64,000 bases of DNA from Pasteurella oralis (lineage in GTDB: Bacteria; Pseudomonadota; Gammaproteobacteria; Enterobacterales; Pasteurellaceae), in contig NZ_NXGB01000002.1 of the NCBI RefSeq assembly GCF_002850605.1, forward strand, positions 62,001 to 126,000, given 5' to 3'. Both the position numbers and the translations under genes were made by a program. Position 1 is the stretch's first letter. Each line of letters begins with the position of its first letter. The notes below the pieces were generated by a model. It was not told the DNA's origin. It saw only the letters and a program-made list of their open reading frames with translations, and made no database searches. Shown piece by piece: positions 1 to 64,000 of this stretch.

Positions 1-147
1 TTTTCTTATTTTGACACGACAAGAACCGCAATAGCCAGAACGGCATTGGTATTCATGAAAAATCCCATTGTTCTCTAAATGAGAAAGTAGAGAGAGTTGG
101 TTATCGTATTCAAGGGTAATTTGACTGTGGATAAGATGAATTTTCAT
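1..147 (-). CDS. yfaE: 2Fe-2S ferredoxin YfaE, partial (C-terminus beyond window)
   Basis: The first 49 codons of a small plant-type [2Fe-2S] ferredoxin are present; the rest lies outside the window. The motif CRSGYCGSC (residues 35-43) supplies three of the four cluster cysteines in the usual C-x4-C-x2-C spacing. YfaE reduces and maintains the diferric-tyrosyl radical cofactor of the class Ia ribonucleotide reductase small subunit. Its position just downstream of nrdB on the same strand fits that role. The ATG overlaps the TGA of the upstream hydrolase gene by four bases (ATGA), so the two are probably translationally coupled. The ORF is too short in the window to judge total length. Confidence 0.85.
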   Translation of the reverse strand, partial: MKIHLIHSQITLEYDNQLSLLSHLENNGIFHEYQCRSGYCGSCRVKIRK

Positions 148-716
148 TCGTTTTTAAAGCGTGCTTGAATGTGTTGTAATACGAGAGGAAATTCTATCCA
201 ACCTTCACGATCGAGGAAATGTCCTCCTCTTTGTAAACGAATATAATCAGCTTGTAGTGCTGTTGCTAATGTCTCAGTATACTGATGTGGCACAATATGA
301 TCATCGTATGCCGCGATAGTGCAGGGCGTTTGGCGAAACAATTGGCTTGGATTGAGTTTGCTTTGTGCTAACAGAGCCTGATAAGTGTCAACGAAGGGAT
401 TGAGTTTGGCTAAGTGTGGAATAGATTGATTAAAACCAGAGACAAAAATGCCACTTAATATCGGCTGTTGTTGGCTGAGAAGTAAGTTGAGTGCTGCAAT
501 ACAACCTAGACTATGTCCAATAATAACCGTTTGTTTAGTTAATTGTAACTGTTGCTTGAGATATACAAGCCATTCTGCTGTATCAGGTTGCATTGGATTA
601 GGCATATTAAGACAGGTGCAAGCAATATCCGTTTGGCTTAATTGTTGTGCTAAGTAAGGAAACCAATGTGCTGAGGCTGATGCAGTATAGCCATGAATGA
701 CATAAACTTGTTTCAT
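144..716 (-). CDS. Small alpha/beta-hydrolase, RBBP9/YdeN family
   Basis: A 190-residue serine hydrolase. The nucleophile elbow GHSLGC (residues 67-72) is clear, the N-terminal VYVIHGYTA is the usual oxyanion-side strand and loop, and a late YDDHIVP and GGHF give the probable Asp and His of the triad. The length and motif set match the RBBP9/YdeN family of cytoplasmic esterase-like hydrolases, whose bacterial substrates are largely unknown. It sits between nrdB and yfaE and overlaps yfaE by four bases, so it may be co-transcribed with the ferredoxin. A paired uptake-signal hairpin separates it from nrdB. No link to nucleotide reduction can be read from the protein itself. Confidence 0.8.
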   Translation of the reverse strand: MKQVYVIHGYTASASAHWFPYLAQQLSQTDIACTCLNMPNPMQPDTAEWLVYLKQQLQLTKQTVIIGHSLGCIAALNLLLSQQQPILSGIFVSGFNQSIPHLAKLNPFVDTYQALLAQSKLNPSQLFRQTPCTIAAYDDHIVPHQYTETLATALQADYIRLQRGGHFLDREGWIEFPLVLQHIQARFKNE

Positions 717-738
717 ATTGTTGTTTTCCGATAAATAA

Positions 739-775
739 AGACCGCACTTTTGTTTTGTTGAGAAAAGTGCGGTCT
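739..775 (-). terminator. Inverted uptake-signal pair, probable terminator after nrdB
   Basis: Two copies of the uptake signal face each other: AGACCGCACTTTT at 739-751 pairs with AAAAGTGCGGTCT at 763-775 around an 11-base loop. A T-rich flank follows on either side. It lies directly downstream of nrdB and could end its transcript before the hydrolase gene. Confidence 0.7.
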
Positions 776-789
776 GTTTTTAGTCAATT

Positions 790-1920
790 TTAGAGATCGA
801 AATCACCAAAATCTTTAGTATCGACTTTAGAGTCAATTTGACCTACCAAGTAAGAACTCACTTCCACTTCTTGTGGGGCAACTTGCACGTTATCTGAGAC
901 TAACCATGCGTTGATCCATGGGATAGGATTTGAACGCGCTTGGAATGGTAATGGTAAGCCAACAGCTTGCATACGAATATTAGTGATATATTCAACATAT
1001 TGAACCAGAATATCGCGGTTTAAGCCGATCATTGAACCATCTTTAAATAAATAGTCTGCCCATTCTTTTTCTTGCTCAGCAGCAGCCACGAATAAATCAT
1101 AAGCTTCTTGCTTACATTCTTCTACGATTTCAGCCATTTCAGGATCATCTTGACCTGACGCCATAATATTCAGAATATGCTGGGTACCTGTTAAGTGTAA
1201 CGCTTCGTCACGTGCGATGAATTTAATGATTTTTGCATTACCTTCCATTAATTTACGTTCTGCAAAAGCAAAGGAACAAGCAAAAGAAACATAGAAACGA
1301 ATTGCTTCAAGCGCGTTTACGCTCATTAAACAGAGATAAAGTTGTTTTTTAAGATTGCGTAATGTCACTACACATTCTTGTCCATCAACTGTGTAAGTCC
1401 CTTCACCATAGAGTGTATAAAGCTGTGAGTCGCGGATTAAATCATCGTAGTAAGCCGAAATGTCTTTAGCACGTTTGATGATTTCTTCGTTAGTCACAAT
1501 GTCATCAAAAATCACAGAAGGATCATTGACGATATTACGAATAATATGCGTATATGAGCGAGAGTGGATTGTTTCAGAGAATGTCCAAGTTTCAATCCAA
1601 GTTTCCAGTTCTGGAATAGAAACTAAGGGTAATAATGCAACGTTTGGGCTACGGCCTTGAATAGAGTCTAAAAGAGTTTGATATTTTAAATTACTAATGA
1701 AAATGTGTTTTTCATGTTCTGGTAATGCTTGATAATCAATGCGATCTTGTGAAACATCGACTTCTTCAGGGCGCCAGAAGAAGGAGAGTTGTTTTTCGAT
1801 CAATTTCTCAAAAGTTTCGTATTTTTGCTGGTCATAACGAGCAACGTTCACGTTTTGACCAAAGAACATTGGCTCTTTTAATTGATCGTTCTTATTTTGT
1901 GAAAATGTTGTATAAGCCAT
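790..1920 (-). CDS. nrdB: Ribonucleoside-diphosphate reductase class Ia, beta subunit
   Basis: A 376-residue NrdB that carries the diiron-tyrosyl radical cofactor of aerobic ribonucleotide reductase. The carboxylate and histidine ligands appear in the expected blocks: [20 protein letters not shown] and RDEALH. The C-terminal tail ends DFGDFDL, the acidic peptide that docks on NrdA. Its start is preceded by a GGAG ribosome-binding site. Unlike the usual arrangement it does not directly follow nrdA: a transporter gene pair with its own strong terminator (2151-2181) lies between, so nrdB should need its own promoter in 1921-2150. I see no NrdR-box pair there. A 7+6+7 dyad (GAGAAAT...ATTTCTC, 2019-2038) lies about 100 bases upstream. 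Confidence 0.97.
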
Positions 1921-2150
1921 TTTGTTTTCTCCATGATGAAAGTAGGTAAAAATTTACCGCACTTTTGATGAAATTAATAGACGATGGCTATTTTACCCAA
2001 GTCATAAAATTTAAGCTAGAGAAATGACAATATTTCTCATTTGTTTAAGTTAAACTGAATCGAATAGAAGATGTAATTGATTGTTTTTAATCATAAAATA
2101 GACTGATTTGTTTAAGAGAGAGGAATAAAATGTTGTTATAGTGGAGACAG

Positions 2151-2181
2151 AAAAAAATCAGCACCATTATTGGTGCTGATT
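2151..2181 (-). terminator. Strong intrinsic terminator after the transporter pair
   Basis: An 11-base perfect stem (2156-2166 with 2171-2181, core CAGCACCA/TGGTGCTG) has a four-base loop and is followed by seven T on the minus strand (2157-2151). An uptake signal (2184-2192) sits beside it. Confidence 0.9.
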
Positions 2182-2198
2182 AAAAGTGCGGTCTTTTT

Positions 2199-2291
2199 TT
2201 ACTCTTTTGGTAATCTTGAAACAGAGATGATTAAGCCGCCCCAGATAATAGCCAATGCGACTAACATCATGATAATTGCGCTACTGCTCAT
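2199..2291 (-). CDS. 30-residue MetS-like small subunit of NSS transporter
   Basis: The ORF encodes 30 residues: a short N-terminal MSSS, one hydrophobic helix (AIIMMLVALAIIWGGLII) and a tail SVSRLPKE. This matches the MetS-type small partner of sodium-dependent methionine/alanine transporters such as Corynebacterium MetPS: a single membrane span with a WGG motif and a short charged tail. The ATG overlaps the stop of the large subunit by one base (TAATG), implying coupled translation. The neighbour at 2291-3799 is the large subunit. Genes this small are easily missed, but composition, position and coupling all support it. Confidence 0.85.
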   Translation of the reverse strand: MSSSAIIMMLVALAIIWGGLIISVSRLPKE

Positions 2292-3799
2292 TATTTATCT
2301 CCTTTTGTTGAATCAGTTAAATATTTCCAAGGTAAGCGTGATAGTAAGAAGGCAATTATCCCTAAACCAATTGCCATTCCCCAACCAAATGTGTTAACAA
2401 ACCAATCTGGATAACCGCCATAACCTTCTGTTGCGACTTTATTGATTTCGGTAAATAACATATAGACAAGAACAGTTGAAGTAACCGTACCAATTAATAC
2501 ACGCCATACTACGCCAACTTTAAAAGAAGATGTTTCGTTAATATGTGCTGCTAAACCAGATAAGGATTCATTGATCAAGATAGCGTAAATCACCATTAAA
2601 CCTACTGCAACGATACCAAAGCTGTTAACAAATTTATCTAATACATCTAATACAGGTAGACCTGTTGTTGTACCAAATAATAAGATTGAAACCAATGCCA
2701 TTGGAGTACAGACTGCAGCCGTGGCAATAGAACGACGCAATCTTAATTTATCTTGTACTGCGGAAATAATCACTTCTAAGATTGACATTAAAGAGGTAAT
2801 ACCAGCAAATAATAATGAACCAAAGAATAAGACGCCAATCACTGCCCCAAAAGGTGCTTGGTCAATAATTGCTGGGAAAGCAATGAAGGCTAAGCCAATG
2901 CCTGATGTTGCTACTTCGCTGACTTCTTTACCGCCCGCTGTTGCCATAAAACCTAATGCGGCAAATACCCCAATACCAGCAAGCAATTCAAAACTACTAT
3001 TCGCAAAACCAACCACTAAACCAGAACCTGTTAAATCACTTTGTTTTTTCAAATAAGAAGAGTAAGTGATCATAATCCCAAAGCAGATTGATAATGAGAA
3101 GAAAATTTGCCCATAAGCAGCGACCCAAACCGTTGGTTCTAATAATTTAGACCAGTCTGGTGTAAATAACGCATCTAAGCCTTTTGTCGCACCCGGTAAG
3201 AAAAGTGCAGTGATAACTAAAATGACGAACATGACAGTTAATAATGGCATGAAGAACGAGGCTGATTTACCAATCCCTTTCTGTACCCCTAATGCTAAGA
3301 TCACTAAGATGAAAAACCATACGGCAATTAATGGTCCAGCGATACTACCAACGAAATCAAAGCTAACTGATACACCTTCAGCCATTTGTAAATAATCTTT
3401 AAAGAAGAAACTGGCAGGATCAGCACCCCATGCGCTATTTAATGAGAAGAAGGTATAAGAGGCTGCCCAACCAAGAATAACGGCATAGTAAATGCCGATA
3501 ATGACATTGATCATGACTTGCCACCAACCAAAAGTTTCAAAGTTTTTATTTAACTTACGAAAAGCAAGTGGAGGAGAGGCGCGATATTTATGACCGATTG
3601 CATAATCTAAAAATAACAGTGGAATACCTGCGGTTAATAACGCCACTAAATAAGGGATGATAAAGGCACCACCGCCATTTTCATAAGTCACATAAGGAAA
3701 ACGCCAGATATTTCCTAATCCAACGGCAGAACCAATTGCCGCAAAAATAAACGCTTTACGTCCAGAGAACGTTTCGCGACTTTGAGATGATGTTGTCAT
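2291..3799 (-). CDS. Sodium-dependent transporter, NSS (SNF) family, MetP-like
   Basis: A 502-residue inner-membrane protein with about 12 predicted spans. The N-terminal stretch [20 protein letters not shown] is the family signature for sodium and substrate binding in transmembrane helix 1. Homologues take up hydrophobic or small amino acids with sodium. The coupled 30-residue downstream gene suggests a MetPS-type two-component transporter, so methionine and/or alanine are reasonable but unproven substrates. An AAAGG ribosome-binding site precedes the ATG. It is placed between nrdA and nrdB on the same strand, which is unusual. Confidence 0.9.
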
Positions 3800-4119
3800 A
3801 ATTGCAACCTTTGTTTTTGTTAGTTTTAGTTAAAAAAATGTTAGGATTTAGAAATATAATGAAATATTGCCTTGAGTCAATAGGGATAAATGCTTTATTT
3901 GGACGATTAAATAGAATAATGCTGGAATAATATTTTGTTGAAAATGGATTTATTAGATTTAAATGTTGAAAATGAAATGTAAACAAATTTAACATCTAGA
4001 ATCAGATATTCATCAGAGAAGAAAAAACTAACAAAAGTTGTTCAAAAAAGAATTAAAAAAGTGCGATCCTTTGATTAAAAGAACCACACTTTCAGTAGGT
4101 TAGATTGTTTTATCGTCAA
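3800..4119. other. Intergenic region between nrdA and transporter
   Basis: About 320 AT-rich bases. They hold the presumed promoter of the transporter and, at about 4056-4094, a decayed pair of uptake-signal-like sequences (AAAGTGCGATC and GAACCACACTTTC) that may be a worn terminator for nrdA. I see no gene. Confidence 0.5.
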
Positions 4120-6390
4120 TTAGATTTTACAAGCACCGCCTGAACAGCCATCATCAATATCTTCCTGACCATCATCTGCACCATCACGTGTATTTTGATA
4201 ATAAAGGGTTTTTAAGCCATATTTATAAGCGGTTAATAAATCGCCTAATAAACGTTTCATTGGCACTTTACCATCTTCAAAGCGCTGTGGATCGTAGTTC
4301 GTGTTGGCTGAAATCGCTTGGTCAACGAATTTTTGCATAATACCGACTAAATGTAGATAGCCATCATTGTTTGGTAAATCCCATAATAACTCATAGTTTT
4401 CCCCTAAGGTTTCGTATTCAGGGACAACTTGTTTAAGGATACCATCTTTTGATGCTTTCACACTGACATGACCACGTGGTGGTTCAATACCATTAGTCGC
4501 GTTAGAAATTTGTGATGACGTTTCAGAAGGCATTAACGCAGTTAATGTTGAGTTACGCAAACCAAATTCTTGAATCTCTTTACGTAAAGTTTCCCAGTCA
4601 TAATGCAATGGTTCTTTAGTTAAGTTGTCAATGTCTTTTTTATAGGTATCAATTGGTAGAATACCTTGTGAATAAGTGGTTTCATTAAAGTATTCACAAG
4701 CACCAATTTCTTTGGCTAAATTCATTGATGCCTTCAATAGGTAATATTGAATTGCCTCAAAAGTACGGTGGGTTAAGTCATTAGCACTACCATCAGAATA
4801 GCGCACACCATTTTTCGCTAAGTAATAAGCATAGTTAATCACACCGATACCTAATGAGCGACGAGCAAGTGAACTTTTTTCCGCAGCAAGGATAGGATAA
4901 TCTTGGTAATCGAGCAAAGCATCTAACGCACGTACTGCAAGATCTGCAAGTCCTTCTAATTCATCTAGATTATCTAGTTTACCTAAGTTGAACGCAGACA
5001 ATGTACATAAAGCGATTTCGCCATTCTCATCATGGAAATGTTGTAATGGTTTCGTTGGTAAGGCAATTTCTAAACATAAGTTAGACTGACGCACTGGCGC
5101 GACTGTCGGATCAAATGGTGAATGTGTATTACAGTGATCCACGTTTTGAATATAAATTCGTCCTGTTGAAGCACGTTCTTGCATAAGCAGTGAGAATAAC
5201 TCAACGGCTTTTACCGCGCGCTTGCGGATAGACGGATCTTGTTCATATTGTAAGTAAAGCTGTTCAAATTTATCTTGATCAGCGAAGAAAGCTTCATACA
5301 ATCCTGGTACATCAGATGGACTAAACAGCGTAATATCACCACCTTTAATTAAGCGTTGATACATCAATTTGTTTAATTGCACGCCGTAGTCCATGTGGCG
5401 AACGCGGTTATCTTCAACACCACGATTATTTTTTAATACTAATAAACTTTCAACTTCTAAATGCCAGATTGGATAGTAAACTGTTGCTGCACCACCACGC
5501 ACGCCGCCTTGCGAACAAGATTTAACGGCTGTTTGGAAATATTTATAAAATGGAATACAACCAGTATGGAAGGCTTCACCGCCACGAATTGGACTGCCTA
5601 ACGCGCGAATTGCACCCGCATTTACCCCGATACCGGCACGTTGTGAAACGTATTTCACAATAGCAGAAGCAGTCGCATTGATCGAATCAAGACTGTCGCC
5701 ACACTCAATAAGTACACAAGAACTGAATTGGCGAGTTGGGGTACGAACGCCCGCCATGATTGGTGTTGGCAAGGAAATTTTAAACGTGGAGGTCGCATCA
5801 TAAAAACGACGAATGTAATCCAAACGCGTTTCTTGAGGGTATTTAGAGAATAAACTCGCAGCTACTAATAAATAAAGAAATTGTGCAGATTCATAGATCT
5901 CACCTGTGACGCGATTTTGAACTAAATATTTACCTTCGAGTTGTTTGACTGCTGCATAAGAGAATGTCATATCACGCCAATGATCAAGATAACTGTCCAT
6001 CTCGTCCCATTCTTCGCGTGTATAATCTGTTAATAACGCAGGATCATATTTCCCCATGCGAACTAATTTTTTGACATGATCGTAAAGACGAGGCGGATCA
6101 AAATGACCATAGGCTTTTTTACGTAAGTGGAAGACTGCTAAACGCGCAGCTAAATATTGATAATCAGGACTTTCTTTACTAATTAAGTCAGCGGCAGCTT
6201 TGATGATGGTTTCGTGGATGTCGGAAGTACGAATACCTTCATAAAATTGAATATGTGAGCGTAGTTCGACTTGAGAAACTGAAACATTATCTAGTCCCTC
6301 TGCAGCCCAAGTAATAACACGGTGGATTTTATCAAGATCGATTGGTTCAAGATGTCCGTCACGCTTAGTGACCATCAATGCTTTATTCAT
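4120..6390 (-). CDS. nrdA: Ribonucleoside-diphosphate reductase class Ia, alpha subunit
   Basis: A 756-residue NrdA, close to the length of the enterobacterial enzyme. An ATP-cone allosteric domain fills about residues 5-95. The catalytic barrel follows, with the radical and thiol motif NLCLEIALPT and the finger-loop region, and the C-terminal redox pair is in DDGCSGGACKI (C-x4-C). It reduces ribonucleoside diphosphates to deoxy forms with NrdB in the cytoplasm. The gene is preceded by two NrdR-type boxes. It is followed by a transporter rather than by nrdB, so subunit stoichiometry must be set by two separate transcripts or by read-through. Confidence 0.97.
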   Translation of the reverse strand: MNKALMVTKRDGHLEPIDLDKIHRVITWAAEGLDNVSVSQVELRSHIQFYEGIRTSDIHETIIKAAADLISKESPDYQYLAARLAVFHLRKKAYGHFDPPRLYDHVKKLVRMGKYDPALLTDYTREEWDEMDSYLDHWRDMTFSYAAVKQLEGKYLVQNRVTGEIYESAQFLYLLVAASLFSKYPQETRLDYIRRFYDATSTFKISLPTPIMAGVRTPTRQFSSCVLIECGDSLDSINATASAIVKYVSQRAGIGVNAGAIRALGSPIRGGEAFHTGCIPFYKYFQTAVKSCSQGGVRGGAATVYYPIWHLEVESLLVLKNNRGVEDNRVRHMDYGVQLNKLMYQRLIKGGDITLFSPSDVPGLYEAFFADQDKFEQLYLQYEQDPSIRKRAVKAVELFSLLMQERASTGRIYIQNVDHCNTHSPFDPTVAPVRQSNLCLEIALPTKPLQHFHDENGEIALCTLSAFNLGKLDNLDELEGLADLAVRALDALLDYQDYPILAAEKSSLARRSLGIGVINYAYYLAKNGVRYSDGSANDLTHRTFEAIQYYLLKASMNLAKEIGACEYFNETTYSQGILPIDTYKKDIDNLTKEPLHYDWETLRKEIQEFGLRNSTLTALMPSETSSQISNATNGIEPPRGHVSVKASKDGILKQVVPEYETLGENYELLWDLPNNDGYLHLVGIMQKFVDQAISANTNYDPQRFEDGKVPMKRLLGDLLTAYKYGLKTLYYQNTRDGADDGQEDIDDGCSGGACKI

Positions 6391-6419
6391 GTTGCTGACC
6401 TATTGCTGGAGTTGTGAAA

Positions 6420-6467
6420 ACACAAGATATAGTTATATATTGAAAAGTTGGATACAAGATAATGTGC
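6420..6467 (-). promoter_or_regulatory. NrdR-box pair and candidate promoter of nrdA
   Basis: Two imperfect 16-base palindromes resemble the NrdR consensus acaCwATATaTwGtgt: ACACAAGATATAGTTA (6420-6435) and ATACAAGATAATGTGC (6452-6467). Their starts are 32 bases apart, about three helical turns, as expected for paired NrdR sites. On the minus strand a possible sigma-70 promoter TTGAAT-17-TATCTT overlaps the upstream box. The boxes lie 30-77 bases before the nrdA ATG. NrdR itself is not in the window. Confidence 0.75.
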
Positions 6468-6806
6468 TAGCAACTAAAATTCAAGCAGTAAATTTTCACT
6501 TGAATTATTGACATGGAATAACTTATTTATAAATAAGTAAAATTTTTAGTAGTTGAAAAAATTGAATCATTAAAATTTGTGCGCTAGATCAAATTTTACT
6601 TTTGATAACTTTTAAGACAATTAAAAGTGCGGTCAATTTTGACAAAATTTTGCAATGGGTTTATTTCATGGCATTAATGCTTAATTTTATGTTATTTAAG
6701 GTATTTTAGAATAATGATCAGAGTTTTAAGAGGTCATTAGGGTTAAGTTAAAAATGTAAACGAGAGCTGTAGCCTTGTATTATCACTAAGTTAGATGTTA
6801 TTTGAG
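6468..6806. other. Intergenic region upstream of nrdA
   Basis: About 340 AT-rich bases with one uptake signal (6625-6633) and the usual T/A-rich stretch following it. I see no ORF of note and no RNA gene. Confidence 0.5.
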
Positions 6807-6833
6807 AAAAAACGTGGGTGCCTTATTGCACCC
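6807..6833 (-). terminator. Intrinsic terminator of the MOSC gene
   Basis: GGGTGC (6816-6821) pairs with GCACCC (6828-6833) around a six-base loop. On the minus strand the stem is followed by ACG and six T. Confidence 0.9.
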
Positions 6834-6844
6834 AACGCTTGTAT

Positions 6845-7633
6845 TTATTCAATGATTTCAACTTTATCATTAAGGCGAATGATCCCTGTATTGAGCGGGA
6901 TAAGGTTAATCCCAAACAAAGGCTGACCTTCTGCATTTACATTGATCTTTTTTAAGGTGCGAAAGGGTTCCATTTTAGCATCAATGGTATTACTATCAGG
7001 ATCGCGAGTCGTTAAAATACAGCGTGTACAAGGCTTAACATTGAAAAATAGTACATCGCCAATTTTGATTTTCTTCCAAGTTTGCTCAATAAAGGGTTGT
7101 TCAGCATCAATTACAATATTCGGGCGAAATTGCAGCATTTTGATTGGAGAAGGGCATTGTGCTTGAACTGCTGCAAAAGAAGTCAGAGTGGTTAGCAAAA
7201 GGGGATAGCCATCTGCGAAAGAAACAGGCGTGTCAGGTAAGCGTTTAGTGTATCGCTGTGATTGCTCGCCAATCCAACGTAATTGGACTTTTCGTCCGAT
7301 TTTTTCACTAAACCACAGATTAATTTGTTCACTCGCAACCCAAGCTGGAAAATGACTACCCCAGACTTCAGCAATAGACTGCTGTTGAAAATCACAGTAA
7401 CGTACTATGAGCATATCACCGTCTTGGTGCTGGATTTGTAGTCCTAAAGGAATAGGCAACGCAAAGAAATGATAGAGTGTTTGATCTTTTCGTGCACTTA
7501 TAAATTTACCATCTGTTTCTGTTAACATAAATTCACGATCAAAATTTAACCCTTGCACTTGGACTACAGCTTGAGCAACTTGATAGGCTTGCGTTGATTT
7601 AATTGGATAAAGGTAAAGCTGTTTAACTTGCAT
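6845..7633 (-). CDS. MOSC-domain protein (YcbX-like, N-terminal half only)
   Basis: A 262-residue protein with an N-terminal MOSC beta-barrel domain (residues 1-110) followed by a MOSC core. The key block VKPCTRCILTTRDPDSN contains the conserved cysteine that binds molybdenum cofactor in YcbX/mARC-type proteins. E. coli YcbX is longer and carries a C-terminal [2Fe-2S] domain, which is absent here, so a separate electron donor would be needed. Likely role: reductive detoxification of N-hydroxylated compounds. It starts one base after the dacB stop with the ribosome-binding site CAGGA inside the end of dacB, so the two are probably an operon. The moeA/moeB genes at 34.7-36.7 kb show that the cell makes the cofactor. 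Confidence 0.85.
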   Translation of the reverse strand: MQVKQLYLYPIKSTQAYQVAQAVVQVQGLNFDREFMLTETDGKFISARKDQTLYHFFALPIPLGLQIQHQDGDMLIVRYCDFQQQSIAEVWGSHFPAWVASEQINLWFSEKIGRKVQLRWIGEQSQRYTKRLPDTPVSFADGYPLLLTTLTSFAAVQAQCPSPIKMLQFRPNIVIDAEQPFIEQTWKKIKIGDVLFFNVKPCTRCILTTRDPDSNTIDAKMEPFRTLKKINVNAEGQPLFGINLIPLNTGIIRLNDKVEIIE

Positions 7634-7634
7634 A

Positions 7635-9098
7635 TTAATCCTGATAAATTGCGTTATAAATACTGCTTTCGAATTGTACTAATGGTGCACGTTTGGTTTT
7701 TTGTTCAAAATCACCCGTTGAATAGCCATTAATAAATTGGACAAATGCGATTTTTTCACCTTGTTTATTGGTCATAAAACCAGCTAAATTATAGACCCCT
7801 TTTAATGCGCCAGTTTTAGCAGTAACGTTTTTAACTAGTGGTTCGTTAATAAACGAACCTCTACCCAGTAAAGTACCGTCTACACCTGCAATTGGGAACG
7901 TATCAAGTAAATTCAGTGCAGTTTCATTTTTAGCAATATAATCTAAAACTTGCAGTAATGTTTGAGCGGAAATCAAGTTATGGCGTGATAGTCCAGAACC
8001 ATCGGCGATCATCACGTTACCTAATTTAATTCCCGTTTTGCTTTGTAGGATTTGACGCATGGCTTGGCTTGCTAATGGAAAAGAAGCGGGACGTTTATAA
8101 TGGTGATAGGCAATAGTCCTAAATAACGCATCTGCAATTTGGTTATCAGATTTTTTCATCATTTTTTTGATTAAATCAGGGAGCGGTTTTGATAAATGTT
8201 GGGCGAGTAGCTGTCCTTTTTGTTGTTGATAAGGTTGTTTCACTTTGCCATTAAATTCAATGCCCAGACGTTTTAAGTTCCTTTGAATAACGGCTGCCGC
8301 ATAGGCATTTGGATCCTGAATAGCAAAGCTCAAGCCAAACGGTTTGCTTTTACGTGATAAACAGCCTTTAAGTTGATAACGATTATTGTCTAATACGACT
8401 GCATCAAGTTGGCAGTAGCCTGCTTCTTTTGGACCCGCAATGTAAACTTGCCCAAAAACTTGTACTGGATATTGCACCGGAATATTAATTTTTGCTTGTT
8501 CGCCCACAGGTTGGTTTGCATCGAGTTCTACATAAAAACAATTATTATCAATATTGACTGCTGCTGGTGGAGCATTAAAGCACATCGTTAAATCGTTCCA
8601 GATCCAGCCTAAGCCACGATCATGGCTGGTGAATACCGAAGTATCTAAAATTAAATCACCTTTAATTTTAGTAATTTGCTGCTTTTTTAACTGAGTAAGT
8701 AAGTTATACAGTTGTCCGCTGGTTAGATCGGGATCACCTGTAAAACGAATAATTAAGTCGCCTGTTAGCGCATTATTTTGTATCTTACCATTCGTCAATA
8801 GACTAGTCTCAAATTGGAATTGATCCCCTAACGCCAATTTCGCGGTTAATGCAGTCAGTACTTTTTGAGTACTGGCTGGCAACATAAAAGTTGTTGCGTT
8901 ATGTTCAACAATTATCTGATCGTTTTCTAAATTTTTAGCGATGAAGGCGAGATTGGTACCTTCAGGTAGGTGTGCTGCAATGTCCGTCATATTGACATTG
9001 GCAGCGAGCTGATTACTAGAAAATAGCGCCAACATGAAAAGTGAACTTTTCAGTGCTTTTGAGAAAAGTGCGGTGGAAAAAGAGGGTGCTTTATACAT
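7635..9098 (-). CDS. dacB: D-Ala-D-Ala carboxypeptidase/endopeptidase PBP4
   Basis: A 487-residue peptidase of the S13 family with an N-terminal signal peptide (cleavage probably near SNQLAAN). The three penicillin-binding motifs are present in order: SxxK as STQK (about residue 77), SxN as SDN in MKKSDNQIAD, and KTG as AKTGALKG. It trims and cleaves peptidoglycan cross-links in the periplasm. An uptake signal is embedded in the signal-peptide coding region (9066-9074). The gene is divergent from greA, as in several gammaproteobacteria, and precedes the MOSC gene by one base. Confidence 0.95.
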   Translation of the reverse strand: MYKAPSFSTALFSKALKSSLFMLALFSSNQLAANVNMTDIAAHLPEGTNLAFIAKNLENDQIIVEHNATTFMLPASTQKVLTALTAKLALGDQFQFETSLLTNGKIQNNALTGDLIIRFTGDPDLTSGQLYNLLTQLKKQQITKIKGDLILDTSVFTSHDRGLGWIWNDLTMCFNAPPAAVNIDNNCFYVELDANQPVGEQAKINIPVQYPVQVFGQVYIAGPKEAGYCQLDAVVLDNNRYQLKGCLSRKSKPFGLSFAIQDPNAYAAAVIQRNLKRLGIEFNGKVKQPYQQQKGQLLAQHLSKPLPDLIKKMMKKSDNQIADALFRTIAYHHYKRPASFPLASQAMRQILQSKTGIKLGNVMIADGSGLSRHNLISAQTLLQVLDYIAKNETALNLLDTFPIAGVDGTLLGRGSFINEPLVKNVTAKTGALKGVYNLAGFMTNKQGEKIAFVQFINGYSTGDFEQKTKRAPLVQFESSIYNAIYQD

Positions 9099-9263
9099 AA
9101 TTGGTCCGAATAGTTGCTATTTTTTTGTAGACGAACAATAATAGTATTTGAATCTTCGAGAGTAAATCCTTTTCTCGTAATCAATCACTTTTAATTGAAC
9201 TGCGGCATTGTGGCTACAATGTTGTGGTTTTGTTTTTATCTAAAAAGGGAAGAACAACACATT

Positions 9264-9740
9264 ATGAAACAAATTCCGATGACTATACGTGGAGCAGAGC
9301 AATTAAGGCAAGAACTTGATTTCTTAAAGAATACGCGTCGCCCAGAAATTATTAAAGCGATTGCAGAAGCACGTGAGCATGGTGATCTGAAAGAAAATGC
9401 GGAATATCATGCTGCCCGTGAGCAACAAGGATTCTGTGAAGGACGGATTCAAGAGATTGAAGGAAAGCTAGCAAATAGCCAAATTATTGATGTCACTAAA
9501 ATACCGAATAATGGTAAAGTGATCTTTGGTGCGACAGTGATTTTATTCAATATTGATACAGAAGAAGAAGTGACTTACCAGATTGTAGGTGATGATGAAG
9601 CCAATATTAAAGCAGGATTAATTTCAGTTAATTCGCCTATTGCTCGTGGTTTAGTCGGAAAAGAAGTAGATGATGTTGTTTCGATTCAAACACCGGGTGG
9701 AAAGGTCGAGTTTGAGATTATCGAAGTTAACTATTTATAA
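9264..9740 (+). CDS. greA: Transcription elongation factor GreA
   Basis: GreA of 158 residues starting [12 protein letters not shown]. The ATG at 9264 gives exactly the family length; a longer frame opening at 9195 would add an unsupported hydrophobic N-terminus and overlap the promoter. The N-terminal coiled coil (about residues 12-75) carries the acidic tip, and the C-terminal FKBP-like domain binds RNA polymerase. GreA rescues backtracked polymerase by stimulating transcript cleavage. It is divergent from dacB and followed by a strong terminator. Confidence 0.97.
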
Positions 9741-9764
9741 GTAGAGCTGCTATCCTCCTTTAAC

Positions 9765-9797
9765 AGCCTGATTTCTATATAGAAATCAGGCTTTTTC
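9765..9797 (+). terminator. Intrinsic terminator of greA
   Basis: A 12-base perfect stem (AGCCTGATTTCT 9765-9776 with AGAAATCAGGCT 9781-9792) has loop ATAT and a five-T tract. Confidence 0.95.
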
Positions 9798-10150
9798 GTA
9801 TGATTATACGTAAGCATTGCGTATAGAAACCTTTTTAATAACTATTTGATAAATAAAGAAAAATACAGTTATGTAAATAATGTTGCTTATGTAAATTTTC
9901 TCTAAAAGCAATATTACTTAATTTTACATTATTTTTTTCTTTATATTTCAATTGGTTAATGTGTATTCCCTTTTTGATCAATATACAAACAATTTACTTA
10001 ATTAAAAATTAATGCTCCAATAACATAGATTTAGTATTTGCATGCATTTTGTGCATTATTAATTGGTATCTAATTAGTCTAATGTTGAGTGTATTTATCT
10101 AACATTTAAATCTTTGCGTTATTTCATTATATTTATCTAAGGGGCATTTT
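9798..10150. other. AT-rich leader region of the giant adhesin gene
   Basis: About 350 very AT-rich bases with a repeated TTACTTAATT and two copies of TATTTATCTAA (the second just before the ribosome-binding site AAGGGG). I see no tetranucleotide or homopolymer tract of the kind that causes phase variation, and no gene. It presumably holds the adhesin promoter. Confidence 0.5.
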
Positions 10151-13100
10151 ATGAATAAGGTTTATCGAGTTATATGGAGTCATGTAACTAATACTTTCAT
10201 TGCGGTATCAGAGCTAGCGACTTCAAAAGGCAAAGTAAAGTCATATAGCGTTATACCTTCTAATCAACAATCGCAAGTCAATACAAGTATTCCAAGCTCG
10301 TTTAAACTAAGTACAATTGCTGTACTCTCACTTTTAACTTTCTCTCCAGCTTCTGTCATGGCGCAGGATGTTACTGCAGATAATTTAACAGTTAATGGTA
10401 CCTCTACTTTTACAGGCGCTGCTACATTTAATAATACAGCAACCTTTAATAATATGGTTACTGTAGGTAATGTTGTTGCTACAACTTTGACTGTTGGTGG
10501 TAAAGATGTTGCAACGAAAGACCAAATAACTACATTAACTTCCACAGTAAATCAAAAGGCAGATCAAACTACAGTTACTAATTTGACAAATACGGTTAGC
10601 CAAAAAGCAGATCAAGGTACAGTTACTAATTTAACAAATATTGTTAATCAAAAAGCAGATCAAAATACAGTTACTAATTTGACAAATACTGTTAATCAAA
10701 AAGCAAATAAATCAGATGTGGATTCATTAAAGGCAACTAAAGCAGATAAAACTGAATTAACAACGGGATTGAATTTAAAAGCTGATAAAACAACTGTAAA
10801 TACGGAATTAGCTAAAAAAGCAGATAAAACAGCTTTTGATAAGTTAAGTACTTTAGTCTCATCAATTGGCATTACCGATGGTACACCTTATAGCGGCATT
10901 AAATATTTTCGTACCAAATCAACACTTGATGATGCATCTGCTGAAGGTGAAAATTCTGTTGCTATTGGTCCGAAAGCTAAGGCTGAAGGGCAAAGTGCTG
11001 TAGCATCAGGTCATGATAGTACGGCTAATGCAAAAGAATCTATTGCTATTGGTCACAAATCTTATGCAGTAAAAACAGCAAACAAGGGTATTGCAATTGG
11101 TGAATATGCACGTGTTGGTTCTAAACAAACTGGTGATGTGGTATATGATGGTGCGTCGTCATATGTTATTGGTGATGGAGATGGTGAAAGCTCAGTTGCA
11201 ATCGGTGATAAAGCCATTAGCAGAGGTAAGGCAAGTATCGCAATCGGTAAAAATGCGATAACGTCAAATAAAGATGCCAAAACACAAATCGCAGAAAATA
11301 ATATTGCATTGGGTACAGGCGCACAAACAATTGCAAGTAATAACTCAATTGCTTTTGGTAATGCAGCAAGAGTAAATAAAGACTCTGATTCATCAATTGC
11401 AATTGGTGATAGCGCCGAAACTAAAGCTGCGCACTCTTTAGCCGTAGGAACAACTTCTAAAGCGCTTGCTGAAGCTGCGCTTGCACTGGGCAAAATGTCT
11501 GAGGCAAAAGGTACTTCTTCTATTGCAATGGGGAATACTTCAAAAGCAGATGGATTAAATTCTGTTGCAATTGGCAATAATAGCAAAACTTTACAAAGTA
11601 ATACTATTGCAATAGGTTCATCTGCTATTGCACAACCGGAGCGTACAATTTCTATTGGTCTAAATGCAGGTAAAGGGCAAGAGGCTGATGCAACAGGGAC
11701 TAAGCATTCACAAATTAATATTGGTGAAAACTCAGGTGAAAATGTTGTTGGGCAATTAAATATTGGTATTGGTGCTCATGCTGGCAAAAATGTTGTTGGC
11801 AAACATAATATTGCATTAGGTACTTATGCTGGAAATAATTTAAAAAATTCAGAAGAAACTTCAGGTGCTAATGTTTCTATCGGTCATGAAGCCAATAAAT
11901 ATGATCAATTGACTGCAGTTCAAAAGTCTACGGCCGTTGGTGCACAAACTAAAGCTGCGACTCGTTCTACTGCGTTGGGTGCTGAGGCAACAGCATTAGG
12001 TGATGATGCTGTTGCAATTGGTATTACTTCAAAAGCTAATGGTAATAAATCAGTAGCTATTGGTGCAAATACTATTGCAGATTCAAATAACGTTGCATTA
12101 GGAGCTACCTCTCGTGCTGTAGAAAAACAAGGTAGCGGTTATTTAACTGGTAAACAGTCCTCATTAGTCGTTTCTGTTGGTCATCAAGATGGTGCAGCAG
12201 ATCAACATATTTTACGTCGTCTTGTGAATGTTGCTGATGGTGTAGATGAGCAAGATGCAGCCACTGTGGCACAGCTGAAAAAAGTCACTGAAAAAGTGAC
12301 AAGTGATTTACAAGCACAATTTAATGCTTTGTCTCATGGACCAACAGCTTCTGAAATTAAATATGATGCCTTAAAGCCTGATGCTGCAAGTGGAGCTGAG
12401 AATAAAATTACATTAAAACCCAAAACACGTCTTTCTAATGTGGCACCAGCACAGCTTGATACTGATGCAGTGAATTTAGGTCAAGTAAATCAAATTGTGA
12501 CTAAAAATAAAGCACATTATTTTAGTGTTAATGATGTGGGTGTCGATCCAGTCCCGGGTAACCGAGATAATGATGGTGCAACTGCTAAATTATCGATGGC
12601 AATTGGGCAAAATGCGGCAGCAAAATCAGAACGCAGTGTAGCGATTGGTAACTATACCACAGTAAATGGTGAGGGTTCTATTGGTTTAGGGACGTACTAT
12701 AAAGGTAGTGACGAACTAGATGATGGCTCTGCAAGAGAAAGTGAAACTACAGTTACCAAACCATCAAAAAATGTGAAATATGGTATTGCAATTGGCGCGG
12801 GAACAACTACCGATGGTAATAACTCTATTGCAATTGGTAGTTTAGCCGCAACTTCAGATAAAGATCCTGATGCAAATGTAGATAGAGCTATTGCCATTGG
12901 TTATAACGCAGTCTCTTCAGCAGAAAAAGCAAATGCAATCGGTGATCGTGCGGTCGCTAACTCAGCAAAAGGTAATGCGTTTGGTAGCCAAGCATTATCA
13001 GGCAATGAATCTGCGACAGCGATTGGTACTGAATCGAAATCTGAGGGGGTAAATGCTTATGCACTTGGTACAAAATCACATGCAAAAGGCTTAAATTCTA

Positions 13101-16100
13101 TTGCATTTGGTACCCATCAAGTTGTGAATGGGCAGAATTCAGGAAGTATTGGTTATGCTGGTGATTTAGGTAGTAAAACCGCTACTGTAATTAATGGTGA
13201 AGGGACTTATTCGCTTGGTAATACTAATAGCACCTTAACAGCGAATGAAAGCGGTATTTTCGGTAATACCAATGAAATCAAAGCGAAAGAAAATACGCGT
13301 ATTGTCGGTAATAAGAATACTATTGGTGCAATTGAAGAAAAACCTCATGTACCAGGTAATCCACCAGCACCGCCAGTTAATGAACTAAAAGATATTTATG
13401 TTACAGGTTATGACAATAAAATCAGCAGTGATAAAAAATTGGCTAAAGATTTAAGTGGATTATTTGTTTACGGACATAACAATAAAGTTGCTCAATTACC
13501 AGATCCTGATTCAACAGAAGAGTTTACATTAACTAACTCATCGGTTATTGGTGCGAATAACACCTTAAATACTAAAGGTAGTGATTACTTTGTGTTAGGT
13601 AATAATGTTACTGCAACCTTAGAAAACTCAGTTTATTTAGGTTCAAATTCTGGATATGTTGTTAAAGGCACATCTACAGCAGGTAACGAAGCGTATGCAA
13701 ATATTGCCGATGGTTCAAATAAATCAGGTTATAGCTTTGCTGGGAATAATAAGCCAGCTGGTGTTGTGACTTTAGGTGAGGTTGGTACAGAACGTCGTAT
13801 TCAAAATTTATCAGCTGGTTTAGTGGCAGAAAATAGTACCGATGCGATTAACGGTAGCCAGTTATTTGCTTTAACGCGTCCATTACGTTTTGCAGGCGAT
13901 AACTCCACTTTAACCAATCAAGATGGTAAGCCAGGAATTGATGTGAAAGTTATTTCTCGCAGTTCAAATCAAGCAATTGATATTACAGGTGGTGAAACTG
14001 ACGAAACTAAGTTAACAACAAAAGCAGATAAAAACATTGGTGTGATCGTGACTGATGATAACTCAATGGAAATCAGATTAGCAAAAACGTTATCTAATTT
14101 AACTGAAGCAACCTTTGGTACAGGAAATGATAAAACTATTATTAACAAAGATGGTGTAACTATTGTTAATAATGGTAAGCCAAGTGTAAGTTTGACTGAT
14201 ACTGGTTTAGATAATGGTGGTAATAAAATCGTTAATGTTAAAGCTGGTGAAGCTGATACTGATGCTGTGAATGTAAAACAGTTAAAAGATCTTAAAGCAG
14301 CTGGTTTTGGTTTAACAGGTGAAGATGGTCAGACTGTTCAACAAGAATTAGGTACGGCGATTAAAGTCACTGGTGATGATAATGTCAAAACTAAAGTCGT
14401 GACAGAAAATGGGGCTAAGAAGTTAGAAATTGGCTTAGAAAATCAAGTCACACTTGGTGGCGCAGCTAAGAATGGTAATCCTGCTGCAGATGGTAAATTA
14501 ACGCTGAAAAATCAAGCTGGTGCAGATAAAGTCATCCTTGATGGTGCAAATGGATCAGTAGGTTTAACTGGCGCTGATGGTGCGACAGCAACGATTACAG
14601 TCAAAAATGGTGCTCCAGCAGTAGATGGTGCTACGGGAACAACTAAACCTCGCATTACTTATGGTAATGAAGAAGTTGCTACCTTAAACGATGGTTTAAA
14701 ATTTGGTGCTAATACTGGTACAGTTCACAATGCGAAGTTAAATACGCAAGTAGATGTGAAAGGTGCGGTTGCGAATACAACATGGGCTAATTTTGATGCG
14801 GGTCATAATATTATGACTCAAGTCGATGGTAATACTATTACTGTGGCATTAGCGAAAGCATTATCAGGCTTGACGAGTGCGACATTTGGTAATCCTGCTG
14901 GCAACCCTAAAGATGGTGCAGTAATTGATAAAGATGGTTTAACCATTACTGAGGGCGATAAAACAGTTAAGTTAACTGATAAAGTTTTCGATAATGGTGG
15001 TAACCAAATTAAAAATGTAGCAAGTGGTTTAACCAAAGCTGATGGCACAGCAACGACATCTTTAAACGATGCAGTTCAAACTAATGGTGTGAATGTTGGT
15101 GACTTAAAAACGGCAATTAATAATATTACTGCGGGTAATGACGGAAATGGTAATAACAATCCATTAGGCGGTTTTGGCTTAAAAGATAAAAATGGCAATA
15201 TCTTTAAGCAAAATTTAGGTGAAACTGCGCAAATTACGGGTGATTCAAATGTGAATACCAAAGTAGTTGATGGTCAAAATGGTACCAAAGCGCTTGAAGT
15301 CAGCTTAGCGAATCAATTGACTTTAGGTAAAGCGCCTGATGTTAATATGCCTAATGCAAAAGGCGAAGCGGGTAAAGTCACTTTAAAAGATGATAAAGGC
15401 ACAGATCGAGTTGTGGTTGATGGTAGTGAAGGTACTATTTCATTAACAGGTCAACCAGATCAAGCAGGTGGAACAGCTCCAGCAGCGAAAATCAAGGTTG
15501 GTATGGGAAATGCTGATTTAGCTGGTAGCCCAAATGATTCAACCGCACCAGCCAAGAATAAAACTCGTATTACTTATGAAATTCCTGCGGCACAGGGTGG
15601 ACAACCAACAATTGAAGAGTTAGCAACATTAAACGATGGCTTAAAATTTGGTGCAAATGATGGAGCAGTACATAACGCCAAACTCAATACTCGTGTTGAT
15701 GTAAAAGGTGCCGCAACGAATACTACTTGGGCAAACTTTGATGCGGGTCAGAATATTATGACTCAGATTCAAGGTAATACCATTACTGTCGCTTTAGCGA
15801 AAGCATTGGCTGGGTTAGATAGTGCGACATTTGGTAATCCTGCTGATGGAACTAAAGATGGTGCTGTAATTAATAAAGATGGTTTAACTATTACTAATGG
15901 GGATACAACAGTTAAATTAACTGAAAATGGTCTAGATAATGGTAATAAACAAATTGTCAATGTTGATAGCGGATTAAAAGGCAAAGATGGTAACCCAGTG
16001 GTGCTTAAAAATGCGACTGGTGATATGCTGAATAATGGTGTCAATGTTGGTGACCTAAAAAATGCAATTACTGATATTACATCTGCAGATAAAGGTGGTT

Positions 16101-18400
16101 TTGGTTTGAAAGATAAAGCAGGTGCTGAATTCAAGCAAGATCTAGGCACTACAGCACAGATTACTGGCGATAGCAATATCAATACAAAAGTGATTGATGG
16201 TGCGAATGGTAAGAAAGCACTTGAAGTTAGCCTAGCAAATGAAATCACCTTAGGTAAAGCGGGACAAAATGGAGTCGATGGTAAGGTTAGCGTGACCGGT
16301 AAAGATGGCGCAAGTGTTGTTTTGAACGGTAAAGATGGCTCAATTGGTTTAACGGGTCCTAAAGGTGCAGATGGTAAATCAGCGTCAGCAGATGTTAGCG
16401 TGAAAGATGGTAAGCCAGGTGTTGATGGTAAAGCAGGTGAAACCAAAACTCGTATCGTCTATACACCAAAAGATAAAGATGGTAATCCAGTTCTTGATGT
16501 AGCAGGCAAACCAGTTGTTGAAGAAGTCGCAACCTTAAATGATGGCATGAAGTTTGTCGGTAACGATGGTAAAGAAGTAAGTCGTAAACTGAATGAAACT
16601 TTAGGTATCAAAGGTGGATTAGATGCAGCAACAGTTGCAAATGATACGAAAGTCTCTTCTAGCAATTTAGGTGTGAAAACCAACGCAGATGGTACGGGCT
16701 TAGAGATTGTGATGAAAGAACGCCCTGAGTTTTCTGGTCTTGTTGTAAATGGCAAAGATGGTCAAGATGCCGCGATTAAGTTTGCAAAAGAGGGTAAACA
16801 AGGTATGTCTATCGCTGCGAAACAAGATGCAGATGGGAATACCACAGGTTTGACTATTAAAAAGCAAGATGGTTCTGATGGTGTGACTTTTGAAAATGAT
16901 GGTCGTATCACTAATGTAACAGCGGGTGTTGATGATAAAGATGCAGTCAATGTTAGCCAATTAAAAGATGGTATTGCTAAAGCAACCACGAAAGTTGAAG
17001 CGGGCAAAAATATGACTGTAACGCCAACAGTGAATGCTGATGGCAGTACTACTTATAATGTAGCAACAAAAGATGATGTTGACTTTACTTCGGTCACAAC
17101 TGGTAACACTGTAATGAACAATGATGGTGTGAAAGTAGGTGATAAAGTTGCATTAACTAATGAAGGCTTAAAAGCGGGTGATGTGACAGTAACGACTGCT
17201 GGCATTAACGCTGGTAATAAGAAAGTGACTGGCGTTGCTGATGGTGATATCTCTCCAACCAGCAAAGATGCGGTTAATGGTAGTCAGTTACATGCAGTGA
17301 AAGAAACAGCAGAAGCTGGCTGGCATTTAACTGCAAATGGTAATGACTCATCGAATGTAAAACCAAGAAATACAGTGGATCTTAACAATACTGATGGCAA
17401 TATTGTGATCACGAAAACAAATACTACAGATAAGCATAATGTCACATTTGGTCTTGCTGATAACATTAATGTGAAAGATTCTGTCGTCGTTGGTCCAAAA
17501 GGAGTGGATGGTAAACCGGGTGAAGGTGCTGTAGTTATCAATGCGAAAGACGGTGCGAATGGTAAAGATGGTATTAGTATCGTGGGCAAAGATGGCAATG
17601 ATGCCGTGTCGATCAGTGGTAAAGATGGCGTTGGTAAGATTGGTCTAACTGGCCCTGCTGGTGCGGATGGTAAGAATGCGCATGCGATCATTGGCGTGAA
17701 AGATAGCGTGAAAGGTTTAGATGGCAATGATGGTAAAGACGGTAATAGCAAAACACGTATCGTTTATACCAAACCAGATGGTACAGAAGAGCAAGTCGCG
17801 ACCATGAACGATGGTTTAGTGTTTGGTGCGGATAAAGGTACTGAACACAAAGCGAAGCTTGGCACAACAGTGAAAGTGAAAGGTGACGATAAAAATATCG
17901 AAACTGAAGTGACAGGTGATACGATTCGTGTCAAACTGAAAGATAACATCGATGTGAAAGGTGTGACTGTTAGAGAAAAATTCACTGTAGAGAGCGGAGC
18001 TGCAATCAACATGGGTAACAACGTGATTAACGGTGTGGCTGATGGTGAAGTCAGTGCGACAAGTAAACAAGCAGTGAATGGTAGTCAATTGCACAATGTA
18101 CAACAGCAAATCACCAATAATGCAAATGCAATTAATAAGCTAGGTGATCATATCAATAAAGTAGATAAAGATCTTCGTGCAGGGGTTGCAGGTGCAACGG
18201 CAGTTGCCTTCTTACAACGTCCAAATGAAGCTGGTAAGAGCCTAGTTTCATTAGGTGTGGGACATTATAAGAGTGAGTCAGCAGTTGCGGTAGGTTATGC
18301 AAGAAACTCTGATAACAACAAGATTTCAATTAAACTAGGTGGTGGTGTCAATAGCCGTGGTGATTTGAATCTTGGTGGTAGTATCGGTTATCAATGGTAG
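10151..18400 (+). CDS. hsf: Giant trimeric autotransporter adhesin, Hsf/Hia type
   Basis: A 2749-residue type Vc secreted adhesin. Residues 1-25 (MNKVYRVIWSHVTNTFIAVS...) form the extended signal peptide region (ESPR); the hydrophobic core and cleavage after SVMAQ follow at about residue 72. Next come coiled-coil repeats with QKADQ motifs (about 125-225), YadA-type head repeats with many SVAIG turns (about 255-690), a neck RRLVNVADGVDEQDAATVAQ, a second head block (about 815-1170), another neck ending INGSQLFAL, three long stalk modules (about 1314-2150), a Gly-rich GKDG segment (about 2440-2530) and the C-terminal YadA anchor, which makes the 12-stranded trimeric barrel and ends in IGYQW. 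Role: host-cell or matrix adhesion. The frame is intact across 8.25 kb. No uptake signal occurs inside it, in contrast to neighbouring housekeeping genes. Pasteurella multocida has Hsf proteins of this size; assignment to a particular copy is inference. Confidence 0.95.
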   Translation: MNKVYRVIWSHVTNTFIAVSELATSKGKVKSYSVIPSNQQSQVNTSIPSSFKLSTIAVLSLLTFSPASVMAQDVTADNLTVNGTSTFTGAATFNNTATFNNMVTVGNVVATTLTVGGKDVATKDQITTLTSTVNQKADQTTVTNLTNTVSQKADQGTVTNLTNIVNQKADQNTVTNLTNTVNQKANKSDVDSLKATKADKTELTTGLNLKADKTTVNTELAKKADKTAFDKLSTLVSSIGITDGTPYSGIKYFRTKSTLDDASAEGENSVAIGPKAKAEGQSAVASGHDSTANAKESIAIGHKSYAVKTANKGIAIGEYARVGSKQTGDVVYDGASSYVIGDGDGESSVAIGDKAISRGKASIAIGKNAITSNKDAKTQIAENNIALGTGAQTIASNNSIAFGNAARVNKDSDSSIAIGDSAETKAAHSLAVGTTSKALAEAALALGKMSEAKGTSSIAMGNTSKADGLNSVAIGNNSKTLQSNTIAIGSSAIAQPERTISIGLNAGKGQEADATGTKHSQINIGENSGENVVGQLNIGIGAHAGKNVVGKHNIALGTYAGNNLKNSEETSGANVSIGHEANKYDQLTAVQKSTAVGAQTKAATRSTALGAEATALGDDAVAIGITSKANGNKSVAIGANTIADSNNVALGATSRAVEKQGSGYLTGKQSSLVVSVGHQDGAADQHILRRLVNVADGVDEQDAATVAQLKKVTEKVTSDLQAQFNALSHGPTASEIKYDALKPDAASGAENKITLKPKTRLSNVAPAQLDTDAVNLGQVNQIVTKNKAHYFSVNDVGVDPVPGNRDNDGATAKLSMAIGQNAAAKSERSVAIGNYTTVNGEGSIGLGTYYKGSDELDDGSARESETTVTKPSKNVKYGIAIGAGTTTDGNNSIAIGSLAATSDKDPDANVDRAIAIGYNAVSSAEKANAIGDRAVANSAKGNAFGSQALSGNESATAIGTESKSEGVNAYALGTKSHAKGLNSIAFGTHQVVNGQNSGSIGYAGDLGSKTATVINGEGTYSLGNTNSTLTANESGIFGNTNEIKAKENTRIVGNKNTIGAIEEKPHVPGNPPAPPVNELKDIYVTGYDNKISSDKKLAKDLSGLFVYGHNNKVAQLPDPDSTEEFTLTNSSVIGANNTLNTKGSDYFVLGNNVTATLENSVYLGSNSGYVVKGTSTAGNEAYANIADGSNKSGYSFAGNNKPAGVVTLGEVGTERRIQNLSAGLVAENSTDAINGSQLFALTRPLRFAGDNSTLTNQDGKPGIDVKVISRSSNQAIDITGGETDETKLTTKADKNIGVIVTDDNSMEIRLAKTLSNLTEATFGTGNDKTIINKDGVTIVNNGKPSVSLTDTGLDNGGNKIVNVKAGEADTDAVNVKQLKDLKAAGFGLTGEDGQTVQQELGTAIKVTGDDNVKTKVVTENGAKKLEIGLENQVTLGGAAKNGNPAADGKLTLKNQAGADKVILDGANGSVGLTGADGATATITVKNGAPAVDGATGTTKPRITYGNEEVATLNDGLKFGANTGTVHNAKLNTQVDVKGAVANTTWANFDAGHNIMTQVDGNTITVALAKALSGLTSATFGNPAGNPKDGAVIDKDGLTITEGDKTVKLTDKVFDNGGNQIKNVASGLTKADGTATTSLNDAVQTNGVNVGDLKTAINNITAGNDGNGNNNPLGGFGLKDKNGNIFKQNLGETAQITGDSNVNTKVVDGQNGTKALEVSLANQLTLGKAPDVNMPNAKGEAGKVTLKDDKGTDRVVVDGSEGTISLTGQPDQAGGTAPAAKIKVGMGNADLAGSPNDSTAPAKNKTRITYEIPAAQGGQPTIEELATLNDGLKFGANDGAVHNAKLNTRVDVKGAATNTTWANFDAGQNIMTQIQGNTITVALAKALAGLDSATFGNPADGTKDGAVINKDGLTITNGDTTVKLTENGLDNGNKQIVNVDSGLKGKDGNPVVLKNATGDMLNNGVNVGDLKNAITDITSADKGGFGLKDKAGAEFKQDLGTTAQITGDSNINTKVIDGANGKKALEVSLANEITLGKAGQNGVDGKVSVTGKDGASVVLNGKDGSIGLTGPKGADGKSASADVSVKDGKPGVDGKAGETKTRIVYTPKDKDGNPVLDVAGKPVVEEVATLNDGMKFVGNDGKEVSRKLNETLGIKGGLDAATVANDTKVSSSNLGVKTNADGTGLEIVMKERPEFSGLVVNGKDGQDAAIKFAKEGKQGMSIAAKQDADGNTTGLTIKKQDGSDGVTFENDGRITNVTAGVDDKDAVNVSQLKDGIAKATTKVEAGKNMTVTPTVNADGSTTYNVATKDDVDFTSVTTGNTVMNNDGVKVGDKVALTNEGLKAGDVTVTTAGINAGNKKVTGVADGDISPTSKDAVNGSQLHAVKETAEAGWHLTANGNDSSNVKPRNTVDLNNTDGNIVITKTNTTDKHNVTFGLADNINVKDSVVVGPKGVDGKPGEGAVVINAKDGANGKDGISIVGKDGNDAVSISGKDGVGKIGLTGPAGADGKNAHAIIGVKDSVKGLDGNDGKDGNSKTRIVYTKPDGTEEQVATMNDGLVFGADKGTEHKAKLGTTVKVKGDDKNIETEVTGDTIRVKLKDNIDVKGVTVREKFTVESGAAINMGNNVINGVADGEVSATSKQAVNGSQLHNVQQQITNNANAINKLGDHINKVDKDLRAGVAGATAVAFLQRPNEAGKSLVSLGVGHYKSESAVAVGYARNSDNNKISIKLGGGVNSRGDLNLGGSIGYQW
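10571..10714 (+). repeat. 48-bp direct repeat, three units, in adhesin coiled coil
   Basis: Three near-identical 48-base units begin at 10571, 10619 and 10667, each starting ACAGTTACTAATTT and encoding the 16-residue unit TVTNLTNTVxQKADQx. The period is a multiple of three, so gain or loss of units would alter stalk length without a frameshift. Confidence 0.9.
14090..16620 (+). repeat. Long imperfect stalk modules of the adhesin
   Basis: Three related modules start at about 14090, 14861 and 15806. Each opens with L-x-x-L-x-x-ATFG (LSNLTEATFG, LSGLTSATFG, LAGLDSATFG), then runs through GLDNGGN-type necks, a GFGL segment, KVTGD/QITGD, a GK(V/L)TLK block, PRITY/TRITY, ATLNDGLKFG and KLNT(Q/R)VDVKG. 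The spacing is 771 and 945 bases, the second enlarged by extra sequence. A variant copy of the closing part recurs at about 17756-17960. Such repeats favour recombination. Confidence 0.8.
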
Positions 18401-18426
18401 TTTTTCATTGCCACAATAAAGCAAAG

Positions 18427-18457
18427 AGGGGATTGAAAATTCAATCCCCTTTCTTTT
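18427..18457 (+). terminator. Intrinsic terminator of the adhesin gene
   Basis: A ten-base stem AGGGGATTGA/TCAATCCCCT (18427-18436, 18441-18450) has loop AAAT, followed by TTCTTTT. Confidence 0.9.
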
Positions 18458-18467
18458 GCTTCAAAAT

Positions 18468-18490
18468 AAAATGGCAATCAGCGCCATTTT
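18468..18490 (-). terminator. Terminator of yhbY
   Basis: AAAATGGC (18468-18475) pairs with GCCATTTT (18483-18490). On the minus strand it is followed by ATTTTG, just past the yhbY stop. Confidence 0.75.
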
Positions 18491-18506
18491 ATTTCTGTTG
18501 TTTATT

Positions 18507-18809
18507 CTATTTACGTGGTAGCTGAATTTGAGGTTCTTGGCTTGGACGGTATAGCACTAAAATATGACCAATTGTTTGGACTGCACAAGCTTTCGTTTCA
18601 CGTACAATAGCCTCTATAATCAGTTGTTTTACTTCGCGATCAGCGCCCGCAATTTTTACTTTGATGAGCTCATGATGTGCTAAAGCGTTATCAATTTCCG
18701 CTAATACACCTTCAGTTAAGCCATTGTTACCAATCATCACGACTGGATTTAAGTGGTGGGCAAGACCTTTTAAAAATTGCTTTTGTTTAATAGATAATGT
18801 AATCGACAT
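18507..18809 (-). CDS. yhbY: Ribosome-associated RNA-binding protein YhbY
   Basis: A 100-residue protein made of one CRM (YhbY) domain, an IF3-C-like fold that binds RNA. The signature GNNGLTEGVLAEIDNAL is the conserved G-x-x-G loop. The family associates with pre-50S ribosomal subunits and takes part in large-subunit assembly. It is a lone gene on the minus strand, convergent with the adhesin gene and divergent from the AEC transporter. An uptake signal lies upstream (18831-18839). Confidence 0.93.
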   Translation of the reverse strand: MSITLSIKQKQFLKGLAHHLNPVVMIGNNGLTEGVLAEIDNALAHHELIKVKIAGADREVKQLIIEAIVRETKACAVQTIGHILVLYRPSQEPQIQLPRK

Positions 18810-18945
18810 AATTTATCCTAATCAGAGAAAAAGTGCGGTCATTTTTAGCAAAATTTTGCATAATGACCAAAAGTTTTGATTGCGCAATTCTAACCGTAAA
18901 TAGCGTTTAGAGAAAGTGATTTGATCTAATACAGGTAATATCAAT

Positions 18946-19905
18946 ATGCATCACACCGATTTTCTTTCCTCTTTCTTGTTTTCAATGAGCGTCACGTTGC
19001 CAATAGTATTAATGTTATTGCTTGGTGTTGTTTTACAAAGACGGCGCATAGTCGATGATAAATTTACAGGGCAAGCAACGAAAATTATTTTTAATATTAC
19101 TTTACCGATTTTATTGTTCTTAAACATTACTAGCAATCCAGTAGATTTTCGTTCTCAATTGTTACCTATTGCTGCCAGTTTTGTAGGCACATTGTTACTT
19201 TTCATTGGCGCAGAACTGGTCGCAGCAAAATATATTATAGAAAAACAAGAGCGTGGTACTTTTGTACAGGGGGTATATCGTGGTAATAACGGAATTTTAG
19301 GTTTAGCATTATGTATTAATGCTTACGGTGAAGCAGGATTAGCACCAGCTTCGATTTATGCGGCGGCAACCATCTTTTTATTTAATGTATTAGGAGTGAT
19401 CACCTTAAGTCGCTCTTTTGCTGATGGGCGAGTAAGTCTGTGGGGCATTGTCAAAAATGTGACTAAAAATCCGTTAATTATCGCTATTGTATTAGGTTAT
19501 GTAGTGAATGGGATTGAATTACAATTTCCAAAAACCTTGCAAACAACAGGTAATTATCTTGCGAGTATGACTTTACCATTAGCTTTAATTTGTGCAGGCG
19601 CCAGTATCAAATTTAAAGGAATTGCCAGTGGTTCTCGAACTGTGATTTGGGGGAGCATTGGAAGAGTGATTATCGCACCAATTTTTATGGTTTGCATTGG
19701 CAAACTGTTTGGTTTATCAGGGATGAATATGGGGATTTTATTTTTAATGGCAGCTACTCCTATGGCAACAATTGCTTATGCGATGGTACGTGGTATGGGC
19801 AGTAGTGGTACCAGTGCGGCAAATATCATTGCGTTAACAACCTTAGGCGCTATCGTTACCTCTTCATTTGGATTGTTAATTTTGTCGCAATTAGGCTGGG
19901 TTTAA
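18946..19905 (+). CDS. AEC-family permease
   Basis: A 319-residue inner-membrane protein with about ten predicted spans in two halves, matching the auxin-efflux-carrier (AEC) family. Members move organic acids such as malate, malonate or amino-acid derivatives; the substrate here cannot be read from sequence. The conserved central motifs around GNNGILGL and the C-terminal MAATPMATIAYAM are as expected. An alternative start is the Met at residue 14 (MSVTLPIVL), but the upstream ATG at 18946 has an AGGT site at good distance. It is monocistronic, bounded by a hairpin at 19965-19986. Confidence 0.85.
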   Translation: MHHTDFLSSFLFSMSVTLPIVLMLLLGVVLQRRRIVDDKFTGQATKIIFNITLPILLFLNITSNPVDFRSQLLPIAASFVGTLLLFIGAELVAAKYIIEKQERGTFVQGVYRGNNGILGLALCINAYGEAGLAPASIYAAATIFLFNVLGVITLSRSFADGRVSLWGIVKNVTKNPLIIAIVLGYVVNGIELQFPKTLQTTGNYLASMTLPLALICAGASIKFKGIASGSRTVIWGSIGRVIIAPIFMVCIGKLFGLSGMNMGILFLMAATPMATIAYAMVRGMGSSGTSAANIIALTTLGAIVTSSFGLLILSQLGWV

Positions 19906-19960
19906 AGTAACCAATATTGTTGTGATACGATAGCTTGAAATAATGCCTAATAGGCTATTT

Positions 19961-19986
19961 AAAAAGAGGCTGAATTGTCAGCCTCT
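19961..19986 (-). terminator. Terminator between permease and mutarotase genes
   Basis: AGAGGCTGA (19965-19973) pairs with TCAGCCTCT (19978-19986). The minus-strand product ends in a T run (19964-19961 and beyond), so it mainly serves the mutarotase gene. Confidence 0.8.
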
Positions 19987-19993
19987 AAAACTT

Positions 19994-20824
19994 TTATAAA
20001 ACAGACCGCACTTTTAAGATGGCAGATACTTGTTCTCCTTGTTTTAACCACTGGCTAATACGTCCTGTTTCCACACAAACCATCGTTTGATAGCCAGTTT
20101 CACTCATACCACTTGTAGCTTTATGCCATGGATTCCACAACACAACATCGGAGGCATTATGGTGTGCAATTGCAATTGTACGTTGTAATGCATTATCTAC
20201 AATTGTAGTTTGTGCATTTTGAATATGATATGTGCAATCCACATTTTGGCTAATTTTACGTGGTGAAGGAACGCTCTCTTGTTGTTGAGTGAGATTACTT
20301 ATCGCTGTTGTTGGTAAACCTTGTACTTCAATTTGGTGAATATCACCAATGTTGAAATAGCTATGTAGTGCCACTTGTGCAACTTCTTGACCGTAATGTG
20401 TGAAAATCACTTCACATTGTTGGCTGAAAATCATCGTCATTTTAGCTTCAACAAGATGATCTTCACTAAATAAACCGAATTCTAACTGCACTTGTTGGGT
20501 AGCAATTTGATAATCAGTGAGCTGCCATAAGCGAATACGGGCAGTACCGTGAGAAGGTGATTTTACGGGTCCAAACCAAGGATAGCAAATAGGAATACCG
20601 CCACGAATAGCATTACCTTGTTGAAAAGGTTCAATTTCACTTAGCCAGATGACATCTTGTTCAACGCCAGCAGGTTTCCAGCTAAATAGATGGGCACCTT
20701 GTAATGAAATATGTGCTGAACCGACTTGATGCTGTAAGCTAATCACTGGAATTTGATTATATTGGTACAGGCTAAGTTCAGGTGTAATTTGTTTGATTAA
20801 TTGGGGTTGGACTGGATTTTGCAT
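19994..20824 (-). CDS. Glucose-6-phosphate 1-epimerase (YeaD-type mutarotase)
   Basis: An aldose-1-epimerase-fold enzyme of 276 residues from the ATG at 20824 (MQNPVQPQ), which has an AGAGGC ribosome-binding site. The frame opens further upstream at 20899, but that extension would run into the yoaA promoter. Conserved blocks are VIWLSEIEPF, NAIRGGIPICYPWFGP and HGTARIRLWQL, the last with substrate-binding Arg and catalytic His. It interconverts anomers of hexose 6-phosphates in the cytoplasm. A clear paralogue lies at 49750-50568. The gene is divergent from yoaA. Confidence 0.9.
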   Translation of the reverse strand: MQNPVQPQLIKQITPELSLYQYNQIPVISLQHQVGSAHISLQGAHLFSWKPAGVEQDVIWLSEIEPFQQGNAIRGGIPICYPWFGPVKSPSHGTARIRLWQLTDYQIATQQVQLEFGLFSEDHLVEAKMTMIFSQQCEVIFTHYGQEVAQVALHSYFNIGDIHQIEVQGLPTTAISNLTQQQESVPSPRKISQNVDCTYHIQNAQTTIVDNALQRTIAIAHHNASDVVLWNPWHKATSGMSETGYQTMVCVETGRISQWLKQGEQVSAILKVRSVL

Positions 20825-20922
20825 AAAGCCTCTTAATACTGTTTTTTTATTCAGTGTGTTATTTAGTGATAGGGGAAAATCTGCTACACTATGCCACAAT
20901 TTTGATATAAATCTGAAAAATA

Positions 20923-22851
20923 ATGGCGAATATTGAACAAATAATCAAGGTCTTTTCCGAACAGGGGGCGTTAGATCAAACCATCCAAGGCTTTCGTCCT
21001 CGTGCAGAGCAATTGGAAATGGCAAGTGCTGTTGCAAAAGCAATTAAAAATAAGAAAGCATTAGTTGTGGAAGCAGGAACTGGTACAGGCAAAACCTTTG
21101 CTTATTTGGCGCCAGCATTATTAGCAAATAAAAAAACGATTATTTCAACAGGTTCAAAAAACTTACAAGATCAATTATTTAAACGTGATTTACCTGCCAT
21201 TAAAAAAGCACTTAATTACACGGGAAAAATTGCCTTATTAAAAGGACGTGCCAATTATTTGTGTTTGGAACGTTTAGATCAGTTAATTGCACAAGGTGTG
21301 TTAGGCGATCGTACAGTATTAGCTGATTTAGCCAAAGTAAGACAGTGGAATAATGCAACTAAAACAGGTGATCTGACGGAATGTATTGAACTTGCGGAAG
21401 ACAGTCCTATTTTGTCACAACTCACTAGTACGGCAGATAGCTGTTTAGGTACTGACTGTCCCAATTATGGTGATTGCTATGTCGCGTCTGCGCGTAAGCG
21501 TGCGTTAAATGCGGATTTAGTGGTAGTGAATCATCATCTCTTTTTTGCTGATCTCGCAGTAAAAGAAACGGGTTTTGGGGAGTTAATTCCACAAGCGGAA
21601 GTGATTATTTTTGATGAAGCTCATCAATTACCAGATATTGCTAGCCAATATTTTGGTCAGTCTATAAGTTCTCGTCAATTATTTGATTTGTGCAAAGATA
21701 TCAATATGGTTTATCGCACTGAGATTAAAGATATGGCACAGCTCGGTACAGCTTCTGATCATTTATTAAAAACCGTGCAAGATTTTCGTTTAGTGCTTGG
21801 TGAAGGTAATTTACGTGGTAATTGGCGTGAATTATTAGCACAGCCCACAGTTAAAAATAGCTTTGAGCATCTGCAAGAAAAAATTGATTTTGTATCACAA
21901 GTCGTGAAGTTAGCCTTAGGACGTTCACAAACGTTGGACAGTATTTTCGAGCGCTTGGAAGCAGCCAAAATCCAACTAAAGCGTTTAGCCGATACGGCTA
22001 TTATTGGTTATTGTTATTGGTATGAAACAATCGGTCGTCAATTTGGCTTGCACATTACACCGTTAACAGTGGCAGATAAATTTGGTGAAGAGATGCAAAA
22101 GCGTGAAAGTGCATGGATTTTCACTTCTGCGACTTTAGAAGTTGGCGGCACTTTTGAGCATTTCTGTCAGCGTTTAGGAATTAGCCATGCTGAGCAGAAA
22201 ATTTTACCTAGCCCATTTAATTATCCAGAACAATCTTTACTTTGTGTGCCTCGTTATTTACCTAATACGAATCAATCACATACTTTAAAGCAACTGGGTG
22301 AAATGCTATTACCAGTGATTGAAGCGAATAAAGGACGTTGTTTTGTACTTTGTACTTCTTATATGATGATGCGTGGTTTAGCGGCGTATTTTCGTGAACA
22401 GAGTAGTTTGTTGATTTTGCTACAAGGCGAAACCTCTAAAACCCAATTACTAGACCAATTTGTTTCTGAACAACATGCTGTGTTAGTGGCAACTTCCAGT
22501 TTTTGGGAAGGCATTGATGTCCGTGGTGATGCACTTTCTTTAGTGATTATTGATAAATTACCTTTTACAGCGCCAGATGAACCTTTATTAAAAGCACGAA
22601 TTGAAGACTGTCGTTTACAAGGTGGCGATCCTTTTAATGATATTCAAATTCCTGAAGCGGTGATTAGTTTAAAACAAGGTGTTGGGCGTTTGATTCGTGA
22701 TGTGACTGATCGTGGCGCAGTAATTATTTGTGATAGCCGTTTAGTTATGCGTGCTTATGGTGCCACCTTCTTAAAAAGCTTACCTAACTTAACGCGTACC
22801 CGTGATTTAAACAAAGTGGTACAATTTCTGATGAAAATTCAAGATGGATAA
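20923..22851 (+). CDS. yoaA: ATP-dependent DNA helicase YoaA (DinG/XPD family)
   Basis: A 642-residue superfamily 2 helicase. Walker A is AGTGTGKT (residues 51-58) and the DEAH box is at about 227. Four cysteines (one in ANYLCLERL and three in SCLGTDCPNYGDC) are placed as the iron-sulfur cluster ligands of XPD/DinG enzymes. The length matches YoaA better than the longer DinG. YoaA partners with the HolC (chi) clamp-loader subunit in repair of stalled forks. The order yoaA-tsaB-yeaY-fadD-rnd is that of E. coli, which supports the name. tsaB starts six bases after the stop. Confidence 0.92.
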   Translation: MANIEQIIKVFSEQGALDQTIQGFRPRAEQLEMASAVAKAIKNKKALVVEAGTGTGKTFAYLAPALLANKKTIISTGSKNLQDQLFKRDLPAIKKALNYTGKIALLKGRANYLCLERLDQLIAQGVLGDRTVLADLAKVRQWNNATKTGDLTECIELAEDSPILSQLTSTADSCLGTDCPNYGDCYVASARKRALNADLVVVNHHLFFADLAVKETGFGELIPQAEVIIFDEAHQLPDIASQYFGQSISSRQLFDLCKDINMVYRTEIKDMAQLGTASDHLLKTVQDFRLVLGEGNLRGNWRELLAQPTVKNSFEHLQEKIDFVSQVVKLALGRSQTLDSIFERLEAAKIQLKRLADTAIIGYCYWYETIGRQFGLHITPLTVADKFGEEMQKRESAWIFTSATLEVGGTFEHFCQRLGISHAEQKILPSPFNYPEQSLLCVPRYLPNTNQSHTLKQLGEMLLPVIEANKGRCFVLCTSYMMMRGLAAYFREQSSLLILLQGETSKTQLLDQFVSEQHAVLVATSSFWEGIDVRGDALSLVIIDKLPFTAPDEPLLKARIEDCRLQGGDPFNDIQIPEAVISLKQGVGRLIRDVTDRGAVIICDSRLVMRAYGATFLKSLPNLTRTRDLNKVVQFLMKIQDG

Positions 22852-22856
22852 TAAGA

Positions 22857-23576
22857 ATGAATAATTTAACGCTATTAGCATTAGATACCTCAACTGAAGC
22901 TTGTTCAGTTGCATTACTTTATAAGGGTGAAAAAACAAGCTTAGATGAATTAGCGCAGCGTACTCATACGCAACGTATTTTACCTATGGTAGATACATTA
23001 TTAGCGCAATCTGGCATTAGTTTAAAACAAGTCGATGGCTTAGTTTTTGGACGTGGACCGGGTAGTTTTACTGGTGTACGTGTTGGTGCAGGTATTGCTC
23101 AAGGCTTGGCTTTAGGTGCAGATTTACCTGTTATTCCGATTTCTAATTTGACCGCAATGGCACAAGCAGCATATGAGAAGCTTGGTGTAGAACAGGTGTT
23201 GAGTGCAATTGATGCACGTATGAACGAAGTTTATTTTTCACAGTTGAAAGCACAAAAAGTGCGGTCAGATTTTGGCGAGTTTTTAGATTGGCAAGTTGTC
23301 AGTGCAGAACAAGTACTAAGTCCTGAGAGCGTTACCGCACAATTAGATCTATTGACTGGGGAATGGAAAACAGTGGGAACAGGATGGGCTGCCTATCCTC
23401 AACTCGCCACTATTGCAGTTGGGCGAGAAACAGATATTGTGTTACCTTCTGCACAATATATGTTATCTCTAGCCCTATTGAAGTGGCAGCAAAAACAAAC
23501 AATGAGTGCATTAGAAATTGAACCGATTTATTTACGCAATGAAGTGACTTGGAAAAAATTACCGGGACGTGAATAA
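22857..23576 (+). CDS. tsaB: tRNA t6A biosynthesis protein TsaB (YeaZ)
   Basis: A 239-residue actin-like ATPase-fold protein that pairs with TsaD in making N6-threonylcarbamoyladenosine at tRNA position 37. The N-terminal LLALDTSTEACSVAL and the block FGRGPGSFTGVRVG are diagnostic. It follows yoaA by five bases with a GGATAATAAGA upstream region. An uptake signal is carried within the coding sequence (23257-23265, encoding part of KVRS). A YrdC-fold paralogue (yciO) is at 60.7 kb. Confidence 0.95.
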   Translation: MNNLTLLALDTSTEACSVALLYKGEKTSLDELAQRTHTQRILPMVDTLLAQSGISLKQVDGLVFGRGPGSFTGVRVGAGIAQGLALGADLPVIPISNLTAMAQAAYEKLGVEQVLSAIDARMNEVYFSQLKAQKVRSDFGEFLDWQVVSAEQVLSPESVTAQLDLLTGEWKTVGTGWAAYPQLATIAVGRETDIVLPSAQYMLSLALLKWQQKQTMSALEIEPIYLRNEVTWKKLPGRE

Positions 23577-23610
23577 ATTTTGAATTGAGTAAGTGTAACG
23601 GAGGTAAATT

Positions 23611-24153
23611 ATGCAAAAACTGACCACACTTTTCATGTCTGTGTTGTTAACAGGCTGTATCATGGCGCCGAAAGGGCTTGAGCGTGATCAATTCACGATA
23701 CAACAGTTAGAGGCAATCACTGAGCAAGATTATGCTTGTCGATGTAAACAGGTACGTTTAGGTGGAAAAATTTTGTCGGCAACAGCATTAAAAGGACAAA
23801 TGAGATTAGAAATTTTAAGTCTACCGATCATTTCACTTTCTGCTAAACCACATTTATCAGCACAAACTAATGGACGTTTTATTACTTATCTTGATGGTTT
23901 TATTGATCCTGCTAGTTTGAAGGAGCAATTTATTACAGTAAAAGGTCGATTACAAAAACAAGAAGTTGGTAAAATTGATCAAGTAGATTATACCTATCCT
24001 GTTGTTATGGCAAATCATTACAAACTATGGAAATTAGTACCAGAATATTACTATGACCCAGATGAAATGGCAGATTGGCGAGAAAGCCGCCGTCGTGGTT
24101 GGGGATATCCATTTTGGCGACCTGAACCACGAGTGCGTTATGGTTTATATTAA
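23611..24153 (+). CDS. yeaY: Slp/YeaY-family outer-membrane lipoprotein
   Basis: A 180-residue lipoprotein: the signal peptide ends in the lipobox LLTGC, with Cys16 as the acylated residue, and the next residues (IMAP) do not include the Asp+2 inner-membrane retention signal. The body belongs to the Slp family of starvation-related lipoproteins of unknown function. A strong site GGAGG precedes the ATG. It lies between tsaB and fadD as in E. coli, where yeaY occupies this slot; that synteny is the basis for the symbol. Confidence 0.88.
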   Translation: MQKLTTLFMSVLLTGCIMAPKGLERDQFTIQQLEAITEQDYACRCKQVRLGGKILSATALKGQMRLEILSLPIISLSAKPHLSAQTNGRFITYLDGFIDPASLKEQFITVKGRLQKQEVGKIDQVDYTYPVVMANHYKLWKLVPEYYYDPDEMADWRESRRRGWGYPFWRPEPRVRYGLY

Positions 24154-24281
24154 AATAAATATGTTGAGAGTAAGCGGAACGAGTGTTATTGGTAAGACCA
24201 GTCATAAAATTTCTTACTTCGCATCACCGTGACGATTAAGTTATAATTTCGAGCAATTTTTGTTAAAAATAAGGATATAAA

Positions 24282-25970
24282 ATGGAAAAACCTTGGTTTA
24301 AAAATTATCCAGAAGGTTCACCAAGAGAGTTGGACACGTCGAAATATGATTCACTCCTTGATATGTTTGATAATGCTGTTCGCCAACATCCAGACCGTGC
24401 AGCTTATATCAATATGGGACAAGTATTAACTTTTCGTAAATTAGAAGAACGTAGTCGAGCTTTTGCCGCTTATTTACAAAATGAATTGAAACTTAAACGT
24501 GGTGATCGTGTTGCATTGATGATGCCAAACTTATTGCAGTATCCTATTGCATTATTTGGTGTATTACGTGCAGGTATGGTTGTTGTCAATGTAAACCCTC
24601 TTTATACGCCACGCGAATTAGAACATCAATTAAAAGACAGTGGTGCCACTGCGATTGTTGTCGTATCAAATTTTGCTTCAACATTAGAAAAAGTTGTATT
24701 TAATACTGATGTCAAACATGTGATTTTAACTCGTATGGGCGATCAACTTTCATTTGGTAAACGGACTTTAGTCAATTTTGTTGTTAAGTATATTAAGAAG
24801 CTAGTACCAAAATATAAGCTACCAAATGCAGTGACATTTCGTGAAGTCCTCAGTGTGGGAAAATATCGTCAGTATGTACGCCCACAAGTTGAGCGCAAAG
24901 ATTTAGCTTTCTTGCAATATACGGGAGGTACGACAGGTGTTGCAAAAGGCGCAATGCTTTCACATGGGAATATTATCGTGAATTTATTCCAAGCGAATTG
25001 GATTGCAGAGCCTTTTGTAGGTGATCGTATAAAAGAGCGTAAAGCCATTATTGCACTGCCGTTGTATCATGTTTTTGCATTGACAGTGAATTGTTTATTG
25101 TTTATTGAACTTGGTATTACTGGGGTATTGATTACTAATCCGCGTGATATTGATGGTTTTATTAAAGAATTAAAAAAACATCGTTTTGTTGCAATTACAG
25201 GAGTGAATACTTTATTTAATGCCTTACTGAATAATGAAAATTTTAAAGAGATTAATTTCTCTTCTTTGAAACTTTCTGTAGGGGGAGGGATGTCAATCCA
25301 ACAATCTGTAGCAACGCGTTGGCATGATACGACGGGCTGTAACATTATTGAAGGTTATGGAATGACGGAATGTTCGCCACTGATTGCGGCTTGTCCAATT
25401 AATATGGTGAAACATAATGGTAGTATCGGTGTGCCAGTACCTAATACGGATGTACGTATCATTAAAGAAGATGGGCATGAAGCTGAGCTTGGTGAAGCTG
25501 GTGAATTATGGGTGAAAGGTGATCAAGTGATGCAAGGTTATTGGCAACGCCCAGAAGCAACAGCTGAAGTACTGCAAGATGGTTGGTTAGCTACGGGTGA
25601 TATTGTTGTGATGGATAATGACTATTATTTGCGTATCGTTGATCGCAAAAAAGACATGATTTTAGTTTCAGGTTTTAATGTGTATCCAAATGAAATTGAA
25701 GATGTTGTTATGTTAAATTATAAAGTATCAGAAGTCGTCGCGATAGGTGTGCCAAATGAAGTTTCGGGCGAAACGATTAAAATCTTTGTGGTGAAGAAAG
25801 ATGAAAGTTTAACACGTGACGAACTACGTAGACATTGCCGCCAACATCTGACGGGCTATAAGATTCCAAAAGATATCGAATTCCGTGATGAGTTACCAAA
25901 AAGTAATGTTGGTAAAATTTTACGCCGAGTGTTACGTGATGAGGAGCTGGCAAAACGCCCAGCTGAGTAA
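24282..25970 (+). CDS. fadD: Long-chain fatty-acid--CoA ligase
   Basis: A 562-residue adenylate-forming enzyme. The AMP-binding P-loop [12 protein letters not shown] (about residues 213-224), the GYGMTECSP motif and the C-terminal [21 protein letters not shown] FadD signature region are all present. It activates fatty acids to acyl-CoA at the inner membrane during uptake. Ribosome-binding site AAGGA is present. It stands between yeaY and rnd in the enterobacterial order. No beta-oxidation genes are in the window, so activated fatty acids may serve mainly phospholipid use; that is inference. Confidence 0.95.
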
Positions 25971-26026
25971 TTCTCATTCATTTAATTTATTGGGGGCAGG
26001 ATAAGCCCCTAATTTGTCGTATTAAG

Positions 26027-27181
26027 ATGAACAGTCAAATAAAAGAAATTAAAAATAAACCGCACTTTAAGGTGATTACTACAGATCTCGCGTTAGCAGA
26101 GGTTTGCCATATTGCACAACAAAAAGCAGTTATCGCATTAGATACTGAGTTTGTTCGTATCCGAACTTTATACCCCCAATTAGGTTTAATTCAACTTTAT
26201 GATGGTGAACAAATTAGCTTAATCGATCCTATGGCGATTCAAGATTTTTCACCTTTTGTTGCGTTATTAGCGAATAAAGGAGTATTAAAAGTTTTACATG
26301 CTTGTAGTGAGGATTTAGAGGTTTTCTTGCATTATTTTAATCAGTTACCAGTACCCATGCGAGATACACAAATCATGGCAAGTTTTTTAAACTTTGCTAA
26401 CTCTATTGGCTTAGCAACCTTAATTCAGCATTATTTCCATTTAGAAATTGATAAGGGGGCTTCTCGTACAGATTGGCTTGTTCGCCCGCTTTCTGATAAA
26501 CAATTAGTCTATGCAGCAGCTGATGTTTGGTATTTGTTACCATTGTACCAACGTATGCAACAAGATTTGGCTAACACTATTTGGCAAAAAGCAGTAGAAA
26601 ATGACTGCGATCTACTATTAGCGAAAAGAGAGAAAAGTAAAGATCCTGAATTGGCTTACTTAGCAATTCCAAATGGATGGCGCTTGGATGCATTACAATT
26701 AATGCGTCTTAAACTCTTAGCAAAATGGCGGCAAGAAGAAGCAATGAAAAGAGATCTCGCTTTGAATTTTGTTGTGAGATCTGAACATTTATGGCAACTA
26801 GCAAAATATAATCCAAAGCATACTTCCGAATTATTAGAGTTAGGTTTAACAACACAAGAAGTACGGATTCATGGTAAGAAATTATTGCATATTCTGACAC
26901 AAGTGAAACGAATTGATCCGACAGAATATCCTGAAAAAATTATTCGTATTGTCGATGATCCGCGTTATAAAAAGGTATTGAAAGCATTACAAGAGAAATT
27001 AAAATCTTTACCCCCTCCAGGTTTAGCTGTAGAAGTGATTGCAAGTAAACGCAGTTTAGAAAGCTTAATTAAGTGGTGTTGGTTAGAGAATGAATCGACA
27101 GAAAACTTACCAGATTTACTGATTGGTTGGCGTAGAGAGTTTGGCTTAGCATTATTAGCGACATTAAAAAATTACGAATAG
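26027..27181 (+). CDS. rnd: Ribonuclease D
   Basis: A 384-residue 3'-5' exoribonuclease of the DEDD family: Exo I in ALDTEFVR, Exo II around HACSEDLEVF and Exo III in LVYAAADVWYLLPLY. A central HRDC domain follows at about 215-290. It trims tRNA precursors and other structured RNAs. The start lacks a clear ribosome-binding site. An uptake signal at 26059-26067 encodes residues near the N-terminus (KPHFK). Transcription ends at a paired uptake-signal hairpin. Confidence 0.95.
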   Translation: MNSQIKEIKNKPHFKVITTDLALAEVCHIAQQKAVIALDTEFVRIRTLYPQLGLIQLYDGEQISLIDPMAIQDFSPFVALLANKGVLKVLHACSEDLEVFLHYFNQLPVPMRDTQIMASFLNFANSIGLATLIQHYFHLEIDKGASRTDWLVRPLSDKQLVYAAADVWYLLPLYQRMQQDLANTIWQKAVENDCDLLLAKREKSKDPELAYLAIPNGWRLDALQLMRLKLLAKWRQEEAMKRDLALNFVVRSEHLWQLAKYNPKHTSELLELGLTTQEVRIHGKKLLHILTQVKRIDPTEYPEKIIRIVDDPRYKKVLKALQEKLKSLPPPGLAVEVIASKRSLESLIKWCWLENESTENLPDLLIGWRREFGLALLATLKNYE

Positions 27182-27201
27182 GTTTAAAATACAGTAAAAG
27201 T

Positions 27202-27233
27202 AAACCGCACTTTGAACAATCAAAGTGCGGTTT
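27202..27233. terminator. Bidirectional terminator built from paired uptake signals
   Basis: AAACCGCACTTTG (27202-27214) pairs perfectly with CAAAGTGCGGTTT (27221-27233) around AACAAT, with TGTTTTT following on the plus strand. It serves rnd and possibly pta, which converge here. Confidence 0.9.
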
Positions 27234-27254
27234 GTTTTTAGCAAATTTTGAAGA

Positions 27255-29393
27255 TTATTGTGTGGCTTGGATTGCGGTTAATGCAATAGTATACACAATA
27301 TCATCAACTAATGCGCCACGTGATAAATCATTCACTGGTTTACGCATGCCTTGTAACATCGGTCCAATAGACACTAAGTCTGCAGAACGTTGTACCGCTT
27401 TATAGGTTGTGTTACCTGTATTCAAGTCAGGGAAGATAAATACAGTTGCTTTACCTGCAACAGGTGAGTTAGGCGCTTTGGAACGCGCAACATCTTCCAT
27501 AACCGCCGCATCATATTGTAACGGACCATCAATGACTAAATCTGGACGCTTTTCTTGCGCAAGGCGTGTTGCTTCTTTCACTTTTTCAACATCAGCCCCA
27601 CTACCAGAGGTGCCCGTAGAGTAAGAAATCATTGCCACTTTTGGATCGATACCAAAGGCTTTCGCTGAATCCGCAGATTGAATCGCAATTTCAGCTAATT
27701 GTTCTGCAGTTGGATCTGGGTTGACTGCACAGTCCCCATAAACCAATACTTGATCTGGTAATAACATGAAGAAGATAGAAGAGACAATTGAATTGCCCGG
27801 TGCCGTTTTAATAATCTGCATTGGTGGACGAATGGTATTTGCAGTAGTATGAACTGCGCCAGAAACCAGACCATCCACTTCATTGGCTTCTAACATCATC
27901 GTGCCAAGTACCACGTTATCTTCTAGTTGTTCACGTGCCGAATCTTCAGTCATCCCTTTGTTTTTACGTAGCTCAACTAGGCGAGCAACATAGTTTTCCC
28001 GTACAGTTGCTGGATCAATGATGGTAATCCCTTTGCCTAATTGCACACCCTGTGCTTCAGCCACGCGCATCACGGATTCTGGGTTTGCTAATAAGACACA
28101 TTCTGCAATGCCACGTTCAGCACAAAGTGATGCTGCTTTTACTGTACGAGGTTCATCACCTTCTGGCAGGACAATACGTTTTTGCGCCTGGCGTGCGAGT
28201 TCAGTTAATTGGAAACGGAATGCTGGCGGTGATAGGCGGCGTAAACGAGATGAGACTGCTGCAAGTGAATCCACAAATTCACTATCAATGAGTTCACTGA
28301 TATAGTTTTTAATTTTTTCAATACGCTCTTTATCATCAACTGGCACTTCTAAGTTAAAACTTTGTAAGGCAAGCGCAGTTTGCCATGTGTTACCTTCAAC
28401 GCGGAAAATTGGTAATCCTGTACTTTCAATTGCATGTTGACACAATTTTTTAATTTGACTATCAATTTTGTAGCCACCAGTTAAAAGGACACCCGCAATT
28501 TCTACGCCATTGCTTGCTGCTAATGCTGCTGCCACAATCACATCAGGGCGATCAGCAGAAGTTACTAACAGACTACCTACACGGAAGTGTTCTACCATAT
28601 TGGTTAAATTACGTGCACAGAAAGTAATGCCACGGATACGACGCTCACTAATTGCACCTTCATGAATAATTGCAGCACCTAAATGCTTAGCCAAATCAAT
28701 GGCACGTGTTGCGATGAGATCGGCACTCCAAGGGATACAAGCTAGAATCTTGATTGGACTTTTTTCAAAGAGTTGATAAATTTCAGAAACTTGATTTTGT
28801 GTGTGTTGGAATGAATCAAAAATTTCAGCTAAATCAGGACGAGTACGACCAGACTCATCAATTGGCGCGTTAAATTTATTAATTACTACACCTAATAAAT
28901 TTGGATTATTTTTGCTACCAAAGAGGGAAGCTGCCGCTTTAATACGCTCTTTTAATTCGGCATGGGTTTCTGTTGCTGGTGCAGCAACTAAGATAATTTC
29001 TGCATCAAGTGCCTGTGCAATTTCATAGTTAATGCTATTGGCATAAGAATGTTTGCGTGTTGGGATTAAACCTTCTACTACAATGATTTCATTGTTTTTG
29101 GCAAGTTGTTGATGGTTTTCAACAATTTTTTCTAACACAACATCCGATTGGTTTTGACCAATTAGTGATTCCGCCACGCTTAACATAAATGGTTCGGCAG
29201 TTTCAATTGTTGTACTGGTACGGATAATTGATGTAGTACGATCAATGGTATCTTCGCCTGAGTTTGGTTGAGAAATTGGTTTCATGAAACCAACTTTTGC
29301 CCCTTTTTGCTCTAAAGCGTGAGTTAAACCTAAGCTCACACTTGTTAAACCAACGCCAGCGCTAATTGGGATAAGGATAATTGTACGTGACAT
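27255..29393 (-). CDS. pta: Phosphate acetyltransferase (long form)
   Basis: A 712-residue Pta with three domains: an N-terminal P-loop-like regulatory domain (about 1-220), a DRTGG domain (about 225-340) and the catalytic PTA domain (about 385-708, with [16 protein letters not shown]). It converts acetyl-CoA and phosphate to acetyl phosphate. It lies downstream of ackA in the same direction, with a terminator-like hairpin in the gap, so pta may be transcribed partly from its own promoter or by read-through. Confidence 0.97.
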
Positions 29394-29424
29394 AATAAAC
29401 CTTAAATTTGTGGATTGTTTATAA

Positions 29425-29454
29425 CAAAAAGAAACTGCCGATAAATCGGCAGTT
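29425..29454 (-). terminator. Terminator-like hairpin between ackA and pta
   Basis: AACTGCCGAT (29433-29442) pairs with ATCGGCAGTT (29445-29454), followed on the minus strand by TTCTTTTTG. It would reduce pta expression relative to ackA. Confidence 0.75.
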
Positions 29455-29466
29455 CATTGATCTATT

Positions 29467-30669
29467 TTAGATACAAAGACGAGCTGTATCCTGTGCAATA
29501 ACAAGTTCTTCGTTAGTTGGAATAACGATAGCAATAGGTGTATTGTCTGCTGTAATCACACCTTCGTTACCAAAGCGAGCGGCTTTGTTCTTCTCTGAAT
29601 CAACTTGGTATCCAAAGAGTTTCAAGTGATTTAATGTCAACTCACGTACTAAAGATGAGTTTTCACCAATACCACCAGTAAATACGATTGCATCTAAACG
29701 CTCACCAATAACTGCCATGTAAGAACCAATGTATTTAGCTAAACGGTAACAGAATACGTCTAATGCGCGTTTTGCTGCTGCTTCTTTGTCATAGTTATCT
29801 TCGGCATAACGGCAGTCGCTAGTGACTTCTGTTAAGCCTAATAAGCCTGATTTTTTCGTTAATAATGTATTAATTTCATTAACAGATAAACCAAGATTGT
29901 CATGAAGATAGAAAAGAATTGCAGGATCAAGATCACCAGAACGTGTTCCCATGACTAAGCCCTCTAATGGCGTTAGACCCATTGACGTGTCAATACATTT
30001 ACCATGACGGATCGCTGCAATTGAAGCACCATTACCTAGATGGCAAGTAATCACATTGACTTGATCAGCAGGAACGTTTAAACGATTTGCTGCCTCTTGG
30101 CTAACAAAGAAATGGCTTGTACCATGTGCACCATAGCGGCGAACACCATGTTCTTTATATAAAGAATATGGAAGTGCGTATAAATAAGCTTGCTCAGGCA
30201 TTGTTTGATGGAATGCAGTATCAAATACCGCCACATTTTTATCTTTTAAATGTGGGAACATTTTGAATGCTTCTTCAATACCAATGAGATGTGCTGGGTT
30301 ATGTAATGGGGCAAATTGAACGGCGTCTTTAATACCTTGGACAACTTCATCTGTAATCACTACAGAAGAAGTGAATTTTTCACCGCCGTGAACAATACGG
30401 TGACCAATCGCAACGATATCATCTTTCAATGATGGATCTAATGGGAAAATATTATTTACAATAAAGTTGAGTGCTTCACTGTGTGCAGCTCCTGCACCTA
30501 AATCAGCGTTACCTTTTTCACCGTGTAATTTCCATTTAATACGTGCATCGTCTAAATGGAATGCTTCAGCTAATCCCGATAATTTTTCATCACCAGTTTG
30601 TGGATCTAAAATTGAGAATTTTAATGAAGAACTACCACAGTTTAAGATTAGGACTAATTTTTGAGACAT
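29467..30669 (-). CDS. ackA: Acetate kinase
   Basis: A 400-residue ASKHA-fold kinase: [14 protein letters not shown] at the N-terminus, [21 protein letters not shown] and [10 protein letters not shown] are the phosphate, acetate and adenosine contact motifs. It makes ATP and acetate from acetyl phosphate. An AGGT ribosome-binding site precedes the ATG. A perfect hairpin followed by a T run lies in the leader (see 30697-30728). yfbV is divergent, the same arrangement as in E. coli. Confidence 0.97.
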
Positions 30670-30696
30670 AAGAGACCTATTATTTGATTTTAAGTT

Positions 30697-30728
30697 AAAA
30701 AAATTATTCGCTCAATAATTGAGCGAAT
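30697..30728 (-). promoter_or_regulatory. Terminator-like hairpin in the ackA leader
   Basis: ATTCGCTCAA (30706-30715) pairs perfectly with TTGAGCGAAT (30719-30728) around a three-base loop. On the minus strand it is followed by AATTTTTTTAAC, then about 30 bases to the ackA ATG. It reads toward ackA and has the form of an intrinsic terminator, so it may be an attenuator or the end of a short leader RNA. Confidence 0.6.
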
Positions 30729-30954
30729 AGGCAGATGAAAATCTGATGGCTATAGAATACACCTTTCATACAATAAAATAAATTCAATAACAGATAAAAA
30801 TTAGACATTTATCAAAAAAATTATCAAAACTTAAACATTTTTTGCAATTGTTCAAACATAAAGGAAAGTTGATGTTAAATTGAGCTGAATATTTGACTAA
30901 ATTATGTTATGTTTATGTTGTTATCGTATTACAAAGGTACTATGCAATAGCACA

Positions 30955-31398
30955 ATGAGTTTTTTTATTTTTTTTAAAAAAGGTCAGCATTATTTAAAGA
31001 GTTGGCCATTGGAAAGTAAGCTAGGAATGATTTTTCCCGAAAATCGAGTGATTAAAGCAACGGCTTTTGCGCAAAAGTTTATGCCATTTTTAGCCGTGTT
31101 TGCAGTCACATGGCAACAAGTTTACGCGAAATCCGATATGGGTGCATTAGCAATTGCCGTGTTAACAGCAATTTTCGCATTGCTGATTCCATTGCAAGGT
31201 TTGTATTGGTTAGGTAAACGTTCTATTACGCCTTTATCCCCACGAAGTGCGGTCTGGTTTTATGAAATTTGTGAGCGATTAAAGCAAGCAAACGAGGTCT
31301 TGCCTATCGTAAAAGAGCAACCAAACTACCAGAATTTAGCTGATGTGCTAAAAAAAGCGCAGCGAAAACTAGATAAAGCTTTTTGGCAAGAATTATAA
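30955..31398 (+). CDS. yfbV: UPF0208/DUF412 membrane protein YfbV
   Basis: A 147-residue protein from the ATG at 30955 ([13 protein letters not shown]), close to the family length; the frame continues upstream to 30904 but that part is a Cys-rich extension without support. Two transmembrane helices (about residues 43-60 and 68-90) are followed by a cytoplasmic tail. In E. coli YfbV affects terminus macrodomain organisation. It is divergent from ackA, as in enterobacteria. An uptake signal lies at 31245-31253. Confidence 0.88.
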
Positions 31399-31487
31399 GT
31401 TATCTTGAACTTGTCATGTTGTCTTGCTTGTTTTATTTAAGCCTTTTTCTTTTTTCACTTATGTTCAATTTTCTTGAAATTTTTACT

Positions 31488-31503
31488 ACGCAAACGTTTT
31501 CTT
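31488..31503 (+). promoter_or_regulatory. PurR operator upstream of cvpA-purF
   Basis: ACGCAAACGTTTTCTT matches the PurR consensus ANGCAANCGNTTNCNT closely. It lies 47 bases before cvpA, just upstream of a candidate -10 TAGAAT (31510-31515), so bound repressor would block promoter access. Purine repression of cvpA-purF is established in E. coli. Confidence 0.85.
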
Positions 31504-31549
31504 TTTTTGTAGAATAGCGCTGGCGAAAATTCGAGAGTTTTTTAGAGAT

Positions 31550-32047
31550 ATGCCAATGATTGATTATATTATCATCGCCATTATTGTATTTTCGATTATT
31601 ATCAGTCTGTTACGTGGATTTATCCGAGAGGTCATGTCACTTGTGAGTTGGGTTGTTGCATTTCTTGTGGCAAGCCATTTTTATCCTTATCTCGCTAATT
31701 ATTTAACTCAAATCGAGTCACTTTATATACGTAATGGAAGTGCAATTGCAATTCTATTCGTTGCTACCTTAATTGTTGGTGGGATTGTGAATTATGTTTT
31801 AGGTGAGTTAGTGGATAAAACGGGATTAACAAGTACAGATCGTGTTCTTGGTGCATGTTTTGGATTACTTAGAGGCGTATTAATTGTGGCGGCATTGTTA
31901 TTCTTTATGGATACATTTACGAATTTCAGCCAAAGTGATTGGTGGAAAGAGTCAAAATTAATACCGCACTTTGGTTTTATTGTTGAATGGTTTTTTCAAC
32001 AATTACAAGCTGGTTCTAGTTTTATAAACTCAACTTTAAATAAATAG
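31550..32047 (+). CDS. cvpA: CvpA family membrane protein
   Basis: A 165-residue protein with four predicted transmembrane segments (starting at IDYIIIAIIVFSIIISLL). CvpA was named for colicin V production and is linked to envelope stress and bile tolerance in enterobacteria; its molecular activity is unsettled. A second ATG (MIDY) two codons in is an equally good start. It precedes purF by 13 bases and shares the PurR-controlled promoter. An uptake signal falls near the 3' end (31963-31971). Confidence 0.92.
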   Translation: MPMIDYIIIAIIVFSIIISLLRGFIREVMSLVSWVVAFLVASHFYPYLANYLTQIESLYIRNGSAIAILFVATLIVGGIVNYVLGELVDKTGLTSTDRVLGACFGLLRGVLIVAALLFFMDTFTNFSQSDWWKESKLIPHFGFIVEWFFQQLQAGSSFINSTLNK

Positions 32048-32060
32048 AGGATAAGCACGA

Positions 32061-33575
32061 ATGTGTGGTATTGTTGGTATTGTTAGCCAAAATCCTGTTA
32101 ACCAACTGATTTATGATGCGTTAACATTATTACAACATCGAGGACAAGATGCCGCGGGTATCGTAACGGTAGATGATGAAAATCGCTTTCGTTTACGTAA
32201 AGCTAATGGTCTAGTCAGCGATGTATTCGAGCAAGTACATATGTTGCGTTTACAAGGTAATGCTGGCATTGGACATGTTCGTTATCCTACTGCTGGAAGT
32301 TCTAGTGTTTCAGAAGCACAACCTTTCTATGTCAATTCACCTTATGGTCTAACTTTAGTTCACAATGGTAATTTAACCAATTCTGCCGAGTTAAAAGAAA
32401 AATTATTTCGTTTAGCACGTCGTCATGTGAATACCAATTCTGATTCAGAATTATTGCTTAATATCTTAGCAAATCATCTTGATAAATTTGAAAAATACCA
32501 ATTAGATGCAGATGATATTTTTACTGCAATTAAGCGGACACACAAAGATATTCGTGGTGCTTATGCTTGTGTGGCAATGATCATTGGACATGGTATGGTC
32601 GCATTTCGTGATCCAAACGGTATTCGTCCTCTAGTCTTAGGCAAACGTGAAGAAAAGGGTAAAACAGATTATATGTTTGCTTCGGAAAGTATTGCATTAG
32701 ATACGGTCGGCTTTGAATTTGTGCGGGATATTCAGCCTGGTGAAGCGGTTTATGTGACGTTTAATGGGGATATCCATTCGGTACAATGTGCCGAAAATCC
32801 GAAGTTAACGCCTTGTATTTTTGAGTATGTTTATTTTGCGCGCCCAGATTCTTGTATCGATGGTGTATCTGTTTATGCTGCTCGTGTACATATGGGACAA
32901 CGTTTAGGGGAAAAGATTGCGCGAGAATGGCAAGATGTTGATGATATTGATGTTGTTATTCCCGTACCAGAAACCTCTAATGATATTGCATTACGTATCG
33001 CTCGTGTATTGAACAAACCATATCGGCAAGGTTTTGTGAAAAATCGTTATGTTGGACGTACTTTCATTATGCCAGGACAGGCACAACGTGTGAGTTCAGT
33101 ACGCCGTAAATTGAATACTATTGCTTCTGAATTTAAAGATAAAAATGTCTTATTAGTAGATGATTCTATTGTAAGAGGGACAACTTCTGAGCAAATCATC
33201 GAAATGGCAAAAGCTGCTGGTGCGAAGAAAATTTATTTTGCTTCAGCAGCACCTGAGATTCGCTATCCAAATGTGTATGGGATTGATATGCCAACTAAAC
33301 ATGAGCTGATTGCTTATGGTCGTGATGTGGATGAAATTGCAAGATTAGTTGGTGTGGATAAATTGATTTTTCAAGATTTAGAGGCATTAACGAGTTCTGT
33401 GCAACAAGAAAATCCGGCGATTGAAGAATTCGATTGTTCAGTATTTACAGGGTATTATGTCACAGGTGATATTACACCTGAATATTTAGATAATATTGCA
33501 CAACAACGTAATGATATAGCAAAGAAAATGCGTGAAAAAGACGCGGCTAATCTTGAAATGCATAATGAAAAATAA
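32061..33575 (+). CDS. purF: Amidophosphoribosyltransferase
   Basis: A 504-residue enzyme that commits PRPP to purine synthesis. The mature N-terminal nucleophile Cys2 is in MCGIVGIV, followed by the class II glutamine amidotransferase domain (to about 230). The phosphoribosyltransferase domain carries the PRPP loop [14 protein letters not shown] (about residues 366-379). No cluster-forming cysteine set or long propeptide is present, as in the enterobacterial form. AGAGGA precedes the start. The order cvpA-purF-ubiX matches E. coli. Confidence 0.97.
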
Positions 33576-33592
33576 GTAACTTTGGATTGATA

Positions 33593-33616
33593 GAGGAGAA
33601 CTCTCTCCTCATTTTT
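33593..33616 (+). terminator. Probable terminator of purF
   Basis: GAGGAGA (33593-33599) pairs with TCTCCTC (33604-33610), followed by ATTTTTAT. Confidence 0.7.
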
Positions 33617-34111
33617 ATCACATCTTCTTGATATGACATCTCTCAATGGGCTAATGAGTTTGTTTTAAAGCTGTCTACGCTAGACAAAAGCTTGTGGTTC
33701 ATTTTTTCTAATATTTTATGGCAAAGTATATTGCCATCTAGATCAATATTATTTATAACTAAATTCTATTATACCGCCTACATGATTAAAATTTAGCTTA
33801 AAATGAGGTGTAATACATGTGGTTAAATAAATAGTCAGCCTATCATGAACATTGATTGATTTTGGTGCATCTATTTATTTGTGTCATGAGTATATTTTTT
33901 AATTTTAAATTTAAATAACCTAAGTCTAATCTATTATTTTTTCTTTTGATATTTTAGTCAATTTAACTTGTTTTAGATAAGCTTTTTTACGTATTGTTGT
34001 TAAATTAGATCTTTCATTTTTTAAATACTACGAGTAGAAATAATACGTAATCAAATATGAAGTATGCTAAAATCTTGCGTTAATATTACAATATGTTCCC
34101 TCTTAGTTATC
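33617..34111. other. AT-rich intergenic region before ubiX
   Basis: About 500 bases without a credible ORF. Two small dyads stand out: TGTCTA-CGC-TAGACA (33672-33686) and ATGGCAA-AGTATA-TTGCCAT (33719-33738). Neither is a classical terminator. The stretch could hold an unrecognised small RNA or simply be spacer. Confidence 0.4.
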
Positions 34112-34702
34112 ATGAAAAATGACAAACAACGGCTAATTATTGCTATTTCCGGCGCTTCTGGTGCAATTTACGCGATCCGCCTATTGGAGGTATTAAAACC
34201 TCTTGTACATATAGAAACACATTTGATCATTAGCAATGCAGCAAAACAGACAATTGCAGCGGAAACTGCTTACAGTATTCAACAGATTAAAGCACTTGCA
34301 GATGTGAATTATGATATTCGAGATATCGCAGCAGCGATTTCTTCGGGATCTTACCGCACTTTAGGCATGATTATTGTGCCTTGTTCAATTAAGACCTTAT
34401 CTGGTATTGCACACAGTTATACAGATGATCTCATAACCAGAGCAGCAGATGTGTGTTTAAAAGAACGTAAGCCATTAGTACTTTGTGTGAGAGAGACGCC
34501 ATTACATTTAGGGCATTTGCGTTTAATGGCACAGGCAGCAGAAATTGGCGCCCAAATTACTCCATTAATGCCAGCTTTCTATCATCATCCAAAAACAGTA
34601 CAAGATATTGTTGATCAAAGTGTGAACCGTTTATGTGATCAATTTGGCATTGAATTAGAACAAGATTTATTTCAACGTTGGTGCAGTAAAGAGAAGAGAT
34701 AA
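34112..34702 (+). CDS. ubiX: Flavin prenyltransferase UbiX
   Basis: A 196-residue protein from the ATG at 34112 (MKNDKQRLIIAISGASGAIYA); the frame opens at 34064 but the extra residues precede the usual family start. GASGAIY is the FMN-binding loop, and IIVPCSIKTLSGIAH and RETPLHLGHL are typical. UbiX attaches dimethylallyl to FMN to make the prenyl-FMN cofactor of UbiD decarboxylase in ubiquinone synthesis. The start has no clear ribosome-binding site. An uptake signal lies within the gene (34353-34361). Confidence 0.93.
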   Translation: MKNDKQRLIIAISGASGAIYAIRLLEVLKPLVHIETHLIISNAAKQTIAAETAYSIQQIKALADVNYDIRDIAAAISSGSYRTLGMIIVPCSIKTLSGIAHSYTDDLITRAADVCLKERKPLVLCVRETPLHLGHLRLMAQAAEIGAQITPLMPAFYHHPKTVQDIVDQSVNRLCDQFGIELEQDLFQRWCSKEKR

Positions 34703-34706
34703 GCAT

Positions 34707-34730
34707 TGCCTGTATTAAACAGGCAGTTTT
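34707..34730. terminator. Terminator between convergent ubiX and moeB
   Basis: TGCCTGT (34707-34713) pairs with ACAGGCA (34719-34725), followed by GTTTT on the plus strand. The second arm overlaps the last codons of moeB. Confidence 0.7.
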
Positions 34731-35437
34731 ATTTCACGAATAGACATAGTTAAGCCATCAATCATTAATAATCGACCACAGAGATTTTTCCCAATTTTTA
34801 ACCGCACTTTGATTGCTTCTAGCGCTTGAATGGTACCGACAATACCGACAATTGGTGCGAGTACACCAGCTTCAACACAACTTAATACATTTTCACCAAA
34901 TAGCTGACTTAATTGGCGATAAGTTGGTGTATTTTCTTCATAAGTAAATACGCTAACTTGTCCTTCCATACGAATGGCAGCACCTGAAATTAAAGGTACT
35001 TTAGCTTGTTGACAACAAGTATCGAGTTGGTTGCGAATCTCTACATTGTCTGTACAATCTAGCACTACGTCAAAGTGCGGTATGATTTCAGCCAGTTCTA
35101 CAGAGGTCAGCTTTGCATTAATTGTGTCAATTTGAATATGTGGATTTAAACGTTGTAAGGACTGTTTGGCTGATTCTACTTTTGGCATATTTAAACGGCT
35201 ATCATCATGTAAAACTTGGCGCTGTAAATTAGAAAGTGACACTGTATCAAAATCCAAAAGTGTTAAATGACCAATACCTGCGGTCGCAAGGTATTGGCTT
35301 GCAGCACAACCTAAACCACCTAAGCCCACGATCAGCATTCTGCTTTGTTTTAACTTTTCTTGACCATCAAAATCGACGGCTTTTAAGATAATTTGACGGT
35401 TATAACGTAGCTCTTCTTGATAGGAAAGTTCAGTCAT
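34715..35437 (-). CDS. moeB: Molybdopterin-synthase adenylyltransferase MoeB
   Basis: A 240-residue E1-like enzyme that adenylates the C-terminus of MoaD in molybdopterin synthesis. The nucleotide motif GLGGLGC, the substrate Asp in LDCTDN and the conserved Cys in LSCVEAG are present. The four zinc-ribbon cysteines of E. coli MoeB are missing: the region before LFGEN reads PTYRQLSQ and the protein stops after IREIKLPV without the CxxC tail. It follows moeA by one base in the same direction. Two uptake signals occur in the gene (34801-34809 and 35073-35081). Confidence 0.92.
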   Translation of the reverse strand: MTELSYQEELRYNRQIILKAVDFDGQEKLKQSRMLIVGLGGLGCAASQYLATAGIGHLTLLDFDTVSLSNLQRQVLHDDSRLNMPKVESAKQSLQRLNPHIQIDTINAKLTSVELAEIIPHFDVVLDCTDNVEIRNQLDTCCQQAKVPLISGAAIRMEGQVSVFTYEENTPTYRQLSQLFGENVLSCVEAGVLAPIVGIVGTIQALEAIKVRLKIGKNLCGRLLMIDGLTMSIREIKLPV

Positions 35438-35438
35438 A

Positions 35439-36662
35439 TTAGCTCATTAAATGGTTAAAGGGTTCAATAGTCACAGTTTCGCCCGCTTCTACATTCGCAC
35501 GTTCGCGTTCTAACACAATAAAGCAATTGCTTTTCACAAATGAACTGAATAAATGGGAACCTTGAAAGCCAATAGGTTGTACTTCAATTACACCTTTTTC
35601 ATTGACTTGATAAAAGCCACGTTGAAAATCTAAGCGTCCTGGGACTTTTTTTATTTTTGTGGCTGCAATAGCGGAAAAACGTTGTGGCGCTTGCCATTGG
35701 CTATGACCACTGAGCTTTGCAATTACAGGCTGGACTAATTGATAAAAAGTCGCAAGTGCAGATACAGGATTACCCGGCAAACCACAGAACCACGCATTTT
35801 CTAATTTACCAAACGCGAAAGGTTTACCAGGTTTCATTGCTATTTTCCAGAAATTGATTTGACCCACTTTTTCTAGTACGGTTTTAGTAAAATCGGCTTC
35901 CCCAACAGAAACCCCACCACTTGTAATCACTAAATCGGCTTGTTGTTGTGCTTTAATAAAAGCTTGTTCAAATTCTTGCTCATTATCAGGCAAAATACCA
36001 AAATCTAATACTTCACAATTTAGCTTCTCAAGCATTAATTTAACAGCAAAACGATTGGTATCATAAATTTGCCCTTCATGTAAAGGTTGACCAACAGGTA
36101 CTAACTCATCACCCGTCGATAAGATTGCCACTTTTAATATAGGAAAGGTTTTGACTTGTGAAATACCTAGGGAAGCGAGTAAAGGAAGAGAAATCGCATT
36201 TAACAAAGCTCCTTTTGCGAGTACAACATCTCCTTGCTTGACATCTTCGCCAATTTTACGAATATTCTGACCAAGTTTAATACGTTCTGCAATAAAGGTC
36301 ACTGTACCGTCCTCATTCAATACAGTTTCTTCTTGCATGACAACTGCATCTGCATCTTCTGGTAGCATTGCTCCCGTCATGATACGCACCGCACTTAATG
36401 CTGGCCACGCTTGTTTAAATGGATTACCTGCAAATGATTTGCCCGCAACTGCTAAAGTTGGTGATTTTGCTAAATCGGCTAGACGTACGGCATAGCCATC
36501 CATTGCTGAATTATCAAATGAGGGGACATTAATTGGAGAAATAATATCTTCAGCGCAAATACGATTTGCAGCCTGAGTTAATGAACATAATTCAACATTC
36601 TGCAGCGTTGGCTCTGGTAATATTTCTAACATTTGAGCAAGCGCTTGTTCAAGAGGTAACAT
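35439..36662 (-). CDS. moeA: Molybdopterin molybdenumtransferase MoeA
   Basis: A 407-residue protein that inserts molybdate into adenylylated molybdopterin. The N-terminal block VPSFDNSAMDGYAV, the MIMTGAMLPEDADAVV-like segment, VAILSTGDELV, DLVITSGGVSVGEADF and MKPGKPFAFG mark the MoeA and MoCF domains. It is the first gene of the moeA-moeB pair and divergent from folE, an arrangement I recall from Haemophilus influenzae. An uptake signal is in the gene (36388-36396). Confidence 0.95.
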   Translation of the reverse strand: MLPLEQALAQMLEILPEPTLQNVELCSLTQAANRICAEDIISPINVPSFDNSAMDGYAVRLADLAKSPTLAVAGKSFAGNPFKQAWPALSAVRIMTGAMLPEDADAVVMQEETVLNEDGTVTFIAERIKLGQNIRKIGEDVKQGDVVLAKGALLNAISLPLLASLGISQVKTFPILKVAILSTGDELVPVGQPLHEGQIYDTNRFAVKLMLEKLNCEVLDFGILPDNEQEFEQAFIKAQQQADLVITSGGVSVGEADFTKTVLEKVGQINFWKIAMKPGKPFAFGKLENAWFCGLPGNPVSALATFYQLVQPVIAKLSGHSQWQAPQRFSAIAATKIKKVPGRLDFQRGFYQVNEKGVIEVQPIGFQGSHLFSSFVKSNCFIVLERERANVEAGETVTIEPFNHLMS

Positions 36663-36799
36663 AATTTGAATCCTTTAATGCATTTCAAGATGTCATGTAT
36701 TTTATACTAAAAACTTTTCATACCATATAGCGATTATTCTCATTTTATTATTAAGCAAGAGTTTGTTAGAATGTGCGGATTATTTATCGGGAGTGTTAA

Positions 36800-37456
36800 A
36801 TGAATAAGATTTCGCCAGAAGCAGAAAAAGTCCGTAATGCATTATTAAGTAAAGGGATAGAAACCCCAATGATAGTGCCAGTTCAACATAAAGATGAACG
36901 TCGAGTTGGGATTGAAAATCACATGCGTGAAGTGATGAAATTAATTGGTTTAGATTTATGCGATGATAGTTTAGAAGAAACGCCGGTACGTTTAGCCAAA
37001 ATGTTTATTGATGAGATTTTTAGTGGAATGGATTATGCTAACTTCCCGAAAATTACTAACATTGAAAATCGAATGAAAGTCAGTGAAATGGTCTTGGTTA
37101 ATGATATTACGCTAACCAGTACTTGTGAACACCATTTTGTCACTATTGATGGAATAGTCTCTGTTGCCTACTATCCTAAAAAATGGGTGATAGGCTTATC
37201 GAAAATTAATCGCATTGTGTCTTTTTTTGCTCAACGCCCGCAAGTACAAGAGCGTTTAACTGAGCAAATTTTATTAGCGTTTCAAACCATTTTAGAAACG
37301 GAAGATGTCGCTGTATATGTAAAAGCAACGCATTTTTGTGTTAAATGTCGTGGCATTAAAGATACGAATAGCTACACAGTCACGTCGGCGTTTGGTGGCG
37401 TATTCTTAGATGATCGTGAAACACGTAAAGAATTTTTAACACTCATTAATAAATAA
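36800..37456 (+). CDS. folE: GTP cyclohydrolase I
   Basis: A 218-residue enzyme opening the folate pathway by turning GTP into dihydroneopterin triphosphate. Zinc and catalytic residues are in [12 protein letters not shown] and [16 protein letters not shown] precedes the start. The gene is monocistronic, divergent from moeA and followed by a strong terminator. Confidence 0.97.
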
Positions 37457-37484
37457 CGAAATTTTATTAAAACTGACCGCACTT

Positions 37485-37518
37485 AAAGCCCCTTGAGTTA
37501 ATCGCAAGGGGCTTTGTT
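37485..37518 (+). terminator. Intrinsic terminator of folE
   Basis: AAAGCCCCTTG (37485-37495) pairs with CAAGGGGCTTT (37505-37515). An uptake signal (37476-37484) abuts the stem. Confidence 0.9.
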
Positions 37519-37706
37519 GTATGAGCTACAAGCACGAGTGATAAATGAAAGTATTTCTAGTCATGTCTAGAGTAGAAAGAGCTTTATTGGATTTTATCTA
37601 GTTAAAAATGTGAGATAAGTAGCAGAAGAACTTTTTTCTGCTTTAGCAATCTTCTAGATACAAGTATAATGTGATGTTTATGCATCAATTAGTAGGAAAT
37701 ATATCA

Positions 37707-38510
37707 ATGAAATTTATCTCTTTTAATATCAATGGGTTGAGAGCAAGACCACACCAGTTAGAGGCAGTTATTGAACAGCATCAGCCAGATGTATTGGGAT
37801 TACAAGAGATCAAAGTGGCTGACGAAGCATTTCCTTATGAATTAGTGGAACATTTGGGTTATCACGTTTTTCATCATGGGCAAAAAGGACATTATGGTGT
37901 GGCATTGCTAACAAAAGAAAAACCAAAGGCAGTGCGCAAGGGCTTCTCAACTGACAGTGATGATGCTCAAAGGCGCATTATTATGGCTGATTTAGAAACT
38001 GGTTTTGGTTTATTAACCGTAGTAAACGGTTATTTCCCACAAGGTGAAAGTCGCCATCATGAAACTAAGTTTCCTGCAAAAGAAAAATTTTATGCAGATT
38101 TACAGCAATATTTAGAAAAAGAACACCCAGCAGAGAATCCGATTATTATTATGGGCGATATGAATATCAGCCCAACAGATTTAGATATTGGTATTGGTGA
38201 AGAGAGTCGTAAGCGTTGGCTACGTACAGGAAAATGCTCTTTTTTACCAGAAGAAAGAGAGTGGATGAATCGTTTATACGCTTGTGGTTTAGTTGATACT
38301 TTCCGTCATTTAAATCCAGAAGTGAATGATAAGTTTTCGTGGTTTGATTACCGCTCTAAAGGATTTGATGATAACCGCGGACTGCGTATTGATCATATTA
38401 TTGCGAATCATGCTTTAGCTACACGCTGTGTTGAGACGGGGATTGCATTAGATATTCGAGCAATGGATAAACCTTCTGACCATGCACCTGTGTGGGCTGT
38501 ATTTAAATAA
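37707..38510 (+). CDS. xthA: Exonuclease III
   Basis: A 267-residue AP endonuclease and 3'-5' exonuclease from the ATG at 37707 ([15 protein letters not shown]), which has an AGGAA site nine bases upstream and gives the family length; the frame runs 12 codons further but without support. Metal and catalytic residues lie in [26 protein letters not shown] and the final [10 protein letters not shown]. It repairs abasic sites. The next gene starts six bases after the stop, so transcription may continue toward the lic genes. Confidence 0.95.
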
Positions 38511-38516
38511 GGTAAG

Positions 38517-39290
38517 ATGATGACATTAGAACAAAGTTGGCAAAATTATCGCTCAATGGTAAATGATAAATTGGCCATCTTTTCAATTAATCTTGAAATT
38601 TTAAAAAAATTTCCCTCAGAAACAAGTCATAAAGTCATACAATTTCAGTTTTCATATCAAGCTGATGAAAATCAATTGCCTGCTCCAGAAGCCTATCAGG
38701 ATTTAATGGAGCAAGTATTTAAAGTATGGACTCAGTTGTGCGCTTTACCAAATACTTTATATGCAGGACATGTTTTGTCGGCAGGAAAAGCACAGCTATA
38801 TTTTTATTGTGAGTATGTTGAGCCTTTTTTAGATGTACTACAACAGTTTGACAATATTGAGAAGATCAATATTCAAGATGATCCTAATTGGGATATTTAT
38901 TTTGATTTTTTATTACCATCTCCATTAGAAATGAAAATTAATGCAACAGAAGAAGTATTAGATTTACTTGTTCAAAATGGACGCGATCTTGCTGATACTT
39001 ATTTGATTGAACATGGTTTTCATTTTGAAGATGAAAATAATATGTTTCGTTTTATGGAACATGTAAACCTACAAAATATGGATTTCATTTCAATGCAATA
39101 CAGTAATACACCTGTCATTATTGATGATGAAATACCATTTTATGTGGTGAAGTTAGAGCAAGAACTCAGTTTAGATAGCGCAGATATCTTTAAGTATGTT
39201 GAGGAATTTGAAAATATAGCTTCCCAATTTAATGGCGAGTATGTGGGTTGGGAATGTGATTCATTACATAATAAAGAACAGTTAAATTAA
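38517..39290 (+). CDS. DUF695 / RraB-like two-domain protein
   Basis: A 257-residue acidic cytoplasmic protein. Residues 1-135 resemble DUF695 (WQNYRSMVNDKLAIFSINL..., with the WDIYFDFLLPSPLEMK end). Residues 140-257 resemble RraB, the protein inhibitor of RNase E, with RDLADTYLIEHGFHFED, IPFYVVKLEQE and ENIASQFNGEYVGWECD. RraB itself binds RNase E and shifts its substrate choice; whether this fusion does the same is unproven. It is packed between xthA (6 bases) and licA (12 bases), all on the same strand, so it is probably co-transcribed with the phosphocholine genes. Confidence 0.75.
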   Translation: MMTLEQSWQNYRSMVNDKLAIFSINLEILKKFPSETSHKVIQFQFSYQADENQLPAPEAYQDLMEQVFKVWTQLCALPNTLYAGHVLSAGKAQLYFYCEYVEPFLDVLQQFDNIEKINIQDDPNWDIYFDFLLPSPLEMKINATEEVLDLLVQNGRDLADTYLIEHGFHFEDENNMFRFMEHVNLQNMDFISMQYSNTPVIIDDEIPFYVVKLEQELSLDSADIFKYVEEFENIASQFNGEYVGWECDSLHNKEQLN

Positions 39291-39302
39291 ATACGATAAT
39301 CT

Positions 39303-40193
39303 ATGATGGAAAAAATAAAGAATATTATTAAGGAAAAACTAGATCTGCCTATCTCATCGATATTACAAGTGTCTTTTTTAGGTGGGATGACCAATAAAAA
39401 TTATATTGTCAGTACGCAACAAGACAGCTATGTTGTAAGAATTCCGGGGGCGATGACTGAAAGTTTAATTATCCGAGATAATGAGGCTGTAAATAGTATT
39501 GCAATGTCTAAAGCTGGGTTTAATGTTGAAACTTGTTTTTTTGATGCAAAGTCAGGCATTAAAATTACTCAATATTTGTCAGAAAGTTGTACACTAGATC
39601 ATCAAAATGTTAAAACATTTTCTAATTTGAAACTTATTGCAGAGAAATTATATTTACTTCATCAATCCCCAATTAAATTGGCTAATCGATTTAATGTTTT
39701 TGAGGAATTTGATAAATATATCAATTTACTTAAAAATAAAGATGCTTTTTATCAATATAGTGAAAACATGCCAGAATTATTGGCTTTTTTCCAAATGATT
39801 AAAACTGATTTTTCTTACAATCAATCTTTTCTTGCTGTTTGCCATAATGATTTAGTTCCAGAAAATATCCTTTTAAAAGGAGAACAAGTTTATTTTATTG
39901 ATTGGGAGTATTCTGGTATGAATGATCCTATGTTTGATCTTGCTGCGTTCTTTTTAGAAGCGAAATTGAATAAAGCAGAACAAGATTTCTTTTTACAATG
40001 TTATTTCAAGAAACAAGAAGATATTGAAGAAGCATTAATGAAGATTGCTTTTTATCAATTTACTCAGGATGTTTTGTGGTTTGTTTGGACACTCGTGAAA
40101 GAAGAAAATGGAGAGTTCTTTGAAGGTTACGGTAAGAATCGTATTGAAAGAGCAATTGCTTTTATGAAAACTTGGAAAGCCCAAGAGGTGTAA
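39303..40193 (+). CDS. licA: Choline kinase LicA
   Basis: A 296-residue choline/ethanolamine kinase-like protein. The ATP-binding N-lobe begins FLGGMTNKNYIV; the catalytic loop is CHNDLVPENILL and the metal loop IDWEYSGMNDPMFDLA. It phosphorylates imported choline as the first cytoplasmic step of decorating lipooligosaccharide with phosphocholine. In H. influenzae, licA begins with long tetranucleotide repeats that switch it on and off; no such repeat is present at this start. The gene opens with two ATG codons. It is the first of five closely packed genes (licA-B-C-D-D2). Confidence 0.92.
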   Translation: MMEKIKNIIKEKLDLPISSILQVSFLGGMTNKNYIVSTQQDSYVVRIPGAMTESLIIRDNEAVNSIAMSKAGFNVETCFFDAKSGIKITQYLSESCTLDHQNVKTFSNLKLIAEKLYLLHQSPIKLANRFNVFEEFDKYINLLKNKDAFYQYSENMPELLAFFQMIKTDFSYNQSFLAVCHNDLVPENILLKGEQVYFIDWEYSGMNDPMFDLAAFFLEAKLNKAEQDFFLQCYFKKQEDIEEALMKIAFYQFTQDVLWFVWTLVKEENGEFFEGYGKNRIERAIAFMKTWKAQEV

Positions 40194-40196
40194 GTA

Positions 40197-41111
40197 ATGA
40201 CGACGAAATATTCTGGTTATCTTTGGGGCATTTTATCTGGGTTATTATGGGGGATTGCAGGTATTTTATATGAGATGTTAAATACAACTTATCCCTTTAC
40301 GACTTCTCTGACAATCATATTATCTTTGTTATTTGTTATAGAATTCTCAGCATTTATTTTTTGTTTTGTTTCACATTATAAATTGAATTTGTTTAAGGAA
40401 TGTGATTTCAAGAATAAACGTGTATTTTTAGGTGTCGTCGCTGGCGTTATTGGTGGGCCTATTGGTATGTTATGCTATTTACAAGCTATTCAATATATTG
40501 GTGTTGGGTATGCTGCACCGATATCTTCGGTCTATCCTGTTTTTGGTGCAATTCTGGCATTTTTATTTTTAAAAGACACTATGACTAAATTAGGCATACT
40601 AGGATTATGTTTGGCTATAGGTTGCACCATTTTACTAGGATTAGATGTCAATACGTCTCAGTTTTCACTTTTAGGTATTTTTTTGGCAATCGTTTGCGCT
40701 TTAAGTTGGGGAGGCGAAATTGTTATCTCATCTTATGTCATGCAATCTATTAACTCTTCTATTGCTTATTTTTTTAGACAACTTGGCTCCAGTATTGGCT
40801 ATTTTATTTTGCTTTGTTCTTTTGATGTGAAGTTTTTTGGTCTTATTGAATTTTTTAAAGATAAACAATTCTCACTTATTATCTTTTTAATTATTGTTTC
40901 TTCAATGACATCTTATTTCTTGTATTATAAGGCAATTTATTTAATTAAACCAATAAGAGCTATGATGTTGAATATTACTTATGGTTTTTGGATTATCCTT
41001 ATTGGTTTTATATTAAATAATACGAGTATTGATCTGATGACAGTTTTTCTTGTTGTCGGTGTTGTGTTAGGTGCAGGACTAACATTAAAAGATAAAAGGG
41101 AAAATGTATGA
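40197..41111 (+). CDS. licB: Choline permease LicB (EamA/DMT family)
   Basis: A 304-residue membrane protein with about ten transmembrane helices in two EamA repeats (the first with GGPIGMLCYLQAIQYIGVGYAAPISSVYPVFGAI). H. influenzae LicB is a high-affinity choline importer, and the gene order leaves little doubt here. It starts three bases after licA and overlaps licC by four. Confidence 0.92.
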   Translation: MTTKYSGYLWGILSGLLWGIAGILYEMLNTTYPFTTSLTIILSLLFVIEFSAFIFCFVSHYKLNLFKECDFKNKRVFLGVVAGVIGGPIGMLCYLQAIQYIGVGYAAPISSVYPVFGAILAFLFLKDTMTKLGILGLCLAIGCTILLGLDVNTSQFSLLGIFLAIVCALSWGGEIVISSYVMQSINSSIAYFFRQLGSSIGYFILLCSFDVKFFGLIEFFKDKQFSLIIFLIIVSSMTSYFLYYKAIYLIKPIRAMMLNITYGFWIILIGFILNNTSIDLMTVFLVVGVVLGAGLTLKDKRENV

Positions 41112-41803
41112 ATGCAATTATATTAGCGGCAGGTTTAGGGAGCCGTTTTAAAGATATTACAAAAAATACGCACAAGGCATTATTGCCTATTGATGGAATC
41201 CCAAATATAGAAAGAACGATTAAATATTTAAAACAAGCTAATATAAATGATATTTATATTGTGACAGGTCATTTATCTGACCAGTTTGACTATTTACATG
41301 ATAAATATGGCTGTTGTCTTTTATATAATGAAAAATATAAAGATTATAATAGTATTTATTCTTTTTTTACTGCACAGAATGCATTTTCTGATAGCTATGT
41401 TATTGATTCTGATGTAGTCTTATTTAGAAATATATTTTTGGATAAGCCTGAAATAAGTTGCTACTTTGTTGTAAAAAGACCTGAAAGTCAAGATAAAGAA
41501 TGGGTTCCTATTGTAAATGAGGAAGGAAAAATTATCAGAATAGATGTGACTAATGAGCCGTTGCCGAGCTTATTAGGCATCTCATATTGGGCAAAAAGTG
41601 ACAGCGATAAAATTAAAATAAAATTAAAGGAATATCTTCATCCTAATATTTTAAGCCAAAGTGTATTATATTGGGATAATATTCCAATGGAAATAATATC
41701 TGAATTAGATGTGAATACAGTTGAATTGTCAATATCCGATGGCTATGAAATGGATAACTTAATCCAATATAATTTCATTTTAAATAATTTAGTTGGTAAA
41801 TAA
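41108..41803 (+). CDS. licC: CTP:phosphocholine cytidylyltransferase LicC
   Basis: A 231-residue nucleotidyltransferase with the signature ILAAGLGSRFKDITKNTHKALLP and a metal-binding DSDVV at about residue 100. It makes CDP-choline, the donor for LicD. The ATG overlaps the licB stop (ATGA), and the stop is followed immediately by licD. Confidence 0.93.
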   Translation: MNAIILAAGLGSRFKDITKNTHKALLPIDGIPNIERTIKYLKQANINDIYIVTGHLSDQFDYLHDKYGCCLLYNEKYKDYNSIYSFFTAQNAFSDSYVIDSDVVLFRNIFLDKPEISCYFVVKRPESQDKEWVPIVNEEGKIIRIDVTNEPLPSLLGISYWAKSDSDKIKIKLKEYLHPNILSQSVLYWDNIPMEIISELDVNTVELSISDGYEMDNLIQYNFILNNLVGK

Positions 41804-41804
41804 T

Positions 41805-42611
41805 ATGAGAACAATAACACTTCGTGAACACCAATTGATCACTTTAGATATTTTAAAATACTTTAATAAAATTTGTATTAAACATAATATTAAATATTCA
41901 TTAGGTGGTGGCACATTAATTGGTGCAGTACGTCATAAAGGCTTTATTCCATGGGATGACGATATTGATGTATATATGTGTCGAGATGAATATGAAAAAT
42001 TTATTCAAGCTTGGGAAAGTTTAAATCATGAAAGATATAGATTGTCATTGGCTGAGAGAATTGATGGTGTATCTGTTGGTGAAACTACAAAAATTTATGA
42101 TTTGAAGACACATTTAGTGGAAACAAATGATGATGTTTATGGTATTTTTATTGATATTTTTGTTTGGGACGGTGTACCTGATGATCCTAAAGCGATTTTT
42201 TCAATAATGAAGAAACATAAAAGATTGAAAGCGCATTATTTTTCTATCGAAAAAAGAGAGAAAAAATATCAAAACTCAAAAATATTCAGCCATATTATTA
42301 ACGTTCTTAAATCTTATTTTTTTAATAAGATGATGGAGCATATCTATTCATTTCAAAAAAGATATCCTATTAAACAAGCAAATACTATAGCAATGGTATT
42401 ATTTGATTATAATAATTGGAAAAAAGCCTATATGCCTAAAGAATATTTCAATGATGTCATATATTTAGATTTTGAAGGCGATAAATATCCTGTTATGAAA
42501 GGCTATCATCAACATTTAACTGTGTACTATGGTGATTATATGCAGCTTCCACCAATAGAACAAAGAATACCGCACCATATCAAAGAAGTATATTTATTAG
42601 AAGAAATATAG
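41805..42611 (+). CDS. licD: Phosphocholine transferase LicD, copy 1
   Basis: A 268-residue LicD-family transferase from the ATG at 41805 (MRTITLREHQLI); a TTG four codons upstream, inside licC, is less likely. The N-terminal GGGTLIGAVRHKGFIPWDDDIDVYM supplies the nucleotidyltransferase-fold glycine loop and metal-binding acidic cluster. It transfers phosphocholine from CDP-choline to a lipooligosaccharide sugar; LicD alleles differ in acceptor. It is followed six bases later by a close paralogue. Confidence 0.92.
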   Translation: MRTITLREHQLITLDILKYFNKICIKHNIKYSLGGGTLIGAVRHKGFIPWDDDIDVYMCRDEYEKFIQAWESLNHERYRLSLAERIDGVSVGETTKIYDLKTHLVETNDDVYGIFIDIFVWDGVPDDPKAIFSIMKKHKRLKAHYFSIEKREKKYQNSKIFSHIINVLKSYFFNKMMEHIYSFQKRYPIKQANTIAMVLFDYNNWKKAYMPKEYFNDVIYLDFEGDKYPVMKGYHQHLTVYYGDYMQLPPIEQRIPHHIKEVYLLEEI

Positions 42612-42617
42612 GTTTTT

Positions 42618-43418
42618 ATGCAAAAGATTACTTTACGTGAACATCAATTAATCGCGTTAGACATTTTAAAATACTTTAATCAAATTTGTTTATCACATGG
42701 TATCAAGTACTCTTTGGGAGGAGGGACGCTAATTGGTGCTGTACGTCATCAAGGGTTTATTCCATGGGATGATGACATTGATGTGTATATGTGTCGAGAT
42801 GAATATGAGAGATTTGTTCAAGCATGGGAACAGCAACAACATGCTAAATATGATTTGTCTCTTGCGGAGCGTATTGACGGAATGATGCCTGGAGAAATGA
42901 CAAAAATTTTTGATAAAGAAACTCGTTTGATTGATACGAAAGGCAGAACTACGGGCATTTTTATTGATATTTTTATTTGGGATGGTGTCCCAAATGATTC
43001 ATATATTCTTTATCACGCAATGAAAAGACATCGCCGTCTTAAACTCAGGTTTTCTTCTTGCCGTAAAAGATGGTATCGCGCGAGGGAGAATACTTTTATG
43101 AGAGCTATTTTTTCTAAATTGTCTCATTATTTTTTTAATAAGATGATGTCGCACTTAAAGCAATTTCAAGAAAAATACCCTATTAATAAATCAGATTATA
43201 TAGGATTGTTTTTATCGGATTATGGTGGTTGGCAAAAATCATATATGCTAAAAGAATATTTTTCGGATGTAGTCTATTTGGATTTTGAGGGAGAAAAACT
43301 TCCTGTTATGAATGGGTATCATGAGCATTTAACGCTGTATTACGGTGATTATATGCAACTTCCTCCATTACATGAGCAGAAACCACACCATACTTTTGAA
43401 GCTTATCGTTTGAATTAG
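42618..43418 (+). CDS. licD: Phosphocholine transferase LicD, copy 2
   Basis: A 266-residue second LicD. By eye it matches copy 1 at most positions over residues 1-145 (MQKITLREHQLIALDILKYF...) and again at the C-terminus (HLTLYYGDYMQLPP), while residues about 150-185 differ strongly and are richer in Arg (RRLKLRFSSCRKRWYRAREN). That pattern fits duplication followed by change in an acceptor-recognition region. All catalytic acidic residues are kept. It ends the operon; a terminator follows. Confidence 0.9.
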   Translation: MQKITLREHQLIALDILKYFNQICLSHGIKYSLGGGTLIGAVRHQGFIPWDDDIDVYMCRDEYERFVQAWEQQQHAKYDLSLAERIDGMMPGEMTKIFDKETRLIDTKGRTTGIFIDIFIWDGVPNDSYILYHAMKRHRRLKLRFSSCRKRWYRARENTFMRAIFSKLSHYFFNKMMSHLKQFQEKYPINKSDYIGLFLSDYGGWQKSYMLKEYFSDVVYLDFEGEKLPVMNGYHEHLTLYYGDYMQLPPLHEQKPHHTFEAYRLN

Positions 43419-43462
43419 TATTTTGTATACCTGATTTTACAATAGATACAATAAAGATATTG

Positions 43463-43491
43463 AGCTCTGTATTATGCAGAGCTTAATTTTT
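43463..43491 (+). terminator. Terminator of the lic operon
   Basis: AGCTCTG (43463-43469) pairs with CAGAGCT (43477-43483), followed by TAATTTTTC. Confidence 0.8.
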
Positions 43492-43650
43492 CTAAAACGT
43501 TTGATAGATTGATGAGTTAAATAAATCGTATATTACCTCAGGTATGAGGTATTTGTTGTTTATATTTAGTTGTATTTATATTGTGAAAATGGACACAATA
43601 TAAGTAAAATTTTTAAAATTGAGACCGCACTTTCGGGATATTTTTCGCTA

Positions 43651-44451
43651 TTATTTACCCAAATGGACGATTAGCATATAAGCAGCGATGACTAGCAAAA
43701 TGAAGCCAAGTAGTTTTCTCGCTAAATCAGGCTTGAGAATACCGCGAATTTTCATTGATAAAAAGCTAGTTACAAAAGAACTTAATACAACGAGCGTAAC
43801 GACTGAAAAATTAACATAACCTATTTGCCAGCCGTAATCGAGATGAAATGGTGGGGTTTTAGATAAATAACCATAAAGGCTGCCTAAGCCACCAATAACC
43901 ATCATGTAATTAGTGTAAGGCGCGATTTGATAAGGTTTTACGCTACGAAGTTGTCCAATTAATGGTGCCATGATTGAACCGCCACCAATACCTGTCATAC
44001 CTGCAACGCTACCGCCAAATAAACATAAAATTGCGCCTTTTAAGCTATCATTGCTGGTTACAGTCGTATTATCAACAACAGCTTTATGAAAAATAGTACG
44101 TAATGCGAGTAGGCTGAGAGTGATCACAAAAACACCAATAATAATATTATCATGTAGATGAAAGCTGGCTTCAAAACCCAGTTGTACACCGATAATCATA
44201 CCTAAAGACCATAGCAACATTGATTTAATATTGATTTGAATTTTTTGTTTATAAAAATAAGTTAAATTAATTAATGCAGAGCCAATAACAATAGTGAGTG
44301 ATGTAGCAGCAACCATTTGTAATGGAAAGTCTGGAAAGAGAGTGTAGAGAATTGGTACCATTAGCACGCCACCACCAATACCAAAGATAGCAGACATAAG
44401 GTTTGTGAGCATACCACAAAATATCAAGATGATGATCAGTTGTAAATCCAT
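43651..44451 (-). CDS. TSUP-family anion exporter (TauE/SafE)
   Basis: A 266-residue membrane protein with about eight transmembrane helices in two related halves, each with the family motif: FGIGGGVLMVPIL near the N-terminus and MTGIGGGSIMAPLIG in the middle. TSUP proteins export or import sulfite, sulfoacetate and similar sulfur or organic anions. It is divergent from the symporter-sulfatase genes, across a 225-base control region, so it may dispose of the sulfur anion released by that pathway; this is inference from position. Confidence 0.88.
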   Translation of the reverse strand: MDLQLIIILIFCGMLTNLMSAIFGIGGGVLMVPILYTLFPDFPLQMVAATSLTIVIGSALINLTYFYKQKIQINIKSMLLWSLGMIIGVQLGFEASFHLHDNIIIGVFVITLSLLALRTIFHKAVVDNTTVTSNDSLKGAILCLFGGSVAGMTGIGGGSIMAPLIGQLRSVKPYQIAPYTNYMMVIGGLGSLYGYLSKTPPFHLDYGWQIGYVNFSVVTLVVLSSFVTSFLSMKIRGILKPDLARKLLGFILLVIAAYMLIVHLGK

Positions 44452-44552
44452 AACAAAAAACCCCGTAATTTTTGTGTATTATGTCCTAAGATAGATTCAA
44501 TACATTATGATCATGCTCATATTTTTAAAAAATTCTTATTTCTTATTTAATC

Positions 44553-44568
44553 TGTGATCCATCTCACG
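44553..44568 (+). promoter_or_regulatory. CRP site in the TSUP/symporter control region
   Basis: TGTGATCCATCTCACG differs from the CRP consensus TGTGA-N6-TCACA by one base. It lies about 110 bases before the symporter ATG and about 100 before the divergent TSUP ATG, so cAMP-CRP could activate either side. Confidence 0.8.
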
Positions 44569-44575
44569 GCAACTA

Positions 44576-44591
44576 TATGATGATCATCATA
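44576..44591. promoter_or_regulatory. 16-bp perfect palindrome, FNR-like
   Basis: TATGATGATCATCATA is a perfect palindrome. Its core ATGAT-GATC-ATCAT differs from the FNR consensus TTGAT-N4-ATCAA only at the outer base of each half. It may bind FNR or the Crp/Fnr-family regulator encoded at 47981-48577. It sits eight bases from the CRP site. Confidence 0.6.
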
Positions 44592-44676
44592 ATTTTTTGT
44601 CTCCCTGTGTATTATGCTAAATATGTATCTGATTTAGATGCTTTTCGTTTAGATTAAATATATAGGGGATAATAAT

Positions 44677-46356
44677 ATGTTCATCACAATAATCAGCTTT
44701 CTTATAGTCACAGGTATTGTGGCGTTTATTTCATGGAAAAAAACAAAAGATGATGATTTGACTACATCTAAGGGATATTTCTTAGCTGGACGAGGATTAA
44801 GTGGTCTAGTGATTGGCTGTTCAATGGTATTGACATCACTTTCTACAGAGCAATTAATTGGTGTTAATGCCGTATCTTATAAAGGTAACTTTTCAATTAT
44901 TGCTTGGACAGTACAGTCTGTGATTCCATTGTGTTTCTTAGCACTTTATTTGTTACCGAAATATATTAAAAATGGTTACACCACAATCCCAGAATTTTTT
45001 GAGAATCGTTTTGACCGCCAAACGCGTTTAATCATGTCAACGTTATTCTTAGTATTCTATCTATTCATTGTTATTCCTACCGCGCTTTATACTGGTGCGA
45101 TTGCATTTAATAAAATTTTTAATTTAGAAACTGTATTTGGTATTACCTATGGTCAATCAATTGTTTATACCGTGATTGCAATTGGTATTGTTGGGGCGAT
45201 TTATGCGATCTTTGGTGGATTAAAAGCGGTTGCAGTATCTGATACGCTAAATGCAGTTATTTTAGTGATTGGTGCGTTATTAGTTCCTATTTTTGCCTTA
45301 GCACATTTAGGTGATGGTAGTATTTCTGAAGGCTTTAAAACAATTACAACGACACATGTCGAGAAATTTAATGCAATTGGTAGTGCAACAGACGCCGTAC
45401 CATGGCCAGCTATGTTTACCGGTATTTTAATTGTCAATTTCTTCTACTGGACGACTAACCAAGCAATTGTACAACGTGCATTAGGCGCAAGAGATTTAAA
45501 ATCAGGTCAAAAAGGTATCTTAATTGCTGCATTATTCCTATTAACTTTGCCTGTTATCCTGAATTTACCGGGATTATTAAGTTTCCATATTCTTGGTGAT
45601 GGCCTAAATCCAATTGATACATCTTATCCAGCATTAGTCAATAAAGTATTACCAACGTTCTTACAAGGGTTCTTCATCGCGGCATTATTTGGTGCAATTT
45701 TAAGTACATTTAACTCTTTCCTAAACTCTGCTGCAACAATTTACTGTAAAGATTTACTGCCATCAATCAGCAGTAAAACTTGGTCAGATAAAGAACTGAT
45801 TTTACATGCGAAAAAAGTATCTGCCGTAATGGCGATTTTAACAATGATCATTGGTCCATTACTTATGTTTGGTACTGATGGTATCTTCTTGTTAACTAAG
45901 CGTTTTGCTGGTTTTGTCAATATTCCTATCGTTGCATTATTTGCTGTCGGCTTATTTAATAAAACAGTTTCAGGTTTAGCTGCACGTATTGCTTTACTTT
46001 TACACGTTGTTTTATATTTCTCAATCGTCTGGGTATTCAAAGTTAAAGTGAACTTTGTTTATGTCATGGCCGCATTATTTGTGTTTGATGTTGTTGTGAT
46101 GCTTGTGTTAGGTAAATTCTTCAGACGTGAACCATACGAAGAAAGCAAAGAAAATAAAGAAGGTGTGGATTTAACTAATTGGGAATATGCCCCTGTTACG
46201 GTTGCCTCTTTAGTTCTTGGTTTAATCACATTATATACTTTATTATCACCATTAGGCTTAGCTTCACCAGCAGGTCAACCATTGTTGGTATTAGGCATTT
46301 ATGCGGTGTTACAATTAATCATCTTATTCGTGATGCGTAAAAAAGAGGCTAAATAA
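44677..46356 (+). CDS. Sodium:solute symporter (SSS family, YidK-like)
   Basis: A 559-residue inner-membrane symporter with about 13-14 helices. Conserved SSS features include [31 protein letters not shown] near the N-terminus and [14 protein letters not shown] in the middle. The sequence resembles E. coli YidK, whose neighbour yidJ is a sulfatase. The stop overlaps the sulfatase ATG by one base (TAATG), so transporter and sulfatase are coupled. A sulfated or phosphorylated sugar is a reasonable substrate, but this is inferred from the neighbour. Confidence 0.9.
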
Positions 46357-47801
46357 TGAATATTATTTACATTTTATTAGATCAAGTGAGAAAGGACATG
46401 CTTGGTGCTTATGGGCACCAAGTTGTTAAAACACCGAATATTGATCGTTTAGCACAAGATGGCATTCGCTTTAATAATGCATTTACGCCAGCTTCTGTTT
46501 GTGGACCTGCACGTACGTCATTATTTACTGGCTTGATGCCATCTTCACATGGCATTATTAAAAATGGTGAAAAAGGCGGTACTGGCGAAATTAGCCAGCA
46601 AGCCCCAAATATCGCTAAATTAGCAGGCTATAATACTTACGTAGTAGGGAAATGGCATGTAGGAACAAAATCAGTGCCAGAAGATTATGGTATTAAAGGT
46701 CATAACTTTGATGGTTACGGTTATCCAGGCAGCGGTGTTTATAAAAATCTTGTATTTAATCAACCACCAACACATTCTAATCGTTATAAAGCGTGGTTAG
46801 AAGAAAAAGGCTTTGAGATCCCAGAAGTGAGCCACGCTTATTTTGGTGATAATCCTCATCTACGTGTACAAGAGCTTTGTGGTTTTTTATCTGGTTCAAA
46901 AGAGCAAACGATTCCTTATTTCATTATTGATGAAGCCAAGAAGTATATTCAGGAATCGTTAGATGAAAAGAAACCATTCTTTACTTGGATTAACTTTTGG
47001 GGACCACATACACCTTGTATTGTCCCCGAACCTTATTATTCGATGTACAGTAAAGATGACGTAGTGTTAGATGAAAGCTTTTTTAAACCACTTGAAGGAA
47101 AACCAGGTCACTTCCGCACAATTTCTAAAATGTGGGGAATGTGGGAAGCAAGTGAAGAGCATTGGAAAGAAGTAATTACGAAATTCTGGGGGTACATTAC
47201 CTTGATTGATGATGCCATTGGGGAATTATTTACTTTCTTAGAGCAACATGATTTATATGAGAGTACTTTCCTCGTTGCAACGGCAGACCATGGTGATGCA
47301 ATGGGCGCTCATCGTATGATAGAAAAAGGGGAGTTCATGTTTGATACGACCTATAATATCCCGATGATTGTCAAAGATCCAAAATCTGATCGAGTGAATC
47401 AAGTTGATGACAATTTAGTCTATCTGCATGATTTAACCTCAACAGTATATGATATTGCACAGCAAGATATTCCAAGTGAATTTGAAGGGGAAACCTTATT
47501 ACCTATTACACGTGCTCATCAACAAAATGATCGTAAAGGTATTCTGGCACAGTTAGCAGGGCATTTTGTTTATTTTGAGCAACGTATGTGGCGTCGCAAA
47601 GATTATAAATTAGTATTTAACGCAACGGATATTTGTGAGTTGTATGATGTACGCAATGATCCTGAGGAAATGCATAATTTATTCTATGATGAACGTTATC
47701 ATAACGTCAAAAAAGAAATGCTCGAAGAAATGCGAGTCGAAATGAAGCGATTAGGCGACCCATTAGAAAACTGGGTGTATCGTATCATTGATGAAATCTA
47801 A
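46356..47801 (+). CDS. Cytoplasmic Cys-type sulfatase (or related phosphonate/phosphodiester hydrolase)
   Basis: A 481-residue alkaline-phosphatase-superfamily hydrolase. The N-terminal metal Asp is in LLDQVRKDML (Asp9), and the formylglycine site is Cys49 in CGPAR (C-x-P-x-R), followed by TSLFTG. Other metal and substrate residues are in GKWH and TADHGDAMGAH. The cysteine-type site needs oxidation to formylglycine, and the maturase two genes downstream can do this. There is no signal peptide, so it acts in the cytoplasm on an imported substrate. The CGPAR-x-SL-TG block also occurs in phosphonate monoester hydrolases/phosphodiesterases, so the hydrolysed group could be phosphate-linked instead. 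It is coupled to the symporter. Confidence 0.88.
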   Translation: MNIIYILLDQVRKDMLGAYGHQVVKTPNIDRLAQDGIRFNNAFTPASVCGPARTSLFTGLMPSSHGIIKNGEKGGTGEISQQAPNIAKLAGYNTYVVGKWHVGTKSVPEDYGIKGHNFDGYGYPGSGVYKNLVFNQPPTHSNRYKAWLEEKGFEIPEVSHAYFGDNPHLRVQELCGFLSGSKEQTIPYFIIDEAKKYIQESLDEKKPFFTWINFWGPHTPCIVPEPYYSMYSKDDVVLDESFFKPLEGKPGHFRTISKMWGMWEASEEHWKEVITKFWGYITLIDDAIGELFTFLEQHDLYESTFLVATADHGDAMGAHRMIEKGEFMFDTTYNIPMIVKDPKSDRVNQVDDNLVYLHDLTSTVYDIAQQDIPSEFEGETLLPITRAHQQNDRKGILAQLAGHFVYFEQRMWRRKDYKLVFNATDICELYDVRNDPEEMHNLFYDERYHNVKKEMLEEMRVEMKRLGDPLENWVYRIIDEI

Positions 47802-47980
47802 GATAAGAAAAGCAAAATTAGCTCGCCTTTCTACTTTGCACTCGCTTAACTAAGCTGTTAAGGTGAATATTAAATCTCTTTTCTGTATTTATTATTCACC
47901 TTATCATTTTAAAAACACCGCATCATAAAATAATAAAAAAGTTACCGCACTTTTAATCAATAAATATAAGAAGGAAAAGT

Positions 47981-48577
47981 ATGGATAATTCCCAAATTTT
48001 GCCCACTGCGTTACAGCATTGCCAATTGACTTATTTGCATCAGTTAGCTAAAGGTATGACGGTTTATCAACAAGGCGAGATCGCACAAGAGTTTTATTTT
48101 GTTAAACAAGGACTTGTTGGTTTATATCATACCCTTGATAATGGTAAAGAAAGTTTAGTGCGATTATATCGGCAAGGTGATTATTTTGGTTTTCGTACGC
48201 TATTTGGTTTAGGCGATAGCCGCTATCATTGTAATGCTAAAGTCTTAATTGAAGCTGAGATTATTCGTATTAAGCCAGAAAATATTGATCAATTCTTTTT
48301 ACATAATGCCGAGCTGAGTAAATTACTTTTACAAACCTTAGCGAATGAATTACGAGATGCAGAACAACGTTTGGCAAAAAGTGCTTATTTACGTACTTTA
48401 GATCGTGTTATTGATAGCCTGTGTTTCTTAACGACTAATTTCCCTTATTACAATTGGACATATCGTGAAATTGCAGAATATGCTGGTTGTGAAACAGAAA
48501 CCGCAATTCGTATTGCTAAAGCATTAAAACAAAATGGCTTGTTCACTGATTTTTTGCCAAATCATAAAGGAAAATAA
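47981..48577 (+). CDS. Crp/Fnr-family transcriptional regulator
   Basis: A 198-residue protein with an N-terminal cyclic-nucleotide-binding-type barrel (about 15-120: GMTVYQQGEIAQEFYFVKQGLVGLYH, RLYRQGDYFGFRTLFG), a dimer helix and a short C-terminal winged helix with recognition region YREIAEYAGCETETAIRIAKALKQNGLF. There are no N-terminal cysteines of an FNR-type cluster, so it is not an oxygen sensor of that kind. The HTH end is short for the family. It lies between the sulfatase and the maturase with site AAGGAA and is the obvious local regulator. An uptake signal lies upstream (47944-47952). Confidence 0.88.
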   Translation: MDNSQILPTALQHCQLTYLHQLAKGMTVYQQGEIAQEFYFVKQGLVGLYHTLDNGKESLVRLYRQGDYFGFRTLFGLGDSRYHCNAKVLIEAEIIRIKPENIDQFFLHNAELSKLLLQTLANELRDAEQRLAKSAYLRTLDRVIDSLCFLTTNFPYYNWTYREIAEYAGCETETAIRIAKALKQNGLFTDFLPNHKGK

Positions 48578-48597
48578 GGAGTATAAGGACAAAACAG

Positions 48598-49734
48598 ATG
48601 TCAGTCTTTTCGCGGAAAGCAAATTTTCATTTAATGGCAAAGCCAAGTAGCTTTCATTGTAATATTCAATGTGAGTATTGTTTCTACCTTGACAAAGAAC
48701 GGACCTTTGGTAAACAAACTGCGTTCATGTCGCAGCAAACACTAAAAAATTACATCAAAAATTATATTGAGTCTCACGCTAGTAATCGAGTGGAGTTTGC
48801 ATGGCAAGGAGGGGAACCTACTTTACTTGGCTTAAATTTTTTTAAAAGTGCGGTACATTTTCAACAAGAATTTGCGAATGGAAAAATGATTACTAATGCA
48901 TTCCAAACGAATGGTATTGCATTAAATCGGCAATGGGTTGAGTTTTTCAAACAACACCAATTTCTGATTGGATTATCTATAGATGGACTAAGTGCTGTAC
49001 ATAATCGTTACCGCATTACCAGTAACGGACAACCGACTTTTGAACGTGTCGTGCAGGCGTTAGCGCTATTGAAACAATATCAAGTGGATTTCAATACATT
49101 AACAGTGATTAACGATCAAAATTGGCACAAAGGAAAAGAAACTTATCTTGCTTTGAAGGCGATGGGTTCAAGGTTTATGCAATTTATCCCAATTGTGGAA
49201 CAACATGCTCAACAAGTACAACCCTTTTCTGTGCCACCAGAAGGTTATGGACATTTTTTAGTAGATGTCTTTAGAGAATGGAAAAAAGAAGATGTGGGAC
49301 AAGTTTTTGTGTTGGAGTTTGATAATTTGCTTGGGCAATGGTTAGGTTATCCATCAAGTAGCTGTATACATCAACCGACTTGTGGAAAATCATTAGTCGT
49401 AGAAGCTAATGGGGATGTTTATGCTTGTGATCACTTTGTTTACCCTGAATACAAGCTTGGCAATTTAAATCACAGCGCTTTAGCTGAATTAGTACAACAA
49501 CCACAGCAACAGCAATTTGGGTTAGCAAAACAAAGTCAATTGACTCAAATTTGTCAACAATGTGAGTTTAAAGCTTTATGTCAAGGTGGTTGTCCTAAAC
49601 ATCGTATTGTGTCGTTAGTAGGTGAATCTTTTAGGCACAATTATTTATGTGCTTCTTACCGCTATTTTTTCCACCAAACAGCTGAAGATATGCAACAAAT
49701 GCGTCATCAAATTCGGTTTGCAAGGGGACAATAA
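48598..49734 (+). CDS. Anaerobic sulfatase-maturating enzyme (radical SAM)
   Basis: A 378-residue radical SAM protein with a SPASM domain. The SAM-cluster cysteines are C21, C25 and C28 in CNIQCEYC, followed by FAWQGGEPTLLG. Auxiliary-cluster cysteines include those in SSCIHQPTCGKSLVVEANGDVYACDHFVYPEYKLGN (about 260-300) and CQQCEFKALCQGGCPKHR. Such enzymes oxidise the active-site Cys or Ser of sulfatases to formylglycine without oxygen. With a Cys-type sulfatase two genes upstream, the pairing is clear. An uptake signal is inside the gene (48846-48854). It starts 21 bases after the regulator. Confidence 0.93.
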   Translation: MSVFSRKANFHLMAKPSSFHCNIQCEYCFYLDKERTFGKQTAFMSQQTLKNYIKNYIESHASNRVEFAWQGGEPTLLGLNFFKSAVHFQQEFANGKMITNAFQTNGIALNRQWVEFFKQHQFLIGLSIDGLSAVHNRYRITSNGQPTFERVVQALALLKQYQVDFNTLTVINDQNWHKGKETYLALKAMGSRFMQFIPIVEQHAQQVQPFSVPPEGYGHFLVDVFREWKKEDVGQVFVLEFDNLLGQWLGYPSSSCIHQPTCGKSLVVEANGDVYACDHFVYPEYKLGNLNHSALAELVQQPQQQQFGLAKQSQLTQICQQCEFKALCQGGCPKHRIVSLVGESFRHNYLCASYRYFFHQTAEDMQQMRHQIRFARGQ

Positions 49735-49749
49735 TTGGAGGAGTAACAA

Positions 49750-50568
49750 ATGATCAATATAACCAAAATGAAACAATTTACCCCAGAGTTGACTTTATAT
49801 CGTTACAACGAAATTCCCGTATTAGAATTAAGCCATCGTGTGGGAGAGGCTAAAATTGCTTTACAAGGTGCACAATTATTAAGCTGGCAACCACAAAACG
49901 AAAGTCAAGATATTTTCTGGTTAAGTGATATTGAACCTTTTATCTTAGAAAACCCGATTCGCGGTGGTGTGCCGATTTGTTATCCTTGGTTTGGTGCCGC
50001 GAAGCAGCCTATTCATGGTACTGCACGTTTACGTTTATGGCAGTTAAGCCATCATGACATCACATCAAAGCAAGTTAAGTTAGAGTTTGCATTATTTGAT
50101 ACGCAGAATATACTTGAAGCTAAAGTGACCATGTCCTTTACTGATAAATGTGAAATTACGTTAATGCATTGTGCACAACATCCTGCTCAAGCTGCACTGC
50201 ATAGCTATTTTAAATTGAGCAATATCGCGCAAGTGACAATTCAAAATTTGCCTCGAAATGGTTTTAATGCGATTACGCAGCAACAAGAAGATTTACCTTC
50301 TACCCGTCGGATTACTCAACATGTTGATTGTATTTATAGTGTAGAAGAGAATGTAAATTACATTGTTGATGAGCAATTTGAACGTCAAATTAAAATTGTA
50401 CATCAACATGCCAGCGAAATCGTGTTATGGAATCCATGGCAAAATCCAATGGGTGCAATGCAAGCTGAAGATTATCAACAAATGATTTGTTTAGAAAGTG
50501 CGCGAATTTATCACCCCTTGAGTTTTGGTGAAAGTCTTAGTGTCTTGTTATCCAGCAAAAATCGCTGA
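49750..50568 (+). CDS. Second hexose-6-phosphate mutarotase (YeaD-type)
   Basis: A 272-residue aldose-1-epimerase-fold protein, a paralogue of the gene at 19994-20824: SDIEPF, NPIRGGVPICYPWFG and HGTARLRLWQLS are shared. A strong GGAGG site precedes the ATG, 16 bases after the maturase stop, which places it in the sulfatase gene set. It may equilibrate anomers of the sugar phosphate released or formed in that pathway; the family is best known for glucose 6-phosphate. No terminator separates it clearly from the infC region. Confidence 0.85.
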   Translation: MINITKMKQFTPELTLYRYNEIPVLELSHRVGEAKIALQGAQLLSWQPQNESQDIFWLSDIEPFILENPIRGGVPICYPWFGAAKQPIHGTARLRLWQLSHHDITSKQVKLEFALFDTQNILEAKVTMSFTDKCEITLMHCAQHPAQAALHSYFKLSNIAQVTIQNLPRNGFNAITQQQEDLPSTRRITQHVDCIYSVEENVNYIVDEQFERQIKIVHQHASEIVLWNPWQNPMGAMQAEDYQQMICLESARIYHPLSFGESLSVLLSSKNR

Positions 50569-50694
50569 GTTGGTTATTGCATAAATCTTTAAAATCCAGT
50601 AGAATTCGGTCCGTTTTTGTTCATTTTTGAACAGCAAATAATCTTCTTCTGCCAAGCAGATGAAAGCAATATAAACTAATAGAGGAATAAGACT

Positions 50695-51237
50695 ATTAAG
50701 ACCGTAAAAAAAGCACCAGTTGCTAATCGTCCGAATCGCATTAATGATGAAATTCGAGTGAAAGAAGTTCGTTTGATTGACCAAGATGGCGAACAAGCAG
50801 GTATTGTATCAATTCAACAAGCATTAGAAATGGCAGAGCAAGCCGAATTAGATCTCGTTGAAATTAGTCCAAATGCAGAGCCGCCAGTGTGTCGCATTAT
50901 GAATTACGGTAAGTTCCTTTATGAAAAAGGTAAAGCGGCAAAAGAGCAGAAGAAGAAACAGAAAGTTGTACAAGTGAAGGAAATTAAATTCCGTCCTGGT
51001 ACAGACGAAGGCGACTATCAGGTAAAACTACGCAGCCTGATTCGCTTTTTAGAAGACGGGGACAAAGCTAAAATCACAGTGCGTTTCCGCGGACGTGAAA
51101 TGGCTCACCAAGATATAGGCTTAGAGGTGTTAGAGCGTGTTAAAAACGATCTAGCGGACATCTCGGTTGTAGAATCTGCACCGGGAAAACTTGAAGGTCG
51201 TCAAGCAGTCATGGTACTTGCCCCGAAAAAGAAATAA
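50695..51237 (+). CDS. infC: Translation initiation factor IF-3, AUU start
   Basis: IF-3 of 180 residues when read from the ATT at 50695 (ATT AAG ACC GTA AAA), giving [29 protein letters not shown]. The RPNRIN block is conserved at the IF-3 N-terminus, so starting at the first ATG/GTG in frame (50758) would truncate it. AGAGGAATAAG supplies the ribosome-binding site. AUU starts in infC are the classic means by which IF-3 represses its own synthesis. It prevents premature subunit joining. A paired uptake-signal hairpin separates it from rpmI. Confidence 0.95.
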
Positions 51238-51258
51238 TTAGTGCAAGCTCAAGTAATT

Positions 51259-51295
51259 AAGTGCGGTCGAAATTTCTAAAATTTTGACCGCACTT
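51259..51295 (+). terminator. Paired uptake signals between infC and rpmI
   Basis: AAGTGCGGTC (51259-51268) pairs with GACCGCACTT (51286-51295), and the loop holds a further AAATTT/AAATTTT pairing. The following T tract is poor (TAATT), so it is a partial terminator or processing signal rather than a certain stop. Confidence 0.55.
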
Positions 51296-51455
51296 TAATT
51301 CGCCTAATTATTAACGTAGCGTCTTCAGATTTGAGGCTGACGCAAAGAGAGCTGACGAGAAAGTGCAAATTGCATAGTTGAAGAAGCTTGGCTGAGTGGA
51401 AGTAAAAAGATGAAGATACCATTAGTATTTAAACAATGCGGAGTTATAAAAACTT

Positions 51456-51653
51456 ATGCCTAAAATTAAAACAGTACGTGGTGCTGCGAAGCGTTTCAAA
51501 AAAACAGCTTCAGGCGGTTTCAAACGTAAACAATCTCACTTACGTCATATTTTGACTAAAAAGACCACTAAGCGTAAACGTCATTTACGTCATAAATCAA
51601 TGGTTGCGAAAGCTGACCAAGTTTTAGTAGTAGCGTGCTTACCATACGCATAA
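51456..51653 (+). CDS. rpmI: 50S ribosomal protein L35
   Basis: A 65-residue, strongly basic protein ([26 protein letters not shown]...[16 protein letters not shown]), typical of L35. Ribosomal large subunit, cytoplasm. The site CGGAG is 13 bases from the ATG. The 218-base gap before it may contain the L20 autoregulatory leader known from E. coli, but I cannot confirm the fold by eye. Confidence 0.97.
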
Positions 51654-51734
51654 GCCGTTGAACGTACGAATAGTAAATTTTTAGTAAGGACATAACATTT
51701 TATGTCCAAAGATAAATAGACAATAGGAGATTAA

Positions 51735-52091
<357 letters not shown>

Positions 52092-52113
52092 TTTTTTAAA
52101 GTAAAGAGCAATG

Positions 52114-52138
52114 AGGACGCTGTTTAGCGTCCTTTTTT
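52114..52138 (+). terminator. Intrinsic terminator of rpmI-rplT
   Basis: AGGACGCT (52114-52121) pairs with AGCGTCCT (52126-52133), loop GTTT, followed by six T. Confidence 0.95.
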
Positions 52139-52854
52139 GTTGCTAACAAAATTTAATTTATTACTCCTTAGCTAAAATAGGTGTTCTATCTCCTTTTGAA
52201 AAGATGAGAGATGGTTATATGTCTGAATGCGGCAAAATTTTTTTATCAAATCTAGTCATGGTTTTTGTCCTTATATATACCAACTTATTTATATATTATT
52301 GAAATTCACTTATAAAAAAGTTAAATCTCAGGTACATTTTGATAAGCATTTTATTAGAGCTTTCTGTCAAAATTAATAATTATTTACGTCAAAATCCGTT
52401 TATTAAAATAATTTTTTATAATAATTATTTTTTAAAATTTACTGTTGAATATATTTTATTAACTTCTTGTTTTATCTTTATTTTGAAGATGATTAATTAA
52501 TGATAAAGATTAAGGTTGTATCATTATGAGGTTGGGTTATTAATTATCCTGTATTGATTATATTTAATCCTATAATAGATTAATATATGATTTTATTTTT
52601 AAATTTTCTGGTGAGTGTTTATTTGTCTAAATTTTGTTAGATTATATTTAAGTGGTATTGTTTTTATTCTGGTTTGGTTTTATATTTGTGCAAATGAAAT
52701 AAAAGAAATAAAAAATGCTTGTACAAAAGATGAAATTATATAAAATCTGCTCCCGTGTTTAATGAATCAGTAGGATATTGATTTATTAAATAGGCTAATG
52801 GATTTAATCATTGGATAAATAAAAGTTGTATAAGTAAATCAAGGAGAAAACTTA
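52139..52854. other. Long AT-rich region upstream of the short autotransporter
   Basis: About 715 bases, extremely AT-rich, with no ORF longer than a few codons and no uptake signal. It contains runs such as AATTATTTACGTC and AATAATTTTTTATAATAATTATTTTTT. Only the last 50 bases look like a leader with site AAGGAG. It may be a degenerated gene remnant or an H-NS-type silenced island edge; I cannot assign it. Confidence 0.5.
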
Positions 52855-53580
52855 ATGAATTTATCAAAAATTGCCGTCGGAGTAGCGGTATCTTTTAGCT
52901 TAGCGAGTAGTATCGCATTAGCAGAAGGAAAAACAATAGAGCAAAAGGCATTAGATAAAGCAAATCAACTTCTTTCAGAATATAATAGTAACGAAAAAAC
53001 TTCTACACTTATTAGTTCGAGCGAATATACTAACTTATCTTTGGGGCTTAGTGAAATGAAAAAATGGCCGCAAGGAAGTCCCTATCCTTATTTTGTTTTT
53101 TATAAATTTTTATATAATAATTTAGCTCTTTTAAATGATGGAATTAATATTAATGAAGAAAAAATAAATTCTAATCTGGAGGCAATAAAACTTAACCAAA
53201 GTTCTATTGGTAAAAATACTCTTTCTATCATGGAAAATAAAGTTGCAATTGAAGTTAATAAACATGCTATTGAAGATTTACAAAAATATGTCGGTAGTAA
53301 TATTCATGACATTGAAAATATCAAAAAGCGTTTGAGTAACTTAAATAAAGATCTGCGTCGTGGTCTTGCGACACAATCAGCATTAAATGGCTTATTCCAA
53401 CCTTATAATGTTGGTAAAGTCAGTTTAACGGCAGCGGTTGGCGGATATCAATCAAATAGCGCGATTGCAGTGGGTACTGGTTATCGCTTTAATGAAAATA
53501 TTGCCGCAAAAGCAGGACTTTCAAAAAGCATTGGTGGTTCAGCAGTATCTTATAATATGGGTGTGAACTACGAGTTTTAA
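52855..53580 (+). CDS. Very short trimeric autotransporter (YadA-anchor protein)
   Basis: A 241-residue protein. A conventional signal peptide (cleavage after SIALA, about residue 23) lacks the ESPR of the giant adhesin. Residues 24-110 show no head repeats; about 105-165 is a coiled coil ([19 protein letters not shown]..., [15 protein letters not shown]); and residues 168-241 are the YadA anchor ([46 protein letters not shown] ending YNMGVNYEF with terminal Phe). It should form a trimeric outer-membrane barrel with only a short exposed stalk. Either a minimal adhesin or a shortened descendant of a larger one; the frame is intact and the site AAGGAG is strong. Confidence 0.88.
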
Positions 53581-53718
53581 TGATATTTAAATGACTTAAA
53601 TTAATTTCTTATGAATCCGTGATTAAATGAAGAAAAATATTCTTTGAGTAATTTATTATAGAGTTAATGGATTAATTTATAACTTTGTAGTAAATTGTTA
53701 ATTGAATATTTTGTGAAA

Positions 53719-53744
53719 AAACCCACTTTAACGTGGGTTTTTTT
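53719..53744 (+). terminator. Terminator of the short autotransporter
   Basis: ACCCAC (53721-53726) pairs with GTGGGT (53733-53738), flanked by A and T runs. Confidence 0.85.
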
Positions 53745-54040
53745 ATATATTTTGGAGAACTATTATTTTCTTTGTATGATTAAATATCAATCATATTTTA
53801 AGATGCATTTTGGTATATCTCTTTTTTAACAAAATAATTATTTCCCTTATTAATAAGATAAAATGAATAAAAATAATGCGAAGATTCTGAAAGGAAAATC
53901 TAAAAACGATAACTTACTTTAGATTTTTAATTAATAAAGATGATTTTTTATGAATTCAGATGAATATTTATACATGACAAAAATCCTTTTTCAAAGATGG
54001 ATTTAATGAGTAGCTGAGGAAGAATGAGTGATTTGTTTAT
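53745..54040. other. AT-rich spacer
   Basis: About 300 AT-rich bases between the short autotransporter and the ferritin terminator. I see no ORF or RNA. Confidence 0.4.
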
Positions 54041-54069
54041 AAAAAAGGTTGGAACTTAAATTCCAACCT
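54041..54069 (-). terminator. Terminator of the ferritin genes
   Basis: AGGTTGGAA (54046-54054) pairs with TTCCAACCT (54061-54069), followed on the minus strand by six T. Confidence 0.9.
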
Positions 54070-54142
54070 GCTAAACATTTTAACATTTATTTCATTTTAT
54101 CTAATGAAACTTACTGTTATAACAACTCTCGTATAGTAAAAA

Positions 54143-54643
54143 TTACTGAGTATTAGCAACTAAATTACCTAAATCTTTATCAATTAAGAATAAACCTTTA
54201 CCATCTTCACCAAGTAAATTGAGTTTATCTAAAATACCGCTAAAGAGTTTTTCTTCTTCATGTTGTTCTGCCACATACCATTGTAAGAAGTTAAACGCTG
54301 AATAATCTTTCTCTTCAAATGTCTTACCTACTAATTCATTAATTTTTTCAGTAATTAATTTTTCGTGTTTGTAAGTGATTTCAAGCACTTCTTTAAGGCA
54401 AGAATATTGGTGTGCTGGGGCTGCAATTTCGCCAATAATCGCTAATGCACCAGTTTCATTTAAATAAGTAAAGAGTTTACGCATGTGTTGCATTTCTTCT
54501 GCTGCGTGGGCAGCAAGGAATTTTGCTGTGCCATCAAAACCATTTTGTTCACACCAAGCACTCATTTGTAAATATAAATTAGAAGAATAGAACTCAAGGT
54601 TCATTTGTTCATTCAATAAATTAATAACATTTTGCGATAACAT
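54143..54643 (-). CDS. ftnB: Ferritin, second of tandem pair
   Basis: A 166-residue ferritin ([30 protein letters not shown]). Ferroxidase-site residues Glu17, Glu49/Glu50 and His53 are kept, together with the EQHEEEKLF helix. It stores iron in a 24-subunit shell, possibly mixed with the product of the upstream gene. It starts 14 bases after ftnA with AGGAG. The symbol follows the naming used for tandem ferritins in Haemophilus/Pasteurella and is tentative as to which copy is A or B. Confidence 0.88.
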
Positions 54644-54657
54644 ATTTTTCTCCTAAA

Positions 54658-55143
54658 TTATAATGTGGCTAAATCACGATCAATAAAGTAGAGTGAACGA
54701 CCATCTTCGCCTAATAAGTTGAACTTATCAATAATACTATTGAATAACATTTCTTCTTCGTGTTGTTCTGCGACATACCACTGTAAGAAGTTAAAAGTAG
54801 AATAATCTTTATCTGCAAATGTCACTTCAACAAGTTCGTTAATTTTTGAGGTGACAAATTTTTCATGCTCTAAGGTGATCTCAAAAATTTCTTTTAATGT
54901 TTTGTAATCATTTTTAGGTGCTTCAATTTTGCCTAACAATGGCATCCCACTTGTTTCACTGACATAATTGAACAATTTTTGCATATGTTCCATTTCTTCG
55001 TCAGCATGACGTAAAAGAAATGCCGCAGCACCTTCATAACCATTATGCGCGCACCATGCGCTCATTTGTAAATAAACATTAGAAGAATAAAATTCCAAAT
55101 TGATTTGTTCGTTTAGCTTTTCTGCAATTGCTTTGCTTAGCAT
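54658..55143 (-). CDS. ftnA: Ferritin, first of tandem pair
   Basis: A 161-residue ferritin ([30 protein letters not shown]). Glu17, Glu49, Glu50 and His53 of the ferroxidase centre and EQHEEEMLF are present, so both copies look catalytically competent. The two proteins are clear paralogues with a nearly identical N-terminal 50 residues in pattern. AAGGGG precedes the start. The upstream 350 bases hold a weak Fur-like sequence. Confidence 0.9.
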
Positions 55144-55299
55144 AACTAACCCCTTTCCGTTGCTATGTTAAAAAATAATGAATAATAGATTATTATTTAA
55201 TCTATATGATGCAGGCATTGTATAGACGTTATTGAGAATAAGCAAGTTATTTTTATCTAAAATTTTTTGTAACTTATTAATTTATAATGAAAATTTAAC

Positions 55300-55318
55300 A
55301 AAAACCATTCTCATTTGG
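55300..55318. promoter_or_regulatory. Weak Fur-like sequence between ftnA and aroF
   Basis: The minus strand reads CCAAATGAGAATGGTTTTT, which I align to the 19-base Fur consensus with about 11 matches. It lies about 160 bases before ftnA. The match is modest and could be chance in AT-rich DNA. The rest of 55144-55447 shows no gene. Confidence 0.3.
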
Positions 55319-55447
55319 AATGTGTAAATGAAAGAGATTATCAATTGCTATAGTAGAAAATATTAACAATTGCAAAACAATTAGTTAGGATAGATACGCA
55401 TTTTTCATTAAAACACTATTTAATGATTGAATCTGAAGAGATTTTGG

Positions 55448-55488
55448 TGTAATTTATTTTTTACATTTTTTGTATAGAAAAGTTTACA
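55448..55488 (+). promoter_or_regulatory. TyrR-box doublet upstream of aroF-tyrA
   Basis: Two boxes fit TGTAAA-N6-TTTACA: TGTAATTTATTTTTTACA (55448-55465) and TGTATAGAAAAGTTTACA (55471-55488). They start 23 bases apart, a spacing used by strong/weak TyrR box pairs, and lie 44-84 bases before the aroF ATG. Confidence 0.8.
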
Positions 55489-55531
55489 TTATTTGGTCTG
55501 TTTCATAATTAATGTTTCAAGGATAATAAAA

Positions 55532-56584
55532 ATGAATAAAGATAGCATCCATAACGTCAATATTGTTGGTGAAAAAGTACTCATCACACCACGTGAACTG
55601 AAAGAAAAATTACCTTTATTAGCCCCGTTACGTACACAGATAGAACAATCTCGCCGTGATATTGCGAATATCATCCATAAAAGAGATCCCCGTTTACTAG
55701 TCGTTATTGGACCTTGCTCTATTCATGATCCAATTGCTGCTTTAGAGTATGCAGCACGTTTAAAAGCACTTTCTGATGAATTAAAAGATCAACTCTATAT
55801 TGTTATGCGAGTGTATTTTGAAAAGCCAAGAACCACTGTGGGTTGGAAGGGATTAATTAATGATCCTAAAATTGATGGCTCTTTTGATGTTGAGCATGGT
55901 TTACATATTGCGAGAGAATTACTGTTAGAACTTGCTGAAATGGGATTGCCTTTAGCTACAGAAGCACTTGACCCTATTACACCTCAGTATATGGCAGATC
56001 TATTTAGTTGGTCTGCGATTGGGGCAAGAACAACAGAATCACAAACTCATCGTGAAATGTCTTCAGGTCTATCGATGGCAGTAGGCTTTAAAAATGGTAC
56101 AGACGGTAGTTTGGCAACAGCCATTAATGCAATGAAAGCCGCCTCAATGGGGCATAGTTTTATTGGTATTAATCAGCAAGGTCAAGTGAATTTACTACAT
56201 ACTGCGGGTAATCCAAATGGGCATGTGATTTTACGTGGTGGTAAAACGCCTAATTATGAAGCTGAGTTTATCGCACAATGTGAACAGGCGTTAGAACAAG
56301 CAGGATTAGAACAAGCGATTATGATTGATTGTAGCCATGGTAACTCGAATAAAGATTACCGTTTACAACCAAAAGTTGCACGAAATGCAGTGCAGCAAAT
56401 TGTCGAAGGGAATCATTCGATTATTGGCTTGATGTTAGAAAGTCACTTGCATGCAGGTAATCAAAGTGCAGAACAACCTGTTAGCGAAATGCAATATGGG
56501 GTTTCAATTACGGATGCTTGTATTGATTGGGAAACCTCAGAAGCGTTATTACGCGATATGGCTTTAGCATTAAGTAAAAAATAA
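55532..56584 (+). CDS. aroF: DAHP synthase, AroF (tyrosine-type)
   Basis: A 350-residue 3-deoxy-7-phosphoheptulonate synthase from the ATG at 55532 (MNKDSIHNVNIVGEKV) with site AAGGA; the frame extends upstream to a TTG but across the TyrR region. Catalytic blocks are VVIGPCSIHDP, RVYFEKPRTTVGWKG and GARTTESQTHREM. The segments LPLATEALDP, GINQQGQVNLL and IDCSHGNSNKDYR match E. coli AroF rather than AroG, and the partner gene is tyrA, as for aroF. It opens the shikimate pathway and is expected to be inhibited by tyrosine. Confidence 0.92.
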   Translation: MNKDSIHNVNIVGEKVLITPRELKEKLPLLAPLRTQIEQSRRDIANIIHKRDPRLLVVIGPCSIHDPIAALEYAARLKALSDELKDQLYIVMRVYFEKPRTTVGWKGLINDPKIDGSFDVEHGLHIARELLLELAEMGLPLATEALDPITPQYMADLFSWSAIGARTTESQTHREMSSGLSMAVGFKNGTDGSLATAINAMKAASMGHSFIGINQQGQVNLLHTAGNPNGHVILRGGKTPNYEAEFIAQCEQALEQAGLEQAIMIDCSHGNSNKDYRLQPKVARNAVQQIVEGNHSIIGLMLESHLHAGNQSAEQPVSEMQYGVSITDACIDWETSEALLRDMALALSKK

Positions 56585-56597
56585 AAGGGCGGGATAA

Positions 56598-57722
56598 GTG
56601 GATGCTTTAAAAGAATTAAGAACACAAATAGATCAAGTTGATCGTGAGTTGCTACAACTTTTAGCACAACGGTTAGCTTTGGTGAAGCAAGTTGGTGAAG
56701 TTAAGCATAAGCATGGATTACCAATTTATGTGCCAGAACGTGAAGCAGATATGCTAAACGCGCGACGTTTAGAAGCCGAAGCATTGGGGATTTCTGCTGA
56801 TTTGATTGAAGATGTGTTGCGGCGTGTTATGCGAGAATCTTACACCAGTGAAAATCAATTCGGCTTTAAGAAAGTGAATTCTGCAATCAGAAAAATTGTG
56901 ATCGTTGGAGGAAGGGGAAAATTAGGCAGCTTATTTGCACATTACTTTACTTTATCGGGTTACTCTGTTGAAGTCTTAGAACGGGAAGATTGGCAAAGTG
57001 CGGTCGATATTTTAAAAAATTCTGATGTAGTTATTATTTCTGTGCCTATTGCTAATACAGTAGAAACTATCAAGCGTTTAGCACCATTTTTAACAGAGAA
57101 TATGTTATTAGCTGATCTTACTTCGGTCAAACGAGCACCATTAGCTGCGATGTTAGATTATCATAAAGGTCCAGTATTAGGTTTACATCCAATGTTTGGT
57201 CCTGATATTGCAAGCATGGCAAAACAAGTGATTGTACGTTGTGATGGGCGTTTTGAGCAACGCTATCAGTGGTTAATTGAACAAATGCAAATTTGGGGCG
57301 CCAAATTTTATCCTGTAGATGCAATTGAACATGATCATAGTATGACTTACGTTCAGGCGTTGCGTCATTTTTCTACTTTTGCTAATGGATTGCATTTATC
57401 TAAGCAACCTGTGCAATTAGCCAGTTTACTTGCTTTATCTTCGCCCATTTATCGTTTAGAGCTCGCGATGATTGGGCGTTTATTCGCACAAGATGCAGCT
57501 CTTTATGCTGATATTATCCTAGATAAACCTGAAAATTTAGCTGTTATTGAAAGTTTAAAGCAAAGCTATGAAGAAAGTTTAGCTTTTTTTGCTAATGGAG
57601 ATAAACAAGGGTTTATTGAGAGTTTTAATCAAGTCAAACAATGGTTTGGTGATTATTCTGAGCAATTTCTGAAAGAAAGCCGACAGTTGTTACAGCAAGC
57701 TAATGATTACAGGCAAATTTAG
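56598..57722 (+). CDS. tyrA: Chorismate mutase / prephenate dehydrogenase
   Basis: A 374-residue bifunctional enzyme with a GTG start (GTG GAT GCT TTA), 13 bases after aroF. Residues 1-90 are an AroQ-type chorismate mutase (LRTQIDQVDRELLQLLAQRLALVKQVGEVK...PIYVPERE); from about 95 the dehydrogenase begins with the nucleotide-binding GGRGKLGSLF. It makes 4-hydroxyphenylpyruvate for tyrosine. An uptake signal lies in the gene (56996-57004). It forms an operon with aroF under TyrR. Confidence 0.96.
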   Translation: MDALKELRTQIDQVDRELLQLLAQRLALVKQVGEVKHKHGLPIYVPEREADMLNARRLEAEALGISADLIEDVLRRVMRESYTSENQFGFKKVNSAIRKIVIVGGRGKLGSLFAHYFTLSGYSVEVLEREDWQSAVDILKNSDVVIISVPIANTVETIKRLAPFLTENMLLADLTSVKRAPLAAMLDYHKGPVLGLHPMFGPDIASMAKQVIVRCDGRFEQRYQWLIEQMQIWGAKFYPVDAIEHDHSMTYVQALRHFSTFANGLHLSKQPVQLASLLALSSPIYRLELAMIGRLFAQDAALYADIILDKPENLAVIESLKQSYEESLAFFANGDKQGFIESFNQVKQWFGDYSEQFLKESRQLLQQANDYRQI

Positions 57723-57741
57723 ATATAAAGCAAAGTGAAAA

Positions 57742-57765
57742 AGGCGGAAATTAACCGCCTTTTTT
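57742..57765 (+). terminator. Terminator of aroF-tyrA
   Basis: AGGCGG (57742-57747) pairs with CCGCCT (57755-57760), followed by TTTTTG. Confidence 0.9.
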
Positions 57766-58068
57766 GTATGTATTTTATCCATAAAATGAATTCTAGGCTG
57801 ACTTCAGCAATATTAAAGTTGTACAAAAGTTGATCTAGTTCACAATTAAGAAAAAAATATTGGTTATTAAATAGATATTTTTTTATATAAAAACCTCCAT
57901 TTTTATTATTAAAATGATGATTTCACTCCATTTTTCTCTGGCAATAATTGAATAATACCCTTCAAAAGCCGTATTTTCCTGTAATTGTTTTTTTGTTCAC
58001 AATTTATATACTTGAAATCAATCATTTTTTGACCTTTCAATCATTAAAATTAACCTAAGGAGAATGAA
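57766..58068. promoter_or_regulatory. Leader region of the sialidase gene, candidate CRP site
   Basis: About 300 AT-rich bases. GTTGATCTAGTTCACA (57829-57844) matches the CRP consensus TGTGA-N6-TCACA at eight of ten fixed positions, 225 bases before the ATG. I see no other gene or RNA. Confidence 0.4.
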
Positions 58069-60465
58069 ATGAAAAGCCGTGTATTCTTGTTATCGCTATT
58101 AACGGTTTCTACCTCTATTGCTGTGCAAGCCAACACTTTTTGGAAAGCTGACTTACATGAAAATCTCACGAATGTGACGAAAGTAGCTGGACGAGATGGC
58201 TTTACTATAAATAAACCGGGGCAACCGTGGCCTGGTGTTGGACCAAACGGGGAAGCAGGCGGTACTGTTAATTTACCTTATAGCCGAATTCCAGCAATGA
58301 CAATTACTGACGATAACAAAATGGTTGTGATGTTTGACTTGAGATGGAAAACGGCAAGTGATCAAAATCGTATCGATCCAGGTGTAGTGATTTCAGAAGA
58401 TGGTGGGCATACATGGCAAAAAAGAACAGCTTGGAGTTTTAATGAGTCAAAATTCCCTTTGCGTAGAGCGATGGATCCAACATTACTTCATAATAATATT
58501 GATGGTAGTTTATATGTGATGCATGGTACTTGGGCAACAGGAACGAGAAATTGGTATCAGGATAGAATATCGTATTTTAATGATAATGTTTGGGCGGCAA
58601 CGATCTACAAATCAACAGATGGTGGTTATACTTGGCAAAAAAACAGTGAATTTAGCAAAACTATAAACGCAGATGTTTTTTCAAAAGTTAAAAAAGATCC
58701 AAATAATCCAACAATTGGTTTTCTAGGTGGCGTTGGTTCTGGGATTGTAATGCGAGATGGTACCTTAGTTTTTCCAATTCAAACAGCTCATATTAATGGG
58801 ATTGCGACTACAATTATGTACTCAAAAGATAATGGCAAGACTTGGGATATGCCTGCTATTGAGAATGCATTAGCGCCAAACCAAAGTTCGTTAGAAAACA
58901 TGGTATTTGAGATTGGTAATAAATTAGTCATGACTGGTCGTGAAGACAATACGAAAAAAACCAGATGGGCTTATTATACAGAAGATTTAGGTAAAACTTG
59001 GCATGAATATAGTCCTGTTAATGGTTTTAGTACAACAACAGCGGCGCCATCACAAGGTTCATCAATTTATGTGACATTACCAAGTGGGAAACGTGTGTTG
59101 TTAGTTTCGAAACCGAATGGCAATGGGAATGATAGATATGCACGTGGTAATTTAGCCTTATGGATGTTAGATGCGAAGAATCCAGATCATAAATATGAAG
59201 TTGCAATTATTAGACCTGGGTCTGGTAATGCTGCTGGCGCGGGCTATTCTTCTTTAGCTTATAAAGAAGGCAACTTATTTATTGCGTTTGAGGATGATGG
59301 TGATATTACAGTTAAAAACTTAACTGAGCATATGAAGACTATTGAAGATAAAGCGACCGAATGGGGATTGACTGATGAAATTGCTACTGAAGTAGCGCAA
59401 ATAAAGGCATTAGAACATTTAAATAAAGGACAAAAAGATACGCTTAGTGCCAAAATGCAAAGAGCAAATGGTAATGCGGTTTCTGAATCTGTAGTATTAA
59501 ACCGTGAAATGAAAGGATTAAAAGATGAAGTTACTGAATTGACTAAACAGTCTGCCGCAATGACTAGAGCCTTGCCTTCAAAAATCAAGCAATTTAATCG
59601 AGATGTGAATGAAGTGAGAAGCTTGACTAGTGATACTAGTGAAACTTATCTGAACTATTTAAGTATACAAGATTTGATGCACATGTTGCGTCATTCGTTT
59701 TTAGCCCTAAATACTAAATTGGATTTTTCTAACTATGTCAAACATGTTGAAAAATTGAATTCCTATGATACGGACATTCTCTATAGTTCTTATAATAATG
59801 TTTTTGTTGAATATGATTCAGTAAACAAAAATAGTAAGCACAGTCCATCGTTAGCAATTGGTGTTAACACAAGTTTAGGTGGAAATACACAAGCAGGTGT
59901 ATTTTTTGAACATGACAAAAAAGACGGAAAAACTAACGCAGTGGGGGTAAGAACAAAATATCGCAAAGATGAGAATGTACTGTCCGCGTTCTTACGCTAT
60001 AGAACAGTTAAACATGATGACTTCATAGAAAGAAACAATAATGTGGATCTTTATATTAACTATGCTCACGAATTCAAAGTTGATAATCATCTTACGTTAG
60101 CACCGTCAGTTGGTGCTTATGCTTCTTTATCATCTAAAACATTAATTGATGAAGATGTCGCATTGAATAAGCGCCTCGTTATGGCTGGTGATGTGGGACT
60201 AAATATCGCTTATAACTTAGCAGATATTAAAGTGACTATTAGACCAAATGTTGCTTTAGTTAAAGATGGCGCTACATTATCGCAAGCTAATTACAAAGAT
60301 AACCAACATAGAATTAAATCAAGCAGTGTTGTTTATGGTGTCAATGTAGGACTTGAAAAACAATTTGCAAATAGTATTTCACTTGGCACTAAATTAAAGT
60401 TACAAAAATATGGTTCACAATCTTCTGAGGTCAGTTTAGGCATTAATTTGGGTTATAACTGGTGA
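58069..60465 (+). CDS. nanB: Autotransporter sialidase, NanB-like
   Basis: A 798-residue secreted exo-sialidase. Residues 1-21 are a signal peptide (cleavage after AVQA). The RIP motif is YSRIPAM (Arg73), and Asp-boxes are SEDGGHTW (109-116), STDGGYTW (182-189), SKDNGKTW (252-259) and TEDLGKTW (304-311). Arg291 (GRED) and Arg356 or 359 (DRYARG) complete the arginine triad, with Tyr393 as the probable nucleophile. Residues 415-560 are a helical linker, and about 580-798 form a beta-barrel translocator ending in LGYNW. It releases sialic acid from host glycans at the cell surface. The name follows the Pasteurella multocida autotransporter sialidase; identity to it is not verified. AAGGAG precedes the ATG. 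Confidence 0.9.
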   Translation: MKSRVFLLSLLTVSTSIAVQANTFWKADLHENLTNVTKVAGRDGFTINKPGQPWPGVGPNGEAGGTVNLPYSRIPAMTITDDNKMVVMFDLRWKTASDQNRIDPGVVISEDGGHTWQKRTAWSFNESKFPLRRAMDPTLLHNNIDGSLYVMHGTWATGTRNWYQDRISYFNDNVWAATIYKSTDGGYTWQKNSEFSKTINADVFSKVKKDPNNPTIGFLGGVGSGIVMRDGTLVFPIQTAHINGIATTIMYSKDNGKTWDMPAIENALAPNQSSLENMVFEIGNKLVMTGREDNTKKTRWAYYTEDLGKTWHEYSPVNGFSTTTAAPSQGSSIYVTLPSGKRVLLVSKPNGNGNDRYARGNLALWMLDAKNPDHKYEVAIIRPGSGNAAGAGYSSLAYKEGNLFIAFEDDGDITVKNLTEHMKTIEDKATEWGLTDEIATEVAQIKALEHLNKGQKDTLSAKMQRANGNAVSESVVLNREMKGLKDEVTELTKQSAAMTRALPSKIKQFNRDVNEVRSLTSDTSETYLNYLSIQDLMHMLRHSFLALNTKLDFSNYVKHVEKLNSYDTDILYSSYNNVFVEYDSVNKNSKHSPSLAIGVNTSLGGNTQAGVFFEHDKKDGKTNAVGVRTKYRKDENVLSAFLRYRTVKHDDFIERNNNVDLYINYAHEFKVDNHLTLAPSVGAYASLSSKTLIDEDVALNKRLVMAGDVGLNIAYNLADIKVTIRPNVALVKDGATLSQANYKDNQHRIKSSSVVYGVNVGLEKQFANSISLGTKLKLQKYGSQSSEVSLGINLGYNW

Positions 60466-60536
60466 TAAAAAAATTAATGGCTTCAATTTTTACAGATTAA
60501 GAAATTGTAGACTTTAATGTCCTTAATAGTACCAAT

Positions 60537-60568
60537 AAACCCACTTATTTAAAGTGGGTTTATTTTTA
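60537..60568 (+). terminator. Terminator of the sialidase gene
   Basis: AAACCCACTT (60537-60546) pairs with AAGTGGGTTT (60552-60561), followed by ATTTTTATT. Confidence 0.9.
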
Positions 60569-60717
60569 TTGGCTAAATAGTCAAGAGTTAGAATTGAGTT
60601 GTGCTTTTGATCAAGCTGATTTCTTTTGGTTTTTTGTTATTTTTCAATCAAATCGTTATAAGATTTATGCAACAAAGTGTATAATAAGAATTATTTTTTG
60701 ATAAAAATATTTGAGTT

Positions 60718-61341
60718 ATGAGTCAATTTTTTTATATTCATCCAGAAAATCCACAAGTGAGATTGATCAATCAAGCTGTTGAGATTTTGCGTGATGGTGG
60801 AGTGATTGTCTATCCGACGGATTCTGGTTATGCACTTGGTTGTATGATTGGAGATAAACATGCAATGGATCGTATTGTAAAAATTCGTCAGCTACCAGAA
60901 GGGCATAATTTTACACTCGTATGTAGCGATTTATCTGAGCTATCCACTTACTCTCTGGTGAATAACAGTGCTTATCGTTTAATTAAAAATAATACACCAG
61001 GACGTTATACTTTTATTCTAACGGCAACGAAAGAATTACCAAGACGTTTGATGACTTCCAAACGTAAGACAATTGGTATTCGAGTGCCTGACAATCAAAT
61101 TGCGTTAGATTTACTAAAAGCATTAGGTGAGCCAATTTTATCTTGTTCGCTTATGTTACCTGGTGAGGAATATATGACACAGTCGGATCCAGAGGAAATT
61201 AGAGATCGTTTAGAGCGTCAGGTGGATTTAATTATTCATGGTGGGTACCTTGGACAAGAGCCAACAACAGTTGTTGATTTAACAACAGATACACCAATCA
61301 TTATGCGTGAAGGCAGTGGGTCAATCACCCCCTTTATTTAA
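60718..61341 (+). CDS. yciO: YciO, YrdC/Sua5-family protein
   Basis: A 207-residue member of the YrdC/Sua5 family (VIVYPTDSGYALGCMIGDKHAMDRI and KRKTIGIRVPDNQIALDLL). The family makes threonylcarbamoyl-AMP for tRNA modification; YciO is a paralogue with weaker or uncertain activity. The order yciO-rluB-cysB resembles E. coli and H. influenzae. The start has no strong ribosome-binding site. Confidence 0.9.
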   Translation: MSQFFYIHPENPQVRLINQAVEILRDGGVIVYPTDSGYALGCMIGDKHAMDRIVKIRQLPEGHNFTLVCSDLSELSTYSLVNNSAYRLIKNNTPGRYTFILTATKELPRRLMTSKRKTIGIRVPDNQIALDLLKALGEPILSCSLMLPGEEYMTQSDPEEIRDRLERQVDLIIHGGYLGQEPTTVVDLTTDTPIIMREGSGSITPFI

Positions 61342-61393
61342 TGCATATAGTTATAAGTATAGACGCTTGTGAAAGCGACAATTTAGAGGAAAT

Positions 61394-62428
61394 ATGAAAT
61401 CTACTAAAACAAATTCTCGTCAAAATCGACCGCACTTTGAGAAAAAAGGACAAAGAAATACATCAAATCCAAAAGTGGTTTCTAATGTCATCAAGCCAGC
61501 GGCTAGTATGCAGGATAAACCTGTTAGTGCAGTAAAATCTACACCAAAGTCCCTTGTTTCAAAAGCGAATGTAGAAGGTGAGAAATTACAGAAAGTATTA
61601 GCACGAGCAGGTCAAGGATCGCGTCGTGAAATTGAAGCGATGATTGTTGAGAAGCGTGTTAGTGTTGACGGTAAAATCGCCACATTGGGTGATCGTATTA
61701 ATGTTCATTCTGGCGTAAAGGTGCGTATTGATGGGCATATTGTGAATTTAAAACAAGCACAAAAAGAAGTCTGTCGTGTATTGATGTATTACAAACCAGA
61801 AGGTGAACTTTGTACTCGCCATGATCCAGAAGGACGCGCTACTGTCTTTGACCGTTTACCTCGTTTAACAGGAGCGCGTTGGATCGCAGTTGGGCGTTTG
61901 GATATTAATACGTCAGGCTTATTGTTATTTACGACTGATGGTGAACTAGCCAATCGTTTAATGCACCCAAGTCGAGAAGTTGAACGAGAGTATTCTGTAC
62001 GTGTGTTTGGACAGGTTGATGATGCTATGTTGCACCGCTTGAAAAAAGGCGTGCAATTAGAAGATGGTCCAGCAAACTTTAAAGAAATCAAATTTGCTGG
62101 TGGTGTAGGGATTAATCAATGGTTTGATGTGACACTTATGGAAGGACGTAATCGTGAAGTCCGTCGTTTATGGGAGTCACAAGGTGTACAGGTCAGCCGT
62201 TTAATTCGTACTCGATATGGCAATATTTCATTAATGAAGTCATTGCCTCGAGGCGGTTGGGAAGAAATGGACTTAATCAATGTAAATTATCTAAGGGAGT
62301 TAGTTGGGTTACCACCTGAGGTGGAAACGAAACTTGACGTCACAAAACCTCGTCGCCGAGCGAAAACAGGACAAATTCGCAAGGCTGTGAAGCGTTATAC
62401 AGAGTTAAGTAAGCGTTATAAAAAATAA
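61394..62428 (+). CDS. rluB: 23S rRNA pseudouridine(2605) synthase
   Basis: A 344-residue enzyme. A basic, disordered N-terminal extension (about 1-60) precedes an S4 RNA-binding domain ([22 protein letters not shown], about 62-120) and the catalytic domain with Asp in [12 protein letters not shown]. It isomerises U2605 in 23S rRNA. AGAGGA precedes the ATG. An uptake signal encodes part of the extension (61429-61437). It ends 38 bases before cysB. Confidence 0.93.
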
Positions 62429-62453
62429 TTTTTCTTCTGAGCAAGTGCTGTGA

Positions 62454-63437
<984 letters not shown>

Positions 63438-63505
63438 GTAGGCGTCAATTTTCAAAAAAATAGAGAAAGGGATTAACTCCATTTCTTTTTGGATATTATA
63501 GATAA

Positions 63506-63539
63506 AAAATGCCCACAGATTGATCGCTGTGGGCATTTT
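63506..63539. terminator. Bidirectional terminator after cysB
   Basis: A 13-base stem AAAATGCCCACAG/CTGTGGGCATTTT (63506-63518, 63527-63539) serves both convergent genes. Confidence 0.95.
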
Positions 63540-63552
63540 GTCTTGAATGTTA

Positions 63553-64000
63553 TTATTTAATCACTTGGATTTTCCCTTCACTTGCAGAGTAAGCTTTGAT
63601 TGAGCGATCATACATGCTTTCAGCATAAACAGGTGGAATTTGGAAGGTGCCAATATTTACCGCTTTAAGTTGGTATTTTAAGGTTTTCATTTCACCTTCT
63701 ACATCACCATAACTGAGAATACGATCTTCACGCACTTCAGAATGTTGTGGATACCAACCATTTGCAGAAGCTTCTTCTACGCCAGATTGCCAAATAACTT
63801 CAAAGCCAGCAGGGTAGAGATCCGTAATAATCACATCTGTTAAATAGTCAGAAATTGACCGCACTTTAATTGTGGCATAAATGGTATCACCAATTCTGAC
63901 TGAGTTTAGTGGTTGACCTTTTTCATCAGTATAAGTACGGTAAATTTCTAAGCCATCAGCCAGTGCTTTATCATCTGCTTTTTGTGGATAACCAACCTGA
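63553..64000 (-). CDS. Alpha-2-macroglobulin-family protein, C-terminal fragment
   Basis: The C-terminal 148 or so residues of a large protein whose 5' part is beyond the window. The frame is open from 64000 (QVGYPQKADDKALADGLEIY...), passes TIYATIKVRSISDYLTDVIITDLYPAGFEVIW and ends YDRSIKAYSASEGKIQVIK. The receptor-domain-like ending with DLLPAGFE-type and PAYAEDMYD-type motifs is that of bacterial alpha-2-macroglobulins (YfhM), periplasmic lipoproteins thought to trap proteases alongside PBP1C. An uptake signal is in frame (63858-63866). Confidence 0.8.
   Translation of the reverse strand, partial: QVGYPQKADDKALADGLEIYRTYTDEKGQPLNSVRIGDTIYATIKVRSISDYLTDVIITDLYPAGFEVIWQSGVEEASANGWYPQHSEVREDRILSYGDVEGEMKTLKYQLKAVNIGTFQIPPVYAESMYDRSIKAYSASEGKIQVIK

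Follow-up and report, generated by a model that had tools for sequence, protein, structure and literature searches.

The closest described relatives of the locus reported here are found in Escherichia coli and Streptococcus pneumoniae, and the locus itself lies in a 64,000-nt window of Pasteurella oralis DNA (the whole stretch that was analysed; assembly GCF_002850605.1, contig NZ_NXGB01000002.1, positions 62,001–126,000 of the forward strand). In E. coli K-12, as in the window, a YidK-type symporter gene lies directly 5′ of a sulfatase-family gene and overlaps it, there by four bases; yidK and yidJ are annotated as putative, and YidK and YidJ share 40% and 28% identity, respectively, with the window proteins. 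The E. coli pair differs in that the neighbouring regulator is YidL, and no TSUP, maturase or mutarotase gene is annotated in the 16 kb surveyed around it. In an S. pneumoniae island, a sugar transporter, a sulfatase, a sulfatase-modifying factor, a ROK protein and a TauE match occur together, and island mutants have reduced fitness in mice (PMC3283741). According to the portions of that report drawn on here, the transporter is a PTS rather than a symporter, the ROK protein was judged likelier to be a repressor, no sulfatase activity was seen on a general substrate, and a Crp-like regulator is not mentioned (PMC3283741).

Within Pasteurella, a sulfatase-domain gene, yidK, yeaD_1 and chuR_1 are missing from 14 P. 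multocida subsp. septica genomes, whereas about 87% of 130 other genomes have them (PMC10986470). Judging from the gene names these are very probably the block found in the window; the parts of that study used here list them as strain-variable genes, without an operon, exporter, regulator or pathway (PMC10986470). E. coli yidKJ and the pneumococcal PTS-sulfatase-TauE island are already known kinds of gene set, and what is new here is a proposed family-wide regulon, a predicted regulator with its motif, and swappable modules.

Gene content of the block

The six genes of the block were found as open reading frames at positions 43651–50568, where the first-pass annotation had placed them, in the order TSUP (transcribed leftwards), symporter, sulfatase, Crp-like regulator, maturase and mutarotase, followed by infC. 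The divergent gene at the left (43651..44451, − strand) encodes a TSUP (TauE/SafE-type) protein scoring 120 bits with TauE PF01925, above the cut-off of 32.6, and is predicted to be an anion exporter that would expel freed sulfate. The symporter gene (44677..46356, +) encodes a YidK-type sodium:solute symporter according to the curated model NF007790 (699 bits; cut-off 401), with 169 bits against the SSF profile, and its product is the predicted sulfate-ester importer. The symporter stop and the sulfatase start have one base in common, confirming the overlap noticed at first, and the two genes adjoin in 42 of 44 named stretches. In place of the sugar contacts of vSGLT, which we take to be E88, K294 and Q428, the symporter has Thr78, Leu288 and Lys408 in the alignment (Arg409 lies next to Lys408), residues that could suit an anion. 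This comparison was dropped as evidence on the substrate, because YidK and a second symporter still have Glu and Lys in the positions of E88 and K294.

The sulfatase gene (46356..47801, +) encodes a predicted cytoplasmic Cys-type (formylglycine) sulfatase (PF00884, 154 bits against a cut-off of 25; model pLDDT 83). The proposed CGPAR active site occupies residues 49–53 and conforms to the C/S-x-P-x-R maturation motif, with Cys49, Pro51 and Arg53 invariant across 19 aligned sequences; the three other PF00884 proteins of this genome are without C/S-x-P/A-S/A-R, and only the window sulfatase carries the maturation motif. The claim that it has no signal peptide also held, since residues 2–8 already form the first strand in the model and the open frame is only one codon longer than the protein, leaving no space for one. 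The maturase gene (48598..49734, +) encodes an anaerobic sulfatase maturase (radical SAM, SPASM) that scores 533 bits with TIGR03942 (curated cut-off 349) and 210 bits with 4k37, and has CxxxCxxC as CNIQCEYC. The rightmost gene (49750..50568, +) encodes a HI1317/YeaD-type protein, related in sequence to HI1317 (1jov, 358 bits; Aldose_epim, 145 bits) and predicted to be a hexose-6-phosphate mutarotase.

Among the matches listed for the sulfatase model, the best is a carbohydrate sulfatase, PsS1_NC (Z 40.0, rmsd 2.5, 436 residues). Many S1 sulfatases lie between Z 34 and 40 among the 50 matches listed, and the closest solved enzymes among those listed share 20 to 28% identity with the sulfatase and have differing substrates. 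Two Bacteroides S1_11 GlcNAc-6-sulfatases, BT4656 (Z 36.9, rmsd 2.4, 411 residues) and BT3177 (Z 36.2, rmsd 2.7, 417 residues), share this fold at 24 to 26% identity. In the parts of the S1_11 report used here, the enzyme of the Bacteroides heparin set is periplasmic, in contrast to the predicted cytoplasmic enzyme of the window, and a triad of His and Asp/Arg in S1_11 GlcNAc-6-sulfatases reads O3 and O4 (PMC10154612). Opposite FDKR of BT3177, taken for the Asp/Arg pair that recognises O4, the alignment shows IEKG and a gap; loop 317–328 of the model is under pLDDT 50, as are loops 120–126 and 249–259. Because S1 sulfatases match nearly equally well and these three loops are of low confidence, reading a substrate from the structure was rejected. 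Phosphonate monoester hydrolases, which use the same modified residue as sulfatases, are also among the structural neighbours (Z 38), and the enzyme could, within the same superfamily, act chiefly on phosphonate or phosphate esters. We regard this as very improbable, given that the best match among those listed is a carbohydrate sulfatase and that the gene is strictly tied to the maturase and TSUP genes, which also serve other sulfatase-family genes.

Distribution and exchange of modules in the Pasteurellaceae

The five genes from TSUP to maturase recur in the window order in 20 of the 44 named Pasteurellaceae stretches (interrupted by an insertion of about 8 kb in one of the 20), and this recurrence argues that the neighbourhood is not due to chance. 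Co-occurrence was surveyed in 140 Pasteurellaceae genomes, with presence sets compiled by hand from match tables; symporter matches below 70%, and G026 for the sulfatase (31% identity), were excluded before counting, and the species counts are not independent of ancestry. A sulfatase orthologue is present in 69 genomes, together with the symporter in 65 of the 69, the Crp-like regulator in 68, TSUP in 67 and the maturase in 66, while sulfatase and partner are both absent from 71, 65, 65 and 62 of the 140 genomes, respectively. When partial or broken sulfatase matches (G024, G062, G063, G064 and G066) are set aside, every genome with an intact sulfatase has the maturase (64/64); the three maturase-less sulfatase genomes (G062–G064) carry only partial sulfatase genes. 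These five genes are largely co-present or co-absent, even when far apart; the mutarotase is an accessory member. The genes are split in several relatives, an arrangement that the first-pass annotation held to speak against its reading, but the split genes still co-occur, most of them with the motif described below.

Relatives also occur beyond the family. Among the 394 genomes of the order sample, 18 matched at E 1e-60, all of them Pasteurellaceae, and relatives at 52 to 80% are found in Vibrio, Cetobacterium, Leptotrichiaceae, Anaerococcus and Lachnoclostridium, with one further relative at 30% in a Clostridia assembly. The tree gives no firm position to the Leptotrichiaceae, Anaerococcus and Lachnoclostridium relatives among the Pasteurellaceae, and the direction of transfer is therefore not called.

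The TSUP, maturase and Crp-like genes are also combined with other partners. Two loci (L103 and L104) have them beside a second symporter-sulfatase pair, and two more (L105 and L106) have them with a TctCBA-like transporter and a sulfatase, whose families were checked in the copy from G106. In G106 (same genus), TSUP and the Crp-like gene are still at the site, from which symporter and sulfatase are absent, and the TctCBA-sulfatase-maturase set elsewhere in the genome carries the same motif. Counting against the overall explanation, G026 has maturase, TSUP and Crp-like genes without a sulfatase orthologue, and in the 140-genome tally three genomes (G041, G138 and G139) have a maturase with no sulfatase orthologue, TSUP or Crp-like gene. 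As part of the best overall explanation, TSUP, maturase and Crp-like regulator probably form a common set for handling sulfate, serving several interchangeable transporter-sulfatase modules.

The Crp-like regulator and a shared, predicted operator motif

The gene at 47981..48577 (+), first described as encoding a Crp/Fnr-type regulator, does encode a Crp-family protein, though one under the curated cut-offs for both CRP (NF008732, 62 bits against 266) and FNR (NF008365, 25 bits against 228). A fold search of its model returns CRP-family chains at Z 14 to 17, which do not tell the effector apart. The cAMP contacts of CRP, presumably E72, S83, T127 and S128, align by eye with Phe, Tyr, Ala and Glu, so that none is retained, and all 29 copies have Tyr where CRP has S83. 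An invariant Tyr-His-Cys lies at the place of cAMP contact, and possible effectors are a sulfur anion, a sugar phosphate, or else haem or a metal bound through the His-Cys pair. For DNA recognition CRP presumably uses R180, E181 and R185, of which the first is replaced by Thr and the other two are retained in all 29 copies. The recognition helix reads E-T-E-T-A-I-R, against S-R-E-T-V-G-R in CRP, with six of the seven residues invariant across the 29 copies. By sequence, this change fits a shift from TGTGA to TATGA, and we predict that the regulator pairs with the palindrome TATGA-N6-TCATA.

In the 300 bp on the 5′ side of cassette genes this palindrome is found 99 times, where about 0.2 would be expected; nine control patterns gave zero sites in the same regions. 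In the window, the 225 bp between the TSUP and symporter genes (44452–44676) contain two copies (neither assigned a strand, nor is the CRP-type site between them), a predicted operator on the TSUP side (TATGATCATGCTCATA, 44506..44521) and another, for the Crp-like regulator, nearer the symporter (TATGATGATCATCATA, 44576..44591), and the CRP-type site is TGTGATCCATCTCACG (44553..44568). Where the TSUP gene is divergent, every named locus has two palindromes (22 of 22), and the 19 other named loci that have a site and are without divergent TSUP have one each; L118 (a maturase locus) has no site, and the named symporter locus L065 has no exact one. In 39 of 40 Pasteurellaceae loci the symporter gene is preceded by a CRP-type site with at most one mismatch to TGTGA-N6-TCACA, and in the symporter promoter the TATGA site follows the CRP-type site at 23 bp in 35 of 41 loci and at 32 bp in five. 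A possible −10 element of the symporter promoter, TATTAT (44610..44615, +; one mismatch to TATAAT), is weak, and no promoter class is claimed because the spacing differs between loci: TATTAT or TATATT recurs, and the gap between it and the site is not constant (16 in 15 of 41 loci).

Matches to the palindrome fall within genes too; it stands before an arcA-like gene in at least 7 of 16 genomes, and before other anaerobic-looking genes. In the P. oralis genome, TTATGA-N6-TCATA has six matches (the two cassette sites, three inside ORFs and one at C22:73464); in the other 15 genomes scanned, the non-cassette sites were examined in part (40 stretches). Because of the arcA-like gene, FNR or another Crp-family protein could share these sites, and the TGA half-site is common to the whole Crp family of regulators. 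That the sites belong to FNR or CRP itself, with the encoded protein having its targets elsewhere, we consider a lesser possibility, albeit one of some weight. No exact FNR box or other half-site is found upstream of the cassette genes, the TATGA sites adjoin a CRP-type site yet are distinct from it, and stretches of other families, in which no Crp-like orthologue was matched, have zero sites (about 0.5 being expected by chance anyway).

The proposed pathway and its substrate

The first-pass annotation saw uptake, cleavage in the cytoplasm and expulsion of the anion as parts of a single system, a prediction now well supported by the co-occurrence, the modular swapping and the shared operator motif; the operators and the regulon did not figure in that annotation. 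We think it probable that the block works as a unit in the catabolism of a small sulfate ester, with a sulfated hexose as the likeliest candidate. In the pathway that we infer, from predicted activities throughout, the YidK-type sodium symporter would bring in the intact sulfated compound, the radical SAM maturase would turn Cys49 of the sulfatase into formylglycine in the cytoplasm, and the sulfatase would free sulfate there. The freed sugar would then be phosphorylated, by a linked ROK kinase in some genera and by an unlinked kinase here, with the mutarotase balancing the anomers of the 6-phosphate, and the TSUP protein would export the sulfate. CRP would make the block respond to the supply of carbon, and TATGA-N6-TCATA at the TSUP and symporter promoters would be the binding site of the block's own Crp-like regulator. 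Sulfatases can also serve sulfur nutrition, and TSUP proteins vary in transport direction; the freed sulfate might thus be assimilated, with TSUP as an importer. This seems to us distinctly unlikely, as the CRP-type site points toward carbon use and an importer is needless for sulfate freed in the cytoplasm.

The mutarotase is present in 16 of the 44 named stretches and absent from 28; infC is also there in nine of the 16, and in seven loci the mutarotase follows the cassette away from infC. It has matches in 130 of 140 genomes, and was rejected as a core member but kept as an accessory one. A ROK kinase joins in three genera, inside the cassette in two and preceded by the motif in the third; a search of the P. 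oralis genome for ROK at E 1e-50 gave no match. In Anaerococcus, an aldose-epimerase family gene follows the maturase. The ester could instead be something other than a sugar (for example choline sulfate, tyrosine sulfate or an aryl sulfate), the mutarotase and the ROK kinase being neighbours on other grounds: the symporter superfamily carries many solutes, the choline-sulfatase model matches the sulfatase at 166 bits, though far under its cut-off of 433, and the mutarotase, missing from those 28 stretches, is linked to infC in its own right. We consider this unlikely in view of the seven mutarotase loci without infC, the Anaerococcus gene, the ROK kinase in or motif-linked to the cassettes of three genera, and the CRP-type site in the promoter. 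The sulfated sugar suggested at first, perhaps derived from host mucin or glycosaminoglycans, remains favoured, as a hexose, by the mutarotase linkage and the ROK kinase of related cassettes, although the mutarotase is not obligate.

On a wider scale, we propose, with confidence evenly divided, a dedicated Pasteurellaceae sulfate-ester regulon, in which a Crp-family regulator with a TATGA-reading helix and a remodelled pocket would activate the maturase, the exporter and at least four kinds of module, such that different sulfated host compounds would be scavenged intact and desulfated inside the cell. With the operator motif, regulon members can be located in Pasteurellaceae genomes, and the swapping of transporter-sulfatase modules, with the rest of the set unchanged, provides a natural experiment for substrate assignment. 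The Haemophilus influenzae group has partial genes where H. haemolyticus and H. parainfluenzae have intact ones, a metabolic difference between close relatives. The proposal offers a testable explanation of the way in which Pasteurellaceae living as commensals or pathogens in the airways and the mouth could feed on sulfated compounds from the host by means of an intracellular sulfatase.

The gene block and its conservation

The six genes that the first-pass annotation placed at 43651-50568 are all present there and belong to the families assigned: a leftwards-transcribed TSUP exporter gene (43651-44451), a YidK-type symporter gene (44677-46356), a gene for a cytoplasmic Cys-type sulfatase (PF00884; 46356-47801) that does overlap the symporter gene by one base, and genes for a Crp-like regulator (47981-48577), an anaerobic radical SAM maturase (48598-49734) and an HI1317/YeaD-type mutarotase (49750-50568), followed by infC. 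The sulfatase contains CGPAR and, as proposed, has no room for a signal peptide, because the first strand of its structural model lies at residues 2-8 (mean pLDDT 83, pTM 0.90) and the open frame exceeds the protein by only one codon. The genome encodes four PF00884 proteins, and the maturation motif is absent from the other three; its sole other match to the maturase model reaches 22 bits, under the 349-bit cut-off. Just upstream, at 39303-43418, are a kinase-like gene, an EamA-type transporter gene, a nucleotidyltransferase gene and two LicD-like genes, a set that resembles a phosphocholine decoration cluster; much of this set is also in G106, a genome of the same genus (locus L111).

The sulfatase is matched in 70 of 140 Pasteurellaceae genomes (E 1e-20), or 69 once one 31% match is dropped, and identity is 81 to 94% for full-length matches in the other genomes. 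The symporter occurs in 65 of these 69 and in no genome lacking the sulfatase; the Crp-like regulator is in 68 and six others, TSUP in 67 and six others, and a maturase of either type in 66 and nine others (Fisher values 6e-26 to 1e-35, in a calculation that ignores ancestry). A maturase accompanies every intact sulfatase gene (64 genomes), and the three of the 69 that lack a maturase (G062, G063 and G064) carry partial sulfatase genes. These three retain the Crp-like gene, and G063 and G064 also TSUP. Counter to the pattern, three genomes (G041, G138 and G139) have a maturase, but no sulfatase, TSUP or Crp-like gene. The proposed grouping largely holds for five of the genes; the mutarotase is in 16 of 44 Pasteurellaceae loci, nine with infC and seven without, one of the seven (L053) being a partial match.

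These 44 are what is left of 55 named loci after 11 from other families are set aside, and some stretches end at contig ends. The symporter adjoins the sulfatase in 42, and the order TSUP, symporter, sulfatase, Crp-like, maturase is kept in 20, one with about 8 kb inserted. Two Haemophilus haemolyticus loci (L078, L088) have the symporter and sulfatase genes adjoining the mutarotase gene and infC, with TSUP, maturase and Crp-like genes in a separate cluster in that genus (L099, L117; the L117 maturase is a fragment). Partial sulfatase genes lie beside mutarotase and infC in H. influenzae (L091) and H. aegyptius (L074, symporter also partial). One of the 44, L047 (CABDVE010000001.1; genome G128), is titled Pseudomonas stutzeri NCTC11607; its sulfatase and infC are 87% and 96% identical to those of the window and the genome groups inside the Pasteurellaceae, and on sequence the title looks wrong.

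A shared palindrome and the Crp-like regulator

The divergent region at 44452-44676 contains one CRP-type site and two copies of the palindrome TATGA-N6-TCATA, the predicted operator of the Crp-like regulator. A search of 65 Pasteurellaceae stretches including the window (1.11 Mb) gave 99 palindromes in the 300 bp upstream of cassette genes, where chance predicts 0.2. Of five further copies, four precede other sulfatase modules: TctC-like genes follow three of them, and a symporter gene with a sulfatase follows the fourth. A single copy in Bisgaardia (L060, 2139-2154) has no sulfatase-related gene identified beside it. Upstream sites are present in 62 of the 65 stretches, the others being L061, whose contig begins at the sulfatase, L091, the H. 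influenzae remnant, and L118, a maturase locus. Eleven stretches from other families contain no palindrome, although chance alone would give only about 0.5.

The exact CRP pattern is found 35 times upstream of cassette genes. The CRP-type site is spaced 23 bp from the symporter-side palindrome at 35 of 41 loci; another five have 32 bp, nearly one more helical turn. Among 42 named symporter loci, in which related species are not independent samples, 22 have two sites, all with a divergent TSUP gene, and 19 have one, none with a divergent TSUP gene; only L065 has no exact site.

The TATGA sites could be shared by FNR or another regulator. The palindrome precedes an arcA-like response regulator gene in at least seven of 16 genomes scanned (L153, L155, L160, L167, L170, L172 and L182); an FNR box was among nine control patterns, with other half-sites and spacings, that gave zero occurrences upstream of cassette genes. 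The encoded regulator itself falls below the CRP (62 versus 266 bits) and FNR (25 versus 228 bits) cut-offs; structurally, its model aligns with CRP-family folds over 124-129 effector-domain residues (Z about 16 to 17, rmsd 2.1-2.2). Other residues take the place of the cAMP contacts of CRP, and Tyr82, His83, Cys84 and Cys170 do not vary. In the recognition helix, the S-R-E-T-V-G-R of CRP becomes E-T-E-T-A-I-R: Glu181 and Arg185 are retained and Arg180 is Thr in all 29 copies, at positions with roles described in CRP. The base that differs between TGTGA and TATGA is a putative contact of Arg180, whose replacement would fit the operator shift.

Exchangeable modules and the predicted substrate

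TSUP and Crp-like genes occur without this sulfatase in six genomes, G026 and five whose loci were read. In G036 and G038 (L103, L104) TSUP is accompanied by a second type of maturase, another symporter-sulfatase pair and the Crp-like gene; the set in G088 and G093 (L105, L106) comprises TSUP, maturase, Crp-like and a further sulfatase with a TctC-TctB-TctA-like transporter. In G106 the TSUP (91% identical) and Crp-like (94%) genes lie in the same place before infC with symporter, sulfatase, maturase and mutarotase all absent, and a TctCBA-sulfatase-maturase set (TctA, TctC and sulfatase families confirmed) is at its other locus (L111, L112). Most simply read, these loci combine a common sulfate-handling trio with exchangeable substrate modules.

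In one Cetobacterium, outside the family, the sulfatase is preceded not by a symporter but by a PTS gene of fructose type and a regulator gene of the GntR family (L082, 6-824 and 1045-1764). A GntR-like gene is also upstream in L081 and L076. Vibrio relatives at 52 to 57% (L083, L084, L087, L089) have an opposite-strand maturase and further sulfatase-like genes adjacent, and in L083 visual inspection adds a set of ABC transporter genes.

The mutarotase resembles HI1317 (358 bits), and the gene after the maturase in Anaerococcus is of the aldose-epimerase family (PF01263, 42 bits; cut-off 27). A ROK kinase, closest to the glucokinase subfamily though under its cut-off (224 versus 260 bits), lies inside the cassette in Spirabiliibacterium and Gallibacterium and is unlinked in a third genus, Avibacterium (assigned by locus match), where the palindrome precedes it in the one genome read. 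It is in 13 of the 140 genomes, 12 of them with a sulfatase orthologue; the genome of the window has no such match at E 1e-50. The mutarotase, epimerase and kinase genes point to a hexose that is converted to a 6-phosphate, and the best candidates would be GlcNAc-6-sulfate and a hexose 6-sulfate. The S1_11 recognition pair was not seen in the sulfatase alignment, in a region that is poorly modelled. A second mutarotase gene of this genome (20012-20797, reverse strand; G000:C12:82012-82797) encodes a product 51% identical to the cassette copy.

Relation to known systems

The predicted chemistry is of a known kind. The symporter-sulfatase pairing resembles E. coli yidK-yidJ, whose products are 40% and 28% identical to those of the window. 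The closest system with phenotypes is a pneumococcal island that combines ROK, PTS, sulfatase and modifying-factor genes with a TauE match: its mutants are attenuated in mice, and a general substrate gave no sulfatase activity (PMC3283741). In P. multocida, a sulfatase-domain gene, yidK, yeaD_1 and chuR_1 are missing in 14 genomes of subsp. septica, while about 87% of 130 other genomes have them (PMC10986470). The open-access literature, as far as its text was available and with subscription papers mostly outside it, yielded no Pasteurellaceae pathway or regulator of this type.

We consider it probable that a small sulfate ester is imported, desulfated and its anion exported under this control; that the ester is a sugar seems reasonably likely, and GlcNAc-6-sulfate in particular is a doubtful candidate. 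What was first observed is real and of wider extent than proposed, a predicted family-wide regulon with exchangeable modules.
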